A stretch of DNA of 64,000 bases from Methanoregula sp. (GTDB taxonomy: Archaea > Halobacteriota > Methanomicrobia > Methanomicrobiales > Methanospirillaceae): NCBI RefSeq assembly GCF_028712425.1, contig NZ_JAQTQD010000008.1:1-64000 (forward strand), in the 5' to 3' direction. This document shows positions 1-64,000 of this stretch, piece after piece; position 1 is the stretch's first letter, and each line of letters starts with the position of its first letter. A model generated the notes under the pieces. It worked only from the letters and a program-made list of their open reading frames with translations. It was not told where the DNA came from and made no database searches. The position numbers and the translations under genes are program-made.

Positions 1-136
1 AGACCAGGTCGCCGACAAAGAAGATGCCAAGGTGGTGCAGGTCGTGGAATGCCAGGTAGTGGACGGTCATCAGGAGCAGCGTCAGGGTGACAAGTGCAAG
101 CCCCACGAGCACCTTCCAGCGGGTGTCTTCCTTCAT
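1..136 (-). CDS. Membrane protein of unknown function (partial, C-terminus beyond window)
   Basis: The reading frame opens at ATG 136 on the minus strand and runs off the left edge without a stop after 45 codons. The visible part is a short charged start (MKEDTRWK), a hydrophobic helix at about residues 9-27, then a histidine-rich stretch (HDLHHLG) leading into a second hydrophobic segment. This suggests a small multi-pass membrane protein. It lies about 110 bases downstream of rpl18a on the same strand; in many archaea prefoldin and ftsY follow there, so its presence suggests a local rearrangement. No function is assigned. Confidence 0.6.
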   Translation of the reverse strand, partial: MKEDTRWKVLVGLALVTLTLLLMTVHYLAFHDLHHLGIFFVGDLV

Positions 137-242
137 GCCGGAGATATCCGGCACGATACGTGATAATGAATCCGGTACCGGTGACCGTCTGGTCAGGGCC
201 ACAGGAAAAGACCGGATAAAAGGAGAGAAAATGTGATGGATG

Positions 243-431
243 TTATGCCTTGACCGGCTTGACGCCGTCGACCTTGATGTAGCGGCGTTTCAGCTTGTGC
301 TTGCTGCCGATCGTCGCAAAGGTGCGTTCCTCGGCCTGCTTCTCGTTGGGTGCCTCGACAACTTTCGTGTAGGGCATCCAGTCCTCGCCCATCAAAAATG
401 AGCCTTTCACTTCAAACTTCTGATCTGCCAT
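243..431 (-). CDS. rpl18a: 50S ribosomal protein L18a (LX, eL20)
   Basis: This 62-residue basic protein matches the short archaeal LX form of eL20, a component of the large ribosomal subunit. It begins MADQKFEVKGSF and has the family pattern of an early beta-strand, a WMPYTK segment and a KHKLKRR-type basic stretch. It is the last gene of the translation cluster; its start lies 6 bases after the IF-6 stop, so it is very probably co-transcribed and perhaps translationally coupled with eif6. Confidence 0.9.
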   Translation of the reverse strand: MADQKFEVKGSFLMGEDWMPYTKVVEAPNEKQAEERTFATIGSKHKLKRRYIKVDGVKPVKA

Positions 432-437
432 GTTGAA

Positions 438-1100
438 TCACTCCAGAAAACCAAATACGTCTTCAATCCTGCCCAGTTCAAACCCGCTCGTGGCATTGCC
501 CGCGATGTATCCCAGTTCGTTGACAAGGAGGCCGGTGCCGACAAGCCCGCTGCCCATGTTGACGGACCCGGTGCCCACCGGGACCTGTGCAATCTTCTCG
601 AGCTGCTCGAGCTGCCGGTCGGTTGCCCGCGGGTGCACGATCACGCCCTTGTTGGTCGCAACCCCTGCCATTCCCACGGTCTTGACGCCGCCAAGAACGA
701 GTGCAATGGTCTCGACGCCGAGGAACTCTCCGATGGCTTCCCTCAGGTCGGACGGCATGTCCGGGTGGACTGCGGCAAAACTGTCGTTTGCCATGATCAC
801 GTTCCCCGCCGCGTTCATCGACTCCGTCAAAAGCAGGACCTCGCGGTGCTGCGAGAGGATATCGATCTCCTCTTCGGTTGCAAGCCCCGATACAACCATA
901 CCCCGGCTGTTGCCGGCAACAAGCGAGCCGATGATCGAGCTCCCCTGTACGGTTGTCTCGACAAGTGTCACGCCGAGCGCGGCCTTGATGGCTGCCTTGA
1001 AATCCTCCGGTGCTTCGGGGGGGATAATGGCGATGTCACCGAGCACCCGGGCAAAAACCCCGATGTTCGGGTCGCCGTCGAACGTGATCGTCCTTTCCAT
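438..1100 (-). CDS. eif6: Translation initiation factor IF-6
   Basis: aIF6 binds the large ribosomal subunit and stops premature joining with the small subunit. The protein of about 220 residues shows the pentein-type repeat architecture, with recurring turns such as [10 protein letters not shown] and [10 protein letters not shown] that mark successive repeats. The frame is open to 1118, but the ATG at 1098-1100 (MERTITFDG) gives the family's usual N-terminus and sits one base past the L31e stop, so I place the start there. The order L39e, L31e, IF-6, L18a is a widely conserved archaeal arrangement. Confidence 0.93.
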
Positions 1101-1101
1101 C

Positions 1102-1368
1102 TTATGATTCCGGTGCAAGTTCTGCCTGAACCTGCCCGTCCTCCATCTTCATGGCACGGACACGGATCTTTGACGGCGGCTTCGAGCTGCCCCGCGACCA
1201 TACCTTCTCGTTGATACCCTGGTCGAGTTTTACATCCTCGCTCTTCATGTGCTTGGCCAGGTACTTCCGGATGTCCTTGATAGCGCCGTTCGAGCGCTTC
1301 CAGCGGGGCATGCGGCGTGCATCCCTTAGGGGGATGACGTAGACGTGCTCTTCCATATTTCCTGCCAT
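1102..1368 (-). CDS. rpl31e: 50S ribosomal protein L31e
   Basis: This 88-residue protein belongs to the eL31 family of the large subunit, found near the peptide exit tunnel. It has the family features: a VIPLRDAR-type strand near the start, a [18 protein letters not shown] helix and a conserved WSRGSSKPP segment. The C-terminus is acidic. Its stop is separated from the IF-6 start by one base and its start lies 3 bases after the L39e stop, so the cluster is tightly packed. Confidence 0.93.
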
Positions 1369-1371
1369 TGT

Positions 1372-1524
1372 CTACACCTTCAGCGTGCTCTTGCGCCAGT
1401 TGCGCCTTCTTGGGTGGTTCACAACCCCCCGCTTTGTCCTGACCATGACCCACTGGGGCACGCGCCGGTTCTGGTCGCATGCCTTCGCGAGCCGGATTTT
1501 CCTACCCTTGCTTAACTTGCTCAT
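1372..1524 (-). CDS. rpl39e: 50S ribosomal protein L39e
   Basis: This very small, strongly basic protein has 50 codons and starts at ATG 1524 ([15 protein letters not shown]). It shows the eL39 hallmark tail [15 protein letters not shown]. eL39 lies in the wall of the ribosomal exit tunnel. The length and the position directly before L31e both match archaeal norms. Confidence 0.92.
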
Positions 1525-1536
1525 CGTTGTTCACCT

Positions 1537-2127
1537 TTAATTGTTTTTCCTGCCGACAACGAGCGACTGCTCGTGGTGGGACGGGAAGAGGGGTGCCGGA
1601 TCGAGCCCGCGGGCCCGGATCGCGTCCCGGATCTCTGCTTCGTAGTCACCGTTTGTGATCGTGCCGGTCTCCCCGTTGTTCACCACGAGGAGCTGGTCCG
1701 CCAGCCGGTCGACTTCGCGCCTGGGGATGCCGAGCAGGGGCCGCACGTACGAACACCCTGTCCTGCTCATCAGGCTCTGGACCGCATCGCGCTGGAGCAT
1801 CGGGACCCGGTCATCAAACCGTGTGCCGTCCCCGACCACGTCGTACTCCTCTGCGAGCGATTCCACGGCGGCCCGGTGGACTGCGTTGATGGCATCGTTC
1901 GGATACCCCTTTGCAATCACCAGGTCGGCCATTTCTTCAATCATTCCTTCTTTGAATACCCTCTTTTTCAGGGGGTAGCCCAATGCACCTGCCGCAGCCT
2001 CCACGGACGGGATCTGGCGGAGCGGGTCGAACACGAACGTGTTGAGTTCGACCTCGTAATACGTACCCAGCAGGATCGCTGCAAGGGAACTGTCCTTTCC
2101 GCCGCTGTACAGCACTCCAGCTTTCAT
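1537..2127 (-). CDS. PP-loop (HUP-fold) ATP-binding protein, ribosomal-cluster family
   Basis: The N-terminus carries a clear PP-loop, VLYSGGKDSS at residues 5-14, which binds ATP pyrophosphate in N-type ATP pyrophosphatases that adenylate tRNA or small substrates. At 196 residues it is a single-domain member, lacking the extra RNA-binding domains of TtcA or TilS. Archaeal relatives are regularly found beside L39e, L31e and IF-6, which suggests a tRNA- or translation-linked reaction; the substrate is not visible. Its start ATG (2125-2127) overlaps the last base of the PDCD5 gene, pointing to translational coupling. Confidence 0.75.
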   Translation of the reverse strand: MKAGVLYSGGKDSSLAAILLGTYYEVELNTFVFDPLRQIPSVEAAAGALGYPLKKRVFKEGMIEEMADLVIAKGYPNDAINAVHRAAVESLAEEYDVVGDGTRFDDRVPMLQRDAVQSLMSRTGCSYVRPLLGIPRREVDRLADQLLVVNNGETGTITNGDYEAEIRDAIRARGLDPAPLFPSHHEQSLVVGRKNN

Positions 2128-2465
2128 TATCGTCTGGTGATGGAGTAATCCCGCTTTGCAGGCGCGAGCTGCCGGAGCAGCTCCTTAAGCTGTGCATCGG
2201 TAATCTTCTTCTGGAGCCTGCCACTCTGGGCAAGCGCCACAAGCTGCTGCTCGACCGCCCCGGCAAAATCGGGTTTGGTCAGCTTGATGGTATTCAGCCG
2301 CTCTCTTGCTTCGGGCTCGAGAACCTGCATGAGTATTATCTGGATCTGGGATTTCATCTTCTGCTGTCGCTCGAGCTCTTCCTGCATTGCCTGCTGGTCG
2401 CCAGCCTGCTGCTGGAGTTGGGCCATTCTGCGTCTGCGGAGTTCTGCCAGCTCGTCGTCTCCCAT
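2127..2465 (-). CDS. PDCD5-like DNA-binding protein (TFAR19 family)
   Basis: This roughly 112-residue, highly charged helical protein begins MGDDELAELRRRRM. It has the PDCD5 pattern: a long N-terminal helix rich in Gln, Glu and Arg, then a compact three-helix core (LEPEARERLNTIKL) and a basic tail. Archaeal homologues bind double-stranded DNA without known sequence preference. The frame opens at 2477, but the ATG at 2465 gives the family's N-terminus. It follows S19e with only a few bases between, a linkage seen throughout Euryarchaeota. Confidence 0.85.
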   Translation of the reverse strand: MGDDELAELRRRRMAQLQQQAGDQQAMQEELERQQKMKSQIQIILMQVLEPEARERLNTIKLTKPDFAGAVEQQLVALAQSGRLQKKITDAQLKELLRQLAPAKRDYSITRR

Positions 2466-2473
2466 AATACACC

Positions 2474-3067
2474 TCACTGGGGTGCTTCTGCTTTATCTGC
2501 CTTCTTCCTGGCAGGCTTCTTCTCGGCCTTGGTGCCTTCGGCACCGTCAGCAGCTGCTGCAGCCTTCTCGCCCTTTGCCTTGCCCTTCTTGCCTTCTGCC
2601 TTCTTGGGCTCCTCGGCAACAGGCTTGACACGCTTGGGTACCGGTGCGGGCGGGTTCTTTAAGACTTCCTGCGAAAGGTTGTCCAGGAACTTCATGCCTT
2701 CAGGAGATACCCGGCGCCCGGTCTTGTCGTGGATGACGAGGCCGGCAGCCTCGAGCTGCTGGAGGGACTTACGGAGGATGGAGCCGCTGCCCTTGCGGAA
2801 CGCGTTGGGCTTGGATCCGCGGTTCTTGTTGCCGCCGTAGAAACTCCGCATCCGTTCAACGCCCAGCGGGCCGTCGACATAGACGCGTCTCAGTACTGCT
2901 GCTGCCCGGATGAACCACCAGTCGGGGTCTTCAGGGGGCATCTCTTTGTGGACACCCGTCTTGGCAAAGGCAGCCCATGCGGGGGGAACGATCTCCTTCC
3001 GCTTCTTGAGCTCCTCGGCGACCCTCCTGATGATGTGGTCAGCGGGAACATCGTATACAGTCGTCAT
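2474..3067 (-). CDS. rps19e: 30S ribosomal protein S19e with long charged tail
   Basis: The first ~145 residues are a typical eS19: MTTVYDVPADHIIRRVAEEL, the aromatic PDWWFIRAA segment, and the GPLGVERMRSFYGG / GSILRKSLQQLE winged-helix elements. It acts in small-subunit maturation. Unlike the usual ~150-residue family length, this one has 197 residues because of a tail from about residue 145 made almost wholly of Lys, Ala, Glu and Pro, likely disordered. A TATA-like element lies about 60 bases upstream, so a promoter for the downstream translation genes probably sits here. Confidence 0.93.
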   Translation of the reverse strand: MTTVYDVPADHIIRRVAEELKKRKEIVPPAWAAFAKTGVHKEMPPEDPDWWFIRAAAVLRRVYVDGPLGVERMRSFYGGNKNRGSKPNAFRKGSGSILRKSLQQLEAAGLVIHDKTGRRVSPEGMKFLDNLSQEVLKNPPAPVPKRVKPVAEEPKKAEGKKGKAKGEKAAAAADGAEGTKAEKKPARKKADKAEAPQ

Positions 3068-3125
3068 GTAATACCTCTACTGTTGATAATGAAATAACAG
3101 TCTTAACTTATAGGGCAGGAGGGTT

Positions 3126-3137
3126 CTTATATATTTC
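3126..3137 (-). promoter_or_regulatory. TATA-box promoter of the S19e operon
   Basis: On the minus strand the 156-base gap before rps19e contains AAATATATAAG, a good archaeal box A. A start site about 25 bases downstream would leave a short leader before ATG 3067. The gap after the YhbY-like gene supports a separate transcription unit here. Confidence 0.55.
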
Positions 3138-3223
3138 CACCGGCGAAAATAACGACGGAGATAGATGATCGGCCGGAACGGAAACAATGAACGCAAAAAA
3201 GGCTGCTTTTCCGGGTGCAGGGA

Positions 3224-3625
3224 TCACTTCTTCCGGGCCTTCAGGGCACCGGTCTGGCGCGGTTTTTTGGCCGGGCCTTCCGTTGCCGGGGGCCGGGCTG
3301 CCGGTGCCCGCTTCCCGGACTGGACGGCTGCCAACCGGCCCTGGGTCCGGGCAGTCGTGCGGGCGGCCTTCTTCACCGGTGTTTTTCCTGAAGCCTTTTC
3401 GGCAAGCACGAGCGTCCTTCCCCGGACCTCCACGAGCCGGGCCTTTGCCCGGGCAGCAATCTCCTCAGGCTCGACCTCCGCGCTCTGGAGCCACTTTACC
3501 TTGATCAGCTTCCGCTTCTTCAGCTGGGCGACAATCTCCTCGATCATCGTCTCTGAGCAGCCCTGTTTGCCGATCCATACGGTCGGCTTTAAGTCCTGCA
3601 TGGATCGGTCATTTGGTTCCGGCAT
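3224..3625 (-). CDS. YhbY/CRM-domain RNA-binding protein with basic tail
   Basis: Residues about 10-85 form a CRM (YhbY) RNA-binding domain: LKPTVWIGKQG, containing the GxxG-like loop, then helices and LIKVKWLQSAE. Bacterial YhbY associates with pre-ribosomal particles, and archaeal single-CRM proteins are presumed ribosome-assembly factors. Residues 85-133 are a Lys/Arg/Ala/Pro-rich tail that should contact RNA non-specifically. The annotated start overlaps the rnp4 end by 17 bases; an internal ATG at 3601 would remove the overlap and is equally plausible. Confidence 0.8.
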   Translation of the reverse strand: MPEPNDRSMQDLKPTVWIGKQGCSETMIEEIVAQLKKRKLIKVKWLQSAEVEPEEIAARAKARLVEVRGRTLVLAEKASGKTPVKKAARTTARTQGRLAAVQSGKRAPAARPPATEGPAKKPRQTGALKARKK

Positions 3626-3935
3626 CTGGTCTCACCACACGGTATCGCATCTTTTTGTTGCAGGAGCCGCAGGTGACAACAACATTGCCGTCGTGCACCC
3701 GTACCCGCATGTTACTGCCCGGGACAAGGAAGGCATAGCAGTGATGGCAGTACTGCCTGCGTAACTCCCGGTCGATCCGGACCCGCTGGCGCATCGCGAT
3801 CTTCCGGGCGAGCTCCACGTACCGGTTGCTCCGGTCCGGGTGTTCAGGAAAGGCCTGCTTTGCCTGCGCGAACAACGCGCTGATACGCTCCTTTGCGATC
3901 TTCTTTGTTGCCGGGTTCTTGGATTTTGGCTTCAT
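3609..3935 (-). CDS. rnp4: Ribonuclease P protein component 4 (Rpp21/Rpr2)
   Basis: This 108-residue protein has the zinc-binding pattern of archaeal RNase P subunit 4: CHHC at about residues 63-66, then CGSC about 25 residues later, with basic helices before and after. Rpp21 pairs with Rpp29 on the specificity domain of RNase P RNA during tRNA 5' maturation. It heads the YhbY-rnp4 pair and neighbours ribosomal genes, as in other methanogens. Confidence 0.88.
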   Translation of the reverse strand: MKPKSKNPATKKIAKERISALFAQAKQAFPEHPDRSNRYVELARKIAMRQRVRIDRELRRQYCHHCYAFLVPGSNMRVRVHDGNVVVTCGSCNKKMRYRVVRPDAGTK

Positions 3936-4039
3936 TGTCCCTGGTGCGGCTCCCGGTTGTGGTAATCATTCGGTGTCCCGGGTAATAACCTTCCGGGTCA
4001 GAAAAGCAACGGCGGCAGGAGAAGAGCAGGAGCCGGACC

Positions 4040-4648
4040 CTATTTCCGGATCCTGACGTTCCTTCCCACGATCTCCAGCTTGTCCTCGCAGAAGAGCCGG
4101 ATCGCTTCGGGGAACGCGATATGCTCCTGTTCGAGGATCCGTTCAGCAAGGACATCCTCGTCATCGTCATCCAACACAGGGACGACCCGCTGGAGGATAA
4201 TGGGCCCGCCATCCAGGCTCTCGTCAACGAAATGGACGGTGCAGCCCGAGACCTTCACGCCATAGAGCCATGCCTGCCGCTGGGCATGAAGGCCCTGGAA
4301 ACTGGGGAGCAGCGCCGGGTGTATGTTTACCATCTTCCCGGGAAATGCCCGCACGATCTCCGGGCCAACGATGCGCATGTAACCGGCAAGGACAAAGAGG
4401 TCGGCATGGCACTCCCGCATCGCGGCAAGGAGGGCTTGCTCGTACGCTTCCCGCGCGGGGAAGGATGCATAATCAACAACCTTCACCGGGATTCCTGCCG
4501 CTTCTGCCCGCCCGATTGCATAGGCCTTCGGGTTATCCGTGATGAGCGCAACGCAGGTTGCCGGGATTTCCCGTGCTGTTATGGCGTCGATCACGGCCTG
4601 GAAGTTCGATCCCCGGCCGGAGGCAAGAACGGCAATCCGCTTTGTCAT
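4040..4648 (-). CDS. purN: Phosphoribosylglycinamide formyltransferase (GART)
   Basis: The enzyme transfers a formyl group from 10-formyl-tetrahydrofolate to GAR in purine synthesis. Recognisable motifs are the N-terminal ASGRGSNFQA phosphate loop, the catalytic NIHPALLPSFQG (Asn, His) at about residues 107-118, and the HFVDESLDGGPI block with the catalytic Asp. At 202 residues it is full length. Its start overlaps the end of the upstream CNNM gene by four bases (ATGA-type), so the two are probably co-translated. Confidence 0.93.
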   Translation of the reverse strand: MTKRIAVLASGRGSNFQAVIDAITAREIPATCVALITDNPKAYAIGRAEAAGIPVKVVDYASFPAREAYEQALLAAMRECHADLFVLAGYMRIVGPEIVRAFPGKMVNIHPALLPSFQGLHAQRQAWLYGVKVSGCTVHFVDESLDGGPIILQRVVPVLDDDDEDVLAERILEQEHIAFPEAIRLFCEDKLEIVGRNVRIRK

Positions 4649-5949
4649 GCTTTCTCCCTTGAAGGTTCATCGCCAGCCTGCATGTTCCCGTTCCCGTGCG
4701 CTGTATGGACGAGCACTTTCACTTTCACGATCCGGCGGCCGTGCATCTGCATCACCGAGAGCGTGATATTCTGTTCCGGGAGCTCGGCTTTCTCCCCGGG
4801 ATGGAGCGGCAGGTGGCCAAGCCGGTCAATAAGCAGGCCCCCGATCGTCTCATAGGACTCGTCTTCGGGGAGGCTGATCGCCATTCGTTCGTTGGCATCG
4901 TCGATCCACATCTGGGCGTCAACAACAAAAACACCCGGGGCAATCTCCTGGACATCGGGGTCCTCCTTGTCATACTCGTCCAGGATATCCCCGACGAGTT
5001 CCTCAAGGATGTCCTCGACCGTGACAATGCCGACGAAACTGCTGTATTCGTCGATGACGACCGCCATCTGGACGCGGTGAACCTGCAGTTCCTTTAACAG
5101 GTCGTCGATCTTCTTGGTCTCGGGAACGAAGATGGGGTCGTACATCACTTCGCTGAGGGTGGCGTCCTTCCTCCGCGAGACCATAGCGGCAAAGACGTCC
5201 TTGACATTCAGGATACCGGTGATGTTGTCGATCTGGTCATGGTAGACCGGTATCCGGGAGAAGCCCGTCTCATTGAAGATCCGGATGGCGTCGTCGAACG
5301 AGACCGTGTCCTCCATCAGGGTGATATCGACCCGGGGCGTCATGATCTCGCGGGCGGTGGTGTCGCCGAACTCGAGCACTGAATAGAGCATCTCCTGCTC
5401 GTCCTTTTCGATGGTCCCCTCTTCCTTGCCCACATCGATCCATTCCTTGATCTCCTCTTCCGTTACCGAGGGCTCTGCCGCGTCCTTGCCAAGCCCCAGC
5501 TTCGGGGTTACCCGGTCGACAATCCAGATGATGGGAGCGAACAACCGGGAAAGGAAGAGGATGATCGGGGCAACGGTAAGGGCAAATGTATCGGGAGCGC
5601 GCGTTGCATAGATCTTCGGGCCGATCTCGCCGAAAACAAGGAGGATGATAACGACAATCCCGGTTGCAATCCCGACCCCGATATCACCAAACCACTGGAT
5701 GGCAATCGCGGTTGCCAGGGATGCTGCGGAGATATTGACGATATTATTGCCGATGAGGATCGTTGTCAGGAGGTGCTCAGGGTACTCTTTTAACGCCATG
5801 AGGGCATGCGACCCGACACGGTTCTCGTTGTCGAGGGTCCGGACCTTTGCCCGGGTCATCGAGATGAGCGCGACTTCCGAACTCGAAAAAAATGCGGAGA
5901 GGATGACGCAGATGATGAAAAGGAAGATTTCAAGTGCGTTTTCAATCAT
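4645..5949 (-). CDS. CNNM/CorC-family membrane protein (DUF21, CBS pair, CorC_HlyC)
   Basis: Residues about 1-190 form a DUF21 (CNNM) membrane domain with four hydrophobic helices and the characteristic FFSSSEVALISM and IGNNIVNISAAS elements. A tandem CBS pair (about 195-330, with MTPRVDI and VDEYSSFVGIVTVEDI) and a C-terminal CorC_HlyC domain follow. Such proteins bind adenine nucleotides in the CBS module and are implicated in Mg2+ or Co2+ transport; hemolysin is an older misleading label. It forms an overlapping pair with purN. Confidence 0.87.
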   Translation of the reverse strand: MIENALEIFLFIICVILSAFFSSSEVALISMTRAKVRTLDNENRVGSHALMALKEYPEHLLTTILIGNNIVNISAASLATAIAIQWFGDIGVGIATGIVVIILLVFGEIGPKIYATRAPDTFALTVAPIILFLSRLFAPIIWIVDRVTPKLGLGKDAAEPSVTEEEIKEWIDVGKEEGTIEKDEQEMLYSVLEFGDTTAREIMTPRVDITLMEDTVSFDDAIRIFNETGFSRIPVYHDQIDNITGILNVKDVFAAMVSRRKDATLSEVMYDPIFVPETKKIDDLLKELQVHRVQMAVVIDEYSSFVGIVTVEDILEELVGDILDEYDKEDPDVQEIAPGVFVVDAQMWIDDANERMAISLPEDESYETIGGLLIDRLGHLPLHPGEKAELPEQNITLSVMQMHGRRIVKVKVLVHTAHGNGNMQAGDEPSREKA

Positions 5950-6037
5950 TGTCTTTCACAACGTGCGGGTGCACGATATACGACTTCGCCTGAAAGTGTA
6001 CCAGTATATTCGAAAGCGAATTTAATAAAACCAGCGA

Positions 6038-6859
6038 TTACTCCATACATTCCTGCATGAAGATGCGGTCGCGGGAAAGGATGGCAATCTTCTCTTCCGC
6101 TGAAAGAGGCCTCCCAAAGTTCAGGTCATCGATCTCGAGTGTCAGCGGGCCCCGGTACCCGATCTCCCGGAGAGCCTTCATGACCCCGGCCATGACCGGG
6201 CTCCGGTCAAGCGGCATATGGAGTGTCTTTCCGTCCTTGCGGCTGATATGCACGTTTGCAAGCCGGTCGCCGCACAGCTCGATATAGCGCAGCGGTTCCT
6301 CATCGTCTTTCGAGAGCGCGTGGGCAACGTCGAGGGTGAAATACAGCCAGGGCTCATCATCGAGCAGTTTCCGCATCCGTTCCGGCGTGCAGAGAAGCGA
6401 ATTGACGATGGGCTCCATGTTCTCCATGCTCACCTTTATGCTGTCTTTTTGGGCAGTCTCGCGGACAACCGCGATGTACCGGGCAAAGCGGGCAAAGTCC
6501 GCCTCACCGGGGGGACGTTTTGCCGTGCGCCGCCCGGGATGGAGGGTAATGACGCGGGCCCCCATCTGCCCGGCCATCTCTATGGACCGTGCCGCATATT
6601 CCAGGGAGACCTCGGCAACATCGGGATTGATCGAGCACGGGTTCAGGTCCAGGATCGGGGCGTGAACGGTGAGCGTCTTGATCTCCGGATGGTTTTTGTG
6701 CTCGGTAACAACTTCGTGGACAGGGAGGTCCCGGAGCCAGAAATGCGGGGTCTCGATCCAGTACTCGATCGCGTCGAGCCCGGCCCGCGACACAGAGGAG
6801 AAGATCTCCGGGGTCGTGTACTCGTGGAAGACCATGCTGGATACGCCGAGCGGCACCAT
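6038..6859 (-). CDS. Sugar phosphate isomerase/epimerase-like TIM-barrel protein
   Basis: This 273-residue protein belongs to the xylose isomerase-like TIM-barrel superfamily (AP2Ec). Conserved metal-site-type residues occur on successive strands: TLHPGR near 105, SMENMEP near 150, TLDVAHA near 180, NVHISRKDG near 208, and TLEIDD near 245. Endonuclease IV shares the fold, but the length and spacing fit the epimerase-like group better. Substrate unknown. It is divergent from the exonuclease VII genes with only about 40 bases between. Confidence 0.7.
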   Translation of the reverse strand: MVPLGVSSMVFHEYTTPEIFSSVSRAGLDAIEYWIETPHFWLRDLPVHEVVTEHKNHPEIKTLTVHAPILDLNPCSINPDVAEVSLEYAARSIEMAGQMGARVITLHPGRRTAKRPPGEADFARFARYIAVVRETAQKDSIKVSMENMEPIVNSLLCTPERMRKLLDDEPWLYFTLDVAHALSKDDEEPLRYIELCGDRLANVHISRKDGKTLHMPLDRSPVMAGVMKALREIGYRGPLTLEIDDLNFGRPLSAEEKIAILSRDRIFMQECME

Positions 6860-6901
6860 AACACTACTATTTGATATGCGGTTTTACCCTAATAGTTGTT
6901 G

Positions 6902-8158
6902 ATGGACTGGTTCAACACCCCTGATGAGCCGGAAAAGAAGGCTGCACCGGCAGCCCCATTGCTCGTCTCCGAGCTCTCGGCCATCATCAGCGACCTGCTC
7001 GATGACCCCCGGCTCCAGAATGTCCGGGTCCGGGGCGAGGTGACCAACTACAAGCACCATGGCAGCGGGCACCGGTACTTCTCCCTCTCGGAGAAAGGTG
7101 GTGGAAGCACGGCAGCCGTGATCAAGTGCGTGATGTGGCGCTCGGATGCGGACCGGCTTGCCTTCCGGCCGGAAGAGGGAATGGAAGTCGTTGTAACGGG
7201 ATCGGTCTCTCTGTATGCCCCGCATGGCGCGTACCAGCTCCGGGTGCGGTCCATGGAAAAGGCAGGGCTCGGTGAGAAGTACCTGCTTCTTGAGAAGTGG
7301 AAGAAGGAACTCGCGGCAGAGGGACTTTTCTCCCAGGAGCGCAAGCGGGATCTGCCCGCATTCCCGTTGCGGGTTGGGGTGGTCACTTCCGAGACCGGGG
7401 CCGTGGTCCATGACATCCGCAATGTCATCACCCGGCGTTACCCGGTCGAAATCATCATCTCCCCGACAGCCGTGCAGGGTGAGGAGGCGCACGGGGAGAT
7501 TGCTGCAGCGATCCGGCGGCTCTCCGGGATTGCGGATGTCGTGATTGTTGCACGGGGCGGGGGGAGCTTTGAGGATCTCTTTCCCTTCAACCACCCGGAT
7601 GTTGTCCGGGCAATCGCATCCTGCCCGGTCCCGGTGGTCAGCGCCATCGGCCACGAGGTGGATATCACGCTCGCAGACCTTGCTGCGGATATCCGGGCAC
7701 CGACACCTTCTGCTGCCGCCGAACTGGTTGTCCCGGACCGGAACACCCTCCTCCTGCAGCTTGCAGAACTGAGGGACCTGATGGGATCGGCCCTCCTTGG
7801 CAGGCTGTCCTGGGCAAAGGAGGAACTTCTTGGCTTCCGCGACCGGCTCCGCCCCCGCCGGTTAGCGCAGAAGATCGAAGAGCGCCAGCAGTTTACAGCC
7901 GATCTCTCGGACCGGCTGGAACGGGCGTTTGCTACCCGGCTCGAACGGGAACGCCTCCTCCTTTCGGGGATGAAAACTGCCCTTGAGGGGCGAAGTCCCC
8001 GTGCCGTCCTCGCCCGGGGCTATTGCGTTGCGGAGAAAGACGGGACTATTGTGAAGAGCACCGGAAGGCTTGCAGAGAAGGACCGGCTCCGGCTCCGGTT
8101 TTATGATGGCAGCAGCCAGGTGATCGTGGAGAGGGTAGACCATGACGGAAACGTATGA
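6902..8158 (+). CDS. xseA: Exodeoxyribonuclease VII large subunit
   Basis: The protein (about 418 residues) has an N-terminal OB-fold (VRGEVTNYKHHGSGHRYFSL) followed by the ExoVII catalytic core: VGVVTSETGAVVHDI, the VARGGGSFEDLFPFN block and SAIGHEVDITLADLAAD, then a coiled-coil region and a C-terminal RGYCVAEKDG segment. ExoVII degrades single-stranded DNA to oligonucleotides. I prefer ATG 6902; in-frame TTG codons at 6896 and 6899 also exist. It overlaps xseB by 17 bases. The enzyme is mainly bacterial, so transfer is likely but old, since base composition matches the neighbours. Confidence 0.93.
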   Translation: MDWFNTPDEPEKKAAPAAPLLVSELSAIISDLLDDPRLQNVRVRGEVTNYKHHGSGHRYFSLSEKGGGSTAAVIKCVMWRSDADRLAFRPEEGMEVVVTGSVSLYAPHGAYQLRVRSMEKAGLGEKYLLLEKWKKELAAEGLFSQERKRDLPAFPLRVGVVTSETGAVVHDIRNVITRRYPVEIIISPTAVQGEEAHGEIAAAIRRLSGIADVVIVARGGGSFEDLFPFNHPDVVRAIASCPVPVVSAIGHEVDITLADLAADIRAPTPSAAAELVVPDRNTLLLQLAELRDLMGSALLGRLSWAKEELLGFRDRLRPRRLAQKIEERQQFTADLSDRLERAFATRLERERLLLSGMKTALEGRSPRAVLARGYCVAEKDGTIVKSTGRLAEKDRLRLRFYDGSSQVIVERVDHDGNV

Positions 8159-8327
8159 AAAGAAGATTGAGCAGCTGAAGAAGATCATCGAGAAGATAGA
8201 AGACGGGAACACGAGCCTTGACGAGAGCATGAAACTCTATGAGCAGGGTGCGGCGCTCGTCAGGCAGTGCGAGACGATGCTTGCCGAGGCCGAGGTGAAG
8301 ATCACGACCCTTGGCCGGGATGCGTGA
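8142..8327 (+). CDS. xseB: Exodeoxyribonuclease VII small subunit
   Basis: This 61-residue helical protein has the XseB signature: an early KKIEQLKKIIEKIE helix, then the LDESMKLYEQGAALVR helix and a short third helix. Several copies wrap the large-subunit coiled coil. The start lies inside the end of xseA, the normal coupled arrangement. Its last 26 bases overlap the convergent DUF371 gene on the opposite strand. Confidence 0.9.
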   Translation: MTETYEKKIEQLKKIIEKIEDGNTSLDESMKLYEQGAALVRQCETMLAEAEVKITTLGRDA

Positions 8328-8739
8328 CGATCAGGGTAACAACCATCTCTTTTCCCGCTGCAAGGTTTTTTACCAGGTCCCTTGGGAGCGTGAGCGCCAC
8401 CCGGTCGGAGAGGATGCCAATCGTCCTCCCGCAGACAAACGTGCTCTTTCTCCAGACCATATCTGTTGGGTGATCGAGTGTCATCTTCGCCGATCCCCGC
8501 GAGACCACTTCCGCGACAACGCCGTCACACGCAAGCCGCGTGTAAAGCACTGCGTCATCCCGGGCAAGCGCTTTTTTGAACTCGGGCGAGAGGCCGGCAC
8601 ACCCTTTGTCTGCCGCCACCCCGATGATACAGTTGCCGTTTTCCGTCAGGTGCTCCTCCACCGTGACCTCGAACGTTGTCGGGTGGGTGGAAAGGACAAG
8701 GGGGTGTCCCCGGCACCGTACATGTTCCTGCGCCGCCAT
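8302..8739 (-). CDS. DUF371 family protein
   Basis: This 145-residue protein matches the archaeal DUF371 family: an early HPLVLSTHPTTFEVT segment, a GNCIIGVAADKGC block and a beta-rich second half (VAEVVSRGSAKMTLDHP). Function is unknown; the family is restricted mostly to Euryarchaeota and has a compact beta-barrel-like pattern. It is convergent with xseB and overlaps its 3' end by 26 bases. Start ATG 8739 lies about 30 bases from the divergent zinc-finger gene. Confidence 0.75.
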   Translation of the reverse strand: MAAQEHVRCRGHPLVLSTHPTTFEVTVEEHLTENGNCIIGVAADKGCAGLSPEFKKALARDDAVLYTRLACDGVVAEVVSRGSAKMTLDHPTDMVWRKSTFVCGRTIGILSDRVALTLPRDLVKNLAAGKEMVVTLIVTHPGQGS

Positions 8740-8772
8740 GCTTTATCATGTGAGGGTTGCCATTGATATTCA

Positions 8773-9348
8773 ATGTTTATCACCGCCCAATGCCCCGAAT
8801 GCAAGGACGAGACCGAGCACGAGGTCTTATCAGAGTCCCGCGACCTGCTCGTGCGGTGCACAGCCTGCGGAAACCACCACCGGATCCCCAAGGAGAAAGA
8901 ACCGCAGGTCCTCCTGGTCAAGGCGATCGTGTCCCGCGAAGGCACCTCGAAGAACTGCGGGATCGAGCTTGCAGAAGATGATGAGTGCAGTGTCGAAGAC
9001 CATCTCGTTGCCGAATGCGGGGACGATGCGTTTGGCGTAGAGGTGACGGCAATCGAGTGCGGGGAGAAGCGGGTGAAACGGGCAAAAGCGGGAAAAATCA
9101 CCACGCTCTGGACCCGTGCCATCGAGAATGTCGTTGTCAAGGTCTCCATCCACGACGGCTGGAAAACGATCCCCCTCTACATGGAATGCGACGGCGAACA
9201 GCCGTTTGTTGTCAATGAAGTCTACACGGCATCAGGAAAGCGGTTCCGGGTCTCGCACATCAAGCTCCGCGACGGCCCCCTCATGCGAAAAGAGGGATGG
9301 AAGACCGTGGCTCACCGGATCAAGAGGATGTACGGTACCCGCGTCTGA
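8773..9348 (+). CDS. HVO_0476-type zinc-finger protein
   Basis: The 191-residue protein starts MFITAQCPECKDETEH and has two CxxC pairs (CPEC near residue 7 and CTAC near residue 33), forming an N-terminal zinc ribbon. A beta-rich middle domain with three further scattered cysteines and a basic C-terminus (RIKRMYGTRV) follow. It resembles euryarchaeal proteins named after HVO_0476, whose role is unknown; an RNA- or ribosome-associated role is only a guess. It is divergent from the DUF371 gene. Confidence 0.65.
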   Translation: MFITAQCPECKDETEHEVLSESRDLLVRCTACGNHHRIPKEKEPQVLLVKAIVSREGTSKNCGIELAEDDECSVEDHLVAECGDDAFGVEVTAIECGEKRVKRAKAGKITTLWTRAIENVVVKVSIHDGWKTIPLYMECDGEQPFVVNEVYTASGKRFRVSHIKLRDGPLMRKEGWKTVAHRIKRMYGTRV

Positions 9349-9414
9349 CTGTTCCGGGGGAAACGGGGATATCCACAGCGACCGGGGGACTCCCGGGCAT
9401 CCCGCGCGCTGAAG

Positions 9415-9434
9415 TCTTTTTTGCTTCTTTTTGA
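9415..9434 (+). terminator. T-rich terminator after zinc-finger gene
   Basis: Two T-runs (six then five T) lie about 65 bases past the stop, the usual form of an archaeal intrinsic terminator. The rest of 9349-9602 is non-coding; a six-base inverted pair GGCGAT/ATCGCC with an 18-20 base loop lies just downstream. Confidence 0.45.
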
Positions 9435-9602
9435 ATCCTTGGCGATGGGTTTTGAGCTGCCTGATCGCCATCTCTTCTGACAGGGCAGAGGAAAACAGGA
9501 ACGAAACCCGCTTCACCGGCTCATACAATTAAACAACCGCAACGGACCGCATTGTCCATTCATGGATACCCGCGGACAAGTGTCAGATAAAAAAGGTGAT
9601 GA

Positions 9603-10295
9603 TTACTGGTGGGAGGACTGGACTACGGTGACATCGACTGACGGGTAGCCGAAATCAACGACAACCCCGGCATCCGAGACCCGGACAACCTGTGCGAGCC
9701 GGACATACGAAACTGCTGAGGTGTTTCCAGCCATTGACTCGGGATTTTCCGATACGCCAAGGAGCAGCGAGTCGCCGGTTTCCAGGGACTTTATATCGAT
9801 CTGGGTCTTTTCCAGGTCTTCCTGAGAGAGAAGTGTGGTCATGGTGCCGGATGTGGGTAAGATGACCTTTTTCTTCTCATTCGTCTTCATACCGACAACT
9901 GCATTGCTGATTGCAGTAAACTCGGGGTTGTACAGGGCGAACTCCTGGTAACTCCCGCCATTTACGGGCGAGTAGACCATGACCGGGTAGAGTGCCTGCC
10001 GGAAGGACTGGTTGGCAGTCAGGGTGAGCTGCTTTGCAAAGAGGAGCGAGGCCCCCTTGGCTACCTGTTCCTTATACACCTGCTGGTCGGTTGTCAGGAA
10101 TGGTCTTCCGGTCGAGTCATAGATGGTATAGTCGACCAGGACCGAGTCCCCTGCTTTGACCGGCGCAATACCGGAGATCCAGTTCGTTCCCATGGAGGAG
10201 ACCACCATGACAACGATAAAAAGGATGGCAGCGGCGACAAAGAGCGCTTTCTTCCAGGTCTTCACGGTCGCCTCTTTTCTTTTCTTTTCTCCCAT
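9603..10295 (-). CDS. Membrane-anchored FKBP-like peptidyl-prolyl isomerase
   Basis: A basic N-terminus (residues 1-15) and one hydrophobic helix (about 16-36) anchor the protein, with the rest outside the membrane. Residues about 45-200 follow the FKBP layout: VKAGDSVLVDYTIYDSTGRPF at the start, an IP-like NAVVGMKTNEKKKVILP block, then a large insert. Key aromatic active-site residues are hard to place, so it may be a divergent chaperone rather than an active isomerase. It is divergent from hsp20, with a shared palindromic promoter region, which fits a protein-folding role. Confidence 0.65.
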   Translation of the reverse strand: MGEKKRKEATVKTWKKALFVAAAILFIVVMVVSSMGTNWISGIAPVKAGDSVLVDYTIYDSTGRPFLTTDQQVYKEQVAKGASLLFAKQLTLTANQSFRQALYPVMVYSPVNGGSYQEFALYNPEFTAISNAVVGMKTNEKKKVILPTSGTMTTLLSQEDLEKTQIDIKSLETGDSLLLGVSENPESMAGNTSAVSYVRLAQVVRVSDAGVVVDFGYPSVDVTVVQSSHQ

Positions 10296-10366
10296 GAAAC
10301 TAATCCTCCTTACTACATCGCAACTGCACAGTATAAACTATTCCGAACCGGTTGGAATGACAACAA

Positions 10367-10385
10367 TATTTATTAATAATAAATA
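10367..10385. promoter_or_regulatory. AT-rich palindrome in hsp20/FKBP divergent promoter
   Basis: Nine-base arms TATTTATTA and TAATAAATA surround a single A, giving a perfect 19-base dyad about 48 bases before hsp20. It overlaps the best TATA-like sequence for hsp20, so it could be box A for either strand, an operator, or both. A second imperfect dyad centred on AACCGGTT lies at about 10341-10357. Confidence 0.5.
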
Positions 10386-10432
10386 CTAACTTTAAGTTAT
10401 CCCCACACCAGAAAAAGGGGAACAAAGGAGGC

Positions 10433-10912
10433 ATGACCATGGTTTGGAGAAGGTATCCCATCGACTCCATCTGGCATGAGATGGACGAGATGCGGGCGGA
10501 ACTTGACAGCCTGTTCCGCCAGATGTCGGAGGGAAACAGGCTCCTTCCTGCAGGAGGGATGAGCGACCGTATGCTTCCCGCGATCCGCGGGGAGTTCCGC
10601 GTAGACGTCCGCGACCATGACAATGACGTGATCGTTGTCGCAGACCTCCCGGGCGTTGACAAAGAAGCCGTATCGCTGCAGCTGGTTAATCCCCGGGCAC
10701 TTGAGATCTCCTGCGAGAAGAGCGATGAGCGTGAGGAGAAAGACAAGGGCTTCTACATGCGGGAGCGGATGTCCGGCTCGATGAGAAGGATCGTCGCACT
10801 GCCGGCCGACGTAACGGACAAGGACGCACGCGCAAGTTTCCGGAACGGCGTTCTCGAGGTGACCTTAAAAAAGACAAAAGATGCAAAAAGATCACGGATC
10901 GCAATCGAGTGA
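10433..10912 (+). CDS. Hsp20/alpha-crystallin small heat shock protein
   Basis: This 159-residue protein has an N-terminal region (about 1-50) with a helical EMDEMRAELDSLFRQM stretch, an alpha-crystallin domain (about 53-145: FRVDVRDHDNDVIVVADLPGV through the GVLEVTLKK motif) and a short C-terminus ending IAIE, with an IxI-type tail. It is an ATP-independent holdase. ATG 10433 and ATG 10439 are both possible starts. The AT-rich palindrome upstream is the likely promoter or operator. Confidence 0.93.
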   Translation: MTMVWRRYPIDSIWHEMDEMRAELDSLFRQMSEGNRLLPAGGMSDRMLPAIRGEFRVDVRDHDNDVIVVADLPGVDKEAVSLQLVNPRALEISCEKSDEREEKDKGFYMRERMSGSMRRIVALPADVTDKDARASFRNGVLEVTLKKTKDAKRSRIAIE

Positions 10913-10991
10913 ATGTACCGAAAAAAATACCCTCTCAATCCTGCCTTTTTTACCGATGTGTTAAAGTGCCGGGCGCAGTAAAGCTGTACTG

Positions 10992-11777
10992 ATGGACAAG
11001 AAAAAGGTCAGGGACTACATGACCTATGACGTCATCAGCGTGGACTTAAACGGAGCGGTAAGAGACGTCATTGACAAGATCCAGAAGACGAACCACGACG
11101 GATTTCCTGTTGTCGATGGCACCCGGGTTGTCGGGTATATCTCTGCCCGCGACCTTTTGTTTATCCAGGCTGACGCGCCCATTGACCAGGTTATGTCCAA
11201 GAACCTCATTGTCGCGGACCCGGACATGGATATCAATGATGCAGCCCGGGTCATATTCCGGAGCGGGATCCAGAAGCTCCCCGTGGTGGACGAGAAGAAC
11301 AACCTGCTGGGGATCATCTCCAACGCCGATGTGATCCGTTCCCAGATCGAGCACGTCTCCCCGGAAAAGGTCTTCAATTTCATGTCCACGCTCAAGAAGC
11401 TGTACAACGTCGATCCGAGCCTTGACCGCGGGACACTTCCCGTAAAAGACCTCCTGCCCACCCAGTCCAAAGTGTACGAGGACGAACTGGAAGGCCGGAT
11501 TTACGAGATCCGTAAGGGACTAGCCGAACCGATCATCGTTGTCCGGCGCCCGGGCAGGACTATCCTCGTAGACGGGCACCACCGGGCCATCGCGGCTAAA
11601 AAACTCGGGATAACAGCCCTCGATTCGTACATCATCGACATCAAGGAGGACATCGAGCTTGGCCTTGAACGTACTGCACAGGCCATGAAACTGAGAACAC
11701 TCGATGATGTGCAGGTACTCGACTATGCACGGCACCCGCTTGTTGCGATCACGCACCGCATCGTTAAACGCGATTGA
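10992..11777 (+). CDS. CBS-domain protein with ParB-like C-terminal domain
   Basis: Residues 1-120 are a tandem CBS pair (VRDYMTYDVISVDLNG; then VMSKNLIVADPDMDIND), which normally binds an adenine nucleotide. Residues about 140-230 resemble the ParB/sulfiredoxin-like nuclease fold: the PIIVVRRPGRTILVDGHHRA block carries the conserved GHHR. Such fusions occur in methanogens; ParB-type domains can be CTPases, nucleases or kinases. The stop codon TGA lies within the first hairpin of the tandem array described next, so the array is likely part of this mRNA's 3' end. Confidence 0.82.
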   Translation: MDKKKVRDYMTYDVISVDLNGAVRDVIDKIQKTNHDGFPVVDGTRVVGYISARDLLFIQADAPIDQVMSKNLIVADPDMDINDAARVIFRSGIQKLPVVDEKNNLLGIISNADVIRSQIEHVSPEKVFNFMSTLKKLYNVDPSLDRGTLPVKDLLPTQSKVYEDELEGRIYEIRKGLAEPIIVVRRPGRTILVDGHHRAIAAKKLGITALDSYIIDIKEDIELGLERTAQAMKLRTLDDVQVLDYARHPLVAITHRIVKRD

Positions 11778-11990
11778 AATCGCGTTTCACCACTCGGAGG
11801 CCTGATGACCTCCTCGTTCGTTAAGCGTGATTGACATCACGCTTAACAACTCACAGGTCTGATGACCTGTTCGTTAGCGAAGAGAGACTGACATCTCTCT
11901 TCTTCACTCTCAGGTCTGATGAACTCCTCGTTCATTAACCGCGATTGAGATTGCATTTAACAGCTCGCATGCCTGAGGGCATTCATCGTC
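11764..11990 (+). repeat. Four-unit tandem array of paired hairpins
   Basis: Four units of 53-61 bases start at TTA at 11764, 11821, 11874 and 11935. Each has a long stem with a TGA-containing loop, then a short stem usually carrying CTGATG(A) in its loop, then TCGTTC or similar. Long stems are AAACGCGA/TCGCGTTT (loop TTGAAA), AAGCGTGAT/ATCACGCTT (loop TGAC) and GAAGAGAGA/TCTCTCTTC (loop CTGACA); the fourth is mismatched. Short stems include GGAGG/CCTCC, ACAGGT/ACCTGT and ATGCC/GGCAT. Arm sequences differ between units while pairing is kept, suggesting selection on structure. The array lies between convergent genes. A composite terminator, a small RNA or a protein-binding RNA are all possible. 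Confidence 0.75.
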
Positions 11991-12035
11991 CATTTTACAG
12001 GAAAAGGGAGAGAGAAAGGATACTATTCCGGACAC

Positions 12036-13214
12036 TTACGACCCGTTGCACCGCAGGTCGTACTTGTCGTTGAGCACATGCTCTTTCACAACAGTCTCTT
12101 CCGGCACGACAACCTCCGGCCAGAGGCGGGTCTTAGAGTGGACGACAACTTTGTTCCGGAGGACAACGCGGGGGCCGATCACGGTGTCGTTCTCAATGCT
12201 GCAGTGATCCCCGATATGCGTGTCGTTGTCCATGATGCTGCCGGAGACCGTGCTGTTTGCACCCACGATGACACGATTATAGAGTGATGACGAGAAGATC
12301 TTGGCATTGTTCCGGATGATGCACTTCTCGCCTATCGTAGTATACGGCCCGATCAGGACATTATCGCCAATCGTCGTTCCCGACCCGATGGCCACCGGGC
12401 CGATCACCCGGGTGTTCTTCCCGAGCGTGATGGACCCGCCAAGGTGGACGGGGCCCTGCACCTGTGCCCCGTGCATGGAGAGGTCGCCGATGATATCGGT
12501 GAAGTCGATACCCTGGAGCTTCCAGCGCTCTGCCTGCCGGAGGGAGTGGGGGCTGCCGACATCGGTCCAGTTCCCTCGTGCCAGCCATCCTTTCAGGGAC
12601 TTGTTCTCTTCCATCAGCCGGGGGAAGAGGTCGCGGGCAAAATCATACTTGATGCCTGCCGGAATGTAATCAAAGACCTCGGGGCTGCAGACATACATGC
12701 CGGTGCTTGCGAGGTTGCTGAAGATCTCTCCCGGCCCCGGCTTCTCCTTGAACCGTTTTATCTCGTAGCTGGCATCGATCTCCGCAATCCCGTACTCACC
12801 CGGGTCATCAATGGAGATGAGACCGATGCTCACCGTTGCCTTCTCTTTCTGGTGGGCCCGGTAGAACTCGAGCACGTTTAAGTCCGTGACATGATCGCCG
12901 CCGACAATAAGGAAGTCCTGCCCGTCAAGGTGTTCCTGGGCGTTTTTCACGCTGCCGGCGGTTCCGAGCTTGGTCTCCTCGTGAACGTAGGTGATCTCGG
13001 CACCAAAGAGCGACCCGTCGCCCAGCGCTTCTTCGATCGCCTCACCCATATACCCAAGGGTAAGGACCACTTCCCGGAACCCGAGGTTTGTCAGGTGTGC
13101 AACAAGGTGCTGGATGGAGGGGCGGTTGACGATAGGGATACAGGGCTTGGGCCGTTCGAATGTAAGAGGGCGGAGACGGGTGCCTTCTCCCCCGCACATG
13201 ATACACACCTTCAT
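12036..13214 (-). CDS. NDP-sugar pyrophosphorylase with hexapeptide-repeat domain
   Basis: Residues 1-230 are a nucleotidyltransferase domain with the signature MCGGEGTRLRPLTFERPKP and the metal-binding GGDH at about 105. Residues about 245-370 are left-handed beta-helix hexapeptide repeats (VRHLGG-type: LGKNTRVIGPVAIGSGTT). This architecture fits mannose-1-phosphate guanylyltransferase or glucose-1-phosphate thymidylyltransferase-like enzymes that make nucleotide sugars for glycans; the sugar cannot be read from sequence. It ends with a short non-repeat tail. The gene faces the hairpin array at its 3' side. Confidence 0.85.
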   Translation of the reverse strand: MKVCIMCGGEGTRLRPLTFERPKPCIPIVNRPSIQHLVAHLTNLGFREVVLTLGYMGEAIEEALGDGSLFGAEITYVHEETKLGTAGSVKNAQEHLDGQDFLIVGGDHVTDLNVLEFYRAHQKEKATVSIGLISIDDPGEYGIAEIDASYEIKRFKEKPGPGEIFSNLASTGMYVCSPEVFDYIPAGIKYDFARDLFPRLMEENKSLKGWLARGNWTDVGSPHSLRQAERWKLQGIDFTDIIGDLSMHGAQVQGPVHLGGSITLGKNTRVIGPVAIGSGTTIGDNVLIGPYTTIGEKCIIRNNAKIFSSSLYNRVIVGANSTVSGSIMDNDTHIGDHCSIENDTVIGPRVVLRNKVVVHSKTRLWPEVVVPEETVVKEHVLNDKYDLRCNGS

Positions 13215-13324
13215 GGTACAACAGGTTTCGTTCCGGAATGGTTTAAGGCTGATGCTTTCCTGCTCCGTTCTCCATTTTTATATGCAATGGCGGGGAATAG
13301 CTGGTAAACAGTGACGGTGAACTC

Positions 13325-13591
13325 ATGGCTGACGAGGAGTACCGGTTGTTACCGGCAATCAATGGTAAAGTCCAGTGCCTTCCGGAAAAGAAGGAGCCGC
13401 TGGAAAACTGCGGATTCTGCATCCATTGCCGGGAGTTCCGGGTGGGCAGGACGTTTGTCAAATCGCCGTCGCTGGCGTACTGCATGAAGTGCCGGGTCAC
13501 CGAACGCGTGGACTATGCCAAAGCCGATGCCGTGAGATGCGCTGACCGCAGGGGCGAGGGCTTCCACAGCATCACGAATATTATCAGCTGA
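13325..13591 (+). CDS. Small zinc-ribbon-like protein of unknown function
   Basis: This 88-residue protein starts ATG 13325. It contains CGFCIHC at about residues 29-35 and CMKC at about 53-56, a layout of two cysteine knuckles consistent with one zinc ribbon, and one further Cys in the C-terminal third. There is no signal peptide or membrane segment. A TATA-like TTTTATATGC lies about 45 bases upstream. It is divergent from the nucleotidyltransferase gene and convergent with cobQ. I do not recognise the family. Confidence 0.6.
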   Translation: MADEEYRLLPAINGKVQCLPEKKEPLENCGFCIHCREFRVGRTFVKSPSLAYCMKCRVTERVDYAKADAVRCADRRGEGFHSITNIIS

Positions 13592-13597
13592 TCTTTT

Positions 13598-15043
13598 TCA
13601 GGAGCCCCTGAGGAGGGCCACCACCCGTTCCATGTCCACATGCTTTTCAAAGTGGTCCGCGAGAGCATCATACGGGTCGCCTGCCGGTCCCCGGACCGGC
13701 TCAAACGGGATCCCTCTCCGTTCATGCAGGAATCCGAGCAGGGCGTTTACCGCAGACGGGTTCTGGAAGAGCCCGTGCATGTAGGTGCCAAAGACCAGAC
13801 CATCGTCGCTCACCCTCCCGTCACCATAGAATGCCTCCCGGCTGCTGCCCTGTCCCGTGACTCCCATGTGGATCTCGTATCCTGTCACGGTGCCCATTGC
13901 CGAGAGGATGGGGGGAACGGGACTTGCCGTCCGGGTAACCTGCGTCGTGTTCTTGTCGTACGAGGTGAAGTGGGTGGTGCAGTCGAGAAGTCCAAGGCCG
14001 TCATAGGTGCCGGCTGCCGACTCGAACCCGGCATCGACCAGGTGAGTGCCAAGCATCTGGTATCCCCCGCAGATCCCGATAATGGGCACTTTCTGCCCGC
14101 GGACCCGGCGGAGTTCCCGGTCCGTACCGGCAGCTTTCAGCGCTGCAAGGTCCTCAATGGTATTCTTCGTCCCCGGGATGATGACGCAATCAAACCCGGC
14201 AAGCGATCTCCCCGGATCCACGTACTCCACGGAGGAATGCTGTTCCAGCAGCTCGAAATCTGTGAAGTTTGCAATCCTCGGCAGGCGTATGACGGCGATC
14301 CGGACGCCGGTCTTAGCTGCCTTCTTGTCGCCAATACAGAGCGAGTCCTCGCTTGGCAGGGGGAGGGAAACAAAGGGGACAACGCCCAGCACCGGCACCC
14401 CGCAGAGTTCCTCGATCTTCCGGATCCCCGGTTCGAATATCGATGAATCCCCGCGGAACTTGTTGATGATCACCCCTTTCACCAGCGGACGGACAGTATC
14501 CGGGAGGAGCTGGATCGTCCCACAGACCTGGGCAAACACACCTCCCCGTTCGATATCGGCAACGAGGATAATGGGAATCTGAAGTCGTTCGGCGAGGAGC
14601 GTGTTGGCGATGTCACGGTCATAGAGGTTCACTTCCGCTGCCCCGCCGGCACCTTCCACCACCACTTGGCCGAACTCCTCTTTCAGCCGGTTATAGGCAG
14701 AGACTGCCTCCTCCAGCAGCAGGGGCGTTTCGCGGTAATATTCCGTGATCGGGACGTCCTTGTACGGCCGGCCATGCAGCACCACCTGGGAGACGCAGTC
14801 CCCCTTGGGCTTTAAAAGGACCGGGTTCATGTCAGTGTGGGGGGTTACCCGTGCAGCAAACGCCTGCATGGCCTGGGCCATACCAATCTCGCCACCCAGG
14901 GGAGTAACAAAGGAGTTCAGGCTCATGTTCTGGGACTTGAACGGGGCAACCGGAATTCCCCGCCGGACAAGCGAGCGGCAGATGGCGGCTACCGTGACGC
15001 TCTTTCCCACGTGGGATGCTGTACCCACCACAAACAGCGACAT
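13598..15043 (-). CDS. cobQ: Cobyric acid synthase
   Basis: This glutamine-dependent amidase (CobQ/CbiP) amidates the b, d, e and g side chains of adenosylcobyrinic acid a,c-diamide in cobalamin synthesis, the cofactor of methanogenic methyltransferases. The N-terminal ATPase domain has the P-loop [12 protein letters not shown], and the glutaminase domain has the catalytic [11 protein letters not shown] (Cys at about residue 330) and the paired His near the end (YMHGLF). The frame opens at 15196, but ATG 15043 ([15 protein letters not shown]) gives the proper N-terminus of a 481-residue protein. Confidence 0.94.
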
Positions 15044-15231
15044 GCTCTCGTATAATGTCTGCAGGGATCTTAATAACTGGTGCTTATCGTTCCTGCGTGC
15101 CGGAACCTGCAGGGGGTTCGGCCAAAAACGCCAGATCCTTGCTGACTCGTGATGTTGGGTAGCATATTGGACGTCTTTTGCCCTGGAGAATGCCAAACAA
15201 TAAATAAAGAGAAACGTAAAAATACTGACTA

Positions 15232-15537
15232 ATGATTGGTGGGATTTGCCCGACGTGTGGTCTACCTAAAGAGTTATGTATCTGTGAGGAGGTAGCAAAG
15301 GAACAGCAGAGGATCAATGTCAAAGTCAACAAACGCCGGTACGGGAAAGAAGTGACCGTCATCGAAGGACTTGATCCGACTGATATCGATCTCGAAGACC
15401 TTTCAAAATTCCTGAAAGGGAAACTCGCCTGCGGGGGAACCGTAAAGGTAAACTCCATCGAATTGCAGGGCAATCACCGGGACAGGGTGAAGGAGCTCCT
15501 CACCCTCAAGGGTTACAATATGGAAAATATCTCCTGA
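15232..15537 (+). CDS. Translation initiation factor aIF1 (SUI1)
   Basis: The 101-residue protein begins with a small Cys-rich segment ([15 protein letters not shown]) and then has the SUI1 domain: [15 protein letters not shown], the [12 protein letters not shown] loop that contacts the ribosomal P site, and [10 protein letters not shown]. It enforces start-codon selection in initiation. The ATG at 15232 follows an AT-rich stretch with little leader, so the transcript may be short-leadered or leaderless. Confidence 0.92.
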
Positions 15538-15539
15538 TT

Positions 15540-15558
15540 CTTTTTTTATTTTTCCCTG
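15540..15558 (+). terminator. T-rich terminator after aIF1
   Basis: Runs of seven and five T follow the aIF1 stop within 20 bases. On the opposite strand a seven-T run at about 15570-15580 serves the convergent pilus operon in the same way. Confidence 0.55.
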
Positions 15559-15610
15559 AAGAGGGTTTTAAAAAAAGAGCGGGAAGCATCTCGCTTTGTC
15601 TGAGTAACAA

Positions 15611-16645
15611 TCAGATGAAGAACCTGAACGTGACCCACGCGATCAGGACCATGATTGCTGAATATTTCAGGCCGCCGATGACCCTTCCCTCGCCCATCTG
15701 GCCGGCTACGAGCCCCGAGAAGAACCCCTGCATCATTGCGGCATGTGAGAAGAGCCGCTTGTACACGAAGATGTCGATCTTTGCCCCAAAACCGGTTGCA
15801 CCGGATTCGACTGCCGTTGCCCCGGCCGTTGCCATCGTGGAGAGGAACGAGGAGACAAGGATGGCGATGACGAAGAGGAAGACAGCAAATGCGACGAGCA
15901 CGATGATGACATAGATCATCATGTTGTTGGCACGCTCCTGCTGGAGGTTCACGACCTCGAACGTGTCCTTTGCGGCAGCCCGGAGCACCTCGCTGACATC
16001 GCCACCGGCCTTGCTTGCCTTTGCAATCAAATCCACGCTCCGGTCTGCAAGCCCTGTCCCCAGCCCTTTACCGAAACGATACAGGGCCTCGACGAACCCG
16101 ACTCCCCAGGACATCTCGTTGTCCAGTTTCCGGATATGCGGGGTGAGGGTGCCGTACTCCGCGGCAGCCACGAGGTGAACGGCATTCGGGAGCGTCATAC
16201 CGGAATCGTTCATGCCGGCAAGGTCGCGGAAGAAGTTCGGCAGGGCGTTTTCCAGGTTCTTCACCCGGATCTGTTCCTTTAAATCGAGAAGCGCAACGGG
16301 TATAATCGCTATCAGGACCGCAAACATCAGGAAGTCGTCAACGGAGGTGGCGGTAAAGAGCACGTTCATCCCGTAGTTCTGCACCATGAAGATGAACCCG
16401 CCGAAAAAGACCATGAGTGAAACGGGAATGCAGACGATAAGGATATTTTCCGGCCGCTCCGTCAGTACCTGGAGGGGGTGCTTCATGAATTTGCCCAGCC
16501 CGGCCCGGCTCTGACGTTCCTTTTCAAGCCGTACCGTGATCTGGCTGAGCTGTTCCTCTTCGGTAGAATTCAGGTCAGCACTTCCCGGCGCCGGACGGTC
16601 TTTTGCCCTGCCGGGCATCTTGTCGAGCATATCCTTGAACGCCAT
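15611..16645 (-). CDS. Type II/IV secretion F-family membrane protein (TadC/ArlJ-like), second copy
   Basis: This 344-residue protein has a cytoplasmic N-terminus of about 65 residues, two membrane helices (about 70-130), a cytoplasmic T2SSF domain (about 150-260, with NFFRDLAGMNDSGM and LDNEMSWGVGF) and further C-terminal helices ending WVTFRFFI. Such proteins form the platform on which the ATPase drives pilin assembly. It follows the other F protein by two bases and ends the operon. Confidence 0.85.
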   Translation of the reverse strand: MAFKDMLDKMPGRAKDRPAPGSADLNSTEEEQLSQITVRLEKERQSRAGLGKFMKHPLQVLTERPENILIVCIPVSLMVFFGGFIFMVQNYGMNVLFTATSVDDFLMFAVLIAIIPVALLDLKEQIRVKNLENALPNFFRDLAGMNDSGMTLPNAVHLVAAAEYGTLTPHIRKLDNEMSWGVGFVEALYRFGKGLGTGLADRSVDLIAKASKAGGDVSEVLRAAAKDTFEVVNLQQERANNMMIYVIIVLVAFAVFLFVIAILVSSFLSTMATAGATAVESGATGFGAKIDIFVYKRLFSHAAMMQGFFSGLVAGQMGEGRVIGGLKYSAIMVLIAWVTFRFFI

Positions 16646-16647
16646 GG

Positions 16648-17571
16648 TCAGGTCTCCGGGGTCATTGTGCTGATCATGACGACAAATGCCAGGCTGCCAA
16701 ACGGTATCATGATATAGACGATGGCATAGAGAAACATCGGCTTGTTGTCACCCGATAGTACGGACATGATGGACTGGAGGATGATCAAAAAGAGCGTCCC
16801 TGCCACCATTGCCGTGACATACGATTCTGCAATCAGGGCTAAAAAATCGAGGAACTGCTTCTGTGTCTGCCGGTTCTCGAGGGCATACTGGTCCGCCTTG
16901 GTCCGGAAATAATCTGTCAGGTTGCCCCCGCTCGAGATGCTCGCCATTGCGCCCTGCAAGAACTCCTTCATCCGCTTGCTGGGAGTGCTTGCCGAAACGA
17001 GGCGCAGGGCATCGATTAAGTCCCTCCCGAAGATATCGATCTCCCGGGCAACATACCGGGCCTCGACCGAACTCTCACCATAGATGGGGCTGTCCCCAAG
17101 AAGCCGGAAGACTTCAGCCGGGGTGATGCCTGCTGTCGACATCGATGTGACGTAGTTGATCGCGTACGGAAGGCTTGCATCGATCTTGCGCTGCCGGTTG
17201 CCTGCCTCGATGCCAGGATACATCAGGAATGCTGCAAACGTGAGACCCCCAAAGACCAGAAGCGAGAAGACCGTGATGACGATGGTCCCGATGATGAGGC
17301 TGTGCTGCGAGAGGACGAGGACAAAATCCGGGACAGCACCCTTGTACTGGATCAGGTTCGGGAGCTTAAGAAGCCAGGTGACAAGGCCGATCACGGCTGC
17401 CATGCAGATTCCGACGAGAATTGCACTGACAACAGCGGTGGAGAGGTACACTTCGAACGGTGTCTTGAACCGGGCCGAGATCAGGTCGTTTTTCAGCTGG
17501 GCGTAATCGTTTCGCTTCGCCTTCATCCGGTTGCCAAGCAGGTTGAAGCAGAACCGCTCGAAACTATTCAT
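16648..17571 (-). CDS. Type II/IV secretion F-family membrane protein (TadB/ArlJ-like), first copy
   Basis: This 307-residue protein has the same layout as its neighbour: two N-terminal membrane helices (about 40-115), a T2SSF domain with SLPYAINYVTSMSTAGI and GRDLIDALRLVSAS, and two C-terminal helices. Two different F proteins in tandem are typical of Tad-like and several archaeal pilus systems. Its start lies eight bases inside the end of the ATPase gene, indicating coupled translation. Confidence 0.86.
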   Translation of the reverse strand: MNSFERFCFNLLGNRMKAKRNDYAQLKNDLISARFKTPFEVYLSTAVVSAILVGICMAAVIGLVTWLLKLPNLIQYKGAVPDFVLVLSQHSLIIGTIVITVFSLLVFGGLTFAAFLMYPGIEAGNRQRKIDASLPYAINYVTSMSTAGITPAEVFRLLGDSPIYGESSVEARYVAREIDIFGRDLIDALRLVSASTPSKRMKEFLQGAMASISSGGNLTDYFRTKADQYALENRQTQKQFLDFLALIAESYVTAMVAGTLFLIILQSIMSVLSGDNKPMFLYAIVYIMIPFGSLAFVVMISTMTPET

Positions 17572-19873
17572 AGAGGTCCTTCCTCACTTTCTCAATAACC
17601 GTCTCAGGGTCGCGGTGGTAGGAGATGAGGGTCTTTGCCACATCCTTGTAATGGCGGATCTTCTTGATGCGCATCCACTCGAGGACTTCCTGCCTGCGCT
17701 TGAGCTCTTCCCGCATCCGTCCCTCATCCCAGCCTTTGGCCTCCATGATCTCTTCGAGAAGGTAGGACTTGCCGGAGTAGGTGTGCTCGTCCGTGGCTGA
17801 CCGCCACTTGAAGACCTCGTTTGTGATCAGCTCGTTTGTCCTCGGGTCGATATCGAGGATCTCGACGATCTGCTTGTTCCGCCGGATACGTTTACCGCCG
17901 ACCCGTGCCTGAACCTGCACGCAGATGAAGTCCAGCGCCGAGAGCATGTTCCGCGGCACGTCCATGGGCGGGTTCTCGATACGGTGGACAACACTGGCCA
18001 CCGAGTCGGCGTGGGTGGTGGAGTACGTAACGTGGCCCGTGCTCATGGCCTGGAAGAGGGTCTGGCACTCCTTGCCACGGACTTCGCCCACGATGATGTA
18101 CTCGGGCCGCTGCCTCATGGCCGCACGGAGGAGCTCGTACATGTTGATTTCGCCCCGGCCCGCCGTATCGAACGAATCGCGGGTCACGCTCGGGATCCAG
18201 TTCGGGTGCGGGAGTTTCACTTCGCGGGTATCTTCGAGCGAGACGATCTTGGCCATGGGCGGGATGAAGAGCGAGATCGCGTTCAAGGCCGTGGTCTTCC
18301 CTGATGCCGTCCCCCCGGCAAAGATGGCCGACTTCCCGTTTTCCACGGCAAGCCAGATGTACGCGATCGAGAGCGGTGCAAAGGTGTGCCACTCGATCAG
18401 GTCGGTTGGCGTGATCGGCTCGTCCTTGAACTTACGGATGGTGAACGTGGACCCGTGGGCCGTCACTTCCGTCCCGAGAGTCATCTGGATACGGGAACCG
18501 TCCTGCATGCTTGCATCGAGGATCGGCTCCGCGATGGAGATGTACTTCCCGGCCCGCTGCGCGAGTTTTGTCACAAACGAGTCCAGTTCCTCGGCAGAAT
18601 GGTAGGCAAGCGTGGTCTTCATCGACTCGTAGCTGGAATGGAACGCGAAGATCGGCGTGTGGACGCCGTCGCACGAGATATCCTCGATGTACTTGTCGTG
18701 CATGACGGAGTCAATGATACCGTCGCCCAGGAAGTCCTTGTGCATGTTGTAGTGCAGCTTCTCCTTCTGCACGGGAGTGAGCCGGATGCCATAATCCTGG
18801 AGGACTTCATTGGTCGCCTCGCGGAGTTTCTTTCGTGCTTCATCACGGGTGATGTCCTTGGTGTTGATATCAAGGGTCTCAAACAGGCGTTCCTTCACTT
18901 CCTTTAAGAGGTCCTTTTCCTGTTCTGCCAGCACGGGCTCGATGACGTTATACGTATACTCGTGGGTGGCATGGTCGTAGATGATCCGGACATACGCATA
19001 CGGTTCGTTGACCGGGTAGAGCTCGATCTCCTCGATGCCGGGCCGGGGCGTGAAGGAGAGGTCGACGAGCGGGCCGTGTTTTTTGGCATCGTACTCCTCC
19101 TCCTCGGTGCGGATGGCGGCAAAGAGGCTCCCGATGCTGAACTTCTTTGCTACAGGCTGAACCTTTGCCTCTCCGGCAGCAACAACATCCCCGAGATCCA
19201 GGTCCTTGAATCCCGCCTTGGAGAGTTCCTTCTTCCAGATCTCATCAAATTCATCCGGAAGGCTGCCAATCGATTGCCCGTCATAGGCACTGACACGGCT
19301 GTGGAGCTTGAGTTCTTCGACCTCGAAGGTCGCGCTCTTCGGGAGGATCAGGCCGGAGATGTCGGTGATCTGGTCCACGGAGATGATCTTCTCATCGGCA
19401 TCCGTTCCCGGCTCAGACGGGGGCTGCCGGGCAGGATCTGCGGGTACCGTGGGCTTTGGCCTCTTCCTCCACAGGGATCCCCGGGGATCCTCGTCAATAA
19501 TCTCGACAACCGGTTCAGCGGCAGGCGGGAGATCGGGAGATACCGGGGCAGGCGGCTCCTCTTCTTCCAGCAGGTCATCAAGGGTTACCACCGGAGGTGC
19601 CTGTTGGTCTTCCTTCGGTTCTGCCGGTGGAATGATGGATGCTGATGATGCAGGGGAGGGGACTGCAGCCCGCTTCTCCCCCATCCCCAGCTTCTTCATG
19701 AGGAGTGAGAAATCCCCACCGGAGGAGGCGGGTGGTTCGGCCGGTGTACTGGCCGGACTTTTCGCTGCCTCGCCGTCCTTCCCCCCCGCTGGAGGGGCCT
19801 CCTTTTTCACGGCCCCGATCTTCGTGAGCAGCCCCTCAAAATCATCAACAGGTTCATCCTCTTTGTCAGCCAT
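17564..19873 (-). CDS. Type IV pilus/archaellum-like assembly ATPase
   Basis: This is a GspE/PilT/ArlI-family hexameric ATPase of 769 residues. The C-terminal motor has Walker A GGTASGKTTA (about residue 510), the Asp box VSLEDTREV, Walker B YIIVGEVRG and the His box STTHADS. The middle is the NTD with RDEARKKLREAT. The first ~230 residues are rich in Pro, Ala, Glu and Asp and likely disordered, much longer than typical ArlI (about 550 residues), and may bind a regulator. The operon is ATPase then two F proteins; no pilin gene was seen in the window. Confidence 0.9.
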   Translation of the reverse strand: MADKEDEPVDDFEGLLTKIGAVKKEAPPAGGKDGEAAKSPASTPAEPPASSGGDFSLLMKKLGMGEKRAAVPSPASSASIIPPAEPKEDQQAPPVVTLDDLLEEEEPPAPVSPDLPPAAEPVVEIIDEDPRGSLWRKRPKPTVPADPARQPPSEPGTDADEKIISVDQITDISGLILPKSATFEVEELKLHSRVSAYDGQSIGSLPDEFDEIWKKELSKAGFKDLDLGDVVAAGEAKVQPVAKKFSIGSLFAAIRTEEEEYDAKKHGPLVDLSFTPRPGIEEIELYPVNEPYAYVRIIYDHATHEYTYNVIEPVLAEQEKDLLKEVKERLFETLDINTKDITRDEARKKLREATNEVLQDYGIRLTPVQKEKLHYNMHKDFLGDGIIDSVMHDKYIEDISCDGVHTPIFAFHSSYESMKTTLAYHSAEELDSFVTKLAQRAGKYISIAEPILDASMQDGSRIQMTLGTEVTAHGSTFTIRKFKDEPITPTDLIEWHTFAPLSIAYIWLAVENGKSAIFAGGTASGKTTALNAISLFIPPMAKIVSLEDTREVKLPHPNWIPSVTRDSFDTAGRGEINMYELLRAAMRQRPEYIIVGEVRGKECQTLFQAMSTGHVTYSTTHADSVASVVHRIENPPMDVPRNMLSALDFICVQVQARVGGKRIRRNKQIVEILDIDPRTNELITNEVFKWRSATDEHTYSGKSYLLEEIMEAKGWDEGRMREELKRRQEVLEWMRIKKIRHYKDVAKTLISYHRDPETVIEKVRKDLYE

Positions 19874-20022
19874 ACCGGATCTCCCTCTCCGAACTGTGCA
19901 TCAGACCCCGCCACCCCGTCAGCGCTACCCTGGTACAAGATATTCTGCACCCGGCTCTATGTATACTCTCTGCAAAGGAGAGGCACACCGCCGGAAGGTA
20001 CACGTTCTCCTGACAGCGGCGG

Positions 20023-20457
20023 TCAGGAGGATGAATGATCCCGCCCCCCGGAAACGCCCAATTCCTTCTGGATACCCCGGAGCAGTACCCGGATCAGCCC
20101 GAGCTGCGCATCCGAACGGGTAAGAACACAGAGCGAAAGGTCCCCGCACGGGGCGATGATGCATTTGTTCTGCCCTGTCTCAAGGATCAGCTGGTCGACG
20201 CTGCCGATTCCCAGCTCGCTGGCGACCTTTGCACCTGCTCTCAGGAAATCCTCTGCAAGTGCTGCAACGTGCTCGAAGTCCTCTTCGCCAACCGACTGTA
20301 CCGGGAATCCTTCAAAGAACGCGGACACGGCAATCACACCGGGCTGGTTGCGGATCTTCAGGAGCTGTGCCTCATCAGGCAGCCGGAGACCGCGTCCGGC
20401 CCCTTCATCCCGTGGACTCTTCATGATCTTCCGGTCGGTTCCAGCAGGAAATTCCAT
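20023..20457 (-). CDS. Roadblock/LC7-like protein
   Basis: Residues about 25-135 of this 144-residue protein have the Roadblock/LC7 pattern: a first helix and strand (LKIRNQPGVIAVSAFFEGFPV), a long helix (EHVAALAEDFLRAGAKVAS), the strand pair LILETGQNKCIIAP and LSLCVLTRS, and a last helix. Archaeal members partner small GTPases or ParA/MinD-like ATPases. An internal ATG at 20424 is an alternative start. It follows a second Roadblock gene by 18 bases; the two may form a heterodimer. It is downstream of and co-directional with no obvious promoter between. Confidence 0.75.
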   Translation of the reverse strand: MEFPAGTDRKIMKSPRDEGAGRGLRLPDEAQLLKIRNQPGVIAVSAFFEGFPVQSVGEEDFEHVAALAEDFLRAGAKVASELGIGSVDQLILETGQNKCIIAPCGDLSLCVLTRSDAQLGLIRVLLRGIQKELGVSGGRDHSSS

Positions 20458-20475
20458 ACAATGGATGGTTTTTTT

Positions 20476-20823
20476 TCAGAGAGCTGCGACAATGCGTTCC
20501 TTGTTCTTCTTCAGTTCGTACCGGATCCTTCCGATATTGGCCGTGGTGTCAGCGACTATGGCGATGAGTTCATCGGGTGAGAGGGGAGAGAGGAGGACCG
20601 GTCCCTTCTCGCACTCGACAAGCATCTGGGAGAGTTCGCCCTTGCCAAGCGAAGTTCCCATTGCTTCTGATGTGCCAAGTCCTGTTGAGGCCATGGCACC
20701 CAGTGCCTCGATATCCACCTTTCCCGAGACAGCGCTCTCGATTACAAAGCCGTCTCGTCCCACAACGACTGCAGCTGATACGCCCTCCAGCTTCAAAAAT
20801 TCCTCCAGCAATGGCTTCAGCAT
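20476..20823 (-). CDS. Roadblock/LC7 domain protein
   Basis: This 115-residue protein is one compact Roadblock/LC7 domain: LLEEFLKLEGVSAAVVVGRDGFVI, a helix with many small residues (LGAMASTGLGTSEAMG), the strand QMLVECEKGPVLLSPL and the final helix IGRIRYELKKNKE. Members act as scaffolds or GTPase-activating partners. It heads a two-gene unit with the adjacent Roadblock gene. The 260 bases before it are a divergent promoter region shared with the 21086 gene. Confidence 0.85.
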   Translation of the reverse strand: MLKPLLEEFLKLEGVSAAVVVGRDGFVIESAVSGKVDIEALGAMASTGLGTSEAMGTSLGKGELSQMLVECEKGPVLLSPLSPDELIAIVADTTANIGRIRYELKKNKERIVAAL

Positions 20824-21085
20824 GGTTCACCAGATATAAATGAATCTTTCTTGCTCTTTTCCTATTAAAACATTGGTCTTTTGTGATCGCTGAATCACAC
20901 GGCTGGATGGGTAAAATACACCAGATTTCAGGCCAGTTTGTCAATGACCGGGGACATTTTGCACCCATAACGCCTCCATTTTATTAAAACCGGAGGATAC
21001 CGGGATTATTTCCGGTAATCCTGCGATACCTCCTCCAGACGCTCAAAAAGAAACTATATAGCGGGATATCTCGTACCACTACTCA

Positions 21086-21772
21086 ATGCAGCTCCCGAGA
21101 GGCACGTTCCGGGAAATACGGAAGAAGGTCATCCTGCAGGATCTCCTCTCCGAATTCGAGGATACCCGGTTTACCGGCACCTGTGGCATTGTTGCCGGGC
21201 CGGCAACCGGTTCCTTTGTTTTCCAGAACGGGGCGTGTATCCTTGCCAGGTTCCACGGGCTGACCGGGGATGCAGCAATTCGGGAGATGCAGCAGTCTTG
21301 CCGGGATGCCGTGGATGTGATCATCTCGACACTGGACGAGCCACAAATCAGGCTCGCCCTGGAATTCAACCCGGCGTGCATTGTCCTGACCGAGCCGGTA
21401 TCGGATACCGGCAACCACCCGCCCGGGCACCAAACCGCCCCGGCCCGGACCATCCCCCCCGTGCTCCCTGCCGCTCCCGCTGCACCCGCACCATCCCGGC
21501 CGGGCAGGCGTGTCCTCATCGCGAGAGAAGAACCGTTAACAAGACAGGATGGCGGGCGGACGCCTGGTGCTCCTCCTGTCGCAGCCCGCCTGCCCCCTGA
21601 AAAACCCGTGCAGGCGATGAAGGCCGCTGATCCTGCCGCAGAGCATGAAGATATAGAGGGCGAGATCGATGCCCTTGACTCCATGGACCTCGATCTTGTC
21701 ACCTCACGGATCCGGAGTGAGTGCAAGACCCTTGTGAAGCAACTCGACCTCGATCACCTGCTCGACCGCTGA
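21086..21772 (+). CDS. Signalling-type protein with DUF2226-like N-terminus
   Basis: The first ~90 of 228 residues look like a small beta-rich PATAN/DUF2226-like domain (FTGTCGIVAGPATGSFVFQNG, then a helix GDAAIREMQQSC). A Pro/Ala-rich linker (about 110-185) separates it from a short acidic and basic helical end (DLVTSRIRSECKTLVKQLDLDHLL). The N-terminal pattern resembles that of the protein encoded at 25333-25944. It is the first gene of a probable operon with the membrane-anchored protein and MinD. The biochemical function is not known. Confidence 0.55.
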   Translation: MQLPRGTFREIRKKVILQDLLSEFEDTRFTGTCGIVAGPATGSFVFQNGACILARFHGLTGDAAIREMQQSCRDAVDVIISTLDEPQIRLALEFNPACIVLTEPVSDTGNHPPGHQTAPARTIPPVLPAAPAAPAPSRPGRRVLIAREEPLTRQDGGRTPGAPPVAARLPPEKPVQAMKAADPAAEHEDIEGEIDALDSMDLDLVTSRIRSECKTLVKQLDLDHLLDR

Positions 21773-21792
21773 ACCCCTGGAGTTGATCCCCG

Positions 21793-22383
21793 ATTACCTC
21801 TGACCTTCCCGCACCGGATATCCTCCTGTTTCTTGGAGCCGGTCTCGTCATCGTCCTAGTCATCGCCGCTATTCTCTTCCTCCGGTCCCGTGCCGGGGGA
21901 CAGGCATCATCCGGCCCTACCCGAAAGAAGGGGAAAGACGCCACACGTGTCCGAAGGCTCGATTACCAGCCTGCCGCCAGGCCTGTGACACCCATTATCC
22001 GGCTGCCAGTCCCAAGGCAGTCACCGTCCTCCCCAACACCACCCATTCCTGCGGCTGTAAGCATAGTCGATGGCAGGACCGATATCGCTGACAGCACCCG
22101 GGCGCTGGCGGAGAAGTACTCCCTTGCGGGGTTTACGCTTGCAACCACCGACGGCCTCGTCTTTTCCACGAGTGGGAACCCCACGGCATCGGAGGATGCT
22201 GCCCGGTATGGTGGAAGAGTCCCGCCGGACGGGATACCAGAGGAAGCTGGCGTCACGCTCTTTTGCCTCACCCACCAGGGCACAAGCCTTTCCGGCATCA
22301 TCCGTTCGGACCGCCCGTTGAGCGAGGATGTTGTCAGTTCCATCGGCAAGGACACCCAAGAGATTTTAAACCGGTGGATATAA
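21793..22383 (+). CDS. Membrane-anchored Roadblock-like protein with non-standard start
   Basis: From GTG 21985 the frame gives 132 residues with a Roadblock-like end (ALAEKYSLAGFTLATTDGLVF; QEILNRWI). The same frame is open upstream back to a TGA at 21784-21786 and encodes a textbook membrane helix (DILLFLGAGLVIVLVIAAIL) and a basic stop-transfer stretch (RKKGKDATRVRR). This strongly suggests the real N-terminus is upstream, yet there is no ATG, GTG or TTG. ATT 21793, ten bases after a GGAG, is the best start candidate; a sequencing error is the alternative. The product would tether the signalling complex to the membrane beside MinD. Confidence 0.6.
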   Translation: MTSDLPAPDILLFLGAGLVIVLVIAAILFLRSRAGGQASSGPTRKKGKDATRVRRLDYQPAARPVTPIIRLPVPRQSPSSPTPPIPAAVSIVDGRTDIADSTRALAEKYSLAGFTLATTDGLVFSTSGNPTASEDAARYGGRVPPDGIPEEAGVTLFCLTHQGTSLSGIIRSDRPLSEDVVSSIGKDTQEILNRWI

Positions 22384-22454
22384 CACGAATATAAGCGGAA
22401 TCCGTGACGATCCATCACGGATTACCGATCATCTCCCTTCATGTCAGGTCCCAT

Positions 22455-23252
22455 ATGGTAAAGGTTTATACAATCGCTTCCGGCAAAGGTGGGACAGGAA
22501 AGACCACCGTATCTGTCAATCTTGGTACCATGCTCGCCCAGCTCGGCAAGGAGACCTGCCTCATGGACGCCGACATCGGGATGGCAAATGTCGGGCTCAT
22601 CCTTGGCATGCAGGACGTTCCCGTAACCCTCCATGAGGTCTTAGCCGGGACTGCGGAGATCGTCGAAGCAACCTACAGCGGTCCCGCCGGCTTAAAGGTC
22701 ATCCCCAGCGGCATCTCCCTCCAGGGGTTCCAGCAGGCTGACCCGGAGAAGATTCGGGACGTCATGGGCGAACTGGTAAAAAAGTTCGAGTTCCTTTTAA
22801 TCGACGCACCAGCCGGCATCAGCAGGGATGGCGTTGTCCCCCTTGCCGTGGCTGACGAAGTTATTCTTGTCGTCAACCCGGAACTTTCCTCCATTGTCGA
22901 TGCCCTCAAGACCAAGATCCTCACCGAAGTTGTCGGGGGGCACGTCCTCGGTTGCATCATCAACCGCGTCGACCAGGAGAAGACCGATGTCATCACAAAG
23001 AAGATGGAAAAAGTCCTCGGCGTCCCGGTGATCGGGATCATCCCCGAGGACACCAACACCCGCCGGGCATCCTCGGCAAAAGTCCCGATCGTCATCAAGT
23101 TCCCGTCCTCCCCTGCATCGCTTGCCATTAAACGGATTGCTGCGGACCTTGCCGGGGTCAAAATGGCCGAGGAGAAGGCGTCCCCGACTGCGAAGGAAGG
23201 GTTCGTTGACCGGTTTACACGGGTGCTCTTCAAAAAGAAAGAGAAGCAGTAA
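22455..23252 (+). CDS. MinD/ParA-type ATPase
   Basis: The deviant Walker A KGGTGKTTVSVNLG at residues 10-23 and the switch segments LMDADIGMANVGLI and LLIDAPAGISRD define the MinD group of SIMIBI ATPases. Such ATPases position cell machinery by ATP-dependent membrane cycling. The C-terminus (about 20 residues, with FVDRFTRVLFKKKEK) is amphipathic and basic, like the MinD membrane-targeting sequence. ATG 22455 gives the canonical start; the frame is open to 22404. It follows a membrane-anchored Roadblock-like protein, so the pair may act together. Confidence 0.88.
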   Translation: MVKVYTIASGKGGTGKTTVSVNLGTMLAQLGKETCLMDADIGMANVGLILGMQDVPVTLHEVLAGTAEIVEATYSGPAGLKVIPSGISLQGFQQADPEKIRDVMGELVKKFEFLLIDAPAGISRDGVVPLAVADEVILVVNPELSSIVDALKTKILTEVVGGHVLGCIINRVDQEKTDVITKKMEKVLGVPVIGIIPEDTNTRRASSAKVPIVIKFPSSPASLAIKRIAADLAGVKMAEEKASPTAKEGFVDRFTRVLFKKKEKQ

Positions 23253-23272
23253 CCTGGCCTCTTTTAACGGTA

Positions 23273-24073
23273 TTACCGCGGTCTCATCGGCTTGATCCGG
23301 ATCTGGTCAGGCGGCTTCTCTTTTGCGTACAGGAAGACACCCAGCATCTCGTGCTTATCATCCTTGACGGGGCGGACGGTTGCAATAACGCTTCGGAGGC
23401 CCCCGTGCCTTGTCTGGAGAAGCGTGTTGGTCTCCCGCATGATGACCACCATCTGGCTGACAACCTCCGGCACCGGGTCAGGGATCTCCTTTCGCGACGA
23501 CTCGTTCAAAAGCCGCATGGTATCGCGCCAGTGGTGCATCAGGACATCGCCCGGAGAAAGGCCCAGCATCCGGAGGGCGTACGGATTGTAGAAGACGACC
23601 CGTCCCGACAGGTCAAGGATCATGACAAGATCCATGGCTGCAAGGATCGTCTTCGGGTTCCCTACGGGATACATGTCCAGGAACTTTTTCCGGATCGCAT
23701 GGTTGTACAGCGCAAGCCCCACGTTCGAGATGAGTTCCTTATCCGTAAACGGTTTGAGGATGTAACCGAGCGGCTGGGCGCCCTTTGCGCGTTCGATCAG
23801 CGTATCGTCGCAGTGAGCTGTCAGGAAGACAACCGGTACCTGGAAGAGCTGGAAGATAAACCGCGCAGCCGTGACACCATCCATCTTCCCGGCAAGGGTG
23901 ATGTCCATCAGTACAAGATCGGGCAGGAGTTCAGCCGCCATGATGATCGCTTCTTCGCCCGATGATGTCTCTCCGGCGATGACGTACTCCTTTCTCTGGA
24001 GCATGGTACTGATGAGGTTCCGGATGATCTCATCGTCCTCGACAATGAGGATCCGGGAGGCTTGCGGCGGCAT
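23273..24073 (-). CDS. Response regulator with receiver and PAS domains
   Basis: Residues about 7-120 are a receiver domain: ILIVEDDEIIRN with the acidic pair, the phospho-acceptor Asp in LVLMDITLAG at about 59, Thr in VVFLTAHCD and the Lys in LKPFTDKEL. Residues about 150-260 are a PAS domain (AMDLVMILDLSGRVVFYNPYALRMLG). There is no DNA-binding output, so it probably works through protein contacts. It is convergent with MinD and precedes nothing obvious as a cognate kinase in the window. Confidence 0.85.
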   Translation of the reverse strand: MPPQASRILIVEDDEIIRNLISTMLQRKEYVIAGETSSGEEAIIMAAELLPDLVLMDITLAGKMDGVTAARFIFQLFQVPVVFLTAHCDDTLIERAKGAQPLGYILKPFTDKELISNVGLALYNHAIRKKFLDMYPVGNPKTILAAMDLVMILDLSGRVVFYNPYALRMLGLSPGDVLMHHWRDTMRLLNESSRKEIPDPVPEVVSQMVVIMRETNTLLQTRHGGLRSVIATVRPVKDDKHEMLGVFLYAKEKPPDQIRIKPMRPR

Positions 24074-24125
24074 AATGTGTCTGAGGTTTAATAGGTTTTT
24101 TGGGAGATGTTATTAAACAGGCGGA

Positions 24126-25250
24126 TTAGGATCGGTTCGTGATGGAAAAGACGCAATGGTCGTCACCTTTAGACTTGCACCTGATCTCCTTTGCCTGTAC
24201 CTTAATCCCAAACGCTCCCTCGATGATACCGGCAAGAAGGCCTGCCGTGCAGAAACAGACGTTTTTGCCGGTGGCGCCAAAGGATTCCGACTCCACGGTG
24301 TGGGAGAGGGTGATCGTCTTGGTCTTGCTCGCTTCGTCCCACTCCTCGCTGACAAGCCTGAACCAGCCCATCTGCGCATAAAAAGCAAAGGCCATGTCAG
24401 AGAGTGTCTTCGGGTTCGTGATCCCCATCTTCTTGTAGTGCTCTACGTTCTCCTTCCCCATGTCCATGTAAGCCCGGTAGTTCACCCCGTTTGCCGGCGC
24501 CTCCCCCATCGTCTTTTTGAGCGACTGTGTCATCGACGTGAAGATGAACCGGGGCATCATGACAACCGGTTCATCGATGAGCTGGATCGTTCCCTGCAGG
24601 GGCTTGTGATCGATGAATTCAGTGATTGCCGACTCGCCCTTCACGACGGCTTCGGCCTTGAACTTCCAGCTGGGCTCCACCTGGTCGCAGACAAATTCAC
24701 AGTACGGGTCTCCCTGTGCATGGCAGCTTTTCTCCAGGCAGTACCATGTCCTGCCGGTTACCGCTTTGAGCACCCCCTCGATCCAGCCCTGGTGGATCCC
24801 GCAGACCGGCATATTCCAGTCTTTCAGGACCTCGGACTCAAAGGTCTGCTTTGTCCGGAGCACGATCCGTTTCTCACCTGCCTCCACGAGCTCCAATGGT
24901 GCGCCCCATCCCTGCTGGTGCTGGAGGGTGAAGACCAGCATCACGAACTCTGCCGGCGTGAGATCCATGCCCTGTTTTTTCAAGAAACTGGAAAGGCCCA
25001 CCGAACCCTGCCCTACTGAGCGGAAGAGTTTCCGGACTGCCTTGACCGCGAGTTTCCGGTTCAGGCTGGTCTCGTACATATCGTAGATCGCCCGCACCAG
25101 GTAATTGGGATTGCCGGCCGTCCGGACACCAAAAACCGAGTAGATCCCGGCAGCGGGATCGAGTTCGATATAGGGAGCGATCGTCTTCTCGCCCTTCATC
25201 AGCGCCTCGAAATCTTCACGCCCGATCTTCATGGGATAGTGTTCGGCCAC
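24126..25250 (-). CDS. Tandem V4R-domain protein
   Basis: The 374-residue protein appears to contain two V4R (4-vinyl reductase) small-molecule-binding domains. One is at about 70-190, ending in the Cys pattern CLEKSCHAQGDPYCEFVC. A second is at about 250-370 with CFCTAGLLAGIIEGAFG and ending CKSKGDDHCVFSI. V4R domains are ligand sensors, often with bound zinc and linked to methyltransferase or signalling partners. It neighbours the response regulator gene on the same strand, with about 50 bases between. Confidence 0.72.
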   Translation of the reverse strand: MAEHYPMKIGREDFEALMKGEKTIAPYIELDPAAGIYSVFGVRTAGNPNYLVRAIYDMYETSLNRKLAVKAVRKLFRSVGQGSVGLSSFLKKQGMDLTPAEFVMLVFTLQHQQGWGAPLELVEAGEKRIVLRTKQTFESEVLKDWNMPVCGIHQGWIEGVLKAVTGRTWYCLEKSCHAQGDPYCEFVCDQVEPSWKFKAEAVVKGESAITEFIDHKPLQGTIQLIDEPVVMMPRFIFTSMTQSLKKTMGEAPANGVNYRAYMDMGKENVEHYKKMGITNPKTLSDMAFAFYAQMGWFRLVSEEWDEASKTKTITLSHTVESESFGATGKNVCFCTAGLLAGIIEGAFGIKVQAKEIRCKSKGDDHCVFSITNRS

Positions 25251-25332
25251 GGAAAATTAAAGCATTTCGAAACGTCCGATAGGGAAAAAAAGCCTGATTT
25301 GGAAATATTTTGATTGCGTTATGTGCCAAAGG

Positions 25333-25944
25333 TTAAAGTTCGATAAGGATCTTCTGGTTATTTTCCCTGAAGTGAAGAGTAAATACCCGGATCTGCCGGC
25401 TCCTGTCCTGCACGATGCACTCGTAATCGCCATGCATGAGGCGGAACCCGGCGCTCCCGGTACCGTCCGTGAAATCACTCCCCAGGACCCTGCCGTCTTT
25501 CCGGATAGAGAGGCGGACTCCCTGCTGCGGCTCATGGTTTTTCATAAGGACCACCGTGAGCCTGCCCACGCCTTCACTCTTCACCCCGATCTCGGGGATC
25601 GCCTTGCTGAGGCCCTGCCTGAGACGGGTTGCATCGAAGACCCGGCAGCCCATGACAAGCGCTTCGGCAATATCCGGCTTCACCTCGTACAGCGTGAACT
25701 GGTCCATCCGTGTCACCAGGATCACGGCCTTGTCCCCGAAGAGGTCCCCATTCTCGTCAGAGAAGATCGCACCCTCCGGTTCCCCGCGGACAAACGCGAG
25801 GCAGCCGATGGCCCCGTCACCGCGGGCAACGGCAAGCCCGAAAAATCCGCTACCTTCGGCCATAGGGAAGATTCCGGGGAGAGGGGACATCCCCCGCTCC
25901 CGCGCTTCCAGGAGAATGGTATCGATCATCTGCCGGACTTTCAT
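25333..25944 (-). CDS. Hypothetical protein with PATAN-like N-terminus and beta-sandwich end
   Basis: Of 203 residues, the first ~130 have a pattern like that of the 21086 protein: strand GFFGLAVARGDGAIGCLAFVRG, then GDKAVIL and helices. The last ~70 (LTVVLMKNHEPQQGVRLSIRKDG then DGTGSAGFRLMHGDYECIV) look like a carboxypeptidase-regulatory-like beta-sandwich. No signal peptide is present, so the beta-sandwich is cytoplasmic. It lies next to the V4R gene in the signalling neighbourhood. Function unknown. Confidence 0.55.
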   Translation of the reverse strand: MKVRQMIDTILLEARERGMSPLPGIFPMAEGSGFFGLAVARGDGAIGCLAFVRGEPEGAIFSDENGDLFGDKAVILVTRMDQFTLYEVKPDIAEALVMGCRVFDATRLRQGLSKAIPEIGVKSEGVGRLTVVLMKNHEPQQGVRLSIRKDGRVLGSDFTDGTGSAGFRLMHGDYECIVQDRSRQIRVFTLHFRENNQKILIEL

Positions 25945-26062
25945 GCACGTTCACCTGCCGGCAGAGGAGATGCCCCGGGTATTCTGGCATCTATCACCGG
26001 TTCTTTTGTACGGTTAGGCGACCCGGGCAGATATAGGTACCCGGCCTCATCGCTATGCATAA

Positions 26063-27289
26063 GTGGTCAAAAAAACGATGGTACACCGGATTATGGAGTT
26101 CTTCCTGCCGATGGTGGTCTCGGCTGTCGCCGTCCTCGCCACTTTGATCTATGCATCCCTGCTTGACATCCGAGACCGTCGCGTGCCGTTCATCACCTGG
26201 CTTCCCATGCTTGCGATCGGCGTTGCCTGTACGGCTGCGCTCCTCTGGCAGAAAACCGCTAACGCGAGCCTTCTTGCAGGCTACCTTGCCCTTGTTACAA
26301 GCTTTCTGTACGCAGACTACCTCGACAACCGGGGACGCACGGACTCACGCGGCCTGGCAGGCTATTATGCAAATGAGAAGATCTTCTGGTATTTTGTTCC
26401 GGTCCTTGTGCTCCCGGCCCTCTCCTGGTTCGTTCTCACACCGTCCGTTTCGTTCCTGATCCTGCCCTGGTACGCGATGTTCGCCGGGGTCCTCGGGTAT
26501 GTAACCTGGATGGAATATAAGGGATGGCCCAGGCCCCGCCGGAAGGGAAAGAGAGGACAGGTGCCCCGCGGGCCGGACATGAGCGAGATGCTCGGCCGCT
26601 GGTATTTCGTTCTTATCATCCTCATCTTTGCCATTGTTTCGGCTATGATGATCGTTGGCCCGGGCGGCTGGGGGTCGTCAGCCATCGCCCTGCTGCTCAT
26701 CACCGTCTTTGCCGGGGTTTTCTATATCTTTGGCCGGATGCACCTCTTTGGCGGCGCTGATGCCTGGGCGCTCATCTTCATCGCATTCTGTGTTCCGCTT
26801 TTCCCGTTCACCCCGATTCTCGGCAGCTCACCGCTCGGCTTCCTTGCCTTCTCGGTACTGATCAATGCCCTCATCCTGAACCTCGCTGCACCCGTAGGCA
26901 TCTTCCTTATCAATGTTCTGCGGGGCAACCGGGCTCCCCTCATGTACCTCTTCTTCGGGTTCCCGGTAAAGGGCGACGAGATCCAGAAGGAGTGGGGCTT
27001 TGTCATGGAGGATTTCGAGGAGAAGGACGGGAAGGTCAACCGTAAGTTCATCGGGTTCTTCGATGCCGTGAAACGGATGTACAAAGGAGAAGGCCGGGTC
27101 TACACAAAGGACCTCCGCGAGCACCCGCAGGAATTTACACACGAACTTGCCATCTATAAGAAGGCCGGGACGGTCTGGATCTCCTATGCTGTCCCGTTCA
27201 TCATCCCCATCGCGGCAGGGTTTGTCACTGCAGTCATCTTCGGCGACTTCCTCTATGCCCTGATGAGAATACTCACCGGAGGAATCTGA
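26063..27289 (+). CDS. A24-family prepilin/archaellin peptidase
   Basis: This membrane protein of about 408 residues carries the two aspartate sites of archaeal A24 peptidases: [11 protein letters not shown] near residue 35 and FGGADAWAL near residue 232 (GGAD, the usual archaeal form). Around ten hydrophobic segments are visible. A C-terminal soluble segment (about 300-370, including [14 protein letters not shown]) belongs to an A24 C-terminal domain and precedes a last helix pair. It would cut class III signal peptides of pilins or archaellins, the substrates of the pilus machine at 15.6-19.9 kb. ATG codons at 26078 and 26093 are alternative starts. hisI follows after one base. Confidence 0.85.
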
Positions 27290-27290
27290 T

Positions 27291-27659
27291 ATGCTTTCCC
27301 TGAAATTTACCGACGGGCTGATCCCGGTCATCGTGCAGGATGCACAGAGCCGCGACGTCCTGATGATGGCCTATGCAAACGATGAGGCAGTCCGCCTCAC
27401 GCAGGAGACCGGCTTTGCGCACTATTACAGCAGGAGCCGCAAGAAACTCTGGAAGAAGGGCGAAGAGAGCGGCCACTTCCAGAAAGTGCTCCGCATCCTT
27501 GCCGACTGCGACGAGGACTGCCTCATCTACGAGGTGGAACAGACCGGCGCTGCCTGCCACACGGGATACCGTACCTGCTTCTACCGTACGCTTGACGGGA
27601 ATGTTGTCGGGACAAAGGTCTTCGACCCCGAAAAAGTCTACAAAAAGCCCGGGCACTGA
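27291..27659 (+). CDS. hisI: Phosphoribosyl-AMP cyclohydrolase
   Basis: HisI opens the purine ring of phosphoribosyl-AMP in histidine synthesis. The 122-residue protein shows the family blocks [42 protein letters not shown] (Mg- and Zn-binding Asp/Cys) and [11 protein letters not shown]. It is the monofunctional form, without HisE. It is co-directional with the peptidase gene with one base between, though the functions are unrelated. Confidence 0.94.
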
Positions 27660-27683
27660 CCTCCCTGCCCGCCATCATCTCAC

Positions 27684-27694
27684 ATTATTTTTTT
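27684..27694 (+). terminator. T-rich terminator after hisI
   Basis: An ATTATTTTTTT run lies about 25 bases after the hisI stop, consistent with an archaeal poly-T terminator. Confidence 0.45.
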
Positions 27695-27753
27695 GGCACA
27701 CGGGCAGCTATCCGGCACAATGCTCATAAGTTCCGGGCACAGAAACGAAATCT

Positions 27754-27945
27754 GTGACCCGGCGCCATCACCAGGATGTCTCCCGCTTCGGAAAGATTGT
27801 TACCGCAGCCACTATCCTGCTTGCCGTCCTGCTGGTGGTTGTCTTTACCGTCCCGTTTTTTGAGGACTGGATCTACCTGAAATTTTTCTTAATCTGCGGT
27901 CTCGCCTTAGCCAATCTCGGGATACTGTACCTGATCAGGTGCTGA
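27754..27945 (+). CDS. Small two-helix membrane protein
   Basis: This 63-residue frame starts at GTG 27754 and predicts two membrane helices: ATILLAVLLVVVFTVPFF at about 19-36 and YLKFFLICGLALANLGILYL at about 41-60, with a basic N-terminus (TRRHHQD). It has no recognised family. The strong hydrophobic pattern and a separate location after the hisI terminator support it, but there is no clear ribosome-binding site. The 176 bases after it hold no gene I can support. Confidence 0.45.
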   Translation: MTRRHHQDVSRFGKIVTAATILLAVLLVVVFTVPFFEDWIYLKFFLICGLALANLGILYLIRC

Positions 27946-28121
27946 GGAAAGCATGATCCGGTGCCCCGGATTATCACAATGCACACGAAGGGGAGCGATA
28001 CCTGCAATGCGTGAATACACTTCTCCCGGGACACCGTACCGCAGGCACAGCAGAACAGCGGCTCGTCCTGCACCCGGCACAATCCGGATGTGCGAAAAAA
28101 AGATTCAGGAATGAAATTCCC

Positions 28122-28784
28122 TTACATGGAATCTGCCGAGTCGTAGACCTGGCATAAGTAGCGGGACATCAGGAGCGTTAAGGGTGCCATGAGCAGGAAC
28201 TCGAGGATCAGGCCCAGGTACGGGCTGATGATGAAGTTGAGGCACTCGATAACGCCGAAAAAGATCAGTTCGACAACCGTGATGACAATCATTGCAATGA
28301 TGTAGCTGGCCCACCCGATCTTGCCGATGGTACCGAGAATGGCGCTGAAGTTGAACGCCTCGCCCATGCTGCCGGTCCGTGCGAACCGGATGATCCCGAT
28401 CGTTGCAAGGAGCCCGGTGATGATGGCCACGACCAGGAGCACAACGATGCCGATGAGTACGCCGCCGATGATCTCCATCAGTGCCGCAGGGTTCATGACG
28501 TAGGCTGAAACGCCGGCCCCGATCACGAAGAAGGCGATGAGAATGCAGGGGATTGCCCAGATGATGCTGATGATGGCGTACTTGATACCATCGACGATCA
28601 GGGTACCCCACCCATCAACATCGGGTGCCGGCTTCTCGCCGCGGAATACCTTCAGGCAGTATCCCAGCAGGGGGATCGTTAAGAGGAGCGTTGCGATCAG
28701 GAACAGCAGGTACTGTTTCCACTTGCCGACAATGGCGTTCTTTGCATAAGCAAAGGAGTCGCCGAGCATGTTTGCGTAATCCAT
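28122..28784 (-). CDS. DUF4013 membrane protein
   Basis: This 220-residue protein has the DUF4013 pattern: an N-terminal SFAYAKNAIVGKWKQYLLFL, a helix ending in a LLGYCLKVFRGE turn, then four further long hydrophobic segments rich in Ile, Gly and Val. The family is common in methanogens and halophiles and its role is unknown. The gene stands alone, divergent from the lipoprotein gene at 29027. Confidence 0.75.
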   Translation of the reverse strand: MDYANMLGDSFAYAKNAIVGKWKQYLLFLIATLLLTIPLLGYCLKVFRGEKPAPDVDGWGTLIVDGIKYAIISIIWAIPCILIAFFVIGAGVSAYVMNPAALMEIIGGVLIGIVVLLVVAIITGLLATIGIIRFARTGSMGEAFNFSAILGTIGKIGWASYIIAMIVITVVELIFFGVIECLNFIISPYLGLILEFLLMAPLTLLMSRYLCQVYDSADSM

Positions 28785-29026
28785 TGTTGTGTTTCACCTG
28801 TTACCGTATGACCGGTTCCCACTATATTCGGCGAACAAATATTAAAGCATGCGGGAAAGCCCGTTTTGAAAACGCATTTGTTAAAATGCGTTTTGGTCGG
28901 ATTCCCCGCGTTTCTGCGGATTGCGCTGGATGCGCGAACAACGGATCCCCCACACCATGTGCGATCAACGGAAGCGCTGCACGGAAAGGATCAGGCTTAA
29001 CACGGTCCCGGCATTACCATAGATCC

Positions 29027-29827
29027 ATGCGAAAACCCGTTACCGGCAGCGCTGGCCTGTCGTGTGTCCTGTTCCTGGCCCTGCTCCTCCTGTCAGCAGG
29101 CTGCATATCCGGATCCAGTGACGGAGGGAGACCTGTCATAGCAGCAACTGCTGTCCCGGATGTCACTGTACCAGAAACCGTGCTGGTGACGCCTCCCGCA
29201 CCCACGCTGCCACCAGCGGAAACGGCCGCGGTTGTCACATCCGGCCCGGAGGCTGCCCGTACCCCTGCAGCAACGCAGACATGGGTTGTCCCGACCTATG
29301 GCGCAACCGGCGATCCACGGATAATTATCCTGCAATTCCAGAAGGAATACTTCAATGCAGACCTTCCCGACTGCGGCATGGAGAAGTTCTTCCCTGAAGC
29401 TGCCGGTAATCCCGCGTACGGTATTTCCGGCCGCCACGGTACACTCGTTGCCTACTCGGAAGAAGAGATCTTCAGGTTCATTGGGACAAATGCCGTGACA
29501 AACGTTACTACGGTCGAGGCCGGGCGGAAGATCACCGATTACATCGAACCGGCAACGCTGGGGGGGCCTGCCTGTTCCGGGACGGTATCCACCCCGACAT
29601 GGAACTTCGTCCTGATCAATGCCACCATCATGGGAAGAAACGCCCTCCCGGCAGAATACGCGATCGGATTCAATGTGCGGTCAAAAGGTGTTGTCGTTGC
29701 GCAGATCCGGGCAGACCGTAGTCTCACGCTTGACACCCCGGCAATCTTCGCACTCTATGTCCCGCTGAAAACCGCCGAGATGGAACGATTCGACTCTGTC
29801 GAGATGGTTTTTGTACGGAAACCTTAA
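29027..29827 (+). CDS. Secreted lipoprotein of unknown function
   Basis: Starting at ATG 29027, the 266-residue product has a signal peptide with a lipobox (SAGC at about residues 23-26), a Pro/Thr-rich stalk (about 30-85), then a globular extracellular domain (about 95-260) containing CGMEKFFPEAAG and CSGTVSTPTWNFV. The frame is open far upstream but only this start gives a signal peptide. It is probably lipid-anchored to the outer membrane face. The 240 bases before it are the divergent promoter region shared with the DUF4013 gene. Confidence 0.7.
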   Translation: MRKPVTGSAGLSCVLFLALLLLSAGCISGSSDGGRPVIAATAVPDVTVPETVLVTPPAPTLPPAETAAVVTSGPEAARTPAATQTWVVPTYGATGDPRIIILQFQKEYFNADLPDCGMEKFFPEAAGNPAYGISGRHGTLVAYSEEEIFRFIGTNAVTNVTTVEAGRKITDYIEPATLGGPACSGTVSTPTWNFVLINATIMGRNALPAEYAIGFNVRSKGVVVAQIRADRSLTLDTPAIFALYVPLKTAEMERFDSVEMVFVRKP

Positions 29828-29979
29828 AGCGGGGTCTCAAGAAAGCGGAGTCTCTCCGCAGGGGAGAATTTCCGTACTGGCAAGAGAAAAACAGATACGT
29901 TCGTCAAGATCGAATACGCAAGAAAAAAAAAGTGAGGGCGGTGACGCCCTGCCGGAAGATCGTGTAGTTTCGGGCTGGA

Positions 29980-30537
29980 TTACCCGAGGATTGCACCCGG
30001 CTCAATGGTCCAGGCAACGTGATAATCCGGTTCTGCGCCGATTGTGCCATCGGGCCCGGACTTCTCGAAGAAGTACACGTCCAGCACCGCACCCTTGGAG
30101 AGGACACCAAGGTCCTGGTTTGTCAGCCGGTCGATATAATCGCGGGCGGCTTCCGTATCCCCGGGAGTGATCCATGCCGTGCGGGCGCCGCTTCCCTTGT
30201 GCGAGACATTGATCCCGCCATAGGAGTTCCCGTTTGCGTCCGTCAGCTTCGAGAACCAGACAAACATCACCGGTTCCGTCCCGGTATTTTTGGCAGCCAC
30301 ATAGATCGTCACGGTCCGGCCGGTCTCGTTCTCTGCTTTTGCATCAAGTTCGATGCTGTGGATGAAGGCGTTAATCGTCTTGTTCCCGGACCCGAGGGTA
30401 ACGTTTCCCGACATGGGGAGGACTTTTTCTCCAGCAGGTGTGCCGGTTGCAGCGGGGAGAGCCGCCGGGGCTGAACAGCCGGCGGCAATCAGCATACCCG
30501 CGATGACAAACATAAATGCGAGTGTCTTCAGTGTCAT
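29980..30537 (-). CDS. Secreted lipoprotein, DUF4352-like
   Basis: ATG 30537 gives a 185-residue protein with a signal peptide and lipobox (AAGC near residue 21), a short Ala/Pro/Thr linker, and an Ig-like beta-sandwich (about 60-180: VTIYVAAKNTGTEPVMFVWF, LTDANGNSYG, GVLDVYFFEKSG). This looks like the DUF4352/telokin-like fold seen in many archaeal and Gram-positive lipoproteins. Its start overlaps by four bases the stop of a small upstream frame. Confidence 0.65.
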   Translation of the reverse strand: MTLKTLAFMFVIAGMLIAAGCSAPAALPAATGTPAGEKVLPMSGNVTLGSGNKTINAFIHSIELDAKAENETGRTVTIYVAAKNTGTEPVMFVWFSKLTDANGNSYGGINVSHKGSGARTAWITPGDTEAARDYIDRLTNQDLGVLSKGAVLDVYFFEKSGPDGTIGAEPDYHVAWTIEPGAILG

Positions 30538-30728
30538 AGCTTCCCAACTTCCTTTGTTGCGGCTGGAATGTTTCTCTGCAAAGTTGAAAAATGCACCCAT
30601 CTTTTCAGGTCGTCCAGAGAACTCCCGCGATAAGGGCCCTCGCAGTATTCGCGTTTTACTCTCTGCACGGTGATTCCATCATGAAAAGAGTATGAAAGAA
30701 TTTTCACTTCCTGCTCATCTTCCGACAA
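30534..30728 (-). CDS. Possible 64-residue protein between two operon genes
   Basis: A frame from ATG 30728 fits exactly between the membrane protein ending at 30737 and the lipoprotein starting at 30537, with an ATGA overlap with the latter. The product is charged and has no membrane helix or Cys pattern. The only ribosome-binding-like sequence (GGAAG) is unusually close to the start. It may be a real coupled gene or a leader; I do not recognise it. Confidence 0.4.
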   Translation of the reverse strand: MSEDEQEVKILSYSFHDGITVQRVKREYCEGPYRGSSLDDLKRWVHFSTLQRNIPAATKEVGKL

Positions 30729-30736
30729 AAGTCGTA

Positions 30737-31333
30737 TTATTTCTTCGGTAACTCCGTCGGCACCGGAAGCACACTGAGCAGCCCAAAGTAGACGGCGGAG
30801 ATAAAAAGCACATCAAGCCAGAGCGATGCCATCATGAAGACAATGTAAACGGGTGAATGGACCGTATAGACTATCTCCCCAAACCCGGATCCTGATACGA
30901 TCAGGTCGATCAGGTTCCCTGAACCGGGAAACCGTGAGCCGAAGAACGGAAGCGGTCGGTCCGGCCTCACACCGTCCAGGATAGTAAAATAGGTCATGAA
31001 ATTTCCGATGAACGCAAGAAGAGAGAGGGAAAGCCAGTTGTCCCCTTGTATGCCCGGTTTTTTAAACCAGCAGTATGGGGTGACAACTGCCAGAGTTACG
31101 AGGAGGAACATGATGGAAAAGACGGTCAGGGTCCCGGCAAGGACTCCGGCACCGGACAGCATTCCACTGACTGAAAGCCCGCAGGTGATGATCAGGACAA
31201 TGACTGCAACAAGGACCGGAAGGTACACCGACACCGGGTCTGCCAGTTTTCTCATGCCCCTCAGCGCCAGCCACGGTCCCGCAATGGCAAAGGCAACAAA
31301 GAGCGCGATGAGGAGGAGCGAGATTGGATCCAT
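30737..31333 (-). CDS. Six-helix membrane protein of unknown function
   Basis: About 198 residues from ATG 31333 (MDPISLLL; an earlier ATG is at 31339). Hydrophobic segments are visible at about 1-25, 38-60, 66-92, 104-120, 145-165 and 170-190, with a loop of Gly, Pro and Arg (VRPDRPLPFFGSRFPG) between the fourth and fifth. There are no charged residues in the helices that suggest transport. An AT-rich promoter and a 15-base palindrome lie just upstream. Confidence 0.6.
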   Translation of the reverse strand: MDPISLLLIALFVAFAIAGPWLALRGMRKLADPVSVYLPVLVAVIVLIITCGLSVSGMLSGAGVLAGTLTVFSIMFLLVTLAVVTPYCWFKKPGIQGDNWLSLSLLAFIGNFMTYFTILDGVRPDRPLPFFGSRFPGSGNLIDLIVSGSGFGEIVYTVHSPVYIVFMMASLWLDVLFISAVYFGLLSVLPVPTELPKK

Positions 31334-31373
31334 AAACATAAAGAAAATATAAATTTAAAGTTAATAAAAACAA

Positions 31374-31388
31374 TTGGTTTCAAACCAA
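31374..31388. promoter_or_regulatory. Palindrome upstream of membrane-protein operon
   Basis: Seven-base arms TTGGTTT and AAACCAA flank one C. It sits about 40 bases before the gene at 31333 and just upstream of an AT-rich TATA-like region (31340-31365), the place expected for an activator site. Confidence 0.4.
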
Positions 31389-31419
31389 CAGGCCAACACG
31401 ACAACTATTTTGGAAGAGA

Positions 31420-33045
31420 TCATTTCTCCGCAAAAGTACGGAGCGTCTCCCCCAGCCACGGGAGGAAGTCCTTCTTCCGTGACATCACGCCATCGAGGTG
31501 GACCGGCAGGGGCCTTCCAAAGATCGCGGTGAGCAGATCAGGATCCCCCGCACCATAACAGTCACTCGCGTTGTCCATGACGCTCGTGAAGAGGGCAAAG
31601 ACAATGTCGGCCCCGCTCTTCTCCTGCAGTGCCAGGAGCTCTTTTTGGATCTCCTCCGCCCGCACCGTGTTCCATGAGAACGACGGCACCATCACCTGCG
31701 ATATGATCACCTTCTGGCCGGAGAGGTCGAACACCTTGGTATCCCGCGAGAGGATTGTGGCAAGGGACACTCCCGAAAGGTCCATCCCCTGCTCCAGCAG
31801 TTCGATACCCAGTGCGCCCGGGTCTTCGCTGGAAACCTTCGCGAGGTATTCCACTGCATCGCGGTCGGTCGCTGTAGTGGTGGACATGCGCAGCCCGAGC
31901 GTGTCAGAGAGGACACCACAGAGGAGAATTCCTGCCACGGCTTTTGTCGGGGGGCGGCCGGAGTCGCGGAACTTCATTGCGATGATCGTTGAGGTCGAAC
32001 CAACGGGATCGTTGAGGAACCGGATCGGCTTTAATGTCGTGATTGTCCCGAGCCGGTGGTGGTCGATGATCTCAATGATCTCCGCTTCCCCGATCCCTTC
32101 CACGGCCTGCGATGCCTCGTTGTGGTCAAGAAGGATAACGGGCTTCCGCACATCGTCAAGCAGGGTTGTCCGGGTCAGGACACCGGCGAGCGTCCCCTCT
32201 TTGGCGACAACACAGGCAGCCCGGAATTTCGAGGATGAGACCACCTTCCGCGCCCGTGCGAGCGTGTCATCGAACCTGAGGACCGGCACCTCAGTCTCCA
32301 TCACCTCACGGGCCGGCAGCGTGAGGTTGATCATCTTGCCGACACCGAATGCGTCGAGGTCAGTGGAAAGGACAGAGACACTGCGTTTCTTTGCCTCGGA
32401 GAGGACGCGGTCGCCCACGGGAGCGCCTTCAGCAATGATCAGGCACGCAATACCTGCCGAGATGAAGGCCAGCTGGGCAGGCTCATCATCGCCCACCACC
32501 GCGATATCGTTTTTCGTCATCTTCGCGAGGGTGACGTGCAGGGCGTCGATTGCAATGTAGACCCGTCCTTCAAGGATCTTCCTCGCCGCCACACGGATCT
32601 CTGCGCTTAAGATCCGGGCAAGCGTTTCCACGGGAATGGGCGTGACGGTCAGTTCCGAGATATGGATCTTCCGCAGGTAGGCACCGGCAAGGGCGTGTTC
32701 GCCGATCATCCCGACCGGCCTTCCCGCCTTGTCCGTGATAACAACATTGCGGATCCCTTCCTTTGCCATCAGGGCTGCAACGTCAATGGTCGGGACGTCC
32801 TCGTGAAGCGAGAAGACCGGCTTGTAGGTGATATCGGAGAGCCTTGGCTCGACCGACTCGACAAGGACGGGTCCTGCGACACCGAAACGCCGGAGCATCC
32901 ACCGCGATTCCGGGTCGAATTCCCCGCACCGGGCCGGGATGGCACGGCCGGGAAAATCGCGGTTTAAAAACTCCGCGTAGCCGATGACACTTGCTATGCT
33001 GTCCGAATCAGGCTTCTGGTGGCCGAATATGCAGATAGGGGTCAT
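31420..33045 (-). CDS. CBS/DRTGG-containing manganese-dependent inorganic pyrophosphatase
   Basis: This family II (DHH) pyrophosphatase has 541 residues. The catalytic motifs are FGHQKPDSDSI at the start, DHNEASQA, EIIDHHRLG (DHH) near 345 and the DHHA2 domain at the C-terminus with SRKKDFLPWL. Between the two halves of the DHH region lie a CBS pair and a DRTGG domain (about 60-300), which let adenine nucleotides regulate activity. ATG 33045 gives the family N-terminus; the frame is open to 33225. Confidence 0.9.
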   Translation of the reverse strand: MTPICIFGHQKPDSDSIASVIGYAEFLNRDFPGRAIPARCGEFDPESRWMLRRFGVAGPVLVESVEPRLSDITYKPVFSLHEDVPTIDVAALMAKEGIRNVVITDKAGRPVGMIGEHALAGAYLRKIHISELTVTPIPVETLARILSAEIRVAARKILEGRVYIAIDALHVTLAKMTKNDIAVVGDDEPAQLAFISAGIACLIIAEGAPVGDRVLSEAKKRSVSVLSTDLDAFGVGKMINLTLPAREVMETEVPVLRFDDTLARARKVVSSSKFRAACVVAKEGTLAGVLTRTTLLDDVRKPVILLDHNEASQAVEGIGEAEIIEIIDHHRLGTITTLKPIRFLNDPVGSTSTIIAMKFRDSGRPPTKAVAGILLCGVLSDTLGLRMSTTTATDRDAVEYLAKVSSEDPGALGIELLEQGMDLSGVSLATILSRDTKVFDLSGQKVIISQVMVPSFSWNTVRAEEIQKELLALQEKSGADIVFALFTSVMDNASDCYGAGDPDLLTAIFGRPLPVHLDGVMSRKKDFLPWLGETLRTFAEK

Positions 33046-33184
33046 GGATGATGCACCCCCGGCGGGCCGGGATTTCAGGCAGTAATGGGCGCTCCCGGGT
33101 CTTAAGGTACGGGGCGGGTTGCGAAAGGGACCCGTGGTACTGGAAAAAAAGAGGATATATACCGGCCGCCGTTCCCGGCACTCC

Positions 33185-34675
33185 TTACTCCCTATTCCTG
33201 ACCAGGACCTTTTCCTCGGCAGCATAGTCCGGGTGGACCTCTTCTTTTACCGCAATGGAGAGGACGAGGATGACAATCCCGAGAATCAGGGAGAGCATGA
33301 AGGCAATGTCAAAACCGACGGAGAGTACCTCCATCTTGATGGTGGCGGGCGCTTCCATGGTGATCTCATGCCTCTTCGCGATCAGGATGATACCGAGGAT
33401 CAGGAGCGCATTGTAGGTCGCAATGCCGATACACATCGGGCCGGTCCGCTCAAGGCTTGTCAGGCTTGAGAGCATCCCCGCCTTTGACTTGGAGACCGAC
33501 ATCATGATCATCGTGGTGATCGGGCTGACGATCAGACCGAGCCCGAACCCGATCAGGGCAAGGGCGATAATAACAAAGCCCGTGGGTGTGTACGTCCGCA
33601 GCATCGTCATCAGGAGATACCCGAGGACGAGGGGAAGGCTTGCAAGGATGCAGAGCCGGCGCGCGCCCACGCGGTTGTAGCTCACGCCTGCAATAAGGCC
33701 CGCCACCATCATCGCAAAGGAGAGGGCTGTCATGATCAGCCCGGCTGTGGAGGTGTCGTAGCTGCGGACATACTTCAGGTAGAATGGCAGGAGGTAGTTG
33801 ATCCCGGAGAGGCTGAAGAAGACAAGGATGAGGATCAGGTTCGCGATCACAAAATTCCTCTTTTTAAAGAGCCGAATGTCGAGGACCGGGTCTTGTGCAG
33901 AGAGCTCGTTTTTCACAAACCATCCCAGCGAGACTGCCATCAAAACGGCCATGCCAAGGATGACCGGTGATGTCCAGCCGAAGACAGGACCTTCTGAGAC
34001 AACGAAGACCAGCGAAGCAAGCGCGATGAAGGCGAGCACGGACCCCAGCCGGTCGAACCCTCCCTCGTGCTGCACCGGGCAGCTTGCGGGGATCACTTTT
34101 GCCCCAAGGAGGATCGCGACAATGCCGACCGGGATGTTGATGAAGAAGATCCAGTGCCACGAAAGGTATTGCGTGAGGAGGCCGCCAATGGTGGGGCCAA
34201 GCGCCGTGCCGAGCGCTGCAATCATCATGATGATACTCATCGCTTTCCCTTTCTGGTCAGCTGAGACAAACGTAGAGATCATCGCAGCGGCAACCGACAT
34301 GAGCATCGCGGCACCCACGGCCTGGAACATCCGCGACGCGATGAGCGAGGGGAAACCGGCAATGAACTCGGGCAGGAAACCGCAGAAGAACGAGCCGATG
34401 GTGAAGATGACAAACCCGGAGAGGAAGAGCCGTTTGTACCCGAGCGTGTCGGAGACTTTCCCGAAGACGAGCACGCAGCCGACCAGGACGAGGAGGTAGG
34501 AGGTTGCAACCCACGAGACGGTGCTGGTCGAGACATTGAACGATTCGGAGAGTGTCGGGAGCGCAATGTTGACGATCGTGCCGTCAAGGCTTGTCATGAA
34601 CATGGCAAGCGAGATGGAGAAGACAAGGAGGGCAAAACCCTGTTTCTTCGCGGTGCCGGTGACCGGATTATCCAT
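33185..34675 (-). CDS. MFS drug-export transporter, DHA2 (EmrB/QacA) type
   Basis: The 496-residue protein has 14 hydrophobic segments and the DHA2 motifs: LDGTIVNIALP after the first helix (motif D1), the GKVSDTLGYKRLFL loop (motif A) between helices 2 and 3, and ALGTALGPTIGGLL (motif C) in helix 5. Such exporters expel organic cations or antimicrobials with proton exchange. No TetR-like regulator is adjacent. It is divergent from the 34803 gene. Confidence 0.92.
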   Translation of the reverse strand: MDNPVTGTAKKQGFALLVFSISLAMFMTSLDGTIVNIALPTLSESFNVSTSTVSWVATSYLLVLVGCVLVFGKVSDTLGYKRLFLSGFVIFTIGSFFCGFLPEFIAGFPSLIASRMFQAVGAAMLMSVAAAMISTFVSADQKGKAMSIIMMIAALGTALGPTIGGLLTQYLSWHWIFFINIPVGIVAILLGAKVIPASCPVQHEGGFDRLGSVLAFIALASLVFVVSEGPVFGWTSPVILGMAVLMAVSLGWFVKNELSAQDPVLDIRLFKKRNFVIANLILILVFFSLSGINYLLPFYLKYVRSYDTSTAGLIMTALSFAMMVAGLIAGVSYNRVGARRLCILASLPLVLGYLLMTMLRTYTPTGFVIIALALIGFGLGLIVSPITTMIMMSVSKSKAGMLSSLTSLERTGPMCIGIATYNALLILGIILIAKRHEITMEAPATIKMEVLSVGFDIAFMLSLILGIVILVLSIAVKEEVHPDYAAEEKVLVRNRE

Positions 34676-34802
34676 TTGTTGGAGTTGTCGGTGCTGCTAC
34701 ATGAGGGTTGCGGAACCGTTGCCGGAGTGCAGAAAAAAAGAGCGGGTGGCTTTCGGAACTGTTCCGGAGCGTTTATCATATCTGCAACACACCGTTTCCG
34801 GC

Positions 34803-35321
34803 ATGAAGGAACCGGTATGCCATGAAAACTATCCCGTCTCCACCGTGATCGTCTCAAACCTCGTGCCGGTCCTGACATGGGCGACCGGCGCATTCGTCCT
34901 CTCCCGGATCGGGCTTTCCTGGGCCCTGCTCTATCTCCTCTTTGTCTTTGCGCTCGAACTCCGGCTCGTGAGCGGGCATTGCCGGGACTGTTATTACTTC
35001 GGCAGGACCTGTGCCTTTGGCAAGGGCCGCCTCAGCGCACTCTTCTTCCGGAAAGGAAACCCGGAGCGGTTCTCTCAGATGGCGCTCTCCTGGAAGGATA
35101 TTGTGCCGGATTTCCTCGTATTCCTGGTCCCGTTCATTGCGGGGATTGCCCTCCTTGCACAGGAGTTTTCCTGGACAATCCTGCTCTCCGTCATCGTCCT
35201 CCTCCTGCTCGGATTTGCCGGCAATGCGTTTGTCCGGGGAGTCCTCGCCTGCCGGTACTGCCGACAGCGGGAAATGGGCTGCCCGGCCGAGCGGCTCTTT
35301 GATGCAAAGAAACCGTCATGA
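34803..35321 (+). CDS. Membrane protein with two CX2CX6C motifs
   Basis: ATG 34803 gives a 172-residue protein with four hydrophobic helices in two pairs. After the first pair comes CRDCYYFGRTC and after the second pair CRYCRQREMGC, both CX2CX6C. The repetition suggests an internally duplicated design in which two cytosolic Cys triplets bind a metal or are redox active. The frame is open to 34521, but only this start gives a normal N-terminus. I do not recognise the family. Confidence 0.65.
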   Translation: MKEPVCHENYPVSTVIVSNLVPVLTWATGAFVLSRIGLSWALLYLLFVFALELRLVSGHCRDCYYFGRTCAFGKGRLSALFFRKGNPERFSQMALSWKDIVPDFLVFLVPFIAGIALLAQEFSWTILLSVIVLLLLGFAGNAFVRGVLACRYCRQREMGCPAERLFDAKKPS

Positions 35322-35465
35322 GGGTCTCCGGACTGTCACCGCAAACGAGCCTTGCCCGCTGGACAGTGCCCGTTATCCGGGAGCGGCCAGCGCCCGGGGA
35401 CATTTCAGAATCTTTTTCGTCTGCTGCGCCGACAGAGATTTACCAGAACCCCGATGTGATCCTCC

Positions 35466-35795
35466 ATGAACCGCCGCCCTCTCATCCTGATTGTTTTTGT
35501 TGTTGCAACCATTCTTTTCCTCACTCCCGTGCAGGCAGCGGACCCGTCCGGGGACGAGATGCTCGTTCAGGCGCAGAACCTGAGCCTTGAAGTACCCCCG
35601 ATGGGCGCCGCCCTGCCCGGCTCGCAGGAGTCCATGGTGGAGATGGTCGGGTGGCTGAATTCCTGCAGCCGGGCGCTCGTTGGATTCTTCAACGATACCA
35701 TGGACCTGCTCGGGCTCTCAAACACCAGTTACGTCAAGGACATGAACAAGGCCTTTGAGCCTGTGCTCAATAATCCGCCTGCCATCCACAAGTAA
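35466..35795 (+). CDS. Secreted small protein of unknown function
   Basis: The 109-residue product has a signal peptide (MNRRPLILIVFVVATILFLT, probable cut after VQA) and an 85-residue extracellular part with two helical stretches (EMLVQAQNLSLE; WLNSCSRALVGFFNDTMDLLG) and one Cys. No family is recognised. Confidence 0.55.
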   Translation: MNRRPLILIVFVVATILFLTPVQAADPSGDEMLVQAQNLSLEVPPMGAALPGSQESMVEMVGWLNSCSRALVGFFNDTMDLLGLSNTSYVKDMNKAFEPVLNNPPAIHK

Positions 35796-35952
35796 CCGGA
35801 GAGGGGGCATGCCGGCTTTTTTGTGCTCCAATACGTTCCGGTCTTTCCTTGCCGGCATTTCTTTCCTTTCCAGCTCTCTTCCTGCACGCAAGGTTTATCG
35901 TCCCATCGTCCAAGAGGAAACTATCACGCGGACGCGTGAGGGAGGTCTTGTT

Positions 35953-36075
35953 ATGAGTGACGTGAAATCCAGCGATGCAATGGCGAACCTGGTGAAGTTC
36001 ATGATCTTTCTTACAATCGTTGCCCTGCTGGCAACGCTCGTGATCTACTTCACCGCTGTGGCACCCTACCTGTAG
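35953..36075 (+). CDS. 40-residue single-helix membrane protein
   Basis: ATG 35953 lies seven bases after a strong GGAGGT ribosome-binding site. The product (MSDVKSSDAMANLVKFMIFL, then helix to VAPYL) has one membrane helix at about 14-36. The strong ribosome-binding site and typical helix support it as a real micro-protein; the role is unknown. Similar short membrane peptides often stabilise larger complexes. Confidence 0.55.
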   Translation: MSDVKSSDAMANLVKFMIFLTIVALLATLVIYFTAVAPYL

Positions 36076-36365
36076 GCAGTGCTCCTTAATGGAATTCAGT
36101 TAAGAGACTGGCTTTTTGGGCTTTGGCCCGGCCACCCTTTTTCGGAGAAAGATCCGAAGAACACGAAGAATGCATTTGACAGGAAAGGCAAAAGATCAAT
36201 TCCTGTGGAATGAGCGGGCAGCGTGATATCATGCATTCTCAGGACAACTGCTTTCCGGCACCGGGTTCTCGCATGACAGTGTTCATTTCAAAACACCCCG
36301 TTGTGGCTTTTTCATTGCAGGAAAATTATGTAATGCATAAATAGAAAACGCTCATATATTTTATT
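36076..36365. other. Intergenic region without a supported gene
   Basis: No open frame here has a good start. The last 40 bases are AT-rich with TATA-like TGCATAAATAGA about 25-30 bases before the next ATG, so the 36366 gene may be transcribed leaderless. Confidence 0.5.
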
Positions 36366-37475
36366 ATGAGACTGACCCCGCTGCTCGTGACACTCCTCCT
36401 TTTTTCCAGTTTCGGCACAGTATCCGGATTCCTGCAACCCGCTGGCGAGCCCCTGGCCATGGGCGGGGTGCAGCCCGGCATTGCCGGGGCGGTAACGATA
36501 ATCCCCCTCAATCCCCCAACAGCAGGGAATGATCCGGACTTCCGCTATCACCAGGGCGATACGATCACCTTTGCCGGTACCAACACCATGTCCGGGACAA
36601 CGTATCTCTTTCTCACCGGGCCCAACCTGAAGGTCAACGGATCGCAGATCCAGAGCGCTTACCCGCCAGCCGCAGAAGTTATCGAAGGCGATCCCTTCAC
36701 GTTTGCAGCGGCGGCCGTGGGTACGGATGGTCGCTGGACCTATGCATGGGACACGAAAACGACCACCCTTGCCCCCGGTACGTACACCATCTACGCCGTG
36801 AACGGGCCGCACGACCGGAATCATCTCGCAAATTCATCCTATGGCACAACTTCGGTACTGCTCGTAAAACCCGGAACTCCAGCCATTGTCCGGCAGGAGA
36901 GTTTCACGCTGGAAGAGGAGATCCGCGTTCATCCCAGCGGACCGGTCCAATCCGGAACGCCCGTGACCATCACTGCCACCGTCCATCTCCCCATGGGCGG
37001 GAAAGAGACATTTCCTTACGACCACAACCTTGTCCTCACCACGGGACTTGAGAACCCGCACTGGTCCTACTCCCTTGTCCTTGACGGTATTGAGAACACG
37101 CGACCGGTCCCACCCGGCGCGATGCTGAGCCTGAGCGGATTCGAACTCTCCTACCCGGGTGACCTGAACGAAGAGCGTGTTGTGGTCACGCTGCAGGGCA
37201 CAGCACCTGTTGTGCGCGAGGGGATAACCAGGAATGCAATACGGATTTTTGTTGTGGGCCCTGACGGGAACATTGTTCCCAACAGCACGGTTGTAAGGGA
37301 GATCACAATCCTGCCCCTGACCGGGACAAGACCCTATGATACACCGACAACGGCGCCCGGCATGCCGGGAGTCCCGGAGCCCACTACGCAGAAGGGGAGC
37401 CTGGGCCTGGTTGTTGCGATATGCGGGATTGTTGCGGGATGCGGAATAGTGTGCAGGATCAGGAAGCAGGCGTGA
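36366..37475 (+). CDS. Anchored surface protein, DUF3821-like
   Basis: The 369-residue protein has a signal peptide (residues 1-22), a DUF3821-like domain of the kind common in Methanoregula surface proteins (RYHQGDTITFAGTN, TGPNLKVNG, GRWTYAWDT), a second beta-rich domain (about 170-320), a Thr/Pro-rich stalk (GTRPYDTPTTAPG) and a C-terminal membrane helix (about 345-362) followed by a basic tail. It should display two beta domains outside the cell envelope. No close paralogue is in this window. Confidence 0.7.
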   Translation: MRLTPLLVTLLLFSSFGTVSGFLQPAGEPLAMGGVQPGIAGAVTIIPLNPPTAGNDPDFRYHQGDTITFAGTNTMSGTTYLFLTGPNLKVNGSQIQSAYPPAAEVIEGDPFTFAAAAVGTDGRWTYAWDTKTTTLAPGTYTIYAVNGPHDRNHLANSSYGTTSVLLVKPGTPAIVRQESFTLEEEIRVHPSGPVQSGTPVTITATVHLPMGGKETFPYDHNLVLTTGLENPHWSYSLVLDGIENTRPVPPGAMLSLSGFELSYPGDLNEERVVVTLQGTAPVVREGITRNAIRIFVVGPDGNIVPNSTVVREITILPLTGTRPYDTPTTAPGMPGVPEPTTQKGSLGLVVAICGIVAGCGIVCRIRKQA

Positions 37476-37506
37476 TCCTGTGCCGGAACAAGGGAGAGCA
37501 CCCTCG

Positions 37507-37926
37507 ATGAAAAGAGAAGACGTGAGAACGTATCTGGAACCGGCGTTTCGCGTTTGTCTCCTTGGGCTCTTCCTGGTGAATTCGGCAATCTTTTTTTTCG
37601 TATTCGTTATCAACTGGGAAGCCATTTTTTTCGGTATGAGAGTCGCGGGTCTTCCGGCAGGGATTGTCCTTTGTATCAGGGCACTCATCCCGGCCATCCT
37701 GGCATTCATCCTGATCCAGCGCCCGGAGAAACTGATGCATGTCGCCCTGGTATCCGTGGCGTTTTTCGGTTTTCTCTTTCTGGATTCTTCGGTCACAATC
37801 CAGATGAATACCGGAGGTACGGTTATGTTCGGGATTGTCCCCCTTGTGGGGGTACTTATCCCGGCGATTGTTGTTGTCGGTCATTTTCTTGTTGACCGGT
37901 GCGGGAGCAGCGATGACGTGTATTGA
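37507..37926 (+). CDS. Four-helix membrane protein of unknown function
   Basis: ATG 37507 is preceded by a modest ribosome-binding region; a GTG at 37480 would add nine residues. The 139-residue product has four hydrophobic segments at about 15-35, 47-68, 75-95 and 105-128, ending in a short Cys-containing tail (DRCGSSDDVY). No family is recognised. It sits between two surface-protein genes on the same strand. Confidence 0.55.
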   Translation: MKREDVRTYLEPAFRVCLLGLFLVNSAIFFFVFVINWEAIFFGMRVAGLPAGIVLCIRALIPAILAFILIQRPEKLMHVALVSVAFFGFLFLDSSVTIQMNTGGTVMFGIVPLVGVLIPAIVVVGHFLVDRCGSSDDVY

Positions 37927-38033
37927 GGGGATTTCCTTTATTGACTGTGAAGGATCGCCCTGTCGGTCAGCTGCCGTGATGGAATGGAATCCTTCCGATT
38001 TCCCATAATCCTGAATCAGCAAAGGAGAGTCTC

Positions 38034-39290
38034 ATGAAGACTAAAATCCTGATCCTTGCGATAGTCCTGTTCAGTCTCATCCCCTTCGCATCAGCCATTT
38101 CTTCACAATCCTGCGATATCTTCAGCATGGCGTTAAGTGGAGATTCCGTAAAGACGGATGTATCCGGTAACGGGAACACCATCGCTGTTGGAGGCGTAAA
38201 CGGAATGATCGGATCGTTTACACCCGATGGATCGCCCCGGTGGAGTTACCGGATCAGCGATCCGGTCACCGGCATCGCCACATCCGATGATGGCCGGTTC
38301 ATCGCAGCCACCACATTCTCCGGAGATCTGTATTACTTCGATGACAAGGGCCGCTTTCTCTGGAACATTTCCGGGTTTGGATGCAACAGCCAGGTCGCAT
38401 TATCCGGTGACGGGCAGGAGGGCTATGTCTTTTCCCGCAGCCCTACACGCGATTTTACCGGGAACACGGTATTCCATTTCTCCGGCAACGGATCGGTCCT
38501 TTCCCGCCTGCCCATTCCTGCGCCGACGAGTTACGCTCTTTCAGCGGATGGTCGCGTGGCCGTTGTCAACTCCGGCGGAATACAGGGGCGCAATTCTGTT
38601 GTTGCAATTGATGATGATGGAATCCGGTGGCAGAAGATACGCCCGAACCCGTGGCGTGTCCCGCTTGTCGCGGTTTCCGATAACGCTAATACGATCGCAG
38701 CCGCAGAACCGGGAGAGCTGACGGCATTCAGCGGTCATGGAAGAGAACTGTGGAATATCACGACGAAGTATATCGCACGGAGTGTCGCGGTCTCTGGTGA
38801 CGGGCAGTATATCCTTGCAGGGACCCAGTACCAGGTCGTGAACTTCAACCGGTCGGGATCGCTGGTCTGGGAATATCCTGTCCCGGATTATGCCGGCCAT
38901 GTCAGGGCATCCAAAGATGGTTCGAGGATCGTTGCGACAACGCGGCAGACCCTGTATTATCTTGACCATGATGGTACCGCACTCTGGCAGTACGCGATGA
39001 AAGACTGGACGGAAAGCCTGTCGATATCCGATTATGGAGATGTGGTTGCAGCCGGGACATACAACAATACATTCACGCTGTTCGATGGCCGAGGGAACGC
39101 AAGGGAGATTGTGTTGGACACGGTCCCGGTTATGCCGGTTGTGACAAGAGCGCAGGAACCGAACGTGAACACATCTGTTGCACCGACACGGTCACAGGCT
39201 GCTGCCATAAGTCTCGTTATCGCAGTGATCGGACTCGTGGGAGGAGGAATATTATTGCGGACCAGGAAATCATGCACAAAAACATATTGA
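38034..39290 (+). CDS. Anchored beta-propeller surface protein (PQQ/WD40-like)
   Basis: The 418-residue protein has a signal peptide (1-22), about seven beta-propeller blades built from repeats such as GNGNTIAVGGVNG, SDDGRFIAATTFSG and SGDGQYILAGTQ, each followed by an aromatic W-x-Y or W-x-I turn, then a short stalk and a C-terminal membrane helix (about 390-410) with a basic tail. It resembles the protein at 52299 in layout and repeat style, so the two are paralogues. A ligand or partner cannot be read from the sequence. Confidence 0.75.
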   Translation: MKTKILILAIVLFSLIPFASAISSQSCDIFSMALSGDSVKTDVSGNGNTIAVGGVNGMIGSFTPDGSPRWSYRISDPVTGIATSDDGRFIAATTFSGDLYYFDDKGRFLWNISGFGCNSQVALSGDGQEGYVFSRSPTRDFTGNTVFHFSGNGSVLSRLPIPAPTSYALSADGRVAVVNSGGIQGRNSVVAIDDDGIRWQKIRPNPWRVPLVAVSDNANTIAAAEPGELTAFSGHGRELWNITTKYIARSVAVSGDGQYILAGTQYQVVNFNRSGSLVWEYPVPDYAGHVRASKDGSRIVATTRQTLYYLDHDGTALWQYAMKDWTESLSISDYGDVVAAGTYNNTFTLFDGRGNAREIVLDTVPVMPVVTRAQEPNVNTSVAPTRSQAAAISLVIAVIGLVGGGILLRTRKSCTKTY

Positions 39291-39404
39291 GTTCACAGAA
39301 GAAAATGGGGAGACAGCAATGAATTATCGCGAGAAAGAAAAAACCGCGAAGAAGAAAAAAGGCAGCCTGAATAAAAATTCGGAACAATTCACTTCCGCAG
39401 ACTC

Positions 39405-39646
39405 ATGAAGGAGTCTTTGAATCTTCCCCCTGTCTTCCGGACCGGAAGGTCGAGCAACTGCTATCCGACATTGTTGCCCGTCTCGAACGCATCGAAGAAA
39501 AGATCGATGAGAATGTCTATCCTCCGGAATCGGCGATCAAACCGGAATTCATCAGGAGTGTGAAGAAAGCGCAGGCGGATATCAAAAAAGGGAACGGGAA
39601 GACATACGAATCGATGGATGCTTTTATTGAGGCCATCCCGGAATGA
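39405..39646 (+). pseudogene. Degenerate antitoxin gene
   Basis: An ATG at 39405 opens MKESLNLPP in one frame; the rest (VEQLLSDIVARLERIEEKID, then FIRSVKKAQADIKKGN and MDAFIEAIPE) continues in another frame from about 39430 to the TGA at 39644-39646, with no start of its own. The second part looks like an antitoxin of the kind paired with RelE-type toxins: helical then a C-terminal partner-binding tail. A frameshift near 39420-39430 has broken it. It overlaps the next gene by an ATGA. Confidence 0.55.
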
Positions 39647-39905
39647 CCTGCACCATAGTCGCGACTCCAGATGTTGAGATTATCTTAAGAAAAATGGGAA
39701 CGAAAGATGCCACCCGGTTTGCACAGCTTGTGAAAAAAACTCAAGAGAAATCGGGGATAACCCGGAGATTGAAAAACCACTTCGTCACCCCATGCAGGGT
39801 TTACGGCGTTTGCATATCGGCCATTATGTCCTGATATATAAATTTGAACGAAAGAAGGAATTGATCACACTCGTGGCGTATACTCACCACGATAATGTCT
39901 ATTGA
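39643..39905 (+). pseudogene. Frameshifted RelE/ParE-type toxin
   Basis: From ATG 39643 the frame encodes a RelE-like N-terminal helix (DATRFAQLVKKTQE), then goes astray. The missing continuation is in the frame one base earlier: NPEIEKPLRHPMQGLRRLHI, then GHYVLIYKFERKKELITLVA and the final AYTHHDNVY, a good RelE/ParE core and end. A single base is missing somewhere around 39745-39765. The toxin would cut mRNA on the ribosome if intact; as it stands it is probably dead. Confidence 0.65.
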
Positions 39906-39923
39906 AGATATAGGCTGATCCCA

Positions 39924-40179
39924 TCCGGCCCCATTTCAGCCCCGGATCGCCCTTTCCGGCACCCGGAACATGTCTCATTCGCGTTTATGCATGTCCTTAA
40001 TCTCAGGAAAACGCCATTTCAATCCATTATCGCCAAAATAAATCCAAATCCCGCCCGGATCGCGTGTCTCTTTAGGCGCTTTTGTACAAAGAAAGTCGCC
40101 CTGGCACGAGCAAAAGGGCTGGGGAAGGGGCAATCCGTCGTCCAAAAGCGTCTATGAGCGTCCCGCTTTTTCACGACGG
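39924..40179. repeat. 256-base direct repeat, copy 1
   Basis: This block is nearly identical to 42060-42314 in the same orientation. I count about six substitutions and one base difference in a T-run, roughly 97-98% identity. It contains a minus-strand 56-codon frame preserved in both copies. Flanks of the two copies show weaker similarity further right (for example TTATCCTCC and GTTTCATG), so the original element was longer. No terminal inverted repeats or transposase are seen. Confidence 0.85.
39975..40145 (-). CDS. Small Cys-containing ORF in repeat copy 1 (candidate)
   Basis: The frame opens at TTG 40145 and stops at TGA 39975-39977, giving 56 residues: a Pro-rich start, CSCQGDFLC, then KETRDPGGIWIYFGDNG and a basic end (FPEIKDMHKRE). 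The same frame with the same length is present in copy 2. It looks protein-like (aromatic, ordered end), but the three differences between copies are all amino-acid-changing and there is no ATG start, so this could be the 3' end of a larger lost gene. Confidence 0.3.
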   Translation of the reverse strand: MDDGLPLPQPFCSCQGDFLCTKAPKETRDPGGIWIYFGDNGLKWRFPEIKDMHKRE

Positions 40180-40341
40180 GAAATGGCGTTGGGTGGGGGG
40201 ATTCGTCCCCCGATCTGAAGTATTTATCCTCCACGGGATACCGGAGGGGGGAAACGGAGCCCGCAGAGGGGCCGGATTGGTGGGTTTCATGGTGCGATTT
40301 TTTAGAGAGTGATTCTTGGCAGAATGGAACATAAAAAGAAA

Positions 40342-40767
40342 TTAAATTATGACTGTGCCTTTCTCTCGCAGATAGTTTCCAGGACCGCTTGATATGTATG
40401 CGGCTGTCAGGATCTGTTCAAGTGCTTCCTGAGTCTTTGGCATTTCTTCCTCGAATGCATCTGCGAGCATCAGTAAGCCTTTGTGGAGTTCATTGAAAAT
40501 TTTGTCATCGAGCGCAACAGTCTTATCCCCACTTTTCAACATTTTCAAGCGTTGCATGAGTAAATGATAACTGGTGTTAAGGACGAAATCGGCAAGAAGT
40601 ACATCCCGCGAGAATGAATACCGGAAAGTGCGGCTGGTAATACCATAAGCTCCCGAGAAATAGTAGATCTTTTTCTCAGGATCTTTGGTTGTTTTCATGA
40701 GCCGGGCAACTTCACGAATTTCCTTAACCAATTCCTTCTTAAAGAAACTCTCTCGTTTTGCTGTCAT
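40342..40767 (-). CDS. Helical protein coupled to winged-helix regulator
   Basis: This 141-residue protein is almost all helix (KKELVKEIREVARLM; LLMQRLKMLKSG; IFNELHKGLLMLADAFEEE) and soluble. I do not recognise the family. Its start overlaps the stop of the winged-helix gene (TAATG), so the two are translated together and probably act together. The gene is more AT-rich than the core genome and lies between the two 256-base repeats. Confidence 0.65.
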   Translation of the reverse strand: MTAKRESFFKKELVKEIREVARLMKTTKDPEKKIYYFSGAYGITSRTFRYSFSRDVLLADFVLNTSYHLLMQRLKMLKSGDKTVALDDKIFNELHKGLLMLADAFEEEMPKTQEALEQILTAAYISSGPGNYLREKGTVII

Positions 40768-41303
40768 TATGCACCACTTCCGATGGGAATTCGGGGATAA
40801 ACATTCAATTCATAAGGCTTTGCAATCTCGTTTTCTGTCTTTGCCTTCGCATCTTCCCACTGATATTGTGAGCCATACGATCCGGGCCATTCAAGGGAGG
40901 TTGGTTCTCTTTCTTCATTCCGATGAAGGATTATCTTATCTGCTCCATTCTTTTGCCGCTCTGTCGCTTCTACCCGCATCCGCTTTTCATGCGCCTTGAG
41001 GATCTCTTTGAATTCTTCTTCCCCGATTACAGATTCAATGAGCGAGTTGTCGAAATCTTCAAGGCGTTGTATCAGTGATGATTCCTCATTGATCGAATAA
41101 AGCCAAGTCCGGCCATCCTTCCGTATTTTTACCATGCCACGATCTGAGAATTTTTTCATTGCTTTTGAGATTGACTGCCTTGTGAGCTTGACTTCATCTT
41201 TCAGCTCTTTCATGTCAAATTCAATCCCATACATAGGCAACAGGAACTGCAGGAGCCGTGTCTCGCAGGTATCCCCAAATAAACCCTCAAACGGCTTTTT
41301 CAT
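40767..41303 (-). CDS. Winged-helix transcription regulator-like protein
   Basis: ATG 41303 gives a 178-residue protein. Residues about 10-75 form a winged helix: LLQFLLPMYGIEFDMKELKD, the recognition-type helix TRQSISKAMKKFSDRG and the wing MVKIRKDGRTWLYSI. The rest is helical and charged, ending with a Pro-rich segment (NVYPRIPIGSGA). It looks like a regulator or a DNA-binding partner of the coupled 141-residue protein. It lies in the AT-rich island. Confidence 0.7.
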   Translation of the reverse strand: MKKPFEGLFGDTCETRLLQFLLPMYGIEFDMKELKDEVKLTRQSISKAMKKFSDRGMVKIRKDGRTWLYSINEESSLIQRLEDFDNSLIESVIGEEEFKEILKAHEKRMRVEATERQKNGADKIILHRNEEREPTSLEWPGSYGSQYQWEDAKAKTENEIAKPYELNVYPRIPIGSGA

Positions 41304-41440
41304 TATAATCACATTTTCAGGATGCTTTCTTATGTCTTCACAGAGTAATCGACAATTTCAAGCATTCACAAATTTCTTCCATGATGTTCGTATACAAGGT
41401 ATAAAAGTGTTGTTAAAAAAAGTTAACAGTAACGGCAACA

Positions 41441-41740
41441 TTATTCGAGATGAAAAGTTCTGCCACCACCAAGAGGGGCGATACGATACTTATGTTTTAT
41501 CAGAACAGTGTACGTCTTGCTTTTCTCTAAAATGTAGAATTTTGGTTCGTCTTTTTTTACTGCTGCAACAATTCCCTGATTCTTTAAATGTAAAATTGCT
41601 TCTTCAAAATCCTGAGGGTATTTCTTCCGCAATATTTTCTTAAGTTTTTCACTGTGATATCCCGCATTGGATTTGAAACATTTGTCACGGTATAAAATAT
41701 TGAGAATGTGGACCTCCATATCCGTGCAATCACAGGACAT
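41441..41740 (-). CDS. Small winged-helix-like protein
   Basis: This 99-residue protein begins MSCDCTDMEVHIL and shows a small helix-turn-helix-like order: HILNILYRDKCF, then KLKKILRKKYPQDFEEAILH, LKNQGIVAAVKKDEP and a strand with FYILEK. The family is not recognised. A TATA-like TTTATATCA lies about 30 bases upstream. It is in the AT-rich island, separate from the other two genes between the repeats. Confidence 0.55.
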   Translation of the reverse strand: MSCDCTDMEVHILNILYRDKCFKSNAGYHSEKLKKILRKKYPQDFEEAILHLKNQGIVAAVKKDEPKFYILEKSKTYTVLIKHKYRIAPLGGGRTFHLE

Positions 41741-41858
41741 GATTATTATTATAGTTCAGAATGATATAAAGGTAATATTTTTGTACTTGCAAAAAAATTT
41801 CAAATATTGCTATTCAAATTAATTGCATACGTAAAAAAAGGATTTGGAGAAGTCTCCA

Positions 41859-42043
41859 TCAAGCATTCTCTATCAATAGCTCCCCGACAAACGCCTGCTG
41901 CATCAACCTCCCGCACACTCCCGCTATCTCGCGGCCTGCTTCCTCGTTCACGCGGAACTGTTCCCATCTTGTACATCACGGGCAAACTCCTGTAGCAGAG
42001 CGGGAGTGGCTGGTGTGCTGAATCTGGCCCAAGTCTCCTGCAA
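41859..42043 (-). pseudogene. Decayed gene end
   Basis: Two adjacent frames together look like one lost C-terminus. One gives LQETWARFSTPATPALLQEF then a stop; the next, from about 41952, gives VNEEAGREIAGVCGRLMQQA and ends at TGA 41859-41861. The end resembles the fragment at 45090-45236 (GRQIERLCEGLIARAF). No intact homologue is in the window. Confidence 0.35.
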
Positions 42044-42059
42044 TTGAGGGCACGGTGAT

Positions 42060-42314
42060 TCCGGCCCCATTTCAGCCCCGGATCGCCCTTTCCGGGGCCC
42101 GGAACATGTCTCATTCGCGTTTTTGCATGTCCTTAATCTCAGGAAAACGCCATTTCAATCCATTATCGCCAAAATAAATCCAAATCCCGCCCGGATCGCG
42201 TGTCTCTTTAGGCGCTTTTGTACAAAGAAAGTCGCCCTGGCACGGGCAAAGGGGCTGGGGAAGGGGCAATCCGTCGTCCAAAAGCGTCTATGAGCGTCCC
42301 GCTTTTCACGACGG
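42060..42314. repeat. 256-base direct repeat, copy 2
   Basis: Same-orientation near-copy of 39924-40179, about 2.1 kb away. The interval holds the winged-helix pair and the 99-residue gene. High identity in an otherwise decayed region suggests recent duplication, gene conversion or conserved function. Recombination between the copies would delete the three genes. Confidence 0.85.
42111..42281 (-). CDS. Small Cys-containing ORF in repeat copy 2 (candidate)
   Basis: TTG 42281 to TGA 42111-42113, 56 residues, the twin of the frame in copy 1. The differences are Phe to Leu, Ser to Pro (giving CPCQGDFLC) and His to Gln. The length is identical and no frameshift separates the copies, while an indel is present outside the frame. 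Function is unknown; it may be the end of a lost larger gene. Confidence 0.3.
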   Translation of the reverse strand: MDDGLPLPQPLCPCQGDFLCTKAPKETRDPGGIWIYFGDNGLKWRFPEIKDMQKRE

Positions 42315-42389
42315 AGAAGCACGGTGCAGGAGTGCTTTTATCCTCCTTTTCGGCGAGTTAGTCCTCCACATAACAGGCCGACACCGACG

Positions 42390-42540
42390 GAGCCCCGACA
42401 CCACTCCGACGGAGGGGCTCGGATCAAACCCCCCTCCCGGTTCGTTTCATGTGCTCCTGCCAGGAAAAAATGGCGATCGGCAGTTCGAAGAAGGCCTTCC
42501 CGGCCTTCTTCTCTAGCTCCTACTGCCGTTCCGGCAGTAG
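42390..42540. other. Three successive hairpins, possible structured RNA
   Basis: Three strong inverted repeats lie within 150 bases: GAGCCCC/GGGGCTC (42390-42420, loop 17), GAAGAAGGCC/GGCCTTCTTC (42487-42511, loop 5) and CTACTGCCG/CGGCAGTAG (42520-42540, loop 3). No long T-run follows, so plain terminators are unlikely. The block is GC-rich inside an AT-rich island. Confidence 0.45.
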
Positions 42541-43006
42541 TCGCTCATCCAAAAGGCACCAATTAGGCCATTTTTGGAGCGTGATATCAGCCCCATCCGG
42601 GGAAAATATCCTCAATTATCGGATATTTTGAAAATGGTGTGTCGTAATTCGCGATAAAATGCGATTTCCAGAAAAGCGGTTTTTCAAAATGAGCCCGGAT
42701 CTGAAAACGGGGCGAGTATAGGGGAGATTGGTTTTAGAGGGATTGAATCTATTTTATGATGCAGGGCTCCGACGGGAAAAGAGGTTGAGATTTATTTGGG
42801 CACAGACCGGTCACGGACACTTTTGAAGAGGCCGGATCTGCACTAGTATATAGGTAAAAATATAGGTAAAAACCAACTTGAATAAAACAAAGTTTTGCGA
42901 CGAGGCCAAGTGGGCACCAATACATAGGGGGGATTTGGGAAAAGCTTCGATAGGTGAAAGATAGGGGCAAATACTGATGGATGTGGGGATGAATTAGATG
43001 AAAAAT
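42541..43006. other. Intergenic region without a supported gene
   Basis: No convincing frame is seen on either strand. A short tandem ATATAGGTAAAA duplication lies at about 42845-42870. The sequence is AT-rich and ends at the stop of the GHKL gene. Confidence 0.4.
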
Positions 43007-45007
43007 TTAGAGACCTAATTTTTCAAAGAATATTTTATGACGCTTTTTCACATCAATGATTATTTTGTCAAAGGCTAAAATTTCTGTATGAGCATTCAGG
43101 AGATCATTGTAGAAATAATATCCTAGATTATCTTTCAACGTTGAGTATCTTGCATTTTCTGCATATTTCCTAATTTCTTGGTTGATATCACAAATAGCAT
43201 AACAATAAAATTTCGTTGATCCATTTGTCAACAAATCTCTTCCATTAGGTAGTTTGACTTTCTGCCCTCTAATATCTCGGACAATATCATACATTTGTCC
43301 TACTGGATCCTTGTCAAATGAGGGGCGTTGCGGTTTTTTAAATTCAATAATTGATACCGCTCTTGCAACATTATCATCATCCTTTTCTGAAAATATGATA
43401 ACATCAGGACGTTTTGAACTATCAGATGATGAAATTTTTTTCAGTTCAGGATCAGAAGATGCAAATTGATGAAATGTCAAGTTTTCATCGACTATCCATA
43501 AATTGTGATCTTCGTAAGTCAATTCGTCAGTATTGGTTTTTCTTGGAAAGATGATATCGTGGATAACTGACTCATTGTGATATTTTCCTTCACCATCCAG
43601 CTGGAGTTTTTTCTCCAAAAGATCAATTATCATCTTACGGTATAAAACGCAGCCTGCCAATTGATCCTTACTAAACTCCTCAATTTTACCAACGAGATCC
43701 GGATATTTCTCTTTTATTTCCTCCAAACTCTTTCCCTGAGATTTCAGGAGATTCTCAGTATCCTTTTTTATCGTTAACTCTGCCTTTCCTTTATATTTGC
43801 AGAGAATCTCATGCAACTTCTCATCTGAATTGTTTAGCTCGATTTCATCTAGGGCTTCAGGGCAATATTTTACAACCGCCCTTAACGTTGGATTCTTGGT
43901 TGCGACGAAATCGGAAACGAGCTCTGTTTTTCGGGAGTACAATGACTCAAGATAATCTGATAAAAAAACTTTCGAACGTTCAAGAATTCCATTCTTGATG
44001 GTCGTGATAGAGATGATATCATCATCAAAAAAACTGTGGAGATTCCCGTCATCGGGCAGATCAAATCCCGTGCGATTACTTGTCACATGTGAATCAAGAT
44101 ATGGACTTGACACATAAGCTACATAAATGAACTTCTCATCTTCACCATCAAACTGGGCTGAAGTTCCCAAATACTGCTGGATGGGATACGCCACCACGTC
44201 CCGAAAATCAGCACAAAATACAATATTATGCATCTTGTTGTATGTTTGATACAATTTGATATGTGAAATTTGAAATTCTTTTCCTGATATTGTCGCATTT
44301 TCTTGTGTAATATCCGGTTGAATATTCTTGAATTCATCGTCAAGATAGAAATTCTCATCATTATCATTCACAACGATTTTAGGAGCGATCCCTCCGATAT
44401 AATAAGACAGGCAATGTTCCAAGATGCGTTGAGCAATTTTTTGAGTTGTTTTGTACGCACTGGGTTGTTTCCGGTACTCTTCCTTAAAACCTATTAATTT
44501 GACAACGGTCTTTTGGGGTGTTTTTGAATCGACAGTATCATTGAATGCTTCATCGATCCCTCCTTTTTTAGTGAATTTAATACGACGCTCTTTTTTGATC
44601 TTTTCATCTTCGTAGACACTAAATATCTCGACTCTGTCGAAAGCTTTGAGCCAATAAAACCGGCCAACACCTTTCCCGCCTTTACTAATTTTATATGTGC
44701 TATCTGCGGTACAAAATGAATCAAAATTTTTCTTATCGAAACCTATTCCATTGTCTTCGATTTCAAAATTTTTTATAACACTAACTTCTTTTTTATCGCC
44801 AGGATTTTCATCAAAAGATGCTTGAACACTTCTCTCCCGGATAATCCGGACTGTAATTTCTCCACGTTTTGATGAATTTCGTTCTTCAATTGCGTGAATG
44901 GAGTTTACAATTGCTTCGAAGACAGGGAACAATGCTTCGGTTTTAAAATGAGAGAGATTGTTAATTTTCCCTTCTAGATCTGTTTTTAAAAAGGTATTGG
45001 ACATCAT
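43007..45007 (-). CDS. GHKL ATPase fused to probable PD-(D/E)XK nuclease domain
   Basis: A 666-residue protein from ATG 45007 (TTG 45013 is upstream). The N-terminal ~150 residues are a GHKL (HSP90/MutL/histidine-kinase-like) ATPase: N box EAIVNSIHAIEE near 33-44, G1 box IEDNGIGFD near 88, G2 box GGKGVGRFYWL near 112. A long middle region follows. Near the C-terminus RPDVIIFSEKD and SIIEFKK give a D-x19-E-x-K spacing typical of the PD-(D/E)XK fold (Asp about 537, Glu 557, Lys 559 in the long form). GHKL-nuclease fusions are known in defence-associated families. It stands alone in an AT-rich island next to an AAA-DUF4276 pair. Confidence 0.75.
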   Translation of the reverse strand: MMSNTFLKTDLEGKINNLSHFKTEALFPVFEAIVNSIHAIEERNSSKRGEITVRIIRERSVQASFDENPGDKKEVSVIKNFEIEDNGIGFDKKNFDSFCTADSTYKISKGGKGVGRFYWLKAFDRVEIFSVYEDEKIKKERRIKFTKKGGIDEAFNDTVDSKTPQKTVVKLIGFKEEYRKQPSAYKTTQKIAQRILEHCLSYYIGGIAPKIVVNDNDENFYLDDEFKNIQPDITQENATISGKEFQISHIKLYQTYNKMHNIVFCADFRDVVAYPIQQYLGTSAQFDGEDEKFIYVAYVSSPYLDSHVTSNRTGFDLPDDGNLHSFFDDDIISITTIKNGILERSKVFLSDYLESLYSRKTELVSDFVATKNPTLRAVVKYCPEALDEIELNNSDEKLHEILCKYKGKAELTIKKDTENLLKSQGKSLEEIKEKYPDLVGKIEEFSKDQLAGCVLYRKMIIDLLEKKLQLDGEGKYHNESVIHDIIFPRKTNTDELTYEDHNLWIVDENLTFHQFASSDPELKKISSSDSSKRPDVIIFSEKDDDNVARAVSIIEFKKPQRPSFDKDPVGQMYDIVRDIRGQKVKLPNGRDLLTNGSTKFYCYAICDINQEIRKYAENARYSTLKDNLGYYFYNDLLNAHTEILAFDKIIIDVKKRHKIFFEKLGL

Positions 45008-45089
45008 GTTCAATTCAACGCAGTATAACTTAAAAATTTACATAAAATAATCTTGAGCGTGCGCAGGGAGAAAGTGGAAGATATTTTGA

Positions 45090-45236
45090 TTATGCCTTTT
45101 GCTTCCTCTCAAACGCCCTTGCTATCAGTCCCTCACACAACCTCTCAATCTGCCGACCCGAAATCACCTGCAGATCATGATCCCTCTTAACCTCTTCAAC
45201 GTACGGGTGAATTGCTGCTTGAGGAAGTGGGTAATC
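45090..45236 (-). pseudogene. Decayed gene end
   Basis: A 48-codon open stretch with a proper stop (45090-45092) and no start; stops lie immediately upstream. It encodes a protein-like C-terminus: HPYVEEVKRDHDLQVISG then RQIERLCEGLIARAFERKQK. The end resembles the fragment at 41859. It appears to be the remnant of a gene lost when the defence genes arrived. Confidence 0.4.
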
Positions 45237-45288
45237 CTATCAGATATAACTCGCTTTTAATCAGACGTTAATTTGCCTTGATTGAGAA

Positions 45289-45975
45289 TTATTGTGAAAG
45301 CGATTCTAACTTTTTTAACCATTTATCGAAATGAGCACACTCTTTCCGCATTGTGCCAATTCCAATATTTTTTGCAATTATAATTCCATCGGTTGGCTTC
45401 TGAAAAGAGGGATAGATCTGAAGAATCCGTTTCGACGGGGCAGTGGTGGGATTGTCATTGATATATTCTGGCGTGGGAAATCCCGAGCGTATTGCCTGTA
45501 ACCTACGAAGATGAGAAGCTGTACTGCCCGAAGCGATCATTGACCTATGAATTTGTTCGACATTACTGAAAAGGGCTGCTTCAAATTCATGTAGTTGTAT
45601 GTTTGGAATAAATTGGGGATTGTTAATATCCTTTGCTAATTCTTCTTCAGCCATCTCAACTTTTGAATATGGATCTGGATTGTGAATGAATTTCACTCTG
45701 TTAGGGAAATCACTAGGTAATGCATAAAGATCGACCATAGTCGTAACATATGCTGTTGTATCCTGCCGGAGCCATCGTACCACATCTTTTTTTAAGTGAT
45801 CATACTTGCAAAAACCTCCTCGATAGGGCCTGCCTTTGCAATAACTTGTTGTAATACTATGAGCGCGAACATCAAAAATTTTGAATTGCTGGAGGTGATC
45901 GACAAGGAGGGTATTAGCAAAGGTCTCTTCAGTTTGACCTTCGGTAACAATATTTATCCTTATTTCAGAAGTCAT
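45289..45975 (-). CDS. DUF4276 family protein (Toprim-like), coupled to AAA ATPase
   Basis: ATG 45975 gives a 228-residue protein starting MTSEIRINIVTEGQTEETF. The IVTEGQTEE segment is the usual first acidic motif of DUF4276, and YVTTMVDLYALP carries a second Asp. The family is thought to have an OLD-type Toprim-like fold, related to RloB and DUF4435, and could act as a nuclease effector. It overlaps the AAA ATPase stop by four bases (ATGA). This matches the AAA-plus-Toprim-like logic of PARIS and AbiL systems, so an abortive-infection role is likely. Confidence 0.8.
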   Translation of the reverse strand: MTSEIRINIVTEGQTEETFANTLLVDHLQQFKIFDVRAHSITTSYCKGRPYRGGFCKYDHLKKDVVRWLRQDTTAYVTTMVDLYALPSDFPNRVKFIHNPDPYSKVEMAEEELAKDINNPQFIPNIQLHEFEAALFSNVEQIHRSMIASGSTASHLRRLQAIRSGFPTPEYINDNPTTAPSKRILQIYPSFQKPTDGIIIAKNIGIGTMRKECAHFDKWLKKLESLSQ

Positions 45976-47069
45976 TGGGAGGGTCTCCCCCCGATAATAT
46001 TCTTCTCCCACAGTTCTCCTACCGAGTAATCCTCAAGCCAAGATGCAAATTCTTCGGGTTGGAGTCGTTCAATGATGGTTGCTTGATTCCGGCGATTAAC
46101 AACAAGTAGGTCTCCTAGTTTAAACTGATTGACCAAAGGAACAGATTGGGTTGATATAATAATCTGTGTTCTCGTAGCGGCGCTCTTTATCAGAGATGCC
46201 AAGGTGTTTATCGCATAGGGATGCAACCCAAGTTCTGGTTCATCAACAATAATCGTTGATGGAGGTATCGGCTGGAGGAGTAATGTTGTGAGACAAATGA
46301 ACCGTAATGTCCCATCTGACAAATGATATGCGAGGAAAGGATAATCTGATCCCTTTTCCCGCCATTCAAGTTGAATCTTCTTCTCATTTTCCGGCATTGG
46401 TCGAAGAATAAAGTCATCAAAGAATGGAGCAACCAGCTGAATTGTATCACGGATTTTCTGGTAATGATCGGGGTGTGTTTTCTTTAATCGATAAAGATAC
46501 GCTGCAAGATTTGCAGCATCAGATCTTAAATAAATATTATCATTAATGTCTCCCTGCCGTTTTACGGGAGCCGTATCACTTGTATCATGGAAATGATATA
46601 CTCTCCAACTTTTCAGATACGAAAGAACATAATTGGAGATTCTCTTCGGGCTTACATCCAAAGAGGGCCTTTTTAATAACGTCTCTTGATGCCCGGTACC
46701 CAATGAGCGCCAAAGTGGATTGTCGTATATGCTCTTATTATGAAATGCAACTTCCTCCGTTTCGAAAATAAATGAATCGTTTCTCGTGGGAGCTAATCTA
46801 CATTGATACAAATTCGCCCCAAAATTCAAAGTAATTTCCAAAAGGGGAGTATGTTTTTGGCCATAATACAGAAATGAATCTGCACCTCCAGATTTTTTTA
46901 CGTGAAGATTCAGATTTTCTTCTGTAAGCTGATTAAGAAATTTAAAAATAGAGATAAAATTCGTTTTACCTGATCCATTGGCACCAATGAGTACGTTGAG
47001 TGAATTGAGATCTAAGTCAAGAGCTTGTATTGATTTGTACCCTTTAATCTCGATTTTTGAGAGAGTCAT
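45972..47069 (-). CDS. AAA (ABC-type) ATPase of a two-gene defence pair
   Basis: The 365-residue protein has the ABC/SMC-like AAA_15/21 pattern: the start SKIEIKGYKSIQALDLDLN, Walker A IGANGSGKTNF (about 30-40), a Q-loop region, signature-like HLSDGTLRFICL near 250, Walker B TIIVDEPELGLHP near 275, and a His switch-like IISTQS. Such OLD-like ATPases sense phage proteins or DNA ends and release or activate a partner. ATG 47069 matches the family start. The following DUF4276 gene overlaps its stop. Confidence 0.85.
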   Translation of the reverse strand: MTLSKIEIKGYKSIQALDLDLNSLNVLIGANGSGKTNFISIFKFLNQLTEENLNLHVKKSGGADSFLYYGQKHTPLLEITLNFGANLYQCRLAPTRNDSFIFETEEVAFHNKSIYDNPLWRSLGTGHQETLLKRPSLDVSPKRISNYVLSYLKSWRVYHFHDTSDTAPVKRQGDINDNIYLRSDAANLAAYLYRLKKTHPDHYQKIRDTIQLVAPFFDDFILRPMPENEKKIQLEWREKGSDYPFLAYHLSDGTLRFICLTTLLLQPIPPSTIIVDEPELGLHPYAINTLASLIKSAATRTQIIISTQSVPLVNQFKLGDLLVVNRRNQATIIERLQPEEFASWLEDYSVGELWEKNIIGGRPSQ

Positions 47070-47075
47070 AATCAA

Positions 47076-47438
47076 CCGTTAATAATACTAAATTACTTGT
47101 CGAAATCATAAAGCAGTATCGTTATCTATTCGAACAAGAAGGCACATTCAATGTAAATGTTGTACGATAATGACCCTATCTCACACCACGAATTCCTAGC
47201 AAACACATTCTGCAGCAGCCCCCTCACACCTTCGGCACTGCACCACTCCCGTCGCATTCCACTATCATTTATAATCTTGTTGGTAACATACAGTACACCA
47301 TCAACGATATCCCATCGTTGAATAGCTGTGCGTCCGCTCCGATAGGTGTGGGATGCAGGAAAGAGCCGGGATGCGTGCTGCGCATTCCTGATGCGAATAT
47401 GATAGCATACCATAGAAGACCATACAAGAGGATATCAT
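47076..47438. other. Intergenic region with a decayed frame
   Basis: The only long open frame (47126-47413, minus strand) has no good start and no family pattern. It contains GVRGLLQNVFAR, weakly like the ends of the two remnants at 41859 and 45090. The island ends here; composition returns to GC-rich at the next gene. Confidence 0.35.
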
Positions 47439-49394
47439 ATGATTTTAGTACCAGATACGAGCGTCCTTATCGACGGGCGCATCACTTCGATGATACAGGC
47501 CGGTGAATACAAGGGTGCAACAATAATCGTGCCGGAAGCCGTGGTGGCGGAACTCGAGGCCCAGGCAAACAACGGGCGCGAGATCGGGTTCTCGGGGCTC
47601 GGCGAGCTCCAGTCGCTGTGCAAGCTGGCAGAAGAGAAAACAATTGAACTGAAATTCTCCGGTGTGCGGCCTTCGCTTGAGCAGGTGAAACTTGCAAGCG
47701 GCGGCGAGATCGACGCGATGATCCGGAGCATCGCGATTGAGAACAAGGCGCGGTTCATAACAAGCGACAATGTCCAGGCCGAGGTTGCCCGGGCAAAGGG
47801 GCTCGATGTCATTTACTTAAAACCGCAGGTAACCGATTTTGTCCCGCTCGGCATCGACCAGTTCTTTGACGAGCACACCATCGCGGTGTTCTTGAAAGAA
47901 CGGATCAGCCCGATGGCCAAGAAGGGCTCCATCAATGATATGAAACTCGTGAAGATCCGCGACGCCCCGACTAGCGAGTACGAGCTCCGCATGCTTGCGC
48001 AGGAGATTCTCGAGCGGGCCAAGCGCGATCCCGACGGCTTTATCGAGATCGAGAAGCGGGGCATCACGGTTGTGCAGATCGGCTCCATGCGGATCGCGAT
48101 TGCGCGAAGGCCATTCTCGGACGGTATGGAGATAACCGCCGTCCGCCCGATCGTTGACGTGGCGTTAAAGGACTACACCAAGTCCGACATCATCACGAAA
48201 CGGATCACGAACGAGAAGCGGGGCATGCTCATTATCGGGGCTCCGGGTGGCGGCAAGACCACGCTCGCCCAGAGCCTTGCGACCTATCTCTCTGACAGCG
48301 GCTTTGTTGTCAAGACCATGGAGGCTCCCCGCGAGCTCCAGGTGCCCGACCAGATCACGCAATACACGATGCTCGACGGCTCCATGCAGGCAACGGCCGA
48401 CATCCTGATGCTGGTCCGCCCCGACTTCGTCATCTTCGACGAGCTCCGGAACACCGAGGACTTTGCCACCTACGCGGACATGCGCCTTGCGGGCCTCGGC
48501 ATGATCGGGGTCATCCACGCAAACGGCGTGCAGGACGCGGTCCAGCGCTTCAGTAACCGCGTGGACTTCTCGGTCCTCTCGCAGATCGTCAACACGATCG
48601 TCTTCGTGAAACAGGGTGTCATTACGCGGGTCTACGATGTCGGGTTCACCATCAAGGTCCCCGAAGGCATGGGAGACGAGGTGCACATCCGGCCCGTGAC
48701 CACGGTCACCGACCACGAAACGGGCGAACTCGTGCTCGACATCTTCCGGTACGATGGCGAGACCATCGTGATGCCGGTGATGGCGGGGCGGAACGCCCCT
48801 GCTGCAAAGCCCGCACCGGCACCGGTTCAGTTTGCAGCCCAGCCGGCTATCCCGGCTCCCGCTGCAAAACCAGCCCCCGCTCCCGAACCCGCCCGGAAAG
48901 AGACCGACGACAGGCCCGGCTGGAAACTCTCCGAGAAGGAGATCCAGCGTGAGATCGGGCGCTACACCGACGGTTTTGTGGACGTCCAGATGATGAGCGA
49001 CACAAAAGCTGTCGTGTATATCGATGACAAGGACGTGCCTGCTGCCATCGGCAAGGGCGGCAAGAACGTCTCGGCCATCGTGAACAAGCTCGGCATCGGG
49101 ATCGACATCAAGCCCCGGTCCGACTTCGAACGCCAGCAGGTGCAGGCGCAGAAGAGCGATGAGGAGTACAACCTCGGCGGCGGGATAAAGATCCAGACCG
49201 ACAAGAAGCAGCTCACGATCATTGCCCCGTCCGAAAGCGGCAAAATCGTGGACGTCTTTGCCGGGAAAGAGTATCTTTTCACTGCCACCGTCAACGAGCA
49301 GGGCGAGATCAACCTTGCCAGGAATTCAAGCATTGCGCAGGAAATGCTCCGGCGCCATACAAACAACGAGGTCATCAAGCTGAGGCCGGTATAA
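47439..49394 (+). CDS. PIN-domain/ATPase/KH-domain protein (PINc/VapC family)
   Basis: The 651-residue protein has an N-terminal PIN nuclease domain ([12 protein letters not shown], with acidic residues near 45 and 92), a central T2SSE-like ATPase domain with Walker [14 protein letters not shown] near 268 and Walker [11 protein letters not shown] near 330, a Pro/Ala-rich linker at about 455-490, and a KH-type RNA-binding domain with [15 protein letters not shown] near 540. This three-part protein is conserved in archaea and may process or unwind RNA. Just upstream of leuS, 13 bases apart. Confidence 0.9.
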
Positions 49395-49407
49395 CCACCG
49401 GGAGCAG

Positions 49408-52203
49408 GTGCATAGAGTGAGCCAGTTCAATCTTTCCGCCTTTGAAGAAGAGGCACACGAACAGTGGACCCATGCCTTTGAGTCCAACCCGTCAGCACTG
49501 GAAAAATATTACCTGAACGTAGCCTTTCCGTACCCGAGCGGCGCCATGCACGTGGGGCACGGCCGGACGTACATCGTGCCGGACGTTATCGCACGCTTCT
49601 GGCGCATGCGGCAGAAACAGGTGCTCTTCCCGATGGCGTTCCACGTCACGGGAGCGCCCGTGGTGGGCATCTCCAAACGGATTGCAAACAAGGACGAGAA
49701 GACCATCCGGCTGTACCGCGACCTGTACCGCGTGCCGCAGAACATCCTCGACCAGTTCACCGACCCGCTGACCATTGTCAGGCACTTCGCGGACGAGTAC
49801 CAGCGGGTCATGACCGCCTGCGGCCTCTCGATTGACTGGCGGCGCCGGTTCATCACGGTGGATCCGACGTACTCGAAATTTATCGAGTGGCAGTGGAAGC
49901 ACCTGTACGATGCAGGCCACGTGATGAAGGGCGCCCACCCGGTCCGGTACTGCACCGTTGACGAGAACCCGGTCGGCGATCACGATCTCATGGAAGGCGA
50001 CAAGGCCGAAGTGATCAAGTTCACGCTCGTCATGTTCCGGTTCGGTGACGCGTTCATCCCCTGCGCAACCCTCCGTCCCGAGACCATCCACGGCGTCACG
50101 AACCTCTGGGCCAACCCTGACGTCACGTACGCGAAGATCAGGCTCGACGGAAAGCCATGGATCGTCTCGAAAGAGGCAGCCGAAAAGCTCGCGCTGCAGG
50201 ACCACACGGTCGAGATAACAGGAGAGATCACGGGAAGCGATCTCGTTGGCAAAACGGTCAGCCACCCGCTCTGCGGCGAGGTCCCGATCCTCCCCGCACC
50301 GTTCGTTGATCCCGATATGGCATCCGGCATGGTAATGAGCGTCCCCGCCCATGCACCGTTCGACTATATCGCCCTCCGCGACCTCCAGCAGAAGGGGCAG
50401 TACACGGAGATCAAACCCATTCCGCTCATCAAAGTCGAGGGCTACGGGGAGATCCCGGCGCAGTATGCTGTCGAGAAGGCCGGCATCCAGAACCAGATGG
50501 ACAGCCGGATGGACGCGCTCACGCAGGAGATCTACTCCGCCGAATTTTCCAAGGGGAAACTCTTCGACAAATACGGCGGCAAGCCCGTGCGGGTTGCCCG
50601 TGAGGAAGTTGCCGAACTGATGCAGCAGAAGTATGACTCGGTCGTCATGTACGAATTCGACCAGAGACCGGTCGTCTGCCGGTGCGGCAACCGGGTCCGC
50701 GTGAAGATCCTCCACGACCAGTGGTTCTTAAAATACGGTGACCAGGTATGGAAGCAGGAGGTCCAGGACCACGTTGACACCATGGCGCTCGTACCTCCCG
50801 AGGTCCGGGCCGAGTTCGACCGTACCATCTGGTGGCTCAAGGACTGGGCCTGCACCCGCCGTGTCGGCCTCGGGACCCGGTTCCCGTGGGACACGAACCA
50901 GCTCATCGAGCCGCTCTCGGACTCGACCGTGTACATGGCGTACTATACCATCGCCCACAAGGTCCGCGAGATCGAGCCAAAGCTCCTCACTCCCGAAGTC
51001 TTTGATTACATCTTCCTCGGGAAGGAGTCCGAAGACCTGCCAGAGAAGAAGAAACTCGACGCCATGCGAAAGGAATTCCTGTACTGGTACCCGTACGACT
51101 TCCGGTTCTCGGCAAAGGATCTCATCAGTAACCACCTCACCTTCCAGCTCTTCCACCACTGCACGGTCTTTGCCGGGCAGAAGGACAAGCTGCCAAGGGG
51201 CATGGTCGTCTTCGGAATGGGCCTGTTGAATGGCGCCAAGATGTCAAGCTCGAAAGGCAATGTTTTCCTGCTCGAAGACGCTGTGAAGGAATTCGGCGGC
51301 GACACGGTCCGGATGTTCTTGATGGGCAGCGCCGAGCCGTGGCAGGACTTTGACTGGAGAAACGAGCTCGTGCTCTCGACAAAGAAGCAGATCGAGCGGT
51401 TCTACAACACCGTGATGGAGATCAAGGACGCTTCCGGTGAGCCGCACGACATCGACCGGTGGCTCGCGAGCCGGCTCCAGATGCACATAGCAAAGACCAC
51501 CAGTGCACTTGAGAACTTCCAGACCCGGCAGGCCCTGCAGGAAGCATACTTCGGGATCGAGACCGACCTGAAATGGTACCGCAGGCGCCTCCCGAAAGAC
51601 TGCGATGGCAGCCGCGAGCTCCACGAGCTCTGCTCGGTCTGGGTGCGGCTCCTTGCCCCATTCATCCCGTTCACGGGCGAGCACCTCTGGAAGGAACTCG
51701 CGGGCGAGGGCTTAATCTCGTTTGCCCCGTGGCCGGTGACAGACGAAAAACTCGTAAGCCCGAAGATCGAACTTGCCGAGGAGCTTTTGGCCCGGACAGT
51801 CGAGGACATCGAGTCTATCGTGAAGCTGATCCAGCTGCAGCCCAAAGCGATCACGATAGCCCTTGCTCCCGAATGGAAGCACCAGATCTTCCGGATGATT
51901 GCAAAGGCAGAGGACAAGAACACCGTGATCAAGGAGATCATGAAGGACGAGTCCATGCGGAAACGCGGCAAGGAGACCACCGACACCGCAAAGCAGTGCA
52001 CCACCCTCATCCACCGCCTGCCCCCGTACGTTGTCGAGCCGCTCGTACAGGACCCGATCAACGAAAAGGCCGTCTTCGATGCGGCAAAAGCATTCCTCGA
52101 ACAGGAGTTCGGTGTGCCGGTCCATGTTGTCATGGCAGAAGAGGCCGGGCATGTCAAGGCACTCACGGCGCTGCCGTTCAAGCCGGCGATCATTATTGAA
52201 TAA
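49408..52203 (+). CDS. leuS: Leucine--tRNA ligase
   Basis: This class I synthetase of 931 residues is the archaeal/eukaryotic type. The HIGH motif appears as [13 protein letters not shown] near residue 47, the KMSKS motif as KMSSSKGN near 612, and the editing domain (about 180-400) includes [16 protein letters not shown]. It charges tRNA-Leu and hydrolyses mischarged isoleucine or norvaline. The start is GTG 49408 or GTG 49417; neither is clearly better. Confidence 0.95.
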
Positions 52204-52298
52204 TTCTCTTTTTCACCAACCCGCCGTTTCATTCGTATAACCCCGGGGTTCCACTCAAATGATAACCCGGGGGAGGATACGTTTCTTTCAGATTCATT

Positions 52299-53567
52299 AT
52301 GTCCACGGGCACACGGATACTCGTCCTCTCAAGCCTCTTCATCCTTGCCGCAAGCCTTGTCGGCAATGCCGCAGCCATGAGCATCGGGATCGACTGGAAG
52401 CAGTCTCCTTACCTTCCCGAGAGCGTCTTCTCCGGAGTCACGATAACCCCGGATGCATCCATCGCGTTTGCCGGGGGCAGCCAGATCCTGGTACGGAACT
52501 GGAACGGGAGCATGCGCTGGGGAGGCCAGCCCGGGTTCATCACCTCCATGAGTCCTGACGGTGAATGGATCGTAACAAGCAACGGCGTCACTGCAACCCT
52601 CTACAACCGGTCCGGCCAGGAGATGTGGTCCCGGAGCATGGGCGGGGCAGTCAGCGCCGTGGCAGTAGCCCCAAAGGCTGTGTTTGTCGTCACGGCTGAC
52701 GAGATGGGGAACTGGATTACCTGGAACCGGAACGGGGAACTCTTACACCGGAACAAGACAGAGATCGCAAAACGATTAGCCATTGCACCTGCCGGCAACC
52801 TGATCGTTGCCGCAACCGAGAACGGCCTGCGGTATTACTCTTCCACGCTCACGCCCCTGTGGACCGACCCGCGTGAGGGGAGCCTGGACGAGCACATTAT
52901 CATTTCAACAGACGGCTCGACCATCCTCACGTACGGTGGCCGACGGCTCTCATCGCTTACGCCCGAAGGGGAGCTCAACTGGCAGGTAGACGTGTCCACG
53001 GCAGCCATCAACGATGTTGCGTGCAGCCAGGACGGTTCGTTCATCGTAGTCGGCAGTCAGGACAATGCAGTGCGGGGGCTTGACCGGTACGGGAAGATTC
53101 ACTGGACCTTCAAGACCGCCCAGTGGCCCAACGCTGTCGCGACATCGGCAAACGGGGTTGTTGTTGCCGCGGGCGTAAATGACGGGAGCGTCATCATCCT
53201 CGACCATCACGGTAAGGAACAGACAAGGAAGCAGTTCGATCAGCGCATCCAGCCGCGGACGCTGGTCATGAACCGCGACGGGACAAAAGTTGTTGTTGCT
53301 GACCAGCGCTACCTGTACGGCCTCTCCCTGCATGATGACAGCGCGTCCGAGACCCCGGACGAGATGATCTTTGTCGCCACCCCGCTCAATCCGGTTCCCA
53401 GGACCACAGAGCCGACACCGGTGCCCACGACCGCGATACCGGAAGTCACGATGCCGGAAGAGGCACAACCGATCCCGGTGACAACAAAGTCATCCCCATC
53501 CGGTGCATGGGTACTTCTTCCGGCAGGCGCGGGAGCACTCTGGCTTGCCGTGCGGGGCCGCAGCTGA
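52299..53567 (+). CDS. Anchored beta-propeller surface protein
   Basis: The 422-residue protein has a signal peptide (about 1-25), seven-blade-like repeats (VTITPDASIAFAGGSQILVR, SPDGEWIVTSNGVT, SQDGSFIVVGSQDN), a Pro/Thr stalk (PRTTEPTPVPTTAIPEV) and a C-terminal membrane helix (about 395-415) with a short basic end. The layout and repeats match the protein at 38034, so they are paralogues. It should stand out from the S-layer; ligand unknown. Confidence 0.75.
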   Translation: MSTGTRILVLSSLFILAASLVGNAAAMSIGIDWKQSPYLPESVFSGVTITPDASIAFAGGSQILVRNWNGSMRWGGQPGFITSMSPDGEWIVTSNGVTATLYNRSGQEMWSRSMGGAVSAVAVAPKAVFVVTADEMGNWITWNRNGELLHRNKTEIAKRLAIAPAGNLIVAATENGLRYYSSTLTPLWTDPREGSLDEHIIISTDGSTILTYGGRRLSSLTPEGELNWQVDVSTAAINDVACSQDGSFIVVGSQDNAVRGLDRYGKIHWTFKTAQWPNAVATSANGVVVAAGVNDGSVIILDHHGKEQTRKQFDQRIQPRTLVMNRDGTKVVVADQRYLYGLSLHDDSASETPDEMIFVATPLNPVPRTTEPTPVPTTAIPEVTMPEEAQPIPVTTKSSPSGAWVLLPAGAGALWLAVRGRS

Positions 53568-53598
53568 ACAGGGGGTGCCGGGGTGAGTGCCCACAACC

Positions 53599-54945
53599 TC
53601 AGGTCCGCCGTGAGAAGGAGACGATCCGGTCGATCAGCTTGTACTGTTCGCCCGAGTAGAAGAGTACTGTTGTCACGACCCGTTCGGCACTCCGCGTGCC
53701 GGTCACGGTGACCTCGGTCATCCCCTGCGACGGGAGGAGGTGGTCGGAATCGGTTGTCCCGTCCGGGTGGAATACTGTCACTTCAATATCTTTTACTACG
53801 TTCCGCGACGGGCCGGCGACGCTGACCGTCACGTCCCCGGTCACGACATCTTTGAACACCTCAAAGTGAAGCGTGTACTGGGGAGGCAGGACGTCGACCT
53901 GCTCCGGTGTTTCAGTGGCAGCAGTTGGAGCGGGGACTGCCGGCGCGGGAGCAGCGGTTTCTGTTTCAACAGGTTCTGGAGAGGGGGTTGGGGCGGTTGT
54001 TACGACCGTCGTAACAGTGGCAACGGGCGTTGCCTGCATCCCGGTTTCCTCTGTTCCGGACGGGCCGGGACCCGTCAGCAGGGGGAGCAGGGCCACAAGC
54101 GCGATGGCAATCACGATGAACGCGGCAATGAGCCCGATGATAAAAAAAGTCTTTTTTGAAGGGGCAGGTTTTCGTGGTGCCGGGGTTTTTGTTGCGGCTT
54201 CTTTTTTCGGTGTTGTCGTGGCGGCGGCAGGACGTTTCTGTGGAACAGGGCTGGTTGGTTCTTCCGGCTCGAGCCCGAGGAGGAGTTCGTCCACCGGGCC
54301 AGTACACGATTCTGTTGCGATCATCGCAGGCGCGGATTCCTCTGTCACAGATTCCGGTGCTTCTTCCGGTTCTTCCGCGAATTCTTCTGCTGGTTCTCCC
54401 TCCAGCACATCTCCCGGTTCTTCTCCAAATTTGTCTTCCGGCCCTTGTGCCGGTTCTACCGCGGGTTCTTCTGCCGGTTCTTCTTCAAACCTTTCTTCAG
54501 ATCCTGGTTCCCGTTCCTGGACCGGTTCTTCAGTAGATTCTTCTTCCGGTTCGTCCCATGACTCAACTTCCTGAACGGGTTCCGGTTCGAGTCCCTCGTC
54601 TGTGACCGGTTCCACAACACCGGCATGCGGGGCTGCCACAGTAACCGGTTCTTCTGTTACGATGAGTCCCCGGGGGAGGACGGGTTCTTTGGAAACGGGC
54701 CGGGCACTGGCAGGAGGAGACGGGGCGGGCGGTTCTGGTTTCTTCACCGGGTCGCCGCAGTTGTCGCAGAAGCGTGCATTGGGCAGGAGGGGCGTACCGC
54801 AGGAACGGCAGACCGGTGCCTGGACCGGGGCTGATGGAGGGGGGATCTGCTCACCGCATTTTTCGCAGAAACGGTTGCCGGCAATGACCGGGGAGTTGCA
54901 GGCAGGACAGGTGGACGCGACCTCAGGCGCCCGTTCTTCGCGCAT
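53599..54945 (-). CDS. Double zinc-ribbon membrane protein
   Basis: ATG 54945 begins a 448-residue protein. Two zinc ribbons occupy the first ~70 residues (CPACNSPVIAGNRFCEKC; CRSCGTPLLPNARFCDNC). A long Pro- and Glu-rich disordered region (about 70-260) with repeats of EEPxEEPxxEPE type follows, then one membrane helix (about 273-295: FFIIGLIAAFIVIAIALVAL) and an extracellular beta-domain (about 350-445) after a Thr/Pro stalk. The ribbons are cytosolic. It may connect an internal partner to a surface domain. Confidence 0.75.
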   Translation of the reverse strand: MREERAPEVASTCPACNSPVIAGNRFCEKCGEQIPPPSAPVQAPVCRSCGTPLLPNARFCDNCGDPVKKPEPPAPSPPASARPVSKEPVLPRGLIVTEEPVTVAAPHAGVVEPVTDEGLEPEPVQEVESWDEPEEESTEEPVQEREPGSEERFEEEPAEEPAVEPAQGPEDKFGEEPGDVLEGEPAEEFAEEPEEAPESVTEESAPAMIATESCTGPVDELLLGLEPEEPTSPVPQKRPAAATTTPKKEAATKTPAPRKPAPSKKTFFIIGLIAAFIVIAIALVALLPLLTGPGPSGTEETGMQATPVATVTTVVTTAPTPSPEPVETETAAPAPAVPAPTAATETPEQVDVLPPQYTLHFEVFKDVVTGDVTVSVAGPSRNVVKDIEVTVFHPDGTTDSDHLLPSQGMTEVTVTGTRSAERVVTTVLFYSGEQYKLIDRIVSFSRRT

Positions 54946-55101
54946 CATGGGTGGTTCCCTGTAGTAGAATGGTGGGACTCAAAGCTGATAAGTGCTGACA
55001 TTTTTGTACGGTCGAAGGAAGGAAGAAAAGAATGTCGGGTATTGGAGGTCATCCTGTGCACAAGGATATGCGAAGGTTCACCCCATTCTGTTTGAGGGTA
55101 C

Positions 55102-55419
55102 CTATTCCTCGGCAACGCTCTTGGCCCGCTTGACCCGTTCCTTGGTGGAGAACCCGGTAACGGCGTCAAGGAACTTCCGGAACCGCTTGTTGGTGTCGAT
55201 GATCACGACATCGGTTGCGCCCAGGTCGGATTCGGTATCAATGGTCACCGTCTTGCCACCTTCTCCCATGATCACGTCCAGCCGCTTCAGGGCGCCAAAT
55301 GTAATCCGGTAGCCCTTGCCGGTCTTTTCGGGCGCAACGCCAAAACAGTTTTTCAGTTCCGCGATGGCCCTCGTTTCCAGGTCCTTGGTGAGCCCGCGCT
55401 TGATGGGATACTCTTGCAT
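55102..55419 (-). CDS. DUF5611 family protein
   Basis: This 105-residue protein (MQEYPIKRGLTKDLETRAI) matches the small DUF5611 family of methanogens: basic N-terminus, GVAPEKTGKGYRITFG strand pair, VTIDTESDLGATDVVIIDTN and a helical end. Function unknown; the fold is alpha-beta and soluble. Only about 34 bases separate it from the divergent PAC2 gene, so the two share a promoter region. Confidence 0.7.
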   Translation of the reverse strand: MQEYPIKRGLTKDLETRAIAELKNCFGVAPEKTGKGYRITFGALKRLDVIMGEGGKTVTIDTESDLGATDVVIIDTNKRFRKFLDAVTGFSTKERVKRAKSVAEE

Positions 55420-55453
55420 AATACTTTTTTAGTACTTGGTCTATGTTAAAGTA

Positions 55454-56260
55454 ATGACGGCAGATGCACCCGAGCTTGGAGACCGGATCTCAAAAAAGCT
55501 GGACAGTGTCCACGCGGATCTTGTCACAATCGCCTCCAGAAAAGACCTCAATATCATCTCGCAGCCGCTTCCGGAGAACGGGGCTGTCCTGCTGGGCTTC
55601 CCTGGCAGCGGCCTTGTCGGGACCATCGCGCTCCAGTACCTGGTCGACCAGCTCGAATTCGAGCAGGTCGGCTCCATGAACTCCCGCTACTTCCCGCCGC
55701 TCGCGATGATGAACAAGGGGCTCATCAATGACCCGGTCCGCATCTATGCCAAGAATTCCGCCGACATGAACCTTGCCGCAATCGTTGCCGACATCCCCAT
55801 CGCTCCCCCGATCTGTTACGAGATCGCAAACGGCATCATGGACTGGCTGGAGACGTTCAAGCCAAAAGAGGTCCTGACCATCGCCGGTATCGTAACAAAC
55901 GAGCCGGAAAAACGGGTCTTCTCGGTTGCAACCACACCCCAGGCACTTGAGCGGATCCAGGACATCACCCTTGTCCTGCCTATCGGGAGCATCTCGGGGA
56001 TCGCATCCAGCATCCTCACCGAGTGCAAAGCGCGGAAAATCCCGGCAATCGGGCTTTTAGGCGAGACCGTCAATGCACCCGATCCGCGGGCATCGGCGTC
56101 GACAATCGAGGTGCTCAATAAGATGTACAACCTTGCCCTCGAGACGCAGCCACTTATCGAGCAGGCGGTTGAGATCGAGCAGAGCATGGGCAAGCTTGCC
56201 GAGGAAGTGCAGCAGTCCGCGGAGACGAGCCCGAAAAAAGATCTTCCGATGTATGGGTGA
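55454..56260 (+). CDS. PAC2-family (proteasome assembly chaperone-like) protein
   Basis: ATG 55454 starts a 268-residue protein with the PAC2/ATP-grasp-like superfamily pattern: LGFPGSGLVGTIALQYLVDQ near residue 45, DIPIAPPICYEIANGIMDWL, LTIAGIV and LPIGSISGIASSIL. Archaeal PAC2 proteins are related to eukaryotic proteasome assembly chaperones. The frame is open from TTG 55436; ATG 55454 is preferred. The DUF473 gene follows after six bases. Confidence 0.82.
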   Translation: MTADAPELGDRISKKLDSVHADLVTIASRKDLNIISQPLPENGAVLLGFPGSGLVGTIALQYLVDQLEFEQVGSMNSRYFPPLAMMNKGLINDPVRIYAKNSADMNLAAIVADIPIAPPICYEIANGIMDWLETFKPKEVLTIAGIVTNEPEKRVFSVATTPQALERIQDITLVLPIGSISGIASSILTECKARKIPAIGLLGETVNAPDPRASASTIEVLNKMYNLALETQPLIEQAVEIEQSMGKLAEEVQQSAETSPKKDLPMYG

Positions 56261-56266
56261 CCTGCC

Positions 56267-56668
56267 ATGAAGTGCGCTGCATTAACCAGTATCTCTCCCG
56301 ACATCATCAAAGAACTGAAGTCGGGGAGACCGCGGACGATCGAGCTCCAGAGCACACACAACATCGTCACGGTTGCCGAGGTCGAGCCCGGCCCTGACAC
56401 CCACATCTTCATGACCTCGACCGATATCGAGGACCTCTCCCCGGGCGACGCGGGGATCTGCGTCTTTGTCCTCTCGACGAGCCTCTCTATGAAACGGGTT
56501 GTGGAGTTCTCACAGGGCGGGACCGTGTACGAGGAGCGGGAGCGCGTCTCTGCAAGGGTGCAGGTGAAGTTCTGTGCAACCTCGGTCATCAAGGGGGTAT
56601 ACCGCGACGGGCTGATGAAGCCAACGTCGGTTGAAGTCCTCAAGTCCTGCTGTTACCACGCGGGGTGA
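56267..56668 (+). CDS. DUF473 family protein
   Basis: This 133-residue protein starts MKCAALTSISPDIIKELK and matches DUF473, found almost only in methanogens. It is alpha-beta with TVAEVEPGPDTHIFMTSTDIED, a DLSPGDAGICVFVLS block and a Cys-rich end. No function is known. Tight linkage to the PAC2 gene (six bases) suggests one operon. Confidence 0.8.
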   Translation: MKCAALTSISPDIIKELKSGRPRTIELQSTHNIVTVAEVEPGPDTHIFMTSTDIEDLSPGDAGICVFVLSTSLSMKRVVEFSQGGTVYEERERVSARVQVKFCATSVIKGVYRDGLMKPTSVEVLKSCCYHAG

Positions 56669-56850
56669 CAGGATCTCCGGCCCCACGATAACTCTTTTTT
56701 CAGAACTTCTCTCTCACACAGGCAACCCGGCCCTCCATACACCACGACAAGGGTAACTCACCGGAGAGATTCATCAGCACCAGCAGGTAGTGGTGTCTTG
56801 CAGTTATACGAAGATCTCAAAAGAAAAAAGAGAGGTAAGATGGGGGCGCG

Positions 56851-57915
56851 TTACTTCCTGCGCAGCGCGATCAGCGCAAGGCCGATACCACCGACAATGA
56901 CAAGCGCATCCAGCGGGGATGCGGGGGTGGGGGTGTCGCTCGGCCAGGGTGTCGGTGTCGCGCTCGTCTGCTTTCGTGTCACTTTGATGGAAGTCGGTAT
57001 CGTGGTAGGCGCTGAGATGGGTGTTGCCGTGGTGGCGGTGGTTTTGACTTCGAGGTTTGCCGAGAAGGACTCGGTCTTGCCGGATGTCACCTTTACCGAT
57101 CGCATCCAGTCAGCGTAACCGTCTTTTTTGACCATGAGTTTGTAGGTCCCGACATCAAGATCATTGAGGGTTACGGGCGTTTTTCCCTTGCTCACACCGT
57201 CAAGGTAGACCGTTGCCTCCGATGGCGATGAAGAAACCTCGATTGCGCCAACCGCATCGCTGGTAACCTCGAATTCGACATCATCATCACAGACAATCTT
57301 TCCGAAATCGTCTTTTACGCAGACCTCGTACTTGCCCAGTTCCTTATCATCGAGATCGAACGTTGCATTGACTTTTGTCGCTGACTTGACGTCAATATCC
57401 TTTTTGGTGATGTTACCCTCATCGGAGTTGTGGAGGTACACATCCGTGATCTCCGAGAGGCCGGAACCAGTAATCGCTATCTCGACATCATCCGTGTTCG
57501 TCCGGGCCTTAGTCGGGTTCACGGAAGAGAGCGTGATTGCGGGACGGAGCGTGATATCTGTCCCATAGACGGTATCGGGGATGTCGGGGGAGGTGATCAC
57601 GAGTTTTCGCGAGGCTTCGGTATTGCTTCCCAGACTGTCGGATATCTTGGACCTGGAGAAGATACAGACAATCTGTGACGCGGAAACGGAGTTTATTGTC
57701 GCAGTTTCGTTGATATCCGAACCCGATTTCATGAGCTTAATAACAAGGCTGCTCTGTGAAGTGATATTGAAGTCACCAGTGATCGTGAACGTGACCGACG
57801 AGTCCGTGTAGGCGACTTTCGGCGTTACTTCCGAGATACTGGCCGAATCGGCAGCAACAGGAACCGTGATAAGAAGCAGGACGAGCAGACTAAGTACTAT
57901 GCTGATGGTCTTCAT
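56851..57915 (-). CDS. Anchored PEGA-domain surface protein
   Basis: The 354-residue protein has a signal peptide (1-22), two Ig/IPT-like beta-domains (about 25-125 and 125-215), a PEGA domain (about 220-290: GAIEVSSSPSEATVYLDGVS, KGKTPVTL, GYADWMRSVKVTSG), a Thr/Pro-rich stalk and a C-terminal helix (about 333-350) ending in RRK. PEGA domains are common on Methanomicrobiales surfaces. A TATA-like AATTTAAAAAAATATATC lies about 60 bases before the start. Confidence 0.82.
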   Translation of the reverse strand: MKTISIVLSLLVLLLITVPVAADSASISEVTPKVAYTDSSVTFTITGDFNITSQSSLVIKLMKSGSDINETATINSVSASQIVCIFSRSKISDSLGSNTEASRKLVITSPDIPDTVYGTDITLRPAITLSSVNPTKARTNTDDVEIAITGSGLSEITDVYLHNSDEGNITKKDIDVKSATKVNATFDLDDKELGKYEVCVKDDFGKIVCDDDVEFEVTSDAVGAIEVSSSPSEATVYLDGVSKGKTPVTLNDLDVGTYKLMVKKDGYADWMRSVKVTSGKTESFSANLEVKTTATTATPISAPTTIPTSIKVTRKQTSATPTPWPSDTPTPASPLDALVIVGGIGLALIALRRK

Positions 57916-58083
57916 GGAAAAACACCTACTAATCGTATCAGGTTAGAAGATAGGAACCCAGTTAAGATATATTTTTTTAAATTTATTCGGTGGCGGGCTC
58001 CTCGCTACATTCCCCGCTTAAATGTTTAGGGGAACTGCATGACACAGATTAATTATCCACGAGCGCGAAATTACATGGCACAA

Positions 58084-58158
58084 GGGCCTGTGGCTTAGCC
58101 TGGACATAGCGCCGGGCTTCTAACCCGGATGCCGGGGGTTCGAATCCCCCCAGGCCCG
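58084..58158 (+). tRNA. tRNA-Arg (anticodon TCT)
   Basis: The acceptor stem GGGCCTG pairs with CAGGCCC, with discriminator G at 58158. The anticodon arm CCGGG/CCCGG encloses CTTCTAA, giving anticodon TCT (reads AGA). The T arm GGGGG TTCGAAT CCCCC is perfect and the D arm is of normal size. CCA is not encoded. A TTAATTAT box lies about 30 bases upstream as a likely promoter. Confidence 0.95.
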
Positions 58159-58277
58159 TCCCTGTTTTTCCAAATAAATTTTTAGGAATGTCCGGAAGCG
58201 GGACTAACACTGTGTATATAAACACGCAACCTGAAAGTCATCGATCCATGAGCTGGTGACATCAGATCGCTGACATC

Positions 58278-58901
58278 TCAGGATATAACTTCACCAATAA
58301 AAGAACGCGATGCTGCCATCAGGATCATAATCCCGAGGATTGTTGTCCCTAAACCGTACAAAATCATCACTCCCTCCAAGAAGGGATGCTTAAATACCTG
58401 CTGTGAAGTGATCCCGGTCGTAAACGCAGCCATATCCAGCAGAATGGCAAGGGAGACCATACTGACAAGCCCGGAGAGTATCGCAGTGACGATATTCAGC
58501 TCACGTTGCTGACTCAAAGACAAAAGCATGATTGCCACGAGAGTAGTACAGGGAGCAAGACAGAGCAGGAGAGCAATCCCCAATCCAGTGAGGAACAGGG
58601 AATATGGATCTCCTGGCATAACAAGAGAGGGGACTGCGGCAAAAACGGTTCCTGCAATTACGGTCCCTGCAACCAGCACGCCGGCAAGTGGCAGACCGAG
58701 ATACCAGGGTCCTGAGATCCCGCGGAGGGCATTAAGGGAGACAATCCATCCGGCCGAAGAGATAATCCCGAGAATAAGAAAAACCAGATCGAATGAATAC
58801 CCGATGACGGAAAACATGCGGGCAACAATGAGGAGGGCCAATATGGGAAGCCAGAAAAAAACCGCTGTGGTAGCTGCAAACGCTGATCTGAATAAATCCA
58901 T
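58278..58901 (-). CDS. Six-helix membrane protein of unknown function
   Basis: This 207-residue protein has about six hydrophobic helices (1-30, 35-55, 68-90, 100-128, 135-158, 175-198), with very few charged residues. No family is recognised. It sits between tRNA-Arg and the nusA-like gene, at the place where rpsL and rpsG usually follow in archaeal RNA polymerase operons. An AT-rich promoter-like stretch lies just before ATG 58901. Confidence 0.55.
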   Translation of the reverse strand: MDLFRSAFAATTAVFFWLPILALLIVARMFSVIGYSFDLVFLILGIISSAGWIVSLNALRGISGPWYLGLPLAGVLVAGTVIAGTVFAAVPSLVMPGDPYSLFLTGLGIALLLCLAPCTTLVAIMLLSLSQQRELNIVTAILSGLVSMVSLAILLDMAAFTTGITSQQVFKHPFLEGVMILYGLGTTILGIMILMAASRSFIGEVIS

Positions 58902-58966
58902 GGAGAATATTAAGTACGTAATTATAAATTTAAAGCGTTTTATCGGAACCGGATCTAAAAAAAGAA

Positions 58967-59443
58967 TTACAGGTTGTCCTCTGCACCGGCAGGCTGCCCG
59001 TCCATCGGCTTTTGCAGGATCTGGACATCGGCGATGTTGTGCTGGCGCAGGGCGAGTTTCTTTGCCTTGAAGATGTTCTTGCCTTCCTTCCCTATTGCAA
59101 TGCCGCGGTCCTCGTCCCGGACTTCCACGGTTGCAGTCTTCTGCTCATCCTCGCCCTCGAAAAGGATGGAGGTGACCTGGGCGGGCAAAAAGCAGTTCTT
59201 CAAAAACTGCTCGGCGTTGCTGTTGTATTCAACGACCTCGATCTTCTTTCCCATGACCTCGGAAGCCTTCTTGATCGAGGCGCCCTTCTTGCCAATCGCA
59301 AGCCCCATGTCACCCGGATTGATGACAAAGATGAGCCGGGCGTTGCGGTCATCGACCACGCAGTCGCGGCTTCCCGCACCGGTCAGGCTCTCGAACTGGG
59401 AGATCAGGCGCATGCAGTCTTCGGTCAGTTTTACTTCGACCAT
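58967..59443 (-). CDS. nusA: NusA-like transcription termination factor
   Basis: From ATG 59443 (MVEVKLTED), the 158-residue protein consists of two KH domains: the first with FVINPGDMGLAIGKKGASI, the second with GIAIGKEGKNIFKAK. Archaeal NusA is just these two KH domains and binds RNA at the polymerase exit. The frame is open from 59452. It follows rpl30e in the rpo operon, the normal order. Confidence 0.88.
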   Translation of the reverse strand: MVEVKLTEDCMRLISQFESLTGAGSRDCVVDDRNARLIFVINPGDMGLAIGKKGASIKKASEVMGKKIEVVEYNSNAEQFLKNCFLPAQVTSILFEGEDEQKTATVEVRDEDRGIAIGKEGKNIFKAKKLALRQHNIADVQILQKPMDGQPAGAEDNL

Positions 59444-59458
59444 AGGGTGCACCTGACG

Positions 59459-59749
59459 TTACGCCCTCTTGAGGGAGAGGATATCTGACTCGCCTGGGCT
59501 GACGATTGCAAGGGTGCTGACCATGAACGGCTTACCGCAGGCCTTGCCGAGCGCAACGCTCGATCCCTCGAACGTGTGGATGAAGAGATTCTCGTTCGTG
59601 GAAAGTTTCTCTTTAAAGGATGCCGGACAGTTGCCGGCAACGACGATCATCTGGGCTTTGCCTTCCTTGATGCATTTCTCGGTGTTGTTCTGGCCAAGGA
59701 TGACGTTTCCTGTCTTGATTGCTCTTCTGAGTGAAGCATTAAAATCCAT
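59459..59749 (-). CDS. rpl30e: 50S ribosomal protein L30e
   Basis: ATG 59749 starts a 96-residue protein with the L7Ae/L30e fold: LRRAIKTGNVILGQNNTEK, GKAQMIVVAGNCP, FEGSSVALGKACGKPFMVST. It binds kink-turn-like RNA in the large subunit. It lies between rpoA2 and the nusA-like gene, the conserved archaeal order. An ATG at 59755 is an alternative start. Confidence 0.9.
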   Translation of the reverse strand: MDFNASLRRAIKTGNVILGQNNTEKCIKEGKAQMIVVAGNCPASFKEKLSTNENLFIHTFEGSSVALGKACGKPFMVSTLAIVSPGESDILSLKRA

Positions 59750-59775
59750 GTACAATTCCTCGGAGGTTTGTGCAA

Positions 59776-63593
<3,818 letters not shown>

Positions 63594-63594
63594 G

Positions 63595-64000
63595 TTACAC
63601 CACGTCCTGTAACTTCAGCCTGGGTGCTATACCCATGCTCTTCATCTCGTCAAGCAGGAGCTTGAACGCGTAACTCATCTCGACCGAGTAGATATCGGTC
63701 TCGTTCCCGCAGGCAAGGCAGCGGGTCATGTTGCGCTTGCGGTCGAGCATCGCAACCATGCCGCAGTGTGCGCAGACGTACTCCTGCACCTTGTCCGACT
63801 CGTCAAGGAGACGCTCCTTTAAGGCCATGGCGGCGCCGTGGCCGATCATGACATCGCGCTCCATCTCACCGAACCGGAGACCTCCCTCACGGGCACGGCC
63901 TTCAGTAGGCTGGCGGGTTAAGACCTGCACCGGGCCGCGGGACCGTGCGTGCATCTTCGAAGATACCATGTGGTAGAGTTTCTGGTAGTAGATGACACCG
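63595..64000 (-). CDS. rpoB: DNA-directed RNA polymerase subunit B (C-terminal part, cut by window edge)
   Basis: The last ~135 residues of subunit B (or B') are visible: a conserved [16 protein letters not shown] block, [20 protein letters not shown], a zinc ribbon (CAHCG, then CLACG) and the end LKLQDVV. Whether the gene is the fused B or split B'/B'' cannot be seen. The order rpoB, rpoA1, rpoA2, rpl30e, nusA-like is standard for archaea. Confidence 0.95.

Follow-up and report, generated by a model that had tools for sequence, protein, structure and literature searches.

A four-unit hairpin array at a gene end in Methanoregula belongs to a dispersed, REP-like repeat family

The window analysed here, a stretch of 64,000 nucleotides from a Methanoregula genome, carries at positions 11761-11988 a tandem array of paired hairpins, which is one diverged and tandemly multiplied copy of a dispersed intergenic repeat family. 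The family unit consists of two adjacent stem-loops, H1 (GAAGA...TCTTC) and H2 (typically CAGGTC-ATCA-GACCTG), whose arms keep pairing while their sequences change. The family is REP-like but not a REP, a label chosen because two marks of REPs fail, namely the tag and the Y1 transposase. We consider it rather probable that the array as a whole represents a REP/BIME-like copy whose structure acts at the level of DNA and which was multiplied by duplications of a gene end.

The array comprises four units, as the original prediction had it, each of exactly 57 nt rather than of 53-61 bases. All are read on the minus strand. Unit 1 (11761..11817) contains H1 at 11763-11790 and H2 at 11796-11813; unit 2 (11818..11874) contains H1 at 11820-11847, with 12 perfect pairs, and H2 at 11853-11870, with seven. 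Unit 3 (11875..11931) has H1 in the family form at 11879-11902 and a decayed H2 at 11910-11927, and unit 4 (11932..11988) combines a decayed H1 (11935-11960) with H2 at 11969-11982. Three perfect long stems had been described; those of units 2 (12/12 Watson-Crick pairs) and 3 (9/9) are indeed perfect, and that of unit 1 has 11 of 12. The long stem of unit 4 is imperfect, with eight Watson-Crick pairs, one G-T and one A-C. The short hairpin is sound in units 1, 2 and 4, and the GA/GA internal loop around H2 is kept in all four units. Units 1 and 2 differ at two stem pairs, with both arms altered, and more two-sided changes are seen in related genomes; the partner arms thus co-vary, as had been claimed. 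The array folds far better than expected both as RNA (z about -7 on either strand) and as DNA (z -7.7 and -7.1 on the two strands), and in either case none of 200 shuffles equals it.

The array sits between two gene ends, those of a CBS gene on the plus strand (10992..11777) and of a convergent sugar-1-phosphate nucleotidylyltransferase gene on the minus strand (12036..13214), the latter assigned from its open reading frame and domain matches. The CBS gene ends in K-R-D-stop, codons that supply both the loop and the 5' arm of the first hairpin, and its TGA at 11775-11777 lies within the loop of the long hairpin of unit 1, in agreement with the earlier placement of the stop codon. The open reading frame of the CBS gene codes for two CBS domains (E 4.9e-26) followed by a SerK/ParB-like C-terminal part. 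A ParB domain, by which the protein had been named, is not confirmed: Pfam reports the two CBS domains and ParBc_2 only below threshold (E 0.045), and SerK is the better clue, being the best NCBIfam match for residues 159-218 (E 1.6e-5, itself far under the model cut-off). From these matches, the product may be a CBS-regulated SerK-like protein (SerK being an archaeal ADP-dependent serine kinase) rather than a ParB-like one.

A search of the array DNA against its own genome revealed three arrays and, at other places, several exact but short matches, which share a common plan of H1 followed by H2 (TTCGAAGAA..loop..TTCTTCTCGTCCTCCAGGTCTGATGACCTGTCGG). A covariance model built from 12 genomic units, with the window units left out, finds, over the window, unit 3 (34.6 bits, E 2.2e-10) and unit 2 (25.6 bits, E 3e-7; 32.3 bits in a further model search); unit 1 gives a weak match at 11773-11817. 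A second, single copy lies in the window at 42484..42536 on the minus strand (20.5 bits, E 2e-5; also 26 bits, E 3.2e-5). Among the best 150 candidates scored with the covariance model, more than 140 copies in the own genome have E below 1e-4, a number that is a lower bound, and they occur as singles, as inverted neighbours and in tandem, the longest arrays having ten units or more. With tens to more than 100 further copies in several relatives, the suggestion of a short repeat family that spread, also in tandem, is borne out, and the proposed covariance-model search and look after other genes show the structure to be dispersed and no peculiarity of the CBS gene. Several repeat arrays lie close to, or right at, the ends of contigs that are short (L017 end (C34), L016 start (C37), L214 (C36), L216 (C43) and L221 (C46)); such arrays probably break the assembly, leaving copies undercounted. 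In four loci an extra hairpin, CAGGAGAAGGTC..GACCTTCTCCTG, interrupts the 3' arm of H1 (L189 2501-2572, L195 2501-2572, L221 1855-1926 and L179 2745-2816). A palindrome with the same GA/GA internal loop, GAAGG-GA-GGC..GCC-GA-CCTTC, often stands beside units (L229 ~2560-2660, L268 ~12260-12400 and other intergenic regions).

Nearly all own-genome copies lie outside predicted genes. According to crude, in-house gene calls, 27 of 66 copy-bearing regions are situated between convergent genes, compared to 21 of 124 other intergenic regions (P 4e-4), and regions between divergent genes are depleted of copies (P 0.04). The copy-rich genomes are those of Methanoregula G000, G040, G042, G043, G044 and G110, together with G065 of a sister genus; in other Methanoregula genomes the family is scarce or absent. 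Of 20 copy-bearing regions fetched from the relative G043, 14 correspond to regions of the own genome that also bear copies, far more than the three or so expected from the fetched genome share by our estimate, such that recent movement is unsupported. In some of these pairs the alignment runs across one shared element that has changed on both arms, and the copies have thus largely been inherited in place. Insertion polymorphism was sought in 20 kb of window synteny in four relatives, with no family match except the CBS array and no clean empty site. A search of the literature on Methanoregula repeats returned nothing relevant.

Maintained pairing of the stems is supported, covariation lying well above shuffled and slid controls in the own genome and in others. 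When 150 copies, 136 of them distinct, are aligned, 95.2% of the cells are paired versus 79% after shuffling, and covariation among the 150 same-genome copies amounts to 0.385, compared to 0.127 for shuffled and about 0.05 for slid alignments (0/500 reaching the observed value). A set of 150 copies drawn mainly from other genomes exhibits 97.6% pairing and a covariation of 0.433 (0.127 shuffled). The copy alignments were fitted to the model, and the slid and shuffled controls and an outer stem absent from the model agree with these values. This outer stem extends H2 through the conserved GA/GA internal loop, which surrounds H2 in 67 of 107 hairpins: the three pairs beyond the loop are Watson-Crick in 78, 80 and 79 of 107, with 46, 39 and 31 expected, and they co-vary. 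Around H1 the GA/GA loop is present in 75 of 101 cases, and the closing pair of H1 is C-G in 103 of 112. H1 loops belong to the GNA, GNNA or GNAB type in 53 of 112 cases when read on the GA strand and in four of 112 when read on the opposite one (mean 11.7 and maximum 23 after shuffling), and GNNA-class loops have a pyrimidine in third position in 17 cases, compared to 11 GNRA loops.

The GA/GA and GNA/GNNA signatures can be read on one strand only, which in the window is the minus strand, antisense to the CBS gene. The pairs are almost purely Watson-Crick, with scant G-U; among about 3,700 pairs there are 79 G-T and 59 A-C (P 0.11), counts that are biased by the model strand and by RNA scoring and for which a tRNA control of only 13 genes gives five versus one. 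In copies from other genomes the GA strand has 44 G-T versus 20 A-C, a lean that could point to RNA, and one that a model with RNA scoring itself favours. Among copies flanked by co-directional genes, the GA strand is the gene strand in 23 and the opposite strand in 21, which speaks against an mRNA element, as such an element should not ignore orientation. A T-run precedes the copies on the GA strand in only seven of 128 cases, and in the single-contig genome G110, with about 100 copies only, there is no clear replichore switch. In DNA, GNA and GNNA loops closed by a C-G pair have exceptional stability, and tandem G-A mismatches are stable in DNA as well as in RNA; on thermodynamic grounds the pyrimidine-third GNNA loops suit DNA better than RNA, without proving it. 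Strand-limited loops, GA/GA mismatches, random orientation, the stability of such loops in DNA and the lack of a clear wobble signature together favour a DNA-level structure, and we hold with moderate confidence that it is at the level of DNA that the structure is important or is kept up.

Rfam at its gathering cut-offs finds a single match in the window, a tRNA, and none at the array; relaxed cut-offs add nothing, and on eight copy-bearing loci there is one chance-level match (E 2.9). The resemblance of CTGATG to a C/D motif had already been discounted as a guide RNA, and rightly so: these letters are the closing pair and loop of the short hairpin, one among many loops. A box C/D sRNA is not indicated, there being no guide bracketed by a C box (RUGAUGA) and a distinct D box (CUGA) and no Rfam match. 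A CRISPR array, with constant repeats and unique unpaired spacers, was rejected, as what varies here is not spacers but the palindromic arms of the stems.

The history of the CBS locus can be followed in part. H1 and H2 stand after the CBS gene in L082, L084, L085, L086 and G110, all from copy-rich genomes; copy-poor relatives (L083, L087) have at most an H1-like stem of A-rich last codons and a T-run. Unit 1 reads CGCGA/TCGCG in the own genome and CGTGA/TCACG in G110, so that both arms differ while the residues encoded by the gene stay as they are. A lone random-looking unit, which the original prediction gave as the mark of a chance local duplication, is not what the relatives contain: behind this gene they have the arrangement seen in the window, with additional changes on both arms, and because of this, and because the window-free model finds units 2 and 3, the array is not a chance local duplication. 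The window units read AAACGCGATTGA, AAGCGTGATTGA, AAGAGAGACTGA and AACCGCGATTGA, coding for K-R-D-stop, and the changes in units 2 and 3 are synonymous. Compared with the real gene end, unit 3 has four of 12 bases changed, all synonymously; only 18 of 40,095 sequences at that distance, and for unit 2 only 15 of 594, would be all-synonymous by chance. The L085 gene ends in K-R-V-stop, and all three L085 units read K-R-V-stop. The synonymous-only differences suggest successive gene-end duplications, and on the simplest reading each downstream unit would once have been the gene end or have been copied from it. The identities between units give no clean order of duplication.

The closest known counterparts are the bacterial REP/BIME elements with GTAG or CGTC tags (PMC3733652, PMC2817692), which are likewise short intergenic palindromes in over 100 copies per genome, enriched between convergent genes and occurring as alternating-orientation pairs and arrays. 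Their preference for the ends of convergent or co-directional genes is shared by the present family. The Methanoregula family differs in being archaeal, in combining two different hairpins with GA/GA loops per unit, in lacking a conserved tag (among 272 distinct units, four have GTAG and 48 have CGTC) and in its copy-rich genomes lacking a Y1 transposase. The Y1/RAYT family PF01797 was found in five known genomes used as a control and in none of nine copy-rich genomes, two of them single-contig, and neither a mobilising enzyme nor a ligand was found. CGTC-type REPs also seem to be without a dedicated transposase (PMC3733652), and thus the missing Y1 enzyme is not unique to the present family. 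RepRanger (PMC12306157), a computed survey, reports REP-like sequences in archaea; its palindromes are generic rather than two-hairpin units, and its main text makes no mention of Methanoregula. The mitochondrial double hairpin or repetitive hairpin elements (PMC2800124) also comprise adjacent hairpin pairs, dispersed between genes, patchy among relatives and with tandem forms, yet they are organellar and unrelated in sequence, so that the parallel is structural only. The sponge elements keep their stems and vary their loops (PMC2800124), whereas the Methanoregula family varies its stems and keeps its loops and flanks.

In the explanation that we favour, which builds on the observed family, pairing, intergenic and convergent placement and lineage limits, single-stranded DNA exposed in replication or repair would fold on the GA strand, with GNA/GNNA loops, tandem G-A mismatches and outer H2 arms pairing beyond the GA/GA loop. 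The arms would stay complementary through template switching between them and/or through a putative protein that binds the folded hairpin. A repeat unit would have become joined to the CBS gene at its 3' end, and the last 57 bases of the gene would then have been duplicated in tandem several times, turning older gene ends into units 2 to 4, each H1 arm hence still reading K-R-D-stop or nearly so. A tentative extension is an archaeal analogue of REPs with an undescribed architecture, in which two GA-flanked hairpins on one strand would be recognised as folded single-stranded DNA by a putative non-Y1 protein, with complementarity kept at the DNA level; at one gene it would repeatedly have duplicated that gene's end, so that earlier ends are preserved as a record that can still be read. 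The same features could instead be a purely mutational product, functionless hairpins kept perfect by template switching and spread by duplication. Template switching in replication has been reported to give rise to perfect stems that change on both arms, and to keep them perfect (PMC8794818), from which it follows that covariation alone is no proof of selection, and the nearly pure Watson-Crick pairing and the tandem and inverted arrays fit. Yet the unpaired GA/GA and GAAGA base stay constant while the stems vary, and one loop class is preferred on one strand, so that template switching alone appears insufficient; we regard this alternative as possible but doubtful.

An RNA-level element, with transcript hairpins selected, for instance, as protein-bound 3'-end, stability or processing signals, is unlikely. 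The strong covariation, the frequency of copies at gene ends, the seven copies that follow a T-run and the excess of G-T over A-C on the mRNA strand of the CBS gene (seven versus two) would suit it; the random orientation, the overall near-parity of G-T and A-C, the antisense position of the GA strand at that gene, the lack of an Rfam match and the many sister genomes without the family argue against it. The narrower proposal of a selected 3'-end RNA regulating the ParB-like gene is not supported, as most copies are elsewhere, orientation is random, G-U is not clearly favoured over A-C and the signatures are antisense. That the array arose independently of the dispersed repeats, by tandem duplication of a terminator-like hairpin at the end of the CBS gene, is improbable: L083 and L087, with only their H1-like stem and T-run, speak for it, but the model built without the window scores unit 3 as above and the L085 array at 36 bits, GA/GA surrounds H2 in all four units, and H1 with H2 was seen after the CBS gene only in copy-rich genomes. 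Least probable, and largely refuted, is a classical REP/BIME moved by an IS200/RAYT-type Y1 transposase, which would account for the short palindromes, high copy number, intergenic position, inverted neighbours and arrays, but not for the absence of PF01797 from the nine copy-rich genomes or for the lack of a conserved tag.

Archaeal high-copy REP-like families of defined architecture have been little described, and the present one, whose varied copies number in the hundreds across several relatives, has Watson-Crick pairing and no usual transposase. It is thus a good test case for whether selection on RNA is required for stems to change on both sides or template switching of DNA suffices, and for how hairpin repeats spread without a Y1 enzyme; it also warns against taking covariation alone as proof of a functional RNA. 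Another family of the order has a weakly similar unit, TCGAAGCCCTTCGGGCTTCTCATGCTCCGGTTCTAGTGAACCGTCGCA, with a few occurrences in each genome (L059, L289 (G037) and congeneric genomes). Within the window, positions 54354-54484 contain a degenerate tandem repeat with a period of 12 (CCGGTTCTTCTG) in about 11 copies.
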